DNA from: an uncultured Croceitalea sp.
GTDB lineage: Bacteria > Bacteroidota > Bacteroidia > Flavobacteriales > Flavobacteriaceae
Direction of reading: 5' to 3'
Length of the DNA: 32,892 nucleotides
NCBI GenBank assembly: GCA_937959125.1
Contig: CALGQU010000113.1
Location: forward strand, 1 to 32,892
Shown in pieces: positions 1 through 32,892 of this stretch. Within the stretch, counting starts at the first letter, position 1; each line of letters begins with the position of its first letter. Under the pieces are notes generated by a model that saw only the letters and a list, made by a program, of their open reading frames with translations, ran no database searches and was not told where the DNA came from. The position numbers and the translations under genes were made by a program.

Positions 1-339
1 AGCTATGCCTACCCTATTGTCCACCAATTTTTTGGGTTCCAGCCCAATGCTGCCCATAAAGAAGTGGTCATTACCCCACAGATGCCGGATGCTTGGGACA
101 AAGCTGCCCTTGAAAATATTAAGGTAGGGGATAACAAAGTATCCATTTATTACACCAAAACCACTGAAAAATTGGATATTAGGGTTACACAGACGAATCC
201 GGAATGGACCCTAAAACTAAAAATGCCCTATGCCAAACAGCCAGAAACGCACGAAGGGGAAATCAATATTACAACTAAGGAAACAATTGTAATTGGCAAA
301 GGGAAAATGGTGTCGATAACGTATAAAGAAACTAAATGA
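1..339 (+). CDS. C-terminal end of a large glycosidase (partial)
   Basis: The frame is open from the first base of the window, so the true start lies upstream and only about 112 residues are visible. The segment starts SYAYPIVHQFFGFQPNA and continues into a beta-rich tail (VVITPQMPDAWDKAALENIKVG). This pattern, a loop naming a high-quality 'product' region followed by a small beta domain, is what I associate with the C-terminus of six-hairpin glycosidases of the glycogen-debranching or alpha-L-rhamnosidase-like type in Bacteroidota. The catalytic domain is not in the window, so substrate and GH family cannot be given. The stop codon overlaps the start of the next gene by 4 bp (ATGA), which suggests co-transcription with the cyclophilin lipoprotein. 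The family call is from recognition of the tail only and could be wrong; that it is a real coding end is much firmer. Confidence 0.6.
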   Translation, partial: SYAYPIVHQFFGFQPNAAHKEVVITPQMPDAWDKAALENIKVGDNKVSIYYTKTTEKLDIRVTQTNPEWTLKLKMPYAKQPETHEGEINITTKETIVIGKGKMVSITYKETK

Positions 340-968
340 ACTATTTAAAAAGCATTATAGCACTAGGCTTTATTTTAAGCTTGAATTTGGGTTGTTCCAG
401 TTCAAAATTTAAAAAGAACTGGACAAAGACCCAAGCACCGGAAACCTTTACCACCAAGTTCAGGACATCAAAGGGCGACTTTAAGGTGGCCGTAGAACGA
501 AAGTTATCGCCCAAAGCGGCGGACCGTTTTTACCAGTTGGTAAAAACACGTTATTTTGACAACATTCTTTTCTATAGGGTCAATCCGGGTTTTGTGGCCC
601 AATTTGGAAGCCATGACAGTACCATCTACAATGCGTGGAACGGGCATAAAATACCGGATGAACCCGTGTTGCAAGGCAATGATAAGGGAACCTTGAGTTT
701 TGCAAGAGGCGGAAAAGAAAGTAGAGGAACCGACCTGTTTATCAACCTGAGCGACAATAACCGCTTGGATACGCTTAATTACAATAGCGTAAAAGGCTTT
801 CCAACTTTTGGCAAAGTAACCCAAGGCATGGAGGTTTTAGAAGCCCTATATGATGGCTACTCGGACACCTCAATGGAGGATTTGGACCTCATGTACAAAG
901 ATTTAAATGCCTTTATTAAAAAGTATCCTAAGCTAGATACGATTTATGGGGTGGAGTTTTTGAAATAG
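336..968 (+). CDS. Cyclophilin-type peptidylprolyl isomerase lipoprotein
   Basis: Predicted to catalyse cis-trans isomerisation of prolyl bonds in proteins of the periplasm or envelope. Of 210 residues, the first 20 form a lipoprotein signal with the lipobox LNLGC (lipidated Cys20). The cyclophilin core follows at about residues 38-200: FYRVNPGFVAQFG matches the catalytic FHRVIxxFMxQGG block, GTLSFARGGKESRGTDLFI matches the GxLxMA...SQFFI block, and FPTFGKVTQGMEVLEAL matches the FxVFGKVxxGMDVVxxI block. The central block has an unusual RGTDLFI in place of NTNxSQFFI, so activity is likely but not certain. The ATG at 336 overlaps the stop of the upstream glycosidase (ATGA). It converges on the next gene with only about 40 bp between the stops and no obvious strong terminator. 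Confidence 0.85.
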   Translation: MNYLKSIIALGFILSLNLGCSSSKFKKNWTKTQAPETFTTKFRTSKGDFKVAVERKLSPKAADRFYQLVKTRYFDNILFYRVNPGFVAQFGSHDSTIYNAWNGHKIPDEPVLQGNDKGTLSFARGGKESRGTDLFINLSDNNRLDTLNYNSVKGFPTFGKVTQGMEVLEALYDGYSDTSMEDLDLMYKDLNAFIKKYPKLDTIYGVEFLK

Positions 969-1009
969 GACGTTACCACACTGTTTAAACGTATTTTATA
1001 AAACCATCA

Positions 1010-1690
1010 CTAAGGTGTACTATTACTTACCTGAAGCAATTTTCCATTGTATAGTTTATGCCCCGTCAAGGCGAAGTCCTTGATGTAAGTCGCCATATCC
1101 AAAGGGGTTACGGGAGCCTGATACCCCGGAAAGGCCTCTTCCAGCATTTCCGTTTGTACGGCACCCAAAGCAAAGACATTAAAGGAAGGGCCTGTTTCCT
1201 TAAACTCTTCCGCCCAAAGTTCCGTAAGTGTGATTACCGCTCCTTTACTGGAACTGTAGGCCGATAAGCCTGGAAATTTTAGGCTTCCTTGTACCCCGCC
1301 CATAGAGCTTATGGTCAACACGTGGCCGTCTTTTTTCATTTTTGGAAGCACCAAACGCGTAAGTTCTGCAACACCAAAAACGTTCACTTTGTATACCGCT
1401 TCGAACTCTTCCGTAGTGGTTTCCAAAAAGGGTTTGTTCAAAAGGCTGCCCGCATTATTGATAAGTACGTCTACGGTATCCCAATCTTGAATAAATTTTT
1501 CCACCATTTTGTAATCATCAGCTTTACAAAGATCAAACGCAAAAGTGGCAATATTGGCATGGTTGACCTCTAAAATGGGTCTTGGGTTTCGGGAAAGCGC
1601 CAACACTTTATGGCCTTCATCAGCAAGTAGTTTGGCCAACTCCAAACCTATTCCCCTACTGGTCCCTGAAATAATGATGTTCTTTGCCAT
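1010..1690 (-). CDS. Short-chain dehydrogenase/reductase (SDR family)
   Basis: NAD(P)-dependent oxidoreductase of the classical SDR family; cytoplasmic, since no signal peptide is present. 226 residues. The cofactor-binding motif is GTSRGIG (residues 9-15), the structural NNAG is at 78-81, the catalytic serine is in the ISSMGG stretch near 128-129, and the YSSSK motif gives Tyr145 and Lys149. The length is slightly short for the family (about 240-250) but all catalytic parts are present. Arg34 in LSRNPRP after the second strand suggests preference for NADP(H), which is an inference. The substrate cannot be read from sequence. It is followed on the same strand by nothing closer than the convergent cyclophilin gene, and preceded by the M28 peptidase with a 37 bp gap, so the two may be co-transcribed. 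Confidence 0.88.
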   Translation of the reverse strand: MAKNIIISGTSRGIGLELAKLLADEGHKVLALSRNPRPILEVNHANIATFAFDLCKADDYKMVEKFIQDWDTVDVLINNAGSLLNKPFLETTTEEFEAVYKVNVFGVAELTRLVLPKMKKDGHVLTISSMGGVQGSLKFPGLSAYSSSKGAVITLTELWAEEFKETGPSFNVFALGAVQTEMLEEAFPGYQAPVTPLDMATYIKDFALTGHKLYNGKLLQVSNSTP

Positions 1691-1727
1691 AACTGTAAAT
1701 TACCCTTAGATTCGATTCTTTAGTCTC

Positions 1728-2744
1728 TTAGTTCAATTGTACTTCTTGCGTTACCGCATTGGCAATTCCTTCAAGCACCGGAATCATCTTGTTCACCATA
1801 GTGGCCATATGGGAAAAATCCATGATATCATTTTCATCGCCTACTTTATGATAATGATCAAAATTGGTGAAATCAAAAGTGCAAAACGTATGCGAGGGCA
1901 CTCTAAATTCTTGATGGAAGGGATAGTTATCAGAACGCTTAAAAAGATTGTATTCTTTTGCGGTAGGTAAAAAACCGATCAGGTTTTCCTTGGCGTAGCC
2001 ATTGCTTACTTCGGCCAGATTGGAATTGTTATAGCCCGTAATGTACATGGCGTAATCCTTACCCCGTAACGGTACTCCCGTCATCTCAAAATTTAACATG
2101 GCATACAGGTTTAAATCGGCTTCCTTCATTTTTTTTGCCAAGTGTTGGGAGCCCAACAATCCTTTTTCCTCCGCACTGAACAAAGCAAAAATTAAACTAC
2201 GCTTGTTGGTTTTCCTTTGACCAAAATAACGTGCAAACTCCAATACCGAGGAGGTTCCAGAAGCATTATCGTTGGCACCATTGGCTATGGCGTCACCATT
2301 TTCACCTTTTATGATTCCTATATGATCATAATGGGCACCAATCAAAATATATTCATTTTTTAATGTGGGGTCATTACCCTCTACCACACCTACAACATTA
2401 AAGGCGGGCTTCTTAAAATTGGAAAGCGTGTCCCTATAGGTCGTATAATACGGTTGTACTCCATGTTCCATAAATCGCTTTTCAATCAATTGGGCCGCTT
2501 TTTCTATTCCCTCGCTTCCGGAATCCCTCCCTTGAAGCTCATCCGAAGCCAAAAAATTCATCAACTCCCCTATTCTTTCCGCATTGGTAAAACCGGAAAC
2601 ATCCGCATCGGATGTGGGGGGAAGCTGCGCTTTTACGCCCTCTGGACCTCCTATTGGGGCCGTGGCGGTTGGCGTTTCCTTAATTTTTGTGCCTCCACAA
2701 CTAAAGGCGAAAGCAAGTAAGCTAAGTGTGATCAGATATTTCAT
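1728..2744 (-). CDS. M28 family zinc peptidase, lipoprotein
   Basis: Predicted zinc aminopeptidase of family M28 anchored in the envelope as a lipoprotein (signal ending AFSC, lipidated Cys16). 338 residues. The co-catalytic zinc ligands are visible in order: GAHYDHIG gives His138 and Asp140, NGANDNASG gives Asp159, FSAEEKG gives the catalytic Glu192 and ligand Glu193, and NFEMTG gives an acidic ligand at Glu220 where Asp is more common. The last His is expected in the DHYHKVGDEND stretch. A low-complexity linker of about 30 residues separates the lipid anchor from the peptidase domain. The gene starts just upstream of the pdhC terminator, so it has its own promoter. The precise peptide specificity is unknown; M28 enzymes cover aminopeptidases and glutaminyl cyclase-like members, and the full zinc set here argues for a true peptidase. 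Confidence 0.88.
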   Translation of the reverse strand: MKYLITLSLLAFAFSCGGTKIKETPTATAPIGGPEGVKAQLPPTSDADVSGFTNAERIGELMNFLASDELQGRDSGSEGIEKAAQLIEKRFMEHGVQPYYTTYRDTLSNFKKPAFNVVGVVEGNDPTLKNEYILIGAHYDHIGIIKGENGDAIANGANDNASGTSSVLEFARYFGQRKTNKRSLIFALFSAEEKGLLGSQHLAKKMKEADLNLYAMLNFEMTGVPLRGKDYAMYITGYNNSNLAEVSNGYAKENLIGFLPTAKEYNLFKRSDNYPFHQEFRVPSHTFCTFDFTNFDHYHKVGDENDIMDFSHMATMVNKMIPVLEGIANAVTQEVQLN

Positions 2745-2773
2745 TGTTCTTATTTAGTGCCGCCTAAAGATAA

Positions 2774-2802
2774 AAAAGCATCCACCAATGGTGGATGCTT
2801 TT
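2774..2802 (-). terminator. Intrinsic terminator of the pdhA-pdhC transcript
   Basis: Perfect 13-bp stem (2774-2786 with 2790-2802) with a 3-nt loop; the core is GCATCCACC paired with GGTGGATGC. On the minus strand the stem is followed by a run of six T, placed about 30 bp after the pdhC stop codon. The A-rich 5' side makes some plus-strand termination possible too, but no plus-strand gene ends here. Confidence 0.88.
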
Positions 2803-2833
2803 CGTTGATTTTATGACTATTACTTAGAAAAAC

Positions 2834-4462
2834 CTAGGCCAACATGGTTACCGGATTCTCCAAATAGGCCCTTAGCGTCTGCAAGAACTGTGCGCCTACG
2901 GCCCCGTCTACAGTTCTATGGTCACAGGCCAAAGTTACCTTCATGGTATTTCCGACCACGATTTCACCGTTTTTGACCACTGGTTTTTCTACAATGGCCC
3001 CAACGGAAAGGATAGCGGAATTTGGTTTATTGATGATGGAGGTAAACTCTTGGATTCCGAACATTCCCAAATTGGAAACCGTGAAGGTACTCCCGTCCAT
3101 TTCGTCCGGTTTTATTTTTTTGCTTCGCGCCCTACCGGCCAAATCCTTTACGGATGCACCAATCTGCGTTAGTGTTAGCTGGTCTGCAAATTTAACAACG
3201 GGAACCACAAGGCCTTCATCTACCGCAACGGCAACACCCATATGGATGTGTTTTTTGTACAAGGTAGCTTCATCCGTCCAAGTGGTGTTTACCTGCGGAT
3301 GCTTTCTAAGGGCCATGGCGCAAGCTTTTAACACCATATCGTTAAAGGACACCTTGGTGTCCGGCAAACTATTGATTTGCGCTCTTGATGCCTTGGCATT
3401 GTCCATATCCACTTCAATGGTCAAATAGAAATGCGGCGCAGAGAACTTGGAGTCGCCCAAATGTCTGGTAATCGCTTTCCGCATCGAAGAGTTTTTCAAT
3501 TCTTCCACGGACTCTTCACCAACGGGAACATAAACCGGTGCCGCTGCAACGGCCGCTACTTTCTCTTCTGCGGGCGCCGATACCTTGGCAGCAGGAGCTG
3601 TGCTTGGCGAATAATTTTCAACATCCCGCTTTACAATGCGTCCATGATCACCGCTACCCGAAACATCGGCAAGGTTAATCCCTTTTTCAGATGCTATCTT
3701 TTTTGCCAAAGGCGATGCGAATATGCGTGAGCCATCCGAAGCGGCGACTGACGCAGTGTTTTTTCCTTCCTTTGGAGTTTCTTTTTTAGCCTCGACAGCT
3801 GCTTCTTTTGCCGCAGGCGCATCACCACTGGCATTGGAATCGGCTTTTAAAACCGCATCCACATCGGTTCCTTCTGGACCAATAATAGCCAATAAAGAAT
3901 CTACTGGGGCGCCTTCGCCCTCTTGTATGCCAATGTGCAATAAGGTTCCGGAATAGAAAGACTCGAATTCCATGGTCGCCTTATCGGTTTCTATTTCCGC
4001 AAGAATATCACCCTCTTCGATTACGTCACCCACTTTTTTTAACCAACTGGCTACGGTACCTTCTTCCATGGTATCGCTTAAGCGCGGCATGGTAACCACC
4101 TCAACACCCTCAGGTATTGCGGTTGGGGCAGTCGCTGGAGCCGCAGCAGGTTCCGGTGTTGCTTCCGCGACAGGCTCAGAAGCCTTCGATGTGGAACCGT
4201 TTAATAAAGCTGCTATATCTTCACCTTCATCACCTATAATGGCCAAAAGGGAATCCACGGGGGCCCCATCACCTTCGGCAATACCTATATGCAGCAAGGT
4301 CCCTTCGTAAAAGGATTCAAACTCCATGGTGGCCTTGTCCGTTTCAATTTCAGCAAGGATATCGCCTTCTTCAACCTTATCACCCACTTGCTTTAACCAT
4401 TTGGCAACGGTACCTTCTTCCATGGTATCGCTCAACCTTGGCATGTTGATTATTTCTGCCAT
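2834..4462 (-). CDS. pdhC: Pyruvate dehydrogenase complex E2, dihydrolipoamide acetyltransferase
   Basis: Transfers the acetyl group from lipoamide to CoA in the pyruvate dehydrogenase complex, cytoplasm. 542 residues. Two lipoyl domains are visible (about 2-80 and 120-198), each with the lipoylation motif ETDKATMEFESF, giving Lys43 and Lys161. The two are nearly identical over their first 50 residues, spaced 118 residues apart, and joined by Ala/Pro-rich linkers. The peripheral subunit-binding domain follows (IFASPLAKKIASEKGI to GRIVKRDVENY, about 248-285). The catalytic domain runs to the end, with DHRTVDGA giving His515 and Asp519 of the active site. The gene starts 4 bp after the pdhA stop, so the two are translated from one message, and a strong terminator follows. 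No E1 beta or E3 gene is adjacent. A branched-chain 2-oxoacid E2 is the alternative; the two lipoyl domains and pdhA partner favour pyruvate. Confidence 0.95.
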   Translation of the reverse strand: MAEIINMPRLSDTMEEGTVAKWLKQVGDKVEEGDILAEIETDKATMEFESFYEGTLLHIGIAEGDGAPVDSLLAIIGDEGEDIAALLNGSTSKASEPVAEATPEPAAAPATAPTAIPEGVEVVTMPRLSDTMEEGTVASWLKKVGDVIEEGDILAEIETDKATMEFESFYSGTLLHIGIQEGEGAPVDSLLAIIGPEGTDVDAVLKADSNASGDAPAAKEAAVEAKKETPKEGKNTASVAASDGSRIFASPLAKKIASEKGINLADVSGSGDHGRIVKRDVENYSPSTAPAAKVSAPAEEKVAAVAAAPVYVPVGEESVEELKNSSMRKAITRHLGDSKFSAPHFYLTIEVDMDNAKASRAQINSLPDTKVSFNDMVLKACAMALRKHPQVNTTWTDEATLYKKHIHMGVAVAVDEGLVVPVVKFADQLTLTQIGASVKDLAGRARSKKIKPDEMDGSTFTVSNLGMFGIQEFTSIINKPNSAILSVGAIVEKPVVKNGEIVVGNTMKVTLACDHRTVDGAVGAQFLQTLRAYLENPVTMLA

Positions 4463-4466
4463 CTCC

Positions 4467-5465
4467 CTAGAGTTTATGTTTTATAAATGGATAGTCTTCT
4501 TGTTCGTAGACCATATCATACAATTGCTGTACTGGCGGAAAATCCGATTCTTCGGCAAATTTCTCGCATTCCAACACCAATTCTTTTACTTTTTTATCGA
4601 TGGCCTTAATTTCTTCTTCCGTAGCATAATCCTTCTCCAAGATAACGTCCTTCACCTGGGTGATAGGGTCTATCTTTTTATATTCCTCTACCTCGGCTTT
4701 GGTCCTGTAATGCTGTGCATCGGACATGGAATGACCTCTATAACGATAAGTTTTCATTTCCAAGAAGGTTGGGCCACCACCGGTCCTCGCCCGTTCAATG
4801 GCTTTATCCACCTCTTTGGCAACCGTAACCGGATCCATACCATCAACGGGGGCACAAGGCATTTCATACCCAAGGCCCAATTTATAAATGTCCGTGGAAT
4901 AGGATGTTCTTGCTACGGATGTCCCCATGGCATAACCGTTGTTCTCACATATAAAAACAACCGGAAGTTGCCATAACATGGCCAAGTTAAAGGCTTCATG
5001 CAGGGAACCTTGCCTTACGGCACCATCACCCATATAACATAGGGTCACATTGTCCCGCTTAAAATATTTATCCGCAAAGGCCAATCCGGCACCCAAGGGA
5101 ATCTGCCCCCCTACGATACCATGACCGCCATAAAAACGATGCTCTTTAGAAAAAATATGCATTGACCCTCCCATTCCTTGGGATGTACCGGTCACCTTAC
5201 CGTACAGTTCTGCCATGACCTTCTTGGGATCAACCCCCATTCCTATGGGCTGTACGTGGTTTCGATACGCCGTAATCATTCTATCCTTTTCCAAATCCAT
5301 GGCATGCAATGAACCGGCCAAAACGGCTTCCTGTCCATTGTACAAATGCAAGAATCCCCTAACTTTTTGTTGAATATATACAGCGGCGAGTTTGTCTTCG
5401 AATTTTCGCCAAAACAACATGTCTTCGTACCACTTAAGGTATACCTCTTTTGTGATTTTTTTCAT
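4467..5465 (-). CDS. pdhA: Pyruvate dehydrogenase E1 component, alpha subunit
   Basis: Thiamine-diphosphate-dependent E1 alpha subunit, which with a beta subunit decarboxylates pyruvate and reductively acetylates the E2 lipoyl arms. 332 residues from the chosen ATG at 5465 (MKKITKEVYLKWYEDML); the frame is open to 5510, but the extra 15 residues upstream are hydrophobic and unlike the family, so I reject the longer start. The thiamine-diphosphate motif is seen as GDGAVRQG followed by ENNGYA, and the flexible phosphorylation-loop region appears as YRYRGHSMSDAQHYRT. The length fits E1 alpha of the heterotetrameric type, which requires a separate beta subunit not encoded in this window. It sits 4 bp before pdhC. 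cdd lies 82 bp upstream on the same strand and might be read through, but its function is unrelated. Confidence 0.95.
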   Translation of the reverse strand: MKKITKEVYLKWYEDMLFWRKFEDKLAAVYIQQKVRGFLHLYNGQEAVLAGSLHAMDLEKDRMITAYRNHVQPIGMGVDPKKVMAELYGKVTGTSQGMGGSMHIFSKEHRFYGGHGIVGGQIPLGAGLAFADKYFKRDNVTLCYMGDGAVRQGSLHEAFNLAMLWQLPVVFICENNGYAMGTSVARTSYSTDIYKLGLGYEMPCAPVDGMDPVTVAKEVDKAIERARTGGGPTFLEMKTYRYRGHSMSDAQHYRTKAEVEEYKKIDPITQVKDVILEKDYATEEEIKAIDKKVKELVLECEKFAEESDFPPVQQLYDMVYEQEDYPFIKHKL

Positions 5466-5546
5466 CAATGCGACTATTAATAGGTGTTGCCCTAATTTTG
5501 GGAAAAACAAAAATACATATATATCTGTTCTGGTGAAAAATTTGAT

Positions 5547-6050
5547 TTAAGAATCACTCAAAAAAGAACTATTAAATGTTAGCGGTAACAAATCTTGGAC
5601 GGCCTTGCATTTATATACCGCTCCACTAGCACCGCTCATGATCACGGAAATGGGGCTTTCCTGCTTTTGTTCATACTCTGCCATGGATTGCCTACAATTG
5701 CCGCAAGGCCCTGCCGGTTGCATTAATTCTTCCTCATTGGAACTGGCAGAAATGGCTACGGAAAGGATCGTAGTATTTGGATAATTGGCCCCTGCGGAAA
5801 AAATAGCCACCCGTTCCGCGCAAAGTCCGGAAGGATAGCACGCATTTTCTTGGTTATTTCCCAAGACGATCTTACCGTTTTCCAATAAGATGGCAGCACC
5901 CACTGAAAAATTGGAATAAGGTGCATAGGCATTCTTCCGTGCTTTTACGGCCATTTCCAAAAGATGTTTTTCCGTGGTGGGCAGTTCTTCCTTAGTTGTA
6001 TATACCTCCAAATCAAACCCAAGCTTTTTTACCTGCATACCCGTAGTCAT
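5547..6050 (-). CDS. cdd: Cytidine deaminase
   Basis: Hydrolytic deamination of cytidine and deoxycytidine to uridine and deoxyuridine in pyrimidine salvage; cytoplasmic. 167 residues, a little longer than the 130-residue homotetrameric enzymes because of an N-terminal extension of about 25 residues. The zinc and catalytic residues are clear: GLCAERVA gives zinc ligand Cys77 and catalytic Glu79, and GPCGNCRQ gives zinc ligands Cys116 and Cys119. The substrate-binding FSVGAAI and NNQENACY stretches are typical (residues 48-71). It lies after the porV terminator, so it should have its own promoter in the 6051-6076 region, and it precedes pdhA with an 82 bp gap. The alternative starts (internal Met5) would shorten the extension by four residues only. 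Confidence 0.94.
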   Translation of the reverse strand: MTTGMQVKKLGFDLEVYTTKEELPTTEKHLLEMAVKARKNAYAPYSNFSVGAAILLENGKIVLGNNQENACYPSGLCAERVAIFSAGANYPNTTILSVAISASSNEEELMQPAGPCGNCRQSMAEYEQKQESPISVIMSGASGAVYKCKAVQDLLPLTFNSSFLSDS

Positions 6051-6070
6051 TTTAACTAGGGCTAAAAATA

Positions 6071-6095
6071 AGAAAACCCCGGCTTTGGGCCGGGG
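6071..6095 (-). terminator. Intrinsic terminator of porV
   Basis: A perfect 7-bp GC-rich stem (CCCCGGC at 6077-6083, GCCGGGG at 6089-6095) with a 5-nt loop. On the minus strand it is followed by TTTTCTTATTTTT, a good T-tract. It lies 26 bp after the porV stop codon and 20 bp before the cdd start, separating the two transcripts. Confidence 0.88.
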
Positions 6096-6120
6096 TCCTT
6101 ATCTTTTAAATAAAAGTATT

Positions 6121-7263
6121 CTAGTCGTTAAGGTATTCTTGCCCTAAGTTAAAGGCCAAGGAGAACCTTAAGGTATTTTCTAAAGGACTACGCACTTGTG
6201 ACGTAGAGAACAAATAAGAAAGGTCTACTTGAATGGCTTTAAACCTAAAGCCGGCACCTAAGGTAGCAAATTGCCTTGCTCCTTTTTCTGGGCTTTCGTT
6301 AAAATATCCTGCCCGTAACATAAAGGCTTCTTGATACTTGTATTCCGCTCCTAGGGCCCAGGTAACCTCTTGTAGTTCCTCACTAAAACCATCTGGGGCA
6401 TCGCCAAAAGATTCAAAAGCACCACTTAAAAAACCTATATCTTGATAGATGTCATTGTCCTCCGAAGTTATTAATCCATCACCCGTAAAATCACGTGGTG
6501 TTGGCACCAATAATTTATTGAACTCCGTATGGAGTGCCAAAATATTATCTTGATCCAAGATGAAATCAAAGCCTGCACCAAACCTTAAATTGGTGGGTAA
6601 AAAGTTTTCTTGGCCGCCTTCATCATATTGTATCTTGCCCCCAAGGTTGGAAACATTGAATCCTGCCCTCCATCTACCATCAAAACTATTATAAGCAATT
6701 TCCCTAGACCGGTAAAATCCGGAAACATCTACTGCAAAACCTGTCGCAGCCTGGGAATCTTGCGTACCTGTTTGCAGGCGCAAATTAGAACTAATGAACC
6801 GTCCTCCAACGGACATGGAGAAGGTGGGGCTCAATTTAAGGGCATAAGACCCATCAATACTAAATTCGCTAGGGCTAACCGTTGTACCCAAATCATCAAT
6901 GGACTGTCTTAATACAATATCACCTAGACTAAAAAAACGTAATCCAAAGGCAAAAGCACTTTGGTCGTTAATTTTATTATAGAAATTGGCGGAAAGCAAA
7001 CCGATATCGTTTACAATACTTTCTAAAAACGGGGTATACCCAACGGCAATACCTACTTTTTGATCTGTAAAAGCATACTTGGCCGGATTCCATTGCTGTG
7101 AATACACATCTGCAGAGGTTGCCACGCCCATATCCCCCAAGCCAGCGGCGCGGGCATCGGAAGAAATATTCAAAAATGGTAAGGCAGTGGTAATGGCACG
7201 TTCTTGTTGCGCCCAAATCTGTGTAATGGCAAACAGCGTTAATACAAGAATTAACTTCTTCAT
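6121..7263 (-). CDS. porV: Type IX secretion system outer-membrane protein PorV (LptO)
   Basis: PorV is an outer-membrane barrel of the FadL-like fold that carries type IX secretion cargo from the Sov/SprA translocon to the attachment complex. 380 residues with a Sec signal peptide ending near Trp18-Ala-Gln (residues 1-19). The mature N-terminus (ALPFLNISSDARAAGLGDMGVATSADVYSQ) is the highly recognisable PorV block, the rest alternates short amphipathic strands with turns, and the protein ends in a strand (LRFSLAFNLGQEYLND) as a barrel should. Length matches the family (about 380-400). It is divergent from gldJ with 358 bp between the starts, and has its own terminator. In Flavobacterium johnsoniae, as I recall, porU lies between porV and gldJ; here it does not. 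The related outer-membrane protein PorP is smaller and lacks this N-terminal block. Confidence 0.93.
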   Translation of the reverse strand: MKKLILVLTLFAITQIWAQQERAITTALPFLNISSDARAAGLGDMGVATSADVYSQQWNPAKYAFTDQKVGIAVGYTPFLESIVNDIGLLSANFYNKINDQSAFAFGLRFFSLGDIVLRQSIDDLGTTVSPSEFSIDGSYALKLSPTFSMSVGGRFISSNLRLQTGTQDSQAATGFAVDVSGFYRSREIAYNSFDGRWRAGFNVSNLGGKIQYDEGGQENFLPTNLRFGAGFDFILDQDNILALHTEFNKLLVPTPRDFTGDGLITSEDNDIYQDIGFLSGAFESFGDAPDGFSEELQEVTWALGAEYKYQEAFMLRAGYFNESPEKGARQFATLGAGFRFKAIQVDLSYLFSTSQVRSPLENTLRFSLAFNLGQEYLND

Positions 7264-7621
7264 TTTCTCATTTTATTTAAAGTGGTCCAATTTGCGAATA
7301 AACAACTAATCTTTCAAATTATTTAGACGTACTACCATTAAACGAGCTTTTCATCGAATTCTTGTACAAGTTTAAATTATTTTCCAAAAAAATACGTTCG
7401 CGCAGGCATATCCATGTTAAACTATGGATAGCACCATACTATAACCGTGTTTCCGTCGTTTTAAATTCAACACCCGTGTTAAATTCCGTTTTGGAATATT
7501 TTTGCATTCGGATAAAATATAGTGATCATCTTTTCGTTCTATTGCCGAAAGTGATTGAAATCAAATAAAACTAAAACTCCAATAACGAAAGCTATTGGTA
7601 GATTGAACTCAAGTCTTAATT
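7264..7621. other. Divergent intergenic region between porV and gldJ
   Basis: This 358-bp stretch has no supported gene. It is AT-rich and must hold the two divergent promoters. One good TAnnTTTG element is seen on the plus strand at 7497-7504. Small open frames here are short and lack family features. The porU gene that I expect at this place in relatives is completely absent, with no remnant that I can read in any frame. Confidence 0.7.
7497..7504 (+). promoter_or_regulatory. Candidate gldJ promoter -7 element
   Basis: TATTTTTG matches the Bacteroidota -7 consensus TAnnTTTG. It would start transcription roughly 110 bp before the gldJ ATG, giving a long leader. I do not see a convincing TTG at the -33 spacing, so this is a motif match, not a proven promoter. 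Confidence 0.4.
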
Positions 7622-9286
7622 ATGAAAAAAAGCTTTTTAAAAGTTGTACTTTCTTGTTTTGTTGTAGCAGGATTTTTATCCAGCTGCAAGAATTCGTCCT
7701 CTTCCTCATCCAAAAACGTATCGAGAGCCACAGGGTGGAACATTAACTCCAAAAAGGAAGGAAGTTTTCAATACAACACGGATTTTAAAGAACAGGCGAC
7801 CCCCCCGGGAACAGTATTTGTTGAAGGTGGTACTTTTACAAAGGGTAAGGTACAAGATGATATTATGCACGATTGGAACAACTCCCCAACGCAACAGCAC
7901 GTGCAATCCTTTTATATGGATGAAACAGAGGTAACCAACAAAATGTATATGGAATACTTGGATTACCTTAAAAAAGTATATCCACCGGAAAATCCTATGT
8001 ATACCAATATTTACAAAGGAGCATTACCGGATACTTTGGTTTGGAGAAATCGTTTGGGCTTTAATGAGACCATGACCAACAACTATCTTCGCCATCCAGC
8101 TTATGCGGAATATCCCGTAGTAGGTGTTAACTGGGTACAAGCCACGCAATATGCAGAATGGAGAACGGATCGGGTAAACGAATACTATTTGAGCAAGGAA
8201 GGTTATATTGAAGAAGATGCATTGTATGGTGTCCTTAATGGAGAAGTTGGTGGTACGTTCAGTACGGAAGCTTATTTGAACAATCCAGAATCCGTGTATA
8301 ACGGACAAATTGACTCCCTGCAGGGCAAGCAGAAAAAAGATTCCATCAACAGCTTTGCAAAAAGAAGTAGCGGAATTATTAGTCCTGAGTACCGATTACC
8401 AACGGAAACAGAATGGGAATATGCTGCACAGGCCTTAATTGGTTCCAGGGAATACAACAACTATAGAGGTAGAAAAAAATATCCTTGGGAAGGTGACTAT
8501 ACTAGAAACGGACAGCGTTTAGGCCGTGGTGATCAGTTGGCCAACTTTAAGCAAGGTAAGGGTGATTATGGCGGTATTGCCGGATGGTCCGACGATGGTG
8601 CCGATATTACTGCAGAGGTAAAATCATACAAACCCAATGATTTTGGTCTTTATGATATGGCCGGTAATGTTTCTGAATGGGTGGCCGATGTGTACCGACC
8701 TATTGTAGATGATGAAATAAGTGACTTTAACTACTACCGTGGTAACGTATATTTGAAAAAGGCGATCGGTGAGGACGGAAAAGTCCAAATCCTTAGGGAC
8801 TCCGTTGTTTTTGACACCTTACCCAACGGTAAAGTAGTTGCGCTAAACTTACCAGGAGAAATCAAAGAGGTTCCCGTTGGTGAGGAAGAAACCTATCTGA
8901 GGACCAACTTTTCCACAAGTGATAACAGAGGGTTCCGTGATGGGGATGCAGGCTCCTCAAGATTCTTTGAGCGTTTTAGTGATGAAAAAGAGGATAACAG
9001 AAAAATGTACGACGCCCCAAAACATAAAGTGGAGCGTGATTCTACCGGTAAACTATTACGCCAATACGATACCTCAAACTACAGGACTTCTTTGATCAAC
9101 GACGAGGTTCGTGTATATAAAGGAGGGTCTTGGAGAGACAGGGCGTTCTGGTTAGACCCCGCACAAAGAAGGTATTTACCACAATACATGGCCACGGATG
9201 ATATTGGATTTAGATGTGCCATGTCCAGGGTTGGGTCAAAATCCAAAACAAAAAACAAAACGGTAAGACACAAAAAAGCCAAATAA
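7622..9286 (+). CDS. gldJ: Gliding motility lipoprotein GldJ
   Basis: GldJ is an outer-membrane-associated lipoprotein needed for gliding and type IX secretion, thought to form the track or ring structure with GldK and GldN. 554 residues; lipoprotein signal ending GFLSSC with lipidated Cys22, followed by a Ser-rich linker. The formylglycine-generating-enzyme-like (FGE-sulfatase) domain begins at about residue 62 (GTVFVEGGTFTKG) and runs to the end, with the family marks SFYMDETEVTNKMYMEYL, PVVGVNWVQATQYAEWR, YRLPTETEWEYAA, FGLYDMAGNVSEWVADVY and the C-terminal RVYKGGSWRD and IGFRCAMSRVG. The long insert after YCAEW is typical of GldJ and distinguishes it from GldK. A strong terminator follows 26 bp after the stop. 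The enzyme's catalytic cysteine pair is not expected in Gld proteins and I do not rely on it. Confidence 0.95.
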   Translation: MKKSFLKVVLSCFVVAGFLSSCKNSSSSSSKNVSRATGWNINSKKEGSFQYNTDFKEQATPPGTVFVEGGTFTKGKVQDDIMHDWNNSPTQQHVQSFYMDETEVTNKMYMEYLDYLKKVYPPENPMYTNIYKGALPDTLVWRNRLGFNETMTNNYLRHPAYAEYPVVGVNWVQATQYAEWRTDRVNEYYLSKEGYIEEDALYGVLNGEVGGTFSTEAYLNNPESVYNGQIDSLQGKQKKDSINSFAKRSSGIISPEYRLPTETEWEYAAQALIGSREYNNYRGRKKYPWEGDYTRNGQRLGRGDQLANFKQGKGDYGGIAGWSDDGADITAEVKSYKPNDFGLYDMAGNVSEWVADVYRPIVDDEISDFNYYRGNVYLKKAIGEDGKVQILRDSVVFDTLPNGKVVALNLPGEIKEVPVGEEETYLRTNFSTSDNRGFRDGDAGSSRFFERFSDEKEDNRKMYDAPKHKVERDSTGKLLRQYDTSNYRTSLINDEVRVYKGGSWRDRAFWLDPAQRRYLPQYMATDDIGFRCAMSRVGSKSKTKNKTVRHKKAK

Positions 9287-9311
9287 AAGGTAGTGTACCG
9301 TGAAAATAGCA

Positions 9312-9343
9312 AGCCCCTAGCTCTAGAGTTAGGGGCTTTTTTT
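9312..9343 (+). terminator. Intrinsic terminator after gldJ
   Basis: Perfect 8-bp outer stem AGCCCCTA (9312-9319) with TAGGGGCT (9330-9337), extendable inward through a G-T pair and CTC/GAG, followed by seven T (9337-9343). It lies 25 bp after the gldJ stop. Its T-tract ends only 11 bp before the murF start codon. Confidence 0.9.
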
Positions 9344-9354
9344 ATCTTAGGCGC

Positions 9355-10629
9355 ATGAATGTAAATGCGCTACACCAACTGTTCCTTAGCCACCCCATAG
9401 TTTGCACGGATACTAGAAAAATAACCAAGGATTGCCTCTTTTTTGCGCTTAAAGGCCCCAACTTTAACGCCAATACATTTGCTGCTGAAGCACTGGAAAA
9501 AGGGGCGGCATATGCCATTATTGATGAGGCCGCTTTTAAGAATGGGGAGCAGACCCTTTTGGTCAATGATGTTTTGCAAACGTTACAAGAACTGGCCACT
9601 TTCCATAGGAACCATTGTAAGGCCAGGGTCATTAGCCTTACGGGCAGCAACGGAAAGACTACTACCAAGGAACTTATCCATGCCGTGCTATCAAAAAAGT
9701 ATAAGACCGTTGCCACAAAAGGTAACCTTAACAATCATATAGGTGTACCTCTTACCTTATTATCCATTCAAGAAGATACGGAAATCGCCATTGTGGAAAT
9801 GGGGGCCAACCACCAAGGGGAAATCGCTTTTTTAAGTGCTATCGCCCAACCGGATTTTGGGTATATCACCAATTTTGGGAAAGCCCATTTAGAAGGTTTT
9901 GGTGGGGTTGAGGGCGTCGTTAAAGGCAAAAGCGAACTGTATACGTATTTATTGGCCAATAATAAGCATGTCTTTTTAAATGCCGATGACCCCTTGCAAC
10001 TAGAAAAACTGGCACACTACATTAAAAAAATAGGGTTTAGCCAAAAAGACCCCCGTTATTATCCTATTTCATTTTTAGGAGCGGAACCTTTTGTCAAACT
10101 TGGTTTTGAAGGGCAAGAAGTAACCACAAAACTCGTTGGTGCCTATAACTTTACCAATTGCGCTATAGCCTTGCTCATGGGAAAATATTTTAATGTAAAT
10201 AGCGATGCCACTATTAAAGCGGTAGCACAATACACCCCAGAAAACAACCGATCGCAGCTCATTGAAAAAAGCGGACACCATATTATCTTGGATGCATATA
10301 ACGCCAACCCCACCAGTATGGAAGCCGCCTTGCATAGTTTTCATAAAACCAAAGCCCCTTCCAAAATCTTGTTTTTAGGTGATATGTTCGAACTGGGGGA
10401 TTCTGCCAAAGAGGAACACCAAAAAATTGCGGAGATGGCCTTGGAAATGGATTTTGATGCCGTTTTCCTTGTTGGTGAAAACTTTAATGCTACAACAACG
10501 GAAGCACCCAAGTTTAAAACCTTTGCAGACCTAAAAACGCACTTATCGGATTTGCGTTTAAAACCTTCCTCCATATTGATCAAAGGATCCCGTGGTATGG
10601 CCCTTGAACGTTTGTTGGACGAGCTTTAG
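9355..10629 (+). CDS. murF: UDP-N-acetylmuramoyl-tripeptide--D-alanyl-D-alanine ligase
   Basis: Adds D-Ala-D-Ala to UDP-MurNAc-tripeptide, the last cytoplasmic step of peptidoglycan precursor synthesis. 424 residues. The N-terminal substrate domain is about 1-90, the central ATPase domain carries the P-loop TGSNGKTTTKE (Lys101 at its centre) and the downstream GNLNNHIGVPLTLL and EMGANHQGEI blocks that mark MurF rather than MurC/D/E, and the C-terminal domain includes DAYNANPTSMEAAL and GDMFELG. Length is slightly short for MurF (about 450), mostly in the N-terminal domain, but all motifs are there. The ATG at 9355 gives the usual compact N-terminus. It follows gldJ in the order known from other flavobacteria. 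The gldJ terminator just before it means most murF message must begin within or right after the hairpin, or arise by readthrough. Confidence 0.94.
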   Translation: MNVNALHQLFLSHPIVCTDTRKITKDCLFFALKGPNFNANTFAAEALEKGAAYAIIDEAAFKNGEQTLLVNDVLQTLQELATFHRNHCKARVISLTGSNGKTTTKELIHAVLSKKYKTVATKGNLNNHIGVPLTLLSIQEDTEIAIVEMGANHQGEIAFLSAIAQPDFGYITNFGKAHLEGFGGVEGVVKGKSELYTYLLANNKHVFLNADDPLQLEKLAHYIKKIGFSQKDPRYYPISFLGAEPFVKLGFEGQEVTTKLVGAYNFTNCAIALLMGKYFNVNSDATIKAVAQYTPENNRSQLIEKSGHHIILDAYNANPTSMEAALHSFHKTKAPSKILFLGDMFELGDSAKEEHQKIAEMALEMDFDAVFLVGENFNATTTEAPKFKTFADLKTHLSDLRLKPSSILIKGSRGMALERLLDEL

Positions 10630-10718
10630 ACGAGCTTCTTATTAAACTTTTCACAAAACAGGGTTTTCAATGCAATGCGGATACCCCATTTTCGTACTAA
10701 AGGTCAAATACTTTTATT

Positions 10719-11093
10719 ATGGAAAGGAACCAAATTGTTTTTGATGGCGAGTGCAATCTTTGCAACGGTGTTGTGGGATGGCTACTACGGTTTGCTCCAG
10801 AAGGTAGTTTTGATTTTGTGGCTTTTCAATCGCCCAGAGGTCAAAAATTATTACGGCAACATGGGTTTCCTACCGAGGAATTGACAACGGTTATTTACTT
10901 TGATGAAAATGGCGCGCACACCCATTCCGATGGTTTCCTAAAAATCATCTCAAGAATTCCCAATTGGAGGCTGGTTGCCGCTTTATTGGCCTTTATTCCT
11001 AGAATTATACGGGATAGTATCTACAATCTGGCGTCCAGAAACCGCGTTAGTTGGTTTGGAAAGTCCAAAGGTTGTGCGGTAAGTTTTAGGTAG
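10719..11093 (+). CDS. DCC family thiol-disulfide oxidoreductase (DUF393)
   Basis: Small predicted thiol-disulfide oxidoreductase of the DCC (DUF393) family, whose physiological substrates are unknown. 124 residues. The name-giving motif is FDGECNLCNGVV near the N-terminus, with Cys12 and Cys15 in a CxxC arrangement. The conserved ends of the family are present too: FVAFQSPRGQKLL in the middle, SDGFLKI, and the C-terminal YNLASRNRVSWFGK with a third cysteine. No signal peptide, so cytoplasmic. The ATG at 10719 is preceded by an A/T-rich stretch; an earlier in-frame start is not supported because a different frame covers it. It stands 89 bp after murF, same strand, and its stop codon is immediately adjacent to the tRNA-like sequences on the opposite strand. 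Confidence 0.9.
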   Translation: MERNQIVFDGECNLCNGVVGWLLRFAPEGSFDFVAFQSPRGQKLLRQHGFPTEELTTVIYFDENGAHTHSDGFLKIISRIPNWRLVAALLAFIPRIIRDSIYNLASRNRVSWFGKSKGCAVSFR

Positions 11094-11123
11094 TGGAGTA
11101 TAATGGATTCGAACCAGTGACCT

Positions 11124-11141
11124 TCCCGAAAGCTTTCGGGA
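11124..11141. repeat. 18-bp perfect palindrome in place of an anticodon arm
   Basis: TCCCGAAAGCTTTCGGGA is its own reverse complement. It occupies the position of the anticodon arm in the broken tRNA. A related sequence, TTCCCGAAAGC followed by a CTTTCG arm, occurs near 16540, suggesting a dispersed repeat family. Confidence 0.75.
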
Positions 11142-11146
11142 CGCTC

Positions 11147-11260
11147 CCTGCCTACCTTAGTGGAGTGTATTGGATTCGAACCAACGACCCCCGCCCTGTC
11201 AAGGCGGTGCTCTAAACCAACTGAGCTAACACTCCAGAATTTCAATGCCCGGCAGGCAGG
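11147..11260. repeat. Inverted repeat bounding the tRNA-Val segment
   Basis: CCTGCCTACC at 11147-11156 and GGCAGGCAGG at 11251-11260 form inverted repeats with one mismatch out of ten. They sit exactly at the two edges of the segment that separates the halves of the broken tRNA, and within them lie a short leader, the whole tRNA-Val(GAC), and its trailer. Confidence 0.75.
11161..11235 (-). tRNA. tRNA-Val (anticodon GAC)
   Basis: Complete cloverleaf on the minus strand: acceptor GGAGTGT/ACACTCC with discriminator A, D arm GCTC-AGTTGGTTTA-GAGC, anticodon arm CCGCC-TTGACAG-GGCGG, variable GGGTC, T arm GTTGG-TTCGAAT-CCAAT with one G-T pair. The loop reads T-T-GAC-A-G, so the anticodon is GAC (valine). 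The CCA end is not encoded. This is the intact copy lying between the two halves of the broken tRNA. Confidence 0.93.
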
Positions 11261-11302
11261 TACACCAACTGAGCTAATACTCCCGAATTTCATTAAATGC
11301 CC
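11237..11302. repeat. Duplicated tRNA leader sequence
   Basis: GAATTTCA followed by ATGCCC appears at 11237-11250 and again, with TTAA added, at 11285-11301. On the minus strand these are the leaders just before tRNA-Val and just before the broken tRNA. With the shared TTAGCTCAGTTGGT they indicate that leader and tRNA were duplicated together. Confidence 0.7.
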
Positions 11303-11341
11303 AATGCTTTTTTACAATGGGGCTGCAATATCGTAAAAATG

Positions 11342-11752
11342 TTACCAATCTCCATACTCGGCGGAATTCTTTTGCGTCTCATGCAAGGTAATGTGCAATA
11401 ATTGCCCCTTTTCCAATGCCGGTTTTAGAATATCATAGATCACCTTGACAAAATTTTCCGTTGAAGGTATCATATCCTTGAACTCCTCACAGTCTTCATT
11501 CAGGTTTTTATGGTCAAAGCGCTCCTCTACCTCATTCTTGATCAATATACCCAGATCTGCCAAATCCATCACAAAACCGGTCTGTTGATCCACCTCTCCT
11601 TTAATTCTTACCTCTAAATCAAAATTATGGCCGTGGTAATATGGGCTATTGCACTTGCCAAAAACCTGCCGGTTTTTCTCATCGCTCCAATTGGGGTTAT
11701 GCAGGCGGTGCGCCGCATTAAAATGTGCTTTTCTACAAATGGTAACTATCAT
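11342..11752 (-). CDS. 6-pyruvoyltetrahydropterin synthase family protein (PTPS type)
   Basis: Enzyme of the PTPS/QueD superfamily, acting on dihydroneopterin triphosphate in pterin or queuosine synthesis; cytoplasmic. 136 residues. Zinc ligands are His15 (AHFNAAH) and His40, His42 (YYHGHN); the catalytic cysteine is Cys34, giving the spacing C-x5-HGH. This spacing, with FGKCN, FVMDLADL, DHKNLNED and STENFVKVIYDIL, follows the eukaryotic-type tetrahydrobiopterin enzyme more closely than E. coli QueD, which has C-x3-HGH. The C-terminal Glu of the pterin-binding site is in LHITLHET. The automatic annotation would be QueD; I prefer the PTPS-type family name and leave the pathway open. The neighbouring genes do not help: no queC, queE or queF is nearby. 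Confidence 0.9.
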   Translation of the reverse strand: MIVTICRKAHFNAAHRLHNPNWSDEKNRQVFGKCNSPYYHGHNFDLEVRIKGEVDQQTGFVMDLADLGILIKNEVEERFDHKNLNEDCEEFKDMIPSTENFVKVIYDILKPALEKGQLLHITLHETQKNSAEYGDW

Positions 11753-11922
11753 GCGCTCAAGTAAACTCCCTTAGGGCAAGCCCCCAAGGCATTTATACAA
11801 AACTGAATTTTATTTTAAAGATAGGCCAAGGGATATTATACCCTTCGACGCCCATAAGCGTGCAAAGTTACTTTAAAATATAGTTTCTGTTAGCAGCAAT
11901 GGTTTAGCAAAAGTGTCTAATC

Positions 11923-12762
11923 CTAAATTTTCTTTAGGAATTCCAAACTCAACGGTACCTGATCAACTACTTGTGAAGATTCGTCCTCAATAAACATGTA
12001 CTCCACCCCAAGTTCCTTGCCCTTGTGTACCAACGCTTTGATATCTATCTTTCCGGAACCCAAGACCACATTGGTTTCCACATCCCCATGTCCGGTATGG
12101 TTTCCTATGGTACCTTTTTCCATGTCCTTTAAATGCATGAGTTTAAACTTAGTGGGATAGCGTTCAAAAAGCTGCATAGGGTCTTCACCACCATGTACGA
12201 CCCAATACACATCCATTTCAAAATCGAAATGCTTTGCACTCTTGGCCATATGATCGAACATGGTACCGTCTTTATAGGGTTGAAACTCGTACCCATGCGG
12301 ATGGTATACCAGCGTAACGCCATTATCTTTTAAAAGCTTGCCCGCCTCATTGAACACCGCTATAGCATTCTTTGCGTTCTCCGCAGTAAAGGAGTCACCT
12401 GCATGGGGGATCCATGCACACATCACATACGACGCTCCAAAGGCTTTTGCACGTTTCAAGGATTCTTCCGGTGTATCCCGTAATTCTTCAAAACTGGCAC
12501 CGACGCTTGCCGTTTTTAATCCGTGTTCCTTTAACAAAGCTATAAATTCCGATTCTTCCATGCCATAGGTATTCTCCCCTCCTTCAATTAGGGTAATGCC
12601 CCATGAACTTATTTTGGCCAGGGTTCCCGGCACGTCCTTTTCAAATTGGTTCCTTAGACTATAGAGTTGGATTCCTACTGTATTTTCCATATCCATTTCT
12701 TGCTTACAACTTTGGCTATACACCACTACGAACATCAAACCTAAAACAAGTTGTTTTTTCAT
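11923..12762 (-). CDS. Sugar phosphate isomerase/epimerase-like TIM barrel lipoprotein
   Basis: TIM-barrel protein of the xylose-isomerase-like (AP endonuclease 2) superfamily, here exported and lipid-anchored: signal ending VVVYSQSC, lipidated Cys19. 279 residues. Visible family marks are the first strand VGIQLYSLRNQFEKD, the GASYVMCAW strand, the metal-site strand VTLVYHPHGYEF, the FDFEMDVYWV block, FKLMHLKDM and the final GVEYMFIEDESS. Acidic and histidine residues for a divalent metal site are therefore present (His in YHPH, Asp in EMDV, His in MHLKD, Glu in FIEDE). It is the last gene after the GMC oxidoreductase and its partner, 11 bp from the partner gene. In this context it may isomerise, epimerise or eliminate a keto-sugar made by the flavoprotein; that is inference from context, not from sequence. 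Confidence 0.85.
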   Translation of the reverse strand: MKKQLVLGLMFVVVYSQSCKQEMDMENTVGIQLYSLRNQFEKDVPGTLAKISSWGITLIEGGENTYGMEESEFIALLKEHGLKTASVGASFEELRDTPEESLKRAKAFGASYVMCAWIPHAGDSFTAENAKNAIAVFNEAGKLLKDNGVTLVYHPHGYEFQPYKDGTMFDHMAKSAKHFDFEMDVYWVVHGGEDPMQLFERYPTKFKLMHLKDMEKGTIGNHTGHGDVETNVVLGSGKIDIKALVHKGKELGVEYMFIEDESSQVVDQVPLSLEFLKKI

Positions 12763-12773
12763 TTTTGTATTTC

Positions 12774-13490
12774 TTAAGTTAATAGATTACCATTCTCATC
12801 CCATTCTGCGATAACCCCTCTTTTACTTTGGTCCACGCACTTTGCGATCCATTCTGGATCGTAAGCAACACCGTGTTGGTCCAAAACGTCTTGCGGAACG
12901 CCATCCCAAACATTGGGCATATTGCCTTTGTATCCCAAATCTGCAATACCGACCTTTGAGGTATAATAGCCGGTAACCACCAAATTTCGCATTAGCGCAA
13001 AGAATTGGATCTCCAAGGCTTGCTCATCCAATGGAACTTCTGTATCATGCCAACAGATTTGATCACAGAGTTGCTTTTGTTGCGCTAAGGTGGCCGACTT
13101 GAATTCCACTCCAAATTCCGTATTGCACTTATGGTCTAACCACATAAGCCCACCAAGGAGTGTTGGTTTCATTTCTGGAATATCCTTTCCCATAAATTCT
13201 ATCAATTCCGGCACTTCTGCTTCTATGGGCCCTCCATGCGGTTCTTTTGGCGGAAGGATTACGGTGCTCAAGACCGCGATCGTCTCCATCTCATGTTCAT
13301 TGAACAGTTGTTCCGCATTCAACTTTTCAATACGTTCCAATTCCTCCGGTCTTCGACCAAAATATTTTACATCCGTTTCTACTGAAGCGGCTTCAGCCAA
13401 GCTGTCCCCGTTAGTTTTACAACCATGGAACGCCAAGGCAGAGGCGCTTGCCCCAAGAATCATGGTCTCTATACTTTTCCTTCTATCCAT
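12774..13490 (-). CDS. Gluconate 2-dehydrogenase subunit 3 family protein, Tat-signal lipoprotein
   Basis: Small partner subunit of membrane-bound GMC-type sugar dehydrogenases; 238 residues. The N-terminus MDRRKSIETMILGASASA has a twin arginine (Arg3-Arg4) followed by a hydrophobic stretch and a lipobox-like FHGC (Cys24), so it looks like a Tat-exported lipoprotein. The subunit 3 domain lies at about residues 60-200, recognisable from FNEHEMETIAVLSTVILPP, the ELIEFMGKDIPE stretch and the FFALMRNLVVTGYYTSKVGIADLGY block. The gene starts 3 bp after the GMC stop codon. The large subunit has no signal of its own, so this protein probably carries it across the inner membrane as a folded complex. 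The subunit family has no enzymatic residues of its own. Confidence 0.88.
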   Translation of the reverse strand: MDRRKSIETMILGASASALAFHGCKTNGDSLAEAASVETDVKYFGRRPEELERIEKLNAEQLFNEHEMETIAVLSTVILPPKEPHGGPIEAEVPELIEFMGKDIPEMKPTLLGGLMWLDHKCNTEFGVEFKSATLAQQKQLCDQICWHDTEVPLDEQALEIQFFALMRNLVVTGYYTSKVGIADLGYKGNMPNVWDGVPQDVLDQHGVAYDPEWIAKCVDQSKRGVIAEWDENGNLLT

Positions 13491-13493
13491 GGT

Positions 13494-15215
13494 TTAAATA
13501 TTCTGTTGTTTTAGTTGGTCTATAATATAATCCGAAGCCCTCCATGAAAGGGCCAATATGGTCCACGTACAATTTTTATCGGCTTGTGATACAAAAGGTC
13601 CTGCATCTACGATAAAAACGTTATCCACATCGTGCAATTGCTGAAATTTATTGGTCACCGATGTTTTGGGGTCGTCCCCCATCCTTGTGGTACCCACTTC
13701 ATGGATAATCTCCCCAGGTTTGTTCAAGCCATAGTCTTGGTCTTTTCCGGGTTTGTCCCCCAAGTAAATTCCACCCATATTATGAATGATTTCCTCAAAG
13801 GTGTCCTGCATATGTTTGGCTTGTTTTACCTCCAAATCAGACCACTGGTAGTTGAATTTTAAGACCGGTATCCCGTACTCGTCTACCGTAGTGGGGTCAA
13901 TTTCGCAATAGTTTTCTATTCTGGCAATACCTTCACCACGGCCACCAAAGCCAATGATGGAACCGTAATATTTCTTCACTTCATCCCTAAGGCTATCCCC
14001 ATAGCCCCCTACTTTAAGCCCAAAATACTTGTTTAAATCCCCTTGGTTCCATCCAAAGCCATAATTGGGCTGTGCCATTCCGCCCCACACTTCAATATGG
14101 TATCCCCTTGGAAAATCGAGTTTGGAGTTATCCCCCCACCAAGGCGAATAAACGTGCATGCCGCCTACCCCGTCCTCGTTATAGGACACTTTACGGTTCA
14201 TTAAGGCAGGAATTACCCCGGCAGCTCCCGCGCCCGTAGAATCATGCAAATACTTGCCCACAAGATTGCTGCTATTTCCCAGTCCATTGGGGTGTTGTTT
14301 GCTTTTTGAATTTAAGAGTATTCGGGCAGAACTACATGCAGAAGCCGCCAGCACCACTATTTTAGCTTTTAGGGAATACTCTTTTCTATCTTCTTTATTG
14401 ATGTAAGAAACCCCGGTAGCTTTGCCTTCTTCATTGGTCAGCACCTCCCTAACCATGGAATTGACAAAAATCTTCACCTTTCCACCGCTTTTCTGGGCTG
14501 GGAATATCAAGCAACTTCCAGAAGAAAAATCGGCATAAGCAGAACAAGAACGGCTACACTGCCCGCAATAGAAGCAAACACCGCGTTCATTGTTGATTTT
14601 TTTTGTGAGCATGGACAGTCTTCCGGGAATTACCGGAATATTGGATTTTTTGGCCCCGTTAATGTAAAAGAGTTCATGGAGCCTTGGCTTTGGCGGGGGA
14701 AGAAAAAATCCATCCGGGTCGTTTTCTCGGCCTTCATTAGTACCAAAAACACCGATCAGTTTATCGACTTTATCATAGTAAGGCTTGACATCCTCATAAC
14801 CTATGGGCCAATCCTCCCCATGGCCATCCCTGGTTTTTCCTTTAAAATCCTTAGGGCCAAAACGAAGGGATATCCTACCCCAATGGTTGGTTCGTCCTCC
14901 CAACATCCTGGAGCGCCACCACCTAAAGATAGTTCCCGGTGTATGTGTATAGGGCTCCCCTTCCACCTCCCAATCCCCATAGGACATATCCCAACCACCA
15001 AAAGCACGATCTGTACCAGCCCCTCTTCTAGGTGATTCATAAGGCCATTTTAATTGGGTCATGGTCTTGGGGTCTGCAGGGTCAAAGAACGGCCCCGCTT
15101 CGACTACGGCAACATTTAGCCCAGCATCTGCCAGTTGTTTGGTAGCCATACCACCACCTGCACCCGAGCCTACGATGATAACATCATAAACTTGGGGGTT
15201 TTCTATAATTTGCAT
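13494..15215 (-). CDS. GMC family FAD-dependent oxidoreductase
   Basis: Large catalytic subunit of a sugar or alcohol dehydrogenase of the glucose-methanol-choline family. 573 residues, no signal peptide. The FAD-binding motif is DVIIVGSGAGG (Gly16, Gly18, Gly21). The second FAD-contact region (GGRTNHWGRISLRFG, about 107-120) is typical of the gluconate-dehydrogenase branch. A cysteine cluster at residues 214, 217, 220 and 224 (CFYCGQCSRSC), with another Cys at 235, is compatible with an iron-sulfur cluster that could pass electrons on. The C-terminal FAD/substrate part has EIIHEVGTTRMG (active-site His) and DNVFIVDAGPFV; the second catalytic residue falls at the NCTWTILAL stretch, where an Asn is usual. 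First of a three-gene unit with the subunit 3 and isomerase genes. Substrate unknown; glucosides oxidised to 3-keto sugars are one possibility. Confidence 0.92.
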   Translation of the reverse strand: MQIIENPQVYDVIIVGSGAGGGMATKQLADAGLNVAVVEAGPFFDPADPKTMTQLKWPYESPRRGAGTDRAFGGWDMSYGDWEVEGEPYTHTPGTIFRWWRSRMLGGRTNHWGRISLRFGPKDFKGKTRDGHGEDWPIGYEDVKPYYDKVDKLIGVFGTNEGRENDPDGFFLPPPKPRLHELFYINGAKKSNIPVIPGRLSMLTKKINNERGVCFYCGQCSRSCSAYADFSSGSCLIFPAQKSGGKVKIFVNSMVREVLTNEEGKATGVSYINKEDRKEYSLKAKIVVLAASACSSARILLNSKSKQHPNGLGNSSNLVGKYLHDSTGAGAAGVIPALMNRKVSYNEDGVGGMHVYSPWWGDNSKLDFPRGYHIEVWGGMAQPNYGFGWNQGDLNKYFGLKVGGYGDSLRDEVKKYYGSIIGFGGRGEGIARIENYCEIDPTTVDEYGIPVLKFNYQWSDLEVKQAKHMQDTFEEIIHNMGGIYLGDKPGKDQDYGLNKPGEIIHEVGTTRMGDDPKTSVTNKFQQLHDVDNVFIVDAGPFVSQADKNCTWTILALSWRASDYIIDQLKQQNI

Positions 15216-15315
15216 GTGTTTAGTTTGGTCAAGGGATTTTCTACATCCCTATAAGTTAAGTATTCTTAAAGATAGTAAAATTGGATTATTAGTTTTATAT
15301 CTAGAAATATTGAAA

Positions 15316-15735
15316 ATGGATATAGATGTCGAAAATCTAGAGAGTTGCCTCAAAAAAAAATATAGTTTTAAATATAAGCCTGAATTTTCTGAATCTTTTA
15401 AGACCACTATTAAAGACAGTCAGATTATTCCGTTAAGTGCTGAGGTTTTTAAAAAACTGGAATGGCCCATAGTTTTTATCAGCAGCAAGACCGTTGAGGC
15501 TAAGCGACAAGGAGACTGGAAGCAATTAACTGAAAAGATTACAATTACAAAAAAGTCTTCTGGCCGTATTCAGGTGCATAGTAAATCCCTTAAGAAAATA
15601 ATTTTTTACTATAGAATAAATTCAAAAAGAACGGGGTTATTCATTTCTCTTTTCGAAAAACTAAAGATGGAATATGAAATAAGTGAAAAGCTGACCGCTT
15701 TAGAAACGGAATATGAAAAGCGTATTTCAATGTAG
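15316..15735 (+). CDS. Unknown protein, N-terminal part of a frame cut by TAG
   Basis: 139 residues from the ATG at 15316 (MDIDVENLESCLKKKYSFKY); the frame is open upstream to 15214 but overlaps the divergent GMC start and is unlike a protein start, so I reject the longer version. The protein is charged, lysine-rich, has no signal or membrane segment, and ends in a helical KLTALETEYEKRISM just before the TAG at 15733-15735. Reading on in the same frame through the TAG gives EYQVPNKLPKPFSKPNPN and then a membrane helix, the typical look of a Pro-rich linker between a cytoplasmic head and a membrane domain. So this is very likely the N-terminal part of one larger protein. I do not recognise the family. 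The block is visibly more AT-rich than its neighbours. Confidence 0.6.
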   Translation: MDIDVENLESCLKKKYSFKYKPEFSESFKTTIKDSQIIPLSAEVFKKLEWPIVFISSKTVEAKRQGDWKQLTEKITITKKSSGRIQVHSKSLKKIIFYYRINSKRTGLFISLFEKLKMEYEISEKLTALETEYEKRISM

Positions 15736-15816
15736 GAATACCAAGTCCCAAATAAGCTTCCCAAACCTTTTTCCAAACCAAACCCAAATCTAATATTATC
15801 TCTTATTGGTGGTCTA

Positions 15817-16404
15817 TTGGTTGCTATCTTCTTTGACTTAATAATCGGATTATTCACTAGTATATTCTCTAATTATATAGGTCTATATGAATTTGTAATT
15901 GGTGTTGGCGCAGGCTATTTATTTGCTCAAATTTTAATGAAAACTAATTATGTAATATTTAATCATATTCAGTTTATTACTGCGGGAATTATGGTTGTGG
16001 TATTGCTAATAAGTCAATTTATACAATATCAATGGTGGATTTCGAACCTTGGTATTAGTGACATTAGTTTTTTAAAATTTATAGAATTACTCTTTAAGGA
16101 GGGTTTGACCTTAGAGGGAATGGATATTGGCACGATAGGCCTTACTCTAAGTTGGATTTTTCAGATTGTTGTTCCATACTTCCTTGCGACATCTATTGTT
16201 GGAAACATTTTGGGACAATACATAGTTAAAAGAGTACCTGAAAAGGTTGTAGAATATGTTAGATACCTAATAGGATTGGGCAAATCGCAAAGCGAAATCA
16301 GAGCGTTGTTATCGCAAAAAGGTTGGAATAACATGTCAGACCAAGATGATATATTTTCAGCGATTTTTCAGTTGATAGGTTTTCAAAAAATGAATAGGGA
16401 GTAA
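15817..16404 (+). CDS. Unknown multi-pass membrane protein, C-terminal part of the same frame
   Basis: 195 residues from the ATG at 15817, but the same frame is open back to the TAG at 15733-15735, so this ATG is an arbitrary start that falls inside the first membrane helix (LILSLIGGLLVAIFFDLIIG). About four membrane segments are visible: that one, YEFVIGVGAGYLFAQIL, FITAGIMVVVLLISQFI and GLTLSWIFQIVVPYFLATSI. A soluble helical tail follows (VEYVRYLIGLGKSQSEIRALLSQKGW), resembling a small helical bundle or ubiquitin-associated-like fold. No family recognised. If the TAG is real, the membrane part would be made, if at all, from an internal start or by readthrough. AT-rich, like the upstream part. 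Confidence 0.55.
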   Translation: MVAIFFDLIIGLFTSIFSNYIGLYEFVIGVGAGYLFAQILMKTNYVIFNHIQFITAGIMVVVLLISQFIQYQWWISNLGISDISFLKFIELLFKEGLTLEGMDIGTIGLTLSWIFQIVVPYFLATSIVGNILGQYIVKRVPEKVVEYVRYLIGLGKSQSEIRALLSQKGWNNMSDQDDIFSAIFQLIGFQKMNRE

Positions 16405-16573
16405 AGCGCAAGATTACTGTCATAGCATATATAGCATTGCTGGCGGTCACTCGCTTTATTTAGAAATTTAGCGCTGAAAACCACGCCTTCAACTACAAAT
16501 CCCTTTGCTTCGCAAATGATGGGCTTTTTTATCTTGTTTCTTCCCGAAAGCAAACTTTCGTTCGGCGCAAAAC
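16405..16573. other. Spacer between membrane-protein gene and tRNA-Val terminator
   Basis: No supported gene. Small hairpins are visible: TTTGC-TTC-GCAAA near 16502, and CGAAAG-CAAA-CTTTCG near 16545. One minus-strand frame stays open across this stretch and through the tRNA, but it is a by-product of the tRNA sequence and has no protein family features. It may be a dispersed repeat unit, as the TTCCCGAAAGC stretch is shared with 11124. Confidence 0.5.
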
Positions 16574-16603
16574 AAAAAATCCCTATGTCATACATCGGGA
16601 TTT
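16574..16603 (-). terminator. Intrinsic terminator after tRNA-Val(TAC)
   Basis: A 12-bp imperfect stem (16577-16588 with 16592-16603, one T/C mismatch, 3-nt loop CAT). On the minus strand the stem is followed by TTTTTT (16574-16579). It begins 10 bp downstream of the tRNA 3' end. Confidence 0.8.
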
Positions 16604-16613
16604 GTGATTGATG

Positions 16614-16688
16614 TGGGCGCTGAGGGATTCGAACCCCCGACCCCCTCGGTGTAAACGAGGTGCTCTGAACCAACTGAGCTAAGCGCCC
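16614..16688 (-). tRNA. tRNA-Val (anticodon TAC)
   Basis: Minus-strand cloverleaf: acceptor GGGCGCT/AGCGCCC with discriminator A, D arm GCTC-AGTTGGTTCA-GAGC, anticodon arm CCTCG-TTTACAC-CGAGG, variable GGGTC, T arm GGGGG-TTCGAAT-CCCTC. The loop gives anticodon TAC (valine). CCA is not encoded. With the tRNA-Val(GAC) at 11161-11235 the window holds both valine isoacceptors. Confidence 0.95.
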
Positions 16689-16765
16689 CAATTTGATTTT
16701 CTCAAATAAGGAGTGCAAATATAGCACCATTTTTTTGTTACCTAAAAGAAAAAGCTATAAAAAAT

Positions 16766-17977
16766 TCAAACCACTTCAGCGACCACAAAAGTACTCCCAC
16801 CCACAAACACCACATCGTTCTTTTTTGCATTGGCCTTAGCCGCTTTTAATCCTTTGACAACCGATGAATACCCAGTTCCCCCTAGCTTGTATATCCGGGC
16901 GGCACAAAGCAGTTCCTCCAGTTCCATACCTCTGGGAATATCTGGTTTTACAAAATAATAGCTGGCCTTTTTGGGAAAAAGCGAAAGTAGTCCATCCACA
17001 TTTTTATCGTTCACAAACCCCAATACCATATGTAGGTTCTTTGCCTTTGTTTGCTGTAATTGTTCCAAGACCACTTGTAGTCCTTCTTTATTATGGGCCG
17101 TATCACAGATGACTTTTGGGTTTTGGGACAGCACTTGCCATCTCCCCAACAAACCTGTGTTTTCGACGACCTTTTTAAGTCCTCTTTTAATGTGCTTTTC
17201 GGAAACCTTAAAATGCGCAAGTTGCCTAATACAACTGACCACTCCTTTAATATTTCGTTCTTGGTACGCTCCCAAAAGGTCGGTTGTATACCTAGGCATA
17301 TCCTGTTCGTCCGAAAACACCAGTTCCGATTGCAATTGATTGGCAATAAGTTGAAACAATAGGGTGGTTTCTTTTTGGCGTTCACTGATCACCACGGGAA
17401 TACCACGTTTGATGATACCCGCTTTTTCCAAAGCGATCTTCTCCAAGGTATTGCCCAACACCTGCTGGTGGTCCATACCAATATTGGTAATCAAAGCCAC
17501 TTCTGGGGTTATAATATTCGTAGAATCCAATCGCCCTCCCAAACCCACTTCAATGATGGCGATATCAACCTCTTTCTTTGCAAAATAGTAGAAGGCCATA
17601 CCCACGGTCATTTCAAAAAAGGATAAATTATGGTTTTCTAAATACCCATAATTGTCAGCAATAAAGTCCGTTACAAAGGTCTTTTTTACTTTTTTTCCGT
17701 TGACGGTGATGCGTTCCCTAAAATCCTTTAAATGAGGAGAGGTGTAAAGACCTACCTTGTAGCCGGCTTCAAGTAGTATAGAAGCCAACATATGACTACT
17801 GGAACCTTTACCATTGGTCCCTGCAACATGGATACTCTTAAATTTTTTATGGGGATTTCCAAGATGGCTTGCAAAGGCTTGAATGGTTTCCAGTTTCCCA
17901 GAAAATGCCGTTACCCCTTTTTTTTGGTACATGGGAAGTTGTGCGAACATCCATTGCACGGTTTCTTTGTAATTCAC
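16766..17977 (-). CDS. folC: Folylpolyglutamate synthase / dihydrofolate synthase
   Basis: Adds glutamate to dihydropteroate and then to folates; cytoplasmic Mur-ligase-family enzyme. 403 residues. The P-loop is VAGTNGKGSSSHML (Gly53 to Ser59), followed by the omega-loop YTSPHLKDFRERI, FFEMTVGMAFYYFA, the catalytic EVGLGGRLDSTN block and TNIGMDHQQVLGNTLEKIALEKAGI. The C-terminal domain has ICDTAHNKEGLQVVLEQL and VLGFVNDKNV. The start is GTG at 17977, giving MNYKETVQWMFAQLPMYQ, the usual N-terminus; it overlaps the TonB stop by one base (TAGTG), so translation is coupled. Last gene of the nhaD-exbB-exbD-tonB-folC group. Confidence 0.95.
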   Translation of the reverse strand: MNYKETVQWMFAQLPMYQKKGVTAFSGKLETIQAFASHLGNPHKKFKSIHVAGTNGKGSSSHMLASILLEAGYKVGLYTSPHLKDFRERITVNGKKVKKTFVTDFIADNYGYLENHNLSFFEMTVGMAFYYFAKKEVDIAIIEVGLGGRLDSTNIITPEVALITNIGMDHQQVLGNTLEKIALEKAGIIKRGIPVVISERQKETTLLFQLIANQLQSELVFSDEQDMPRYTTDLLGAYQERNIKGVVSCIRQLAHFKVSEKHIKRGLKKVVENTGLLGRWQVLSQNPKVICDTAHNKEGLQVVLEQLQQTKAKNLHMVLGFVNDKNVDGLLSLFPKKASYYFVKPDIPRGMELEELLCAARIYKLGGTGYSSVVKGLKAAKANAKKNDVVFVGGSTFVVAEVV

Positions 17978-18876
17978 TACTGCCCCAATTTGAAGTTGAC
18001 GACCACAAAACCTATTTGTTGGGAAGGTGCTTTAGAGTCCAAGTTCCACTTGTGCAGCAATGCTGTTTTCTTGGCTGGTTCCAATAAGCACGGCGCATTA
18101 TTTGTAGTTCCTTTTACCCCTGGAATCGCTTTTATGACCCGGCCGTTTCTATCTACCGTAATTTTTACGACCACACGCCCGTCTTCATTACAATCCTGTG
18201 TTACCTTACCCTTGCTAACAAGAGCCCTACCATTTAACCCATAACCGCCGGTTCCCGAACCACTGCCGGGAGCTCCGTAGTAACTGGTAGCATAGGGATT
18301 ACCGTTAGGTTGTCCTTTATCGCCAGGTGTAGTATCGTCCCCTTCACTACCGGAGTCGGTTCCGTCGGACTTGCCGATACCGCCCATTAAGGCGTCCAAT
18401 TTCTTTTTCTTTGCTTCTTGTTCCCTTCTTTTTTGGGCTTCCGCTTCTTGCTTTAACCGTTCCTTACGTTCCGCTTCTGCCTTGGCTTTTGCCGCTGCGG
18501 CATCGGCTTTACGCTTTGCCTCCTTTTGTTGTTTTATCCTAATGGACTCTTCACTTTCTTGCGTCAATACCTTTTCCGTAGGAGCTTCCTTGGCAACTTC
18601 GGTTTCCGTTATTTGTTCTTCCACGACCTCCTCTTCCACCTGCTGCTCTGGCGGATTGGTAGGTTCTGGAATATCCAAAGGTTCCGATTTTATTTTTTCC
18701 TTGGGTTGTTGTTTGCCACTACCAAAATTGGTGGTGCCAAAATTTACCGCTATGCCGCTTTCCTCTGGAGGGTCCAAATAGGTCAACCCAATATAGAAAA
18801 GCAACAGTAACAGTACACTTAACAGCACTGTGGTAAGTGTGAAGGATTTTTTCTTGTGTCTCGTGTCTAAAAACAA
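17977..18876 (-). CDS. tonB: Energy transducer TonB
   Basis: Links the ExbB/ExbD proton channel in the inner membrane to TonB-dependent outer-membrane transporters. 299 residues: a short cytoplasmic N-terminus, one membrane helix at about residues 15-35 (FTLTTVLLSVLLLLLFYIGL), a long periplasmic linker that begins Pro/Glu-rich and becomes a charged Ala/Lys/Glu coiled region (about 110-160, TolA-like), a Gly-rich stretch, and a TonB C-terminal domain (about 215-299: GKVTQDCNEDGRVVVKITVDRNGRV). The start appears to be TTG at 18876; no ATG is available before the membrane helix, and the N-terminus LDTRHKKKSFTLT fits what I know of relatives. It is separated from exbD by 2 bp. The long coiled linker is more like TolA than a classical TonB, so a Tol-type role is possible. 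Confidence 0.88.
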   Translation of the reverse strand: MFLDTRHKKKSFTLTTVLLSVLLLLLFYIGLTYLDPPEESGIAVNFGTTNFGSGKQQPKEKIKSEPLDIPEPTNPPEQQVEEEVVEEQITETEVAKEAPTEKVLTQESEESIRIKQQKEAKRKADAAAAKAKAEAERKERLKQEAEAQKRREQEAKKKKLDALMGGIGKSDGTDSGSEGDDTTPGDKGQPNGNPYATSYYGAPGSGSGTGGYGLNGRALVSKGKVTQDCNEDGRVVVKITVDRNGRVIKAIPGVKGTTNNAPCLLEPAKKTALLHKWNLDSKAPSQQIGFVVVNFKLGQ

Positions 18877-18878
18877 AA

Positions 18879-19265
18879 TTAGTTGGGCCTTACGGCCAGT
18901 ATTACCTTAAAGTTATTTCTATTGGCAATATCCATAACGTTGACCGCCTCCTTAATGGCAACGGATTCTTCTGCCCTAAGGATAATGGTAGGCTTTTCTT
19001 GGCCTTCCAACGCTTTTTTAAGTTCAATTTCAATGTATTCGCCATTGATTTGTTCGTTGTTCACATAGTACTTTAAATTCTTGTCTATGGTCACCGAAAC
19101 GTTCTGCGTATTGGTAGATTTCCCTTTTGCCTTTGGCAAGAGCAAATCCAACGCATTGGGTGCATTGGAGGTCAACATAAAAAAGACCAACAGCAAAAAG
19201 ACAATGTCCGTCATGGAAGACATGCTAAATTCTGGACTTACCTTGTTCCTTCCCTTTAGTTTCAT
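18879..19265 (-). CDS. exbD: ExbD/TolR family biopolymer transport protein
   Basis: Inner-membrane partner of ExbB in the proton channel that powers TonB. 128 residues: short cytoplasmic N-terminus (MKLKGRNKVSPEFSMSSM), one membrane helix with the channel aspartate in MTDIVFLLLVFFML, then a periplasmic domain. Asp in the TDIVFLLL motif is the expected proton-carrying residue. Length fits the family. It sits between exbB (6 bp gap) and tonB (2 bp gap). Only one exbD copy lies here, whereas many Bacteroidota loci carry two in tandem. Confidence 0.94.
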   Translation of the reverse strand: MKLKGRNKVSPEFSMSSMTDIVFLLLVFFMLTSNAPNALDLLLPKAKGKSTNTQNVSVTIDKNLKYYVNNEQINGEYIEIELKKALEGQEKPTIILRAEESVAIKEAVNVMDIANRNNFKVILAVRPN

Positions 19266-19271
19266 AGGTGC

Positions 19272-19964
19272 TTAGATTGGCTCGTTCAACAGGTCTAAAA
19301 ACTCTACGGCATTGGCCTCCATTTTATGGACTACCTTATCCGTTCTGTTCACCAAGTGGTTGTAGCCTATATAGGCGATGATACCCACTACCAAGCCTGC
19401 CACGGTTGTTGTCATGGCCGTATAAATACCTGATGCCAAAGACCCCATCTCCGCTTGACCACCGCTACTGGCCATTTCATGGAACGCCAATATCATACCT
19501 ATTACGGTGCCCAAGAAACCGATCATAGGGGCGGCTCCAGCTACCGTAGCCAAAACACTTACGTTTTTCTCCAGCTTATATACTTCCAACGTTCCCGCGT
19601 TCTCTATCGCCGTATTGATATCGTCCAAAGGCTTTCCTATACGGGAAACCCCTTTTTCCGTCAATCGGGCTACGGGGGAATCCGTTTGGGCACAAAGGAG
19701 TTTTGCCGCTTCCAGTTTCCCGTTCATGACATGGTCACGAATCTGGTTCATAAAATTCTTGTCAATTTTGGACGCCGCTTTTATGGCAAAAATGCGTTCA
19801 AAATAAATGTAGAGTGCCACAAAGAGCAGCACAAAAAGTATCGTAATGATTACAATACTACCGGTACCACCGTTTACGATCAAATCAATGACCGACAGTG
19901 TCTTTTCTTCCGAAATACCAGCAGCCGCATCAACGCCTTCTTCCAAATCTTGAAATAGTGTCAT
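19272..19964 (-). CDS. exbB: ExbB/TolQ/MotA family proton channel protein
   Basis: Inner-membrane proton channel component. 230 residues with three membrane segments: the first at about residues 33-53 (TGSIVIITILFVLLFVALYIYF), a long cytoplasmic loop with KLEAAKLLCAQTDSPVAR, then the second and third at roughly 135-160 and 180-200 (APMIGFLGTVIGMILAF and TAMTTTVAGLVVGIIAYIGYN). The GFLGTVIGM and TTVAGLVVGI blocks are the family signatures. First of exbB-exbD-tonB; nhaD lies 51 bp upstream on the same strand. An N-terminal stretch of about 20 residues before the first helix is acidic and not recognised as a signal. Confidence 0.94.
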   Translation of the reverse strand: MTLFQDLEEGVDAAAGISEEKTLSVIDLIVNGGTGSIVIITILFVLLFVALYIYFERIFAIKAASKIDKNFMNQIRDHVMNGKLEAAKLLCAQTDSPVARLTEKGVSRIGKPLDDINTAIENAGTLEVYKLEKNVSVLATVAGAAPMIGFLGTVIGMILAFHEMASSGGQAEMGSLASGIYTAMTTTVAGLVVGIIAYIGYNHLVNRTDKVVHKMEANAVEFLDLLNEPI

Positions 19965-20015
19965 AAAGTATCCCCAATTTTAAGTTGCAATAATAACGCA
20001 GTTTTGGGAATAAAA

Positions 20016-21350
20016 TTATGCTGCAAAAATAAAATCACGCATAGCAATGAATACAAGGGCACCTGCAACAAAACCTACAAAAGCAAGCCAAGCTATTTTT
20101 TTAAGGTACCAAAAGAAATCAATCTTCTCCATTCCCATAGCTACCACTCCGGCCGCGGAACCAATAATCAACATACTTCCGCCCGTTCCGGCAGAGTAGG
20201 CGATAAAGTGCCATAACGGATTATCACCGGGCTCAGAGAACATGCCCATACTCGCAGCTACCAAAGGCACATTATCAATGACAGCAGACCCTATTCCCAG
20301 AAGCATCACCACAATATCCGTTTGTGGGATAGCTTGGTTAAGGCTTTCTGCGTAGTTAAAGAGGATTCCTAAGGATTCCAATGCCGCCACGGCCAATAGA
20401 ATCCCTAAAAAGAATAAAATACTAGGGAGCTCTATTTTGGTCAAAGCAGCATGTACCGGACTATGGTGTGCAGCCTCATGGTGATCATCATCCACTGCAG
20501 AACTGATTGCAAACTTGGAGTTACTGTAAATCTCTGCAAAGGTGGCCACAATGGCCAAGGACAACATCATACCCACATATGGAGGTAAATGCGTGATGGT
20601 TTTAAAGAAAGGTACAAAAACGATAGCTCCTAAACCTAGATATAACATAATAGGACCATACTTGGATTTTGGGGCTTCAGCAGTTTCATCCATGGCTACC
20701 TCGCCCCTAAACGCTTTAAACCTACTGGCAATGATGGTTGGGACCAGCATACAAACAATGGACGGCACCAACACACGCAGTACCAAGGAGCCGGCCTCAA
20801 CTTTATTGGCGATCCATAGCATGGTAGTGGTCACGTCCCCAATAGGAGACCAAGCCCCACCGGCATTGGCATTTATAATGATAAGACCCGCAAACCATAA
20901 TCTGGTCTCCCGATCCTTGATCACCTTCTGTAAAATAGTGATCAATACAATAGTTGCCGTAAGGTTGTCAATGATGGCAGAAAGGATAAAGGCCAAAATG
21001 GAAAAAATCCAAAGGAGCCGTGTTTTGCTTTTGGTTCTAATATATCCCTTAATGGTAGCAAAACCATCAAAGTAATCAATGATTTCCACAATGGTCATCG
21101 CCCCCAGTAAGAACACCAGTATTTCAGCGGTCTTTCCCAAATGGTGCAACAGTATTTCTTCGATATGGGTAGGTTCCAGCTGTTTTAATTCTGCATTTAC
21201 CTCAAAAACATCCATATGGGTAAGCGCAATGATAGCCCATAAAATAGCCATCATAGCCAAAGCCGGAATCAGCTTATCTATTTTAAGGTTATGTTCCAAG
21301 GTAATGGCCAAATACCCGGCCAAAAAGACAATAATTACTATAGTTTCCAT
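20016..21350 (-). CDS. nhaD: Sodium:proton antiporter NhaD
   Basis: Predicted Na+/H+ antiporter of the NhaD type (ion transporter superfamily), exporting sodium, as expected in a marine bacterium. 444 residues from the ATG at 21350 (METIVIIVFLAGYLAI); an open frame extends 19 residues further upstream (to 21407) but the METIV start begins right at the first helix and matches the family better. About 11-12 hydrophobic segments are visible. Family marks include IDNLTATIVLITIL, INANAGGAWSPIGDVTTTMLW and the second-half IGSAVIDNVPLVAASMGM. A His-rich cytoplasmic loop is seen (DDDHHEAAHHSPVH). It is followed by exbB at a 51 bp gap, so the gene order suggests one transcription unit for ion and TonB energetics. 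Confidence 0.92.
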   Translation of the reverse strand: METIVIIVFLAGYLAITLEHNLKIDKLIPALAMMAILWAIIALTHMDVFEVNAELKQLEPTHIEEILLHHLGKTAEILVFLLGAMTIVEIIDYFDGFATIKGYIRTKSKTRLLWIFSILAFILSAIIDNLTATIVLITILQKVIKDRETRLWFAGLIIINANAGGAWSPIGDVTTTMLWIANKVEAGSLVLRVLVPSIVCMLVPTIIASRFKAFRGEVAMDETAEAPKSKYGPIMLYLGLGAIVFVPFFKTITHLPPYVGMMLSLAIVATFAEIYSNSKFAISSAVDDDHHEAAHHSPVHAALTKIELPSILFFLGILLAVAALESLGILFNYAESLNQAIPQTDIVVMLLGIGSAVIDNVPLVAASMGMFSEPGDNPLWHFIAYSAGTGGSMLIIGSAAGVVAMGMEKIDFFWYLKKIAWLAFVGFVAGALVFIAMRDFIFAA

Positions 21351-21536
21351 TATATAAGTTGGTTTAGTAGATCCTAAAGATTGCATGCCGATTGTAGGTA
21401 ACCGCAATCCGTGTTTTCAAATGAAGCTAAATATAAGGATAGAACAAAAGAACTCCCAACCTGTCCCTAAATTTTTAACATATTAAACTATTCTTTGATT
21501 TTTATACTTTTTCTTAAACATTATACAACTAACCCG

Positions 21537-21544
21537 TATCTTTG
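21537..21544 (+). promoter_or_regulatory. Candidate -7 element of the acyl-CoA dehydrogenase promoter
   Basis: TATCTTTG fits TAnnTTTG and lies 31 bp before the start codon, a normal distance. No TTG is seen at the -33 spacing, so this is a single-element match. Confidence 0.55.
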
Positions 21545-21574
21545 CTCTAGTTTTTTACTTATTTCTCAATAATT

Positions 21575-22717
21575 ATGGACTTTACTCTTTCAGAAGAACA
21601 ATTAATGATCCAACAAGCCGCTAGGGACTTTGCCCAAAATCAATTATTACCCGGAATTATAGCGCGTGATGATGCCCAAGAGTACCCAACAGAACAGGTA
21701 CGGGAAATGGGGGAGCTGGGCTTTTTGGGAATGATGGTAGATACCAAATATGGGGGCAGCGGTTTGGATACCGTTTCTTATGTATTGGTTATGGAAGAGC
21801 TTTCTAAAATTGATGCTTCTTCTTCCGTAATCGTATCCGTCAACAATTCGTTGGTTTGTTGGGGATTGGAAACCTATGGTACGGAAGCCCAAAAAGAAAA
21901 GTACCTTAGCAGGTTGGCTACGGGTGAAATTATTGGGGCTTTCTGTTTATCCGAACCAGAAGCGGGCAGTGATGCCACTTCCCAAAAAACCACGGCAATA
22001 GACAAAGGAGACCATTATATATTGAACGGTACCAAAAACTGGATAACCAATGGAAATTCTGCCGAGGTGTATTTGGTAATCGCCCAAACCGATGTTGAAA
22101 AAGGACATAAGGGCATCAATGCCCTAATCGTTGACAAAGGAATGGAAGGTTTTGCTGTTGGCCCAAAGGAAAACAAAATGGGAATCCGTAGCAGCGACAC
22201 CCATTCCCTTATGTTCAACGACGTAAAAGTACCCAAGGAAAATAGAATTGGGGAAGACGGTTTTGGTTTTACGTTTGCCATGAAAACCCTATCCGGCGGA
22301 CGTATTGGAATAGCGGCACAAGCCCTAGGTATTGCGGCAGGCGCGTATGAACTGGCTTTAAAATACTCTAAGGAGCGTAAAGCTTTTGGCACCGAAATCT
22401 GTAACCACCAAGCCATTGCTTTTAAATTGGCGGATATGCATACCAAGATACAGGCTGCACGACATTTGGTCTACAAAGCTGCATGGGACAAGGACAACGG
22501 TAACAATTATGACCTCTCTGGGGCAATGGCCAAACTGTACGCGGCAGACACTGCAATGGAAGTTGCTACAGAAGCTGTTCAAATACATGGCGGTAATGGC
22601 TTTGTAAAAGACTACCATGTGGAACGTATGATGCGTGACGCAAAAATCACCCAGATATACGAAGGCACTTCGGAAATCCAAAAAATCGTAATTTCAAGAA
22701 GCATTTTAAAGGACTAG
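21575..22717 (+). CDS. Acyl-CoA dehydrogenase
   Basis: FAD-dependent dehydrogenase forming trans-2-enoyl-CoA in fatty-acid or amino-acid degradation. 380 residues, matching the short/branched-chain group. The N-terminal helical domain is residues about 1-115, the middle beta domain has GAFCLSEPEAGSDA and WITNG (FAD/substrate contact, signature 1), and the C-terminal helical domain has AVQIHGGNGFVKDYHVERMMRDAK (signature 2). The catalytic base is Glu363 in QIYEGTSEIQ, the position typical of butyryl-CoA-type enzymes. No signal peptide; cytoplasmic. Stands alone, divergent from nhaD, with a promoter-like element at 21537-21544. The chain length of the substrate cannot be read here. Confidence 0.94.
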   Translation: MDFTLSEEQLMIQQAARDFAQNQLLPGIIARDDAQEYPTEQVREMGELGFLGMMVDTKYGGSGLDTVSYVLVMEELSKIDASSSVIVSVNNSLVCWGLETYGTEAQKEKYLSRLATGEIIGAFCLSEPEAGSDATSQKTTAIDKGDHYILNGTKNWITNGNSAEVYLVIAQTDVEKGHKGINALIVDKGMEGFAVGPKENKMGIRSSDTHSLMFNDVKVPKENRIGEDGFGFTFAMKTLSGGRIGIAAQALGIAAGAYELALKYSKERKAFGTEICNHQAIAFKLADMHTKIQAARHLVYKAAWDKDNGNNYDLSGAMAKLYAADTAMEVATEAVQIHGGNGFVKDYHVERMMRDAKITQIYEGTSEIQKIVISRSILKD

Positions 22718-22888
22718 TTTTTTAGTGTAAATATTCTTGAACCACCCCATCTAAAATAGGGGCTAATGTGTATTTTTGTTCTTTCTTTAGGAACACACCC
22801 CTTAATTATACAGGCAATTAATTTTATTCCATACCCAAAGGTGGCTGCAGTCTTTTTTTAAAAGGGGAAAGGAAATGCCATACCCCCT

Positions 22889-22907
22889 AATTATCATATT
22901 GATAATT
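22889..22907. promoter_or_regulatory. Palindrome upstream of gltB, possible operator
   Basis: AATTATCATATTGATAATT has 8-bp arms around a 3-nt centre. It lies about 109 bp before the -7-like element at 23016. It has no T-tract and so is not a terminator; a dimeric regulator site is possible but unproven. Confidence 0.35.
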
Positions 22908-23015
22908 TTAGTACCCCATATTTTGGGAAAACCAGTTTTTTAATACCATTATCACCATCCTTGGTTTTTTTGTTGTGTTTGTTCAAAAACAGTTATCCCA
23001 ATTCATTGTAATTGA

Positions 23016-23023
23016 TATTTTTG
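23016..23023 (+). promoter_or_regulatory. Candidate gltB promoter -7 element
   Basis: TATTTTTG matches TAnnTTTG and lies 17 bp before the ATG, so the leader would be very short. A second match lies at 22771-22778. No clear -33 TTG at proper spacing for either. Confidence 0.45.
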
Positions 23024-23039
23024 AAGAAATGCGATACCT

Positions 23040-26000
23040 ATGAAGCCAGAAAAACAAGGGTTGTACCTGCCGGAATTTGAACATGACAATTGTGGGGCAG
23101 GATTTATTTGTAGCCTAGAAGGAAAGAAATCCAATGACATCATTCACAAGGCATTGGAAATACTTGATAAGCTTGAGCACCGTGGTGCGGTAAGTGCCGA
23201 TGGAAAAACGGGCGATGGTGCTGGCATCTTAATTGATATTCCGCATGAATTCTTTCAAAGCAGTTGTGGGTTTGAACTCCCGGAAGCAGGAAAATATGCC
23301 GTTGGCAATGTTTTTCTACCGCAAAAGGAGAACCAAAGGATCTTCTGTATCGATACCTTCGAAGAAAACATTAAAAAACAAGGGCTTCAGCTCTTGGGAT
23401 GGCGTGATGTTCCCGTAAACAAATCCGTTCCCGGAAGAATAGCGGCCGAAACCGAACCCTATGTAAAGCAGGTATTTATAGCACCTGGGGAAGAAAAAGA
23501 CTTCTTTCACTTTAACTTAAAGTTGTTCATTGCCAGAAAGGTTACGGAACATACCATCAATAGATCAAAATTATCGCAAAGCCAGTTTTTCTATATTCCA
23601 AGTTTATCCCAAAAGATCATCATCTTTAAAGGATTGCTTGTCCCCATTGATATCAGCAGGTATTATGAGGATTTATTAGATCCCCGTGTAGTTACCAGGC
23701 TTGCATTGGTACACCAACGCTTTTCTACCAACACCTTCCCCACTTGGGATTTGGCCCAGCCCTTTCGGTATATGTGCCATAACGGTGAAATAAATACCTT
23801 AAGGGGTAACGTAGCCCGTATGCTATCGCGTGAAGAATTGTTGAAAAGCGATTGGTTTGGAAACGAAATAAAAAACATTATTCCCACGGTACTTCCCGGA
23901 AAATCAGATTCTGCCAGCATGGACATGGTGGTAGAATTACTGTTGATGACGGGGCGTTCCTTGCCAGAAGTCATGATGATGCTAGTACCGGAAGCTTGGG
24001 AAAAGAACACGGAAATGTCCGCGACCAAAAGAGCTTTTTACGAGTATAATTCTTGCCTAATGGAGCCTTGGGACGGTCCTGCATCAATACCGTTTACGGA
24101 TGGAAACTATATCGGTGCCGTTTTGGACAGGAACGGTCTTAGGCCTTCCCGCTATTCCGTGACAAAACAAGGATATGTAATCATGTCTTCAGAAACCGGG
24201 GTGGTAGATTTAAAACCAGAAGATATCGAATACCACGGCCGTTTGGAACCGGGAAAAATGTTCTTGGTCAATATGGAAGAGGGCCGAATCATCAATGATG
24301 AGGAAATCAAGGAATCCATCGCCAAAAAACATCCCTATCAAAAATGGTTAAAAAATAATTTGGTACACCTTAAGGACATTCCGTATAATGATTGCCCCGT
24401 ATTCTTTGGGGAATTTCCGCTGGAAACCAGACGTGCGGCCTTTGGTTACACCCAAGAGGATATCAATACCATTATTATGCCCATGGCGCAACATGGTAAA
24501 GAACCCATTGGTTCCATGGGGTCTGACACCCCCATTGCGGTACTGTCAGAAAGGCCACAACTCATTTACAACTATTTTAAGCAATTGTTCGCCCAAGTGA
24601 CCAACCCACCTTTGGACGGGATCCGGGAAGAACTGATCACGGATATTAGCTTAACCTTGGGTAGTGACCACAACCTTTTTGATATCAATGAACTGCACTG
24701 CAGAAAACTGAAAATTCAAAACCCTGTCATCTCCAAGGAGGATTTGGATAAAATTAAAAATTACGATGCCAGTTCAGATTATAAGGTGACCTCCATTTCA
24801 ACATTGTATGAGGTAGCCAAAGGCCACAATGGCTTGGAAGAAGCCTTGGATTCCATTTTGAAGCAAGCCTCAGATGCCGTGGACGAAGGCTCCAACATCA
24901 TTATACTTTCGGACAGGATGGTCAGTTTGGAAATGGCCGCCATTCCGGCACTTTTAACCTGTTCCTTTGTGAACAGTGGGCTTCGCAAATTAGGCAAACG
25001 TTCCAAGCTTAGTATCATCGTAGAATCTGCTGAACCAAGGGAAGTACACCACTTTGCCCTCCTTTTTGGGTTTGGGGCAAGTGCTATAAACCCATATTTG
25101 GTCAATGAAATCATAGGGGAGCAAATTGAGGAAAATAATATTACGGAATACACTTTTGATGAAGCCATTGCCAATTATAACAAAGCAGTGGGCAAGGGAA
25201 TTTTAAAGGTGATGAACAAAATTGGGATCTCTACCTTAAACTCATACCGAGGGTCCCAACTTTTTGAATGTATTGGAATCAACACCAAGGTGGTTGAAAA
25301 ATACTTCCCCAATACCCCCACTAGAATTCAAGGCATTGGTCTTTATGAAATAGAAAAAGAAATTACCAAAAGGCATTTCAAAGCTTTTAATAGGGATAAG
25401 GTAGATGCCAATTTGGACTTGGAAATTGGAGGGGAATACCGTTGGAGACGTGATGGCGAAAAACACATGTTCAATCCGTTGAGCATTGCAAAACTTCAAA
25501 AGGCGGTAAGGAGCAATGAGCCTACCACATATAAAGAGTATGCCTCGTTAGTCAACGAGCAATCCAAAAATTTAATGACCATCCGGGGGTTGTTTGAGTT
25601 TTCCAACTATGACCCTATTCCCTTGGAAGAGGTTGAACCTTGGACGGAAATCGTAAAGCGTTTTAAGACTGGGGCCATGTCTTACGGGAGTATCAGTAAG
25701 GAAGCCCATGAAAATTTAGCTATTGCCATGAACCGTATAGGCGGTAAGAGCAACTCTGGCGAAGGTGGTGAAGACGCGGAACGCTTTTACAAGAACCAAT
25801 CCGGGGATTGGCGAAATAGTGCCATAAAACAAGTAGCATCCGGTCGCTTTGGAGTAACCTCCAATTATTTGACCAGTGCCCAAGAGATACAGATCAAGAT
25901 GGCGCAAGGTGCCAAACCGGGTGAAGGTGGTCAGTTACCCGGTCCAAAAGTGAATCCTTCCATTGCAAAGACCAGAAATTCCACACCTTATGTAGGGTTG

Positions 26001-27545
26001 ATATCCCCACCACCCCATCACGATATTTATTCTATTGAGGATTTATCACAACTTATTTTTGATTTAAAATCCGCAAACCGGGAAGCACGTGTCAATGTAA
26101 AACTGGTTTCCGAAGTAGGTGTAGGGACCGTTGCTGCCGGGGTAGCAAAAGCAAAGGCGGATGTGGTCTTAATTTCCGGTTTTGATGGTGGTACGGGGGC
26201 TTCACCGCTCACTTCCTTAAAACATGCCGGACTTCCTTGGGAGCTGGGAATCGCGGAAGCACAGCAAACCTTGGTGCTTAACGATCTAAGAAACCGTATT
26301 GTCCTGGAATGTGACGGTCAATTAAAAACAGGTCGTGATGTGGCCGTTGCCTGCTTATTGGGGGCTGAGGAATTTGGTTTTGCAACCGCACCTCTAGTGG
26401 CATCTGGTTGTATTATGATGCGGGTATGCCATTTAAATACCTGCCCTGTAGGTATTGCCACCCAAAACCCCGATCTACGGAAGAAATTTAAAGGAAAACC
26501 GGAGCATGTGGTCAACTACATGTATTTTGTGGCCCAAGAGTTACGGGAAATCATGGCCAAACTTGGCTTTAGAACGGTAGATGAAATGGTAGGACAAGTA
26601 CAGAAACTGGACCGCAAAAAAGCCATTGATCACTACAAATCCGCCGGAATAGATTTGACACCTATTTTATATCAAGTCGATGTCCCAGAAGGTACCAAAT
26701 TTTATAATACCGAAGAACAAGTCCATAACATTGAGAAGTCCATTGAATTTGACATCATTGCCAAAGCGCATCCCGCTTTGTTCAGAAAAGAAAAAACCAG
26801 TTTGGACTTCCCTATCCATAATACGGACAGGGCCGTAGGTGCCATTATCAGTAATGAAATATCCAAAATATACGGTGCCGATGGCCTTCCGGAGAACACC
26901 TTAAAATTGAATTTCTCCGGTGCGGCAGGACAAAGTTTTGGTGCTTTTGCCACAAAGGGTCTTACTATGGTAGTCAACGGAAATACCAATGACTATCTAG
27001 GTAAAGGACTCTCCGGAGCCAAGTTGATAATTAAAGTACCGGACAAAGCGACGCTTAAACCAGAAGATAATGTCATTACCGGAAACGTAACCTTGTATGG
27101 CGCAACCGAGGGGGAAGCTTATATTAACGGAAAGGCAGGGGAGCGTTTTTGTGTCCGAAACTCTGGGGCAAAAGCAGTAGTAGAGGGTATTGGCGACCAC
27201 GGTTGCGAATACATGACCGGTGGTGTTGCCGTTATCCTGGGCGAAGTTGGAAGAAACTTTGGCGCAGGAATGAGCGGGGGGATCGCTTATGTTTATGATG
27301 AAAAAGGCACGTTCAAAAAGAGATGCAATTCAGAATCCCTAAACCTTTTAGCCGTAGAAGAGGACAATGATATTCAAGAATTGCGAACGTTGGTGGAAAA
27401 TCATTATAACGCTACCATTAGCCCACTTGCCCAGCGCATATTAGAAAATTGGGAGGCCAGCTTATCCAAGTTCATTAAGGTATTCCCAGAAGAATATAGG
27501 CAAGCCTTGGAACGCCTGGAGAGAGAAAAACTACAGTTGCAGTAA
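23040..27545 (+). CDS. gltB: Glutamate synthase [NADPH], large subunit
   Basis: Converts 2-oxoglutarate and glutamine to two glutamates with electrons supplied by GltD; cytoplasmic. 1501 residues, matching the bacterial alpha subunit. The N-terminal class II amidotransferase domain begins at Cys18 (DNCGAGFICSL), which becomes N-terminal after removal of a 17-residue propeptide. The central linker is followed by the FMN-binding synthase domain with GEGGEDAERF, GAKPGEGGQLPG and GFDGGTGASPLTSLKHAGLP. The 3Fe-4S cluster ligands are seen in CIMMRVCHLNTCPVG (C-x5-C-x4-C). The C-terminal beta-helix domain is recognisable from GNTNDYLGKGLSGAKLI and GGVAVILGEVGRNFGAGMSGGIAYV. The gltD gene follows by 73 bp on the same strand, so the two are probably co-expressed. 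Confidence 0.97.
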   Translation: MKPEKQGLYLPEFEHDNCGAGFICSLEGKKSNDIIHKALEILDKLEHRGAVSADGKTGDGAGILIDIPHEFFQSSCGFELPEAGKYAVGNVFLPQKENQRIFCIDTFEENIKKQGLQLLGWRDVPVNKSVPGRIAAETEPYVKQVFIAPGEEKDFFHFNLKLFIARKVTEHTINRSKLSQSQFFYIPSLSQKIIIFKGLLVPIDISRYYEDLLDPRVVTRLALVHQRFSTNTFPTWDLAQPFRYMCHNGEINTLRGNVARMLSREELLKSDWFGNEIKNIIPTVLPGKSDSASMDMVVELLLMTGRSLPEVMMMLVPEAWEKNTEMSATKRAFYEYNSCLMEPWDGPASIPFTDGNYIGAVLDRNGLRPSRYSVTKQGYVIMSSETGVVDLKPEDIEYHGRLEPGKMFLVNMEEGRIINDEEIKESIAKKHPYQKWLKNNLVHLKDIPYNDCPVFFGEFPLETRRAAFGYTQEDINTIIMPMAQHGKEPIGSMGSDTPIAVLSERPQLIYNYFKQLFAQVTNPPLDGIREELITDISLTLGSDHNLFDINELHCRKLKIQNPVISKEDLDKIKNYDASSDYKVTSISTLYEVAKGHNGLEEALDSILKQASDAVDEGSNIIILSDRMVSLEMAAIPALLTCSFVNSGLRKLGKRSKLSIIVESAEPREVHHFALLFGFGASAINPYLVNEIIGEQIEENNITEYTFDEAIANYNKAVGKGILKVMNKIGISTLNSYRGSQLFECIGINTKVVEKYFPNTPTRIQGIGLYEIEKEITKRHFKAFNRDKVDANLDLEIGGEYRWRRDGEKHMFNPLSIAKLQKAVRSNEPTTYKEYASLVNEQSKNLMTIRGLFEFSNYDPIPLEEVEPWTEIVKRFKTGAMSYGSISKEAHENLAIAMNRIGGKSNSGEGGEDAERFYKNQSGDWRNSAIKQVASGRFGVTSNYLTSAQEIQIKMAQGAKPGEGGQLPGPKVNPSIAKTRNSTPYVGLISPPPHHDIYSIEDLSQLIFDLKSANREARVNVKLVSEVGVGTVAAGVAKAKADVVLISGFDGGTGASPLTSLKHAGLPWELGIAEAQQTLVLNDLRNRIVLECDGQLKTGRDVAVACLLGAEEFGFATAPLVASGCIMMRVCHLNTCPVGIATQNPDLRKKFKGKPEHVVNYMYFVAQELREIMAKLGFRTVDEMVGQVQKLDRKKAIDHYKSAGIDLTPILYQVDVPEGTKFYNTEEQVHNIEKSIEFDIIAKAHPALFRKEKTSLDFPIHNTDRAVGAIISNEISKIYGADGLPENTLKLNFSGAAGQSFGAFATKGLTMVVNGNTNDYLGKGLSGAKLIIKVPDKATLKPEDNVITGNVTLYGATEGEAYINGKAGERFCVRNSGAKAVVEGIGDHGCEYMTGGVAVILGEVGRNFGAGMSGGIAYVYDEKGTFKKRCNSESLNLLAVEEDNDIQELRTLVENHYNATISPLAQRILENWEASLSKFIKVFPEEYRQALERLEREKLQLQ

Positions 27546-27618
27546 TAGAATAACGGAATAGTAAGAGACAACCTTCCAAAGGATAACAATTGCCTTGGGA
27601 AAGCATAAATTTTAAATT

Positions 27619-29085
27619 ATGGGAAAGACAACAGGATTTATGGAGTTTGAGCGTAAAGATGAGTCCTACGCTCCCGTTGAGGAACGCATTAAAAATTATA
27701 AAGAGTTTACAAAGCCACTCAAAGAAACGGACCTTAAAAATCAAGGTGCGCGATGTATGGATTGCGGTATCCCCTTCTGCCATAGCGGTTGTCCCCTAGG
27801 GAATCTTATCCCGGATTTTAACGATGCGGTTTATCAAGGAAAATGGGAAAAAGCCACAAAAATACTCCACTCTACCAATAATTTCCCAGAGTTTACGGGC
27901 AGACTATGTCCGGCACCTTGCGAAGAAGCTTGTGTCCTGGGGATCAATGAAGACCCGGTCTCTATTGAAAACATAGAAAAGAACATCGTAGAGACCGCTT
28001 TTAAAAACAACTGGGTAAAAGCGGTGCTACCCCTTAAACGAACGGATAAGAAAATTGCCGTAATCGGTTCCGGACCGGCAGGACTGGCAGCCGCGCAACA
28101 ACTCAATAGGGCAGGACATACCGTTACCGTATTTGAACGCGATGAAAAACCCGGGGGATTATTACGTTTTGGAATTCCTGATTTTAAAATGGAAAAAAAC
28201 ATCATTGATAGAAGGCTTGAAATTTTGGAGCAGGAAGGTATTGTTTTTAAGACGGGAGTCCATGTTGGCGTGGATATTAAAGCAGACGACCTCAAGGAGG
28301 ATTTTGATGCGGTAATACTTTGTGGGGGTGCAACCGTGCGAAGGGAATTACCCATACCCGGTGCTGATTTAAAGGGTGTGGTCCAAGCCATGGATTTCTT
28401 GCCCCAAAACAACCGTAGGGTGGCCGGAGCAAAGGATTTGGGAGAAGAAATTTTAGCCACGGACAAAGACGTTGTTGTTATAGGCGGTGGCGATACGGGT
28501 TCTGACTGTATTGGCACTTCTATAAGACATGGGGCAAACTCTGTTTCCAATTTTGAAATTATGCCCATGGCTACCACGGAAAGGCCAGAAAATCAACCAT
28601 GGCCTTTTTGGCCCATGCGCCTAAGGACCAGTTCTTCCCATAAAGAAGGGGCAGAACGTTTCTTTAGTATTTCCACTAAAAAATTTGTTGGTGATGGCAA
28701 AGGCAATCTTAAAGGACTAGTTACAACCGAAGTAGAATGGGAAACAGTACCGGGAAAACGTCCCCGTCTAAAAGAAGTCCCCGGAACCGAAAAGGAATGG
28801 AAATGTGACTTGGTGCTTTTAGCATTAGGATTTACAGGTTCTGAGACTACTTTGGCTGAACAATTTGGGGTCGAAATGGATGGACGCACCAACCTTAAGG
28901 CCTCTGAAAAGGATTATAAGACCAATGTAACGGGAGTCTTTGTTGCAGGTGACCAAAGACGAGGACAGTCGCTTATTGTATGGGCCATTTCAGAAGGCAG
29001 GCAGGCGGCACACCATGTGGACAGCTATTTAATGGGCCACTCTAACCTTCCCCTTAAGGGGGATGGGGATTTGCCCAGGGTCTAA
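27619..29085 (+). CDS. gltD: Glutamate synthase [NADPH], small subunit
   Basis: NADPH-oxidising beta subunit passing electrons via FAD and iron-sulfur clusters to GltB. 488 residues. The N-terminal two-cluster region has Cys46, Cys49, Cys54 and Cys58 (ARCMDCGIPFCHSGCP) and Cys97, Cys101 and Cys105 (LCPAPCEEACV). The FAD motif is VIGSGPAGLAAAQQL, followed by GGLLRFGIPDFKM, and the NADPH motif is VVIGGGDTGSDC. The C-terminal FAD contact is GVFVAGDQRRGQSLIVWAISEGRQAA. Length matches the family (about 480-490). ATG at 27619 gives the conserved start MGKTTGFMEF. Confidence 0.97.
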   Translation: MGKTTGFMEFERKDESYAPVEERIKNYKEFTKPLKETDLKNQGARCMDCGIPFCHSGCPLGNLIPDFNDAVYQGKWEKATKILHSTNNFPEFTGRLCPAPCEEACVLGINEDPVSIENIEKNIVETAFKNNWVKAVLPLKRTDKKIAVIGSGPAGLAAAQQLNRAGHTVTVFERDEKPGGLLRFGIPDFKMEKNIIDRRLEILEQEGIVFKTGVHVGVDIKADDLKEDFDAVILCGGATVRRELPIPGADLKGVVQAMDFLPQNNRRVAGAKDLGEEILATDKDVVVIGGGDTGSDCIGTSIRHGANSVSNFEIMPMATTERPENQPWPFWPMRLRTSSSHKEGAERFFSISTKKFVGDGKGNLKGLVTTEVEWETVPGKRPRLKEVPGTEKEWKCDLVLLALGFTGSETTLAEQFGVEMDGRTNLKASEKDYKTNVTGVFVAGDQRRGQSLIVWAISEGRQAAHHVDSYLMGHSNLPLKGDGDLPRV

Positions 29086-29110
29086 CATTTTTTGTTCAAT
29101 TTATTTTCTA

Positions 29111-29126
29111 GTAATCAATTGATTAC
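29111..29126. repeat. 16-bp perfect palindrome after gltD
   Basis: GTAATCAATTGATTAC is self-complementary. It lies 26 bp after the gltD stop. There is no T-tract directly after either arm, so it does not look like an ordinary intrinsic terminator. Confidence 0.6.
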
Positions 29127-29297
29127 ACTAAAAAATGTACCCGAAAGCACCTACTTTTTTCATGCTATAACCGCACCAAAGCACTATTAACGAAAAGATT
29201 GTTTCCTGGGTGGTTAATCCATAAATTTTCAAGTAACGTTATATTCTAAGAAAGGGAGGAGACAAAGATTCTCCCAATTGAGGAATCCATTGAGATA

Positions 29298-30512
29298 TTA
29301 TTGCGAATACATTAGATTTTCCTCAAGTTCAAATTCGTCAAGAATAGTATGGAATTTTTTATATAATATGGATTTATCGTATTTGGTTTCTGCTAATATT
29401 CTTGCATTTCTACCCATTTCGACCCTTATATCCCTATTACTTTTTAGAAATAATATTTTATCGGCCATTGCTTCCGGATTTCCCGCTTCAGCATACAGAC
29501 CGCAATTATTATCTTCCACCAAAGCCTTAGTCCATCCTGGGGAATTCACGATAATGGGAATTCCAGCTGAAAGGGAATCGAACAACTTGTTTGGGGAGTT
29601 TGTAGAAAGTATGGGGATATTATTGAAAGTGACCAAGGAAACTTGGCATAGGTTAACGATTTTAGCAGTTTCCTCTACAGTAAAATTTCCAAGATACCTC
29701 ACATTTTTACTGTTACCATTTTCAATTGAATTAACAATTTTTTCCTTGTAAAAACCATTGCCCAAAAAAAGAAACCGGATACCGGTACTCTTTTCCAAAA
29801 TTTTAGCAGCCTTCAAAATATAATCAATGGCATTAGCTCTTCCAAAAGATCCAAAATAAACTACATTGAAATTATCTTGATCTATACCATATCGAGCCCC
29901 GATTTCCTTATTAACCATATCTCTACCAAAAAGATCAAGTTTTGCCATACTTGGAATTAGACTCACCTTTCTCTTATCAATTCCTGCCTCCAATATCCCT
30001 TGGACCATCCCAGGTGAAAAAGTGATAATATGAGAAGATTTCTCATATGCTTTTTTCTCAAACCACCTAAAAAACGATATAAGCGATTTATTGGTAATCG
30101 CATTCATTTGTATAGGTACTTCGGGCCATAAGTCACGTACTTCAAAAACATATGGGGTTCTTCTAAACTTTTTTTGAAGCAATACCGGAAAAACAACAGA
30201 AAGCGGGGTACTGCTTACGTAAACATAGTCAAAGTGATGCTTCATAGATTCTTTGGTAGAAAGCAACATGAATTTTAAAAAAGCATAAAATCTCCTTTTA
30301 ACACCCATTTTATTGGAATAGGCAACCGGTAGATAAATGATTTTAATCTTATCTACAATATGCTCTTTGTTAATTTTATTCTTATCAGATGAAGCAGATA
30401 TTACGGTTACCTCGCAGCCTCTTTTTACTAATTCCAAACAATTGAAATAAGCTCGGGTTGGTCCTGGTTCATATTTGGTATTAAAATATTGATGTAAATA
30501 AAGAACCTTCAT
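29298..30512 (-). CDS. Glycosyltransferase family 4 protein
   Basis: Predicted retaining GT-B glycosyltransferase of family GT4, of the WbuB-like type that adds sugars in surface polysaccharide synthesis. 404 residues. The N-terminal domain starts MKVLYLHQYFNTKYEPGPTRAY, with FEVRDLWPEVPIQ marking the WbuB-like branch. The C-terminal donor domain begins near residue 190 (NVVYFGSFGRANAIDYILKAA) with LFLGNGFYKEKI, VRYLGNF and the donor-site stretch STNSPNKLFDSLSAGIPIIV, where a Asp replaces the first Glu of the usual Ex7E motif, as is normal in this branch. No signal peptide; peripheral to the inner membrane. AT-richer than the metabolic genes upstream, which is common for polysaccharide genes. 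It stands alone here, with no flanking polymerase or flippase gene. Confidence 0.88.
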   Translation of the reverse strand: MKVLYLHQYFNTKYEPGPTRAYFNCLELVKRGCEVTVISASSDKNKINKEHIVDKIKIIYLPVAYSNKMGVKRRFYAFLKFMLLSTKESMKHHFDYVYVSSTPLSVVFPVLLQKKFRRTPYVFEVRDLWPEVPIQMNAITNKSLISFFRWFEKKAYEKSSHIITFSPGMVQGILEAGIDKRKVSLIPSMAKLDLFGRDMVNKEIGARYGIDQDNFNVVYFGSFGRANAIDYILKAAKILEKSTGIRFLFLGNGFYKEKIVNSIENGNSKNVRYLGNFTVEETAKIVNLCQVSLVTFNNIPILSTNSPNKLFDSLSAGIPIIVNSPGWTKALVEDNNCGLYAEAGNPEAMADKILFLKSNRDIRVEMGRNARILAETKYDKSILYKKFHTILDEFELEENLMYSQ

Positions 30513-30666
30513 TTAAGGTAAATATTTAATAGGATTTGAGAATAGAATTTAACCTATAAATATAGAAGAGAAATAGTTTGTAGACAAACGACCAAAAAAA
30601 TAGATAAACTAATATTATTTACACTAAATATCAATTTTAGTAAAACTCGACAGGGACAAATAAAGC

Positions 30667-30688
30667 AAAAAACCCTTTTTAAAAAGGG
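30667..30688 (-). terminator. Intrinsic terminator of the beta-helix protein gene
   Basis: CCCTTTTTAAAAAGGG (30673-30688) folds into a hairpin; on the minus strand it is followed by TTTTTT (30667-30672). It lies about 60 bp after the stop codon of the beta-helix gene. Confidence 0.65.
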
Positions 30689-30748
30689 ACTCTCATCCAT
30701 CGGTTTAGTATGGGAGTAAAAAATATTGTTTTGAGGAACTACACTGTG

Positions 30749-32467
30749 CTATTCTAAAATTAGACCGCTAAATTCTTTTGTTTTGTCCTCAAAACTGATT
30801 TTCAAGAAATATCTCCCACGTTTTAAGGTACGCACATCTATTTCTTCGTTTAAATCGTGGTTCTTTAGTCGTAGTCTTAAGTCCCCATATTGATCAAAAA
30901 TTCTAATGGTAGCCTTGGGATGTGATGCATTGGTCAATTGAAAAGTATCCATGGTCGGATTTGGGAAAACGGCTATTGTAGCCTTAGGTTTTGAAACCAG
31001 GTTTTCAAGACGGTCCACGTTCTTTACTTGGTTGATATTAAATTCATATGCCCCAATATCAAAGGAGGTCCCCATAGGTCTTGGTTTGTTGTTGAAATCA
31101 TAGGTGATGCCGGTAGAAGTGATATCCGTACCCGCATCCACCAAAACGGATTTTGCATTTGCAGGGGCCAAAAGGTTTTTCTCCCAATTTTTTAACCCCA
31201 AGGTATCCGCATCCCTACTGAACAGATTGGTAAGGATATAAGATTCCATGGCATTCCTTGTCTGTATTTCATTAAAATCCAAGTAATTCTCACGTGCACC
31301 TTTCCAAGTATTACCATCCTCAAAACGATTACCCGGGTCAATAATCAGGTTATTGATAAAAAAAGAAGGAACACTTTCCTGGGTTGTAAGTAATTTAGAT
31401 GGCTCATTAGATTCGATAATTACCGTATTATAGTGTATCCCGGACAGTTCTGGCTGTATAATGGTGTTATTGGCAACTAAATACCCCAGTCCGGGGTCTT
31501 CAAATTCATTCCTATTGTGTATAAAAATAGCATGGAGTTGTGGCCTTATAAATATGTTGTTAAAAATCCTACTACCACTTTCCGCGTTAATGAACTGTAT
31601 TCCCTGACCAAATCCATTCTGCGGGTTGATCATCTTGTTGTTATAAATATCATAAGCCCCAGCGCCGATACACATGGCGAAGTTCTGGGCATATTGATTC
31701 TGTCTACCATAATTAGAAATAGTGTTACTATGTACGCTTCCATCTTTACGCACAAGATTGAGCTGTATCCCATCCAAGCCACATTTCTTTATTGTATTGT
31801 GGGATACTTCTATATTCTCCAACCAATGACCATAGACCGCCGTACTGTTGCATATAAAGTTGGAATTGGTTTTATATCCTCCGGTATACCCAATATATAT
31901 TCCTTCCCCGCCAACATCATGCACCAAATTATGATGGATTTTTAGGTTCCTCATCACAAAACCACTGGACCGCCACGTTTCCGGTCGGTTACAGTCTGGA
32001 TCGGACTTGGCCATTATTCCGGCAAAACCGGCGTTGACCACTTCAATATGGTCAATTTCCAAATCGGTACTTAAATTAGTTAAGTAAACTCCCATGGAAC
32101 CGGGATTTACTGTAGAAACCTTAAACCCATACTCTGTCCCTGTATGACCAGAACCGGTGATATGGACAAAGGAACTACCTTCAAAAGTAATTCCAGAATA
32201 AACTTCTTCTTTTATTACAACCGGGCCTCCACAATTGGTAATGGTGACTCTGGCGTTTTCATTCCCTTTGATATCATAAAACCGGATTCCAGCATAGGTT
32301 CCACTAGGAATACAGACCCTATTTCCGGCTTGGATACCAAAATCAGAGGCATAAATCAAATTGATTCTTTCCGTATCAAGATTGCTTAAAACAATGTCGC
32401 AATTGCAATTTTGTGAATAGGTAGTCATAATGGTCAATAAAAGAAAAAAGGGTAGGATAAGCTTCAT
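30749..32467 (-). CDS. Secreted parallel beta-helix protein with a type IX secretion sorting domain
   Basis: Exported protein of 572 residues. A Sec signal peptide ends near Tyr17-Ser-Gln (MKLILPFFLLLTIMTTYSQ). From about residue 30 to 400 short repeats of V-x-N/H-N-x-I type (SHNTIKKCGLDGIQL, VHSNTISNYG, RIFNNIFIRP, VANNTIIQP) show a right-handed parallel beta-helix of the pectate-lyase or polysaccharide-degrading type. The end, about residues 495-572 (ATIAVFPNPTMDTFQLTN to GRYFLKISFEDKTKEF), is a type A sorting domain recognised by the type IX system, of which PorV in this window is a part. So it should be secreted and then surface-attached or released. No catalytic triad is clear, so I leave the enzyme class open; a binding or lyase role on a polysaccharide is the likely alternative. 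Confidence 0.88.
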   Translation of the reverse strand: MKLILPFFLLLTIMTTYSQNCNCDIVLSNLDTERINLIYASDFGIQAGNRVCIPSGTYAGIRFYDIKGNENARVTITNCGGPVVIKEEVYSGITFEGSSFVHITGSGHTGTEYGFKVSTVNPGSMGVYLTNLSTDLEIDHIEVVNAGFAGIMAKSDPDCNRPETWRSSGFVMRNLKIHHNLVHDVGGEGIYIGYTGGYKTNSNFICNSTAVYGHWLENIEVSHNTIKKCGLDGIQLNLVRKDGSVHSNTISNYGRQNQYAQNFAMCIGAGAYDIYNNKMINPQNGFGQGIQFINAESGSRIFNNIFIRPQLHAIFIHNRNEFEDPGLGYLVANNTIIQPELSGIHYNTVIIESNEPSKLLTTQESVPSFFINNLIIDPGNRFEDGNTWKGARENYLDFNEIQTRNAMESYILTNLFSRDADTLGLKNWEKNLLAPANAKSVLVDAGTDITSTGITYDFNNKPRPMGTSFDIGAYEFNINQVKNVDRLENLVSKPKATIAVFPNPTMDTFQLTNASHPKATIRIFDQYGDLRLRLKNHDLNEEIDVRTLKRGRYFLKISFEDKTKEFSGLILE

Positions 32468-32582
32468 TGGAAGATGGTTTTCTAAAGATTTGGAATCACT
32501 AAATTAGTACGTTCATCCTATTTTTAATACCATACAACGGTGAATAGCATATAAGTATAGTCAAATTGTAAGTTTTTTCTTT

Positions 32583-32590
32583 CAAAAATA
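32583..32590 (-). promoter_or_regulatory. Candidate -7 element upstream of the beta-helix gene
   Basis: TATTTTTG on the minus strand fits TAnnTTTG and lies about 115 bp before the start codon. The rest of the 32468-32751 stretch is AT-rich and shows no gene. Confidence 0.4.
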
Positions 32591-32751
32591 TTACTATATT
32601 ATTTTGAATGGTCTTAACTATAACTAACGAATTGACAGTATAAGGAATACTTCTGTATATGTGAAGGTGTTGTATTGGGCTAAAGGCATTAAAAAGCAAC
32701 CTCTGTACGGATGGTACGTTCTGGCGGTTCTATCATCAAAACCCTGTAAAC

Positions 32752-32784
32752 AAAAAAGGCACCCAACGGTTATGTTGAGTGCCT
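32752..32784 (-). terminator. rRNA operon terminator
   Basis: An 11-bp stem (32757-32767 with 32774-32784, one G-T pair, 6-nt loop) immediately downstream of 5S rRNA, followed on the minus strand by TTTTTT (32752-32757). Confidence 0.92.
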
Positions 32785-32789
32785 CAAAG

Positions 32790-32892
32790 AAGGCGGCGAC
32801 CTACTCTCCCACTTGGTGTAGCAGTACCATCGGCGCAAACGGGCTTAACTTCCCTGTTCGGGATGGGAAGGGGTGAACCCCGTCGCCATGGC
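32790..32892 (-). rRNA. rrf: 5S ribosomal RNA (partial, 5' end beyond the window)
   Basis: The minus strand carries the typical bacterial 5S core: CCATCCCGAACAGGGAAGTT, the AAGCCC-G stretch and GTACTGCTACACCAAGTGGG with the closing GGGAGAGTAGGTCGCC. About 103 nt are present; the last few bases of the 5' end lie beyond position 32892. A terminator follows directly, so this is the promoter-distal end of an rRNA operon that extends out of the window. The exact 3' end is set by eye and may be off by a few bases. Confidence 0.93.

Follow-up and report, generated by a model that had tools for sequence, protein, structure and literature searches.

Where tRNA genes serve as attachment sites for integrative elements, recombination takes place near the 3′ end of the gene, part of the gene is restored, and the element carries an integrase; a REPIN is a doublet of REP sequences, an inverted pair around a small spacer, that is moved by a RAYT transposase. 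A different relationship with tRNA genes is that of SegB from T-even phages, a free-standing homing endonuclease of the GIY-YIG family, whose gene adjoins tRNA genes and which cuts within them; the available text describes that tandem tRNA-segB units arise, with microhomology between the 5′ end of the tRNA and the 3′ end of segB (PMC13096335). In CPR bacteria, rRNA genes carry insertions that lie mostly at the top or the base of stem-loops; many of those without an ORF are short, and those encoding GIY-YIG proteins fit neither intron class, according to the accessible part of that study (PMC11270868). A tRNA-Sec gene nested within the protein-coding gene selB is also reported in the excerpted text of PMC8124441. 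A search of the open-licence PMC literature gave no description of tRNA genes nested in tRNA genes, or of the palindrome reported here in tRNA genes, as far as the available portions of the articles extend (PMC3733652, PMC1564403, PMC13096335, PMC9897764 and PMC11270868 included).

We analysed a window of 32,892 nucleotides, by which we mean the whole stretch of contig CALGQU010000113.1 of an uncultured Croceitalea sp. (a 3.5-Mb assembly of 234 contigs, here G000, in which this contig is C113), together with seven congeners (G001, G003, G004, G006 and G007 among them). On the minus strand, from 11283 to 11094, the two halves of a single tRNA-Val gene enclose an insert of 114 bp, and the order is outer 5′ part, left arm, leader, tRNA-Val(GAC), the tetranucleotide CTAA, right arm and outer 3′ part (Table 1). 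The insert thus consists of 10-bp inverted arms, a leader and an intact tRNA-Val(GAC). The sequence-only reading of this stretch had located these elements correctly, including the 114-bp spacing, the inverted repeats and the intact tRNA with its leader; our analysis adds to its description a second palindrome, TCCCGAAAGCTTTCGGGA, within the outer 3′ part. ARAGORN and Rfam each called only the inner tRNA at the nest, and ARAGORN gave no tRNA-Val reading of the rejoined outer gene of the window. Since the anticodon arm of the outer gene is replaced by TCCCGAAAGCTTTCGGGA, this gene should no longer yield a tRNA-Val. The nest is flanked by queD (PTPS) on one side and by a DCC1-like gene on the other. 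No nuclease, transposase or integrase gene was found inside the 114-bp cassette, and no group I intron core in the insert; across the window, Rfam at gathering thresholds returned only tRNA and 5S. Of the marks of a tRNA-targeting integrative element (integrase, direct att repeats), the insert showed none: it is filled by arms, leader and tRNA, and its ends are inverted.

Table 1. Features of the nested tRNA-Val locus (window coordinates)
Feature	Position	Strand	Remarks
Promoter-like conserved sequence with TTTTTACGATATTGC inside	11322..11339	-	Upstream of the outer tRNA; putative promoter role
Outer leader	11284..11302	-	Resembles the inner leader; last 9 nt within a 32-nt direct repeat (91%)
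Outer tRNA-Val, 5′ part	11261..11283	-	Acceptor GGAGTAT, D-stem GCTC, D-loop up to GGTGTA^
Left arm of the insert, CCTGCCTGCC	11251..11260	-	Can pair with the right arm
Leader of the inner tRNA	11236..11250	-	Between the left arm and the inner tRNA
Inner intact tRNA-Val(GAC), 75 nt	11161..11235	-	ARAGORN; Rfam, 67.6 bits
Right arm of the insert, GGTAGGCAGG	11147..11156	-	Can pair with the left arm
Outer tRNA-Val, 3′ part	11094..11146	-	D-stem GAGC, T arm, acceptor ATACTCC, discriminator A
Palindrome TCCCGAAAGCTTTCGGGA, 18 bp	11124..11141	-	Occupies the place of the outer anticodon arm

In five of the seven other congeners, the outer tRNA was found uninterrupted, identical over 75 nt and at the same place beside queD. 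From this it follows that the outer halves belong to one gene, that the insert is the newcomer, and that the nest is more than a chance arrangement. The existence of relatives with joined outer halves had been proposed as the key test of the sequence-only reading, and the result supports the insertion of a leader-tRNA unit that it had suggested; the target, however, was not the pseudo-tRNA it had assumed, but an intact tRNA-Val(GAC) that decayed afterwards. A 114-bp cassette carrying a diverged tRNA-Val(GAC) interrupted the D-loop of the ancestral gene at GGTTTA^GAGC; its tRNA differs from the native outer one at 9 of 75 positions. The outer halves decayed after the split (the 5′ part differs from the uninterrupted gene of the congeners at 1 of 23 nt), and no Val(GAC) gene other than the inner one was seen among 29 of the 30 Rfam tRNA hits of G000, of which 28 were typed by ARAGORN and one, on C162, was read by eye as Leu(CAA), the hit on C90 being left out.

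Other states of the same locus are present in the genus, with a single ARAGORN tRNA at each of the seven other loci. G001 contains the same nest as the window, with an outer 5′ half that is unchanged over all 23 nt and an outer 3′ part that has lost one base of the T loop and carries AATT in the anticodon stem; the arm sequences of the two nests differ. In G007, the outer 5′ half is missing and the outer 3′ part is kept, a loss that, judging from the sequence, fits a deletion between direct repeats such as the 32-nt pair of the window. G004, where the outer tRNA is uninterrupted, has additional repeated tRNA 3′ remnants downstream. The 15-mer TTTTTACGATATTGC is exact in seven of the eight congeneric loci, including upstream of the uninterrupted tRNA, and occurs as a variant in L004; because its core, GATATTGC, is missing from the inner leader, the inner tRNA probably uses the old promoter of the outer gene.

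Three trees were built, from queD with its upstream sequence, from queD alone and from a 1506-codon gene. In all of them G001 falls beside G006 and G003, whose outer tRNA is uninterrupted, and the window falls beside G007; the nested state requires at least two changes on each of the three. A single vertical origin of the nest within the genus, without losses, is not supported by these trees, yet G001 and G007 have in common the AATT insertion in the outer anticodon stem. Both two insertions and one insertion plus transfer by recombination (co-conversion) fit the trees. Beside queD in another genus (L057, in G389), a left arm and a D-loop remnant lie upstream of an outer-type tRNA, as if an earlier nested replacement had taken place at the same locus. 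In addition, tandemly repeated tRNA-Val 3′ remnants whose T loop is replaced by CCCCGAGGCGTCGGGG-like palindromes were observed at L007 and L040.

It had also been proposed that the outer halves pair at both the acceptor and the D stems, and that the inner tRNA could fold within an outer cloverleaf with a lengthened D arm. The potential pairing amounts to 7/7 positions in the outer acceptor and 10/10 in the arms (G-U counted). In the predicted minimum-energy fold of the window, the outer acceptor stem encloses the arm helix, which in turn encloses the inner cloverleaf (z −2.79; 1 of 200 shuffles equally stable). The outer D-stem, GCTC/GAGC, stays unpaired in this fold despite its complementarity. 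In the predicted fold of G001 the outer D-stem is paired (z −3.26). For a nest from Kerfeldbacteria (L171), in which both the outer and the inner tRNA are readable, the predicted fold has the same three elements as that of the window, cloverleaf, arm helix and outer acceptor stem, though it lacks a regular outer T arm (z −4.02).

The same plan was found again in nests of other bacteria, distantly related ones included, and most of these nests have the same anticodon in the inner and the outer tRNA. In other genera, Val-in-Val nests were found in the flanks of similar tRNAs (L052 and L048), and two further loci (L047 and L046) are read from their sequences as decayed nests. In 397 family genomes, a pattern consisting of a tRNA 3′ end and then GGCAGG was matched 15 times, in 12 of the genomes; the control for it, the reversed pattern, is a weak one that contains no tRNA motif, and by our own reading 10 of the matches are at tRNAs and five (L081, L083, L085, L086 and L087) are not. 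Nested tRNA-Arg(CCT) genes are among the former 10 (L080, L088, L089 and L091), and L080, located in a 3.8-Mb contig, is a triple nest of 13 pieces that cover 290 nt without gaps in the order outer, middle, inner, middle, outer. Over 30 nt, the 5′ part of its inner tRNA is the same as that of the middle one, unlike the diverged pairs found elsewhere.

Of 274 distinct tRNA contexts screened with a nest detector, 34 had candidate halves on either side, and 20 of these passed the cut-off of 6/7 pairs in the outer acceptor while 14 failed; the loci had been gathered for their arms or their likeness to tRNA, and 20/274 is therefore not a frequency. A pairing of 6/7 alone is weak, as 39 of 380 mismatched control pairs also reached it; it was 7/7 in 19 of the 20 nests. 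These include Bacteroidota and Patescibacteria, and the nest of G001 was missed by the detector owing to the loss of one base in its T loop. The outer halves were rejoined at many possible junctions, and the result was considered readable when the standard reading was the commonest and was repeated at least three times. Seven of the nine readable outer tRNAs have the anticodon of the inner one (L052, L080, L091, L145, L171, L199 and L206), L089 shares only the amino acid (Arg(TCT) around Arg(CCT)), and L218 reads as Ala around Thr. In L218 we suspect that the anticodon arm is replaced by a palindrome, and this Ala-around-Thr reading stands against the nest model. No usable reading was obtained for 11 of the 20 rejoined outers, that of the window among them. 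When the single best-paired junction was used, six readings were clear, five with the same anticodon (L052, L145, L171, L199 and L206) and one, L089, with the same amino acid.

A D-loop pattern, in which the arm sequence follows a tRNA D-arm, was sought in 84,980 genomes of named species; it is uninformative on site preference and gave 109 matches in 103 stretches, where about 2–10 would be expected by chance according to our own arithmetic rather than a shuffled control. By record title, the stretches belong to Bacteroidota (43), Patescibacteria (37), Omnitrophota (12) and others (11), and in 91 of the 109 matches an intact tRNA lies downstream on the same strand, within the up to 1,600 nt examined. 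Three main classes were distinguished. The window-like class A, with the arm followed by a tRNA within 60 nt, accounts for 19 matches, although at L163 a 42-nt hairpin was probably mistaken for a tRNA. Class B (32 of the 109) has a GIY-YIG frame, detected with an HMM built from 13 frames of the genus, between the D-loop arm and the next tRNA, and class C (25 matches) has a 20-bp palindrome and a tRNA 48–121 nt further. The acceptor of the intact tRNA is identical (7/7) to that of the broken half in 28 of the 32 class-B matches and in none of the 19 of class A, class C being mixed (12/25). The left arm starts with CCTGCCCGC in 18 of the 19 class-A matches and is CCTGCCTGCC in 73 of the 90 others, and the left arm of the window, CCTGCCTGCC, is of the type of the latter and of the solo palindromes. 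Some D-loops hold solo 20-bp palindromes or short hairpins of similar arm sequence with no inner tRNA.

Small GIY-YIG genes adjoin several broken tRNAs, and at four class-B loci (L151, L158 from Thermoflavifilum thermophilum DSM 14807, L174 and L210) the open GIY-YIG frame runs about 20 nt into the following tRNA before it stops. No such gene was found beside the nest of the window, and the nine GIY-YIG matches of G000 are all off contig C113. A broken tRNA at L162 is a chimera: its 5′ half is that of one tRNA, its 3′ half is that of tRNA-Ile(TAT), and the palindrome connects them, which suggests recombination at palindromes. A scan of viral sequences yielded one stretch only, in an IMG/VR contig predicted to be viral (L244), where a D-loop palindrome (501–523) precedes a GIY-YIG-like frame and a damaged copy of a tRNA, both recognised by eye; with ARAGORN, the first 3 kb of this stretch gave no tRNA.

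Palindromes with up to three mismatches occur 27 times in five of the eight genomes of the genus, and none was found in the control. Among the 16 of these 27 places that were examined, 10 touch tRNA remnants and six do not, and for the exact palindromes the proportion touching tRNA remnants is 8/9. In 41 family genomes, that of the window included, three of the nine exact palindromes are at tRNA remnants and six are away from them, so the palindrome is not confined to tRNAs. The D-loop as sole target was rejected: palindromes abut the start of an Asn D-stem, an Arg anticodon arm and a Thr T arm, and by our own reading nested tRNAs lie in anticodon loops at L155, L161 and L168. In the last of these, an outer tRNA-Val examined by eye contains two inner tRNA-Val(TAC) genes, its D-loop and its anticodon loop holding one each. 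One trait of a REPIN is present, in that two inverted REP-like arms flank a short spacer; its high copy number is not, with 0–8 palindromes (up to three mismatches) per congener. The RAYT family PF01797 gave one match in G000 (26.3 bits) and is present in three of the eight congeners overall; it was not found in G001, which has the nest, or in G007, which has the remnant (drafts of 97 and 92% completeness), and on this ground a RAYT transposase is not favoured as the mover.

When 397 family genomes were searched, tRNAs matching the inner one at 100% over its 75 nt were found in five other genera. Neither the arms of the window nor the end of queD was present in the flanks of these five identical tRNAs (110 nt before and 130 nt after), and no donor of the inner tRNA with arms at its ends came to light. 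One of these identical tRNA-Val genes, at L035 (G130), has flanks that resemble remnants of another tRNA. Elsewhere in G000, the only tRNA-Leu(CAA) seen (L073, about 1267–1368 of the minus strand of C162, by eye) has a 20-bp palindrome in its D-loop and copies of a GIY-YIG gene on both sides (two). Just upstream of the tRNA-Ala(GGC) of C118 (L129) lies a dead tRNA-Ala copy whose anticodon arm is replaced by TCCCGAAAGCGTTCGGGA, which is nearly the palindrome of the outer tRNA of the window. Partial copies of Thr, Gly, Lys and Met tRNAs adjoin intact genes at L122 (C125), L123 (C153) and L131 (C33).

We regard it as likely that this locus represents a gene replacement by nested insertion, in which the cassette would be a small REP-like element with a tRNA in its loop. 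A degenerate tandem array, in which three tRNA-Val copies once stood side by side and the 3′ half of the first and the 5′ half of the last have disappeared, would agree with the likeness of the outer and inner leaders, with the 3′ remnants repeated at this locus in G004, and with the truncated copies that G000 has beside intact tRNAs of the same type (Thr, Gly, Lys, Ala and Met). Recombination in such an array had been the other option of the sequence-only reading; we do not favour it and consider it very improbable, given that each of the seven other congeneric loci has a single ARAGORN tRNA, that the outer tRNA is joined with no insert in five of them, and that the correct bracket order of the triple nest in L080 is unlike the decay of an array. 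That the nest arose in the assembly has a negligible probability: the assembly of the window is fragmented, but the same nest is found on a 250,648-bp contig of G001, and the nest of L080 within a far longer one.

The cassette could also have formed in two unrelated steps and with no dedicated element, if a REP-like palindrome entered the D-loop and a tRNA was later captured in the palindrome loop by recombination or template switching. The solo palindromes and hairpins in D-loops, the different arms of the window and G001, and the solo-palindrome type of the left arm of the window all speak for this possibility, which we nevertheless judge unlikely; the left arms of class A start differently from those of the other matches, and random capture would need selection to produce outers that share the anticodon of the inner tRNA in seven of nine readable cases, with class-A acceptors that differ. 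Another reading is that the insert behaves as an intron, the inner tRNA being processed out while the outer halves, held together by the arm helix, form a split tRNA. It would be consistent with the pairing of the outer acceptor and of the arms in the predicted folds, and with the expected tRNA type of the rejoined outer in L171, L145, L199 and L206. However, the outer anticodon arm of the window is gone, G001 has lost a T-loop base and gained AATT, the 5′ half is absent from G007, Rfam detected no intron in the window, and we know of no bacterial splicing of such an insert; this reading is accordingly highly doubtful.

Under the preferred explanation, nested insertion of a cassette, the arms would form a hairpin carrying the tRNA in its loop, and the element would be placed in the D-loop of a tRNA gene, mostly one with the same anticodon. 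The cassette would then be transcribed from the promoter of the outer gene, and the inner tRNA would be released by the normal 5′ and 3′ processing of tRNAs. Insertion into a gene with the same anticodon would be tolerated because the cassette supplies the function it destroys, leaving the outer gene free to decay. Movement would probably proceed via the cutting of the tRNA gene and recombinational repair; a GIY-YIG nuclease might act in trans, a proposal that is the weakest step of the model. Recombination would tend to eliminate pairs that are identical, a possible reason for the sequence differences within most nested pairs, L080 being an exception. Counting against the model, tRNAs that are split may be partly dispensable by wobble, so that rescue may not be needed. 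The cassette's lack of a nuclease, transposase or integrase gene, the unreadable outers, the palindromes away from tRNAs, the identical 5′ parts in L080 and the missing arm-bounded donor weigh against it as well.

A broader view, that nested tRNA cassettes are a distinct class of selfish elements spanning phyla, is one we put forward tentatively, as somewhat short of an even chance. Such elements would be bounded by palindromes and insert in the loops of tRNA genes, where the diverged tRNA that they carry, with the same anticodon, takes over both the job and the promoter; self-insertion would give nests within nests, and GIY-YIG relatives would supply the cutting. If this is true, nested cassettes would drive the turnover of tRNA alleles in bacteria. 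The locus offers a concrete route for the in-place replacement of a tRNA gene by a foreign one, probably under the old promoter, and brings together, in a single picture that can be tested, the tRNA fragments, palindromes and small GIY-YIG genes found near bacterial tRNAs. It is also a warning for annotators, as such tRNA fragments can be insertion scars. The Croceitalea genomes present empty, nested and decayed states of one locus, making the process directly testable.

Compared with the known systems, the nests resemble SegB in that class B has a GIY-YIG gene beside a tRNA, with the frame ending inside the next tRNA in some loci; they differ from it in that SegB belongs to phage genomes, the available text on it describes neither palindromic arms in the D-loop nor a tRNA within a tRNA (PMC13096335), and the cassette of the window has no nuclease gene. 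With the insertions in CPR rRNA genes they share stem-loop sites, GIY-YIG proteins and overlapping host groups, whereas the target there is rRNA and not tRNA, and the accessible part of that article describes no substitute copy of the gene (PMC11270868). The short palindromic repeats recall REP/REPIN sequences and the GTAG/CGTC palindromes, in so far as these are covered in the consulted portions of PMC3733652 and PMC3116915; here, however, the spacer is a tRNA gene, the copy number is low, and PF01797 was not found in G001 and G007. As with tRNA-Sec in selB, a tRNA gene lies within another gene, but the host gene in that case codes for a protein, and the excerpted text presents no tRNA within a tRNA (PMC8124441). 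Finally, like the elements that integrate at tRNA genes, the cassette inserts into a tRNA gene and the cell keeps a working copy; in contrast to them, a 114-bp insert without an integrase splits the gene in its D-loop and supplies a whole, diverged tRNA.
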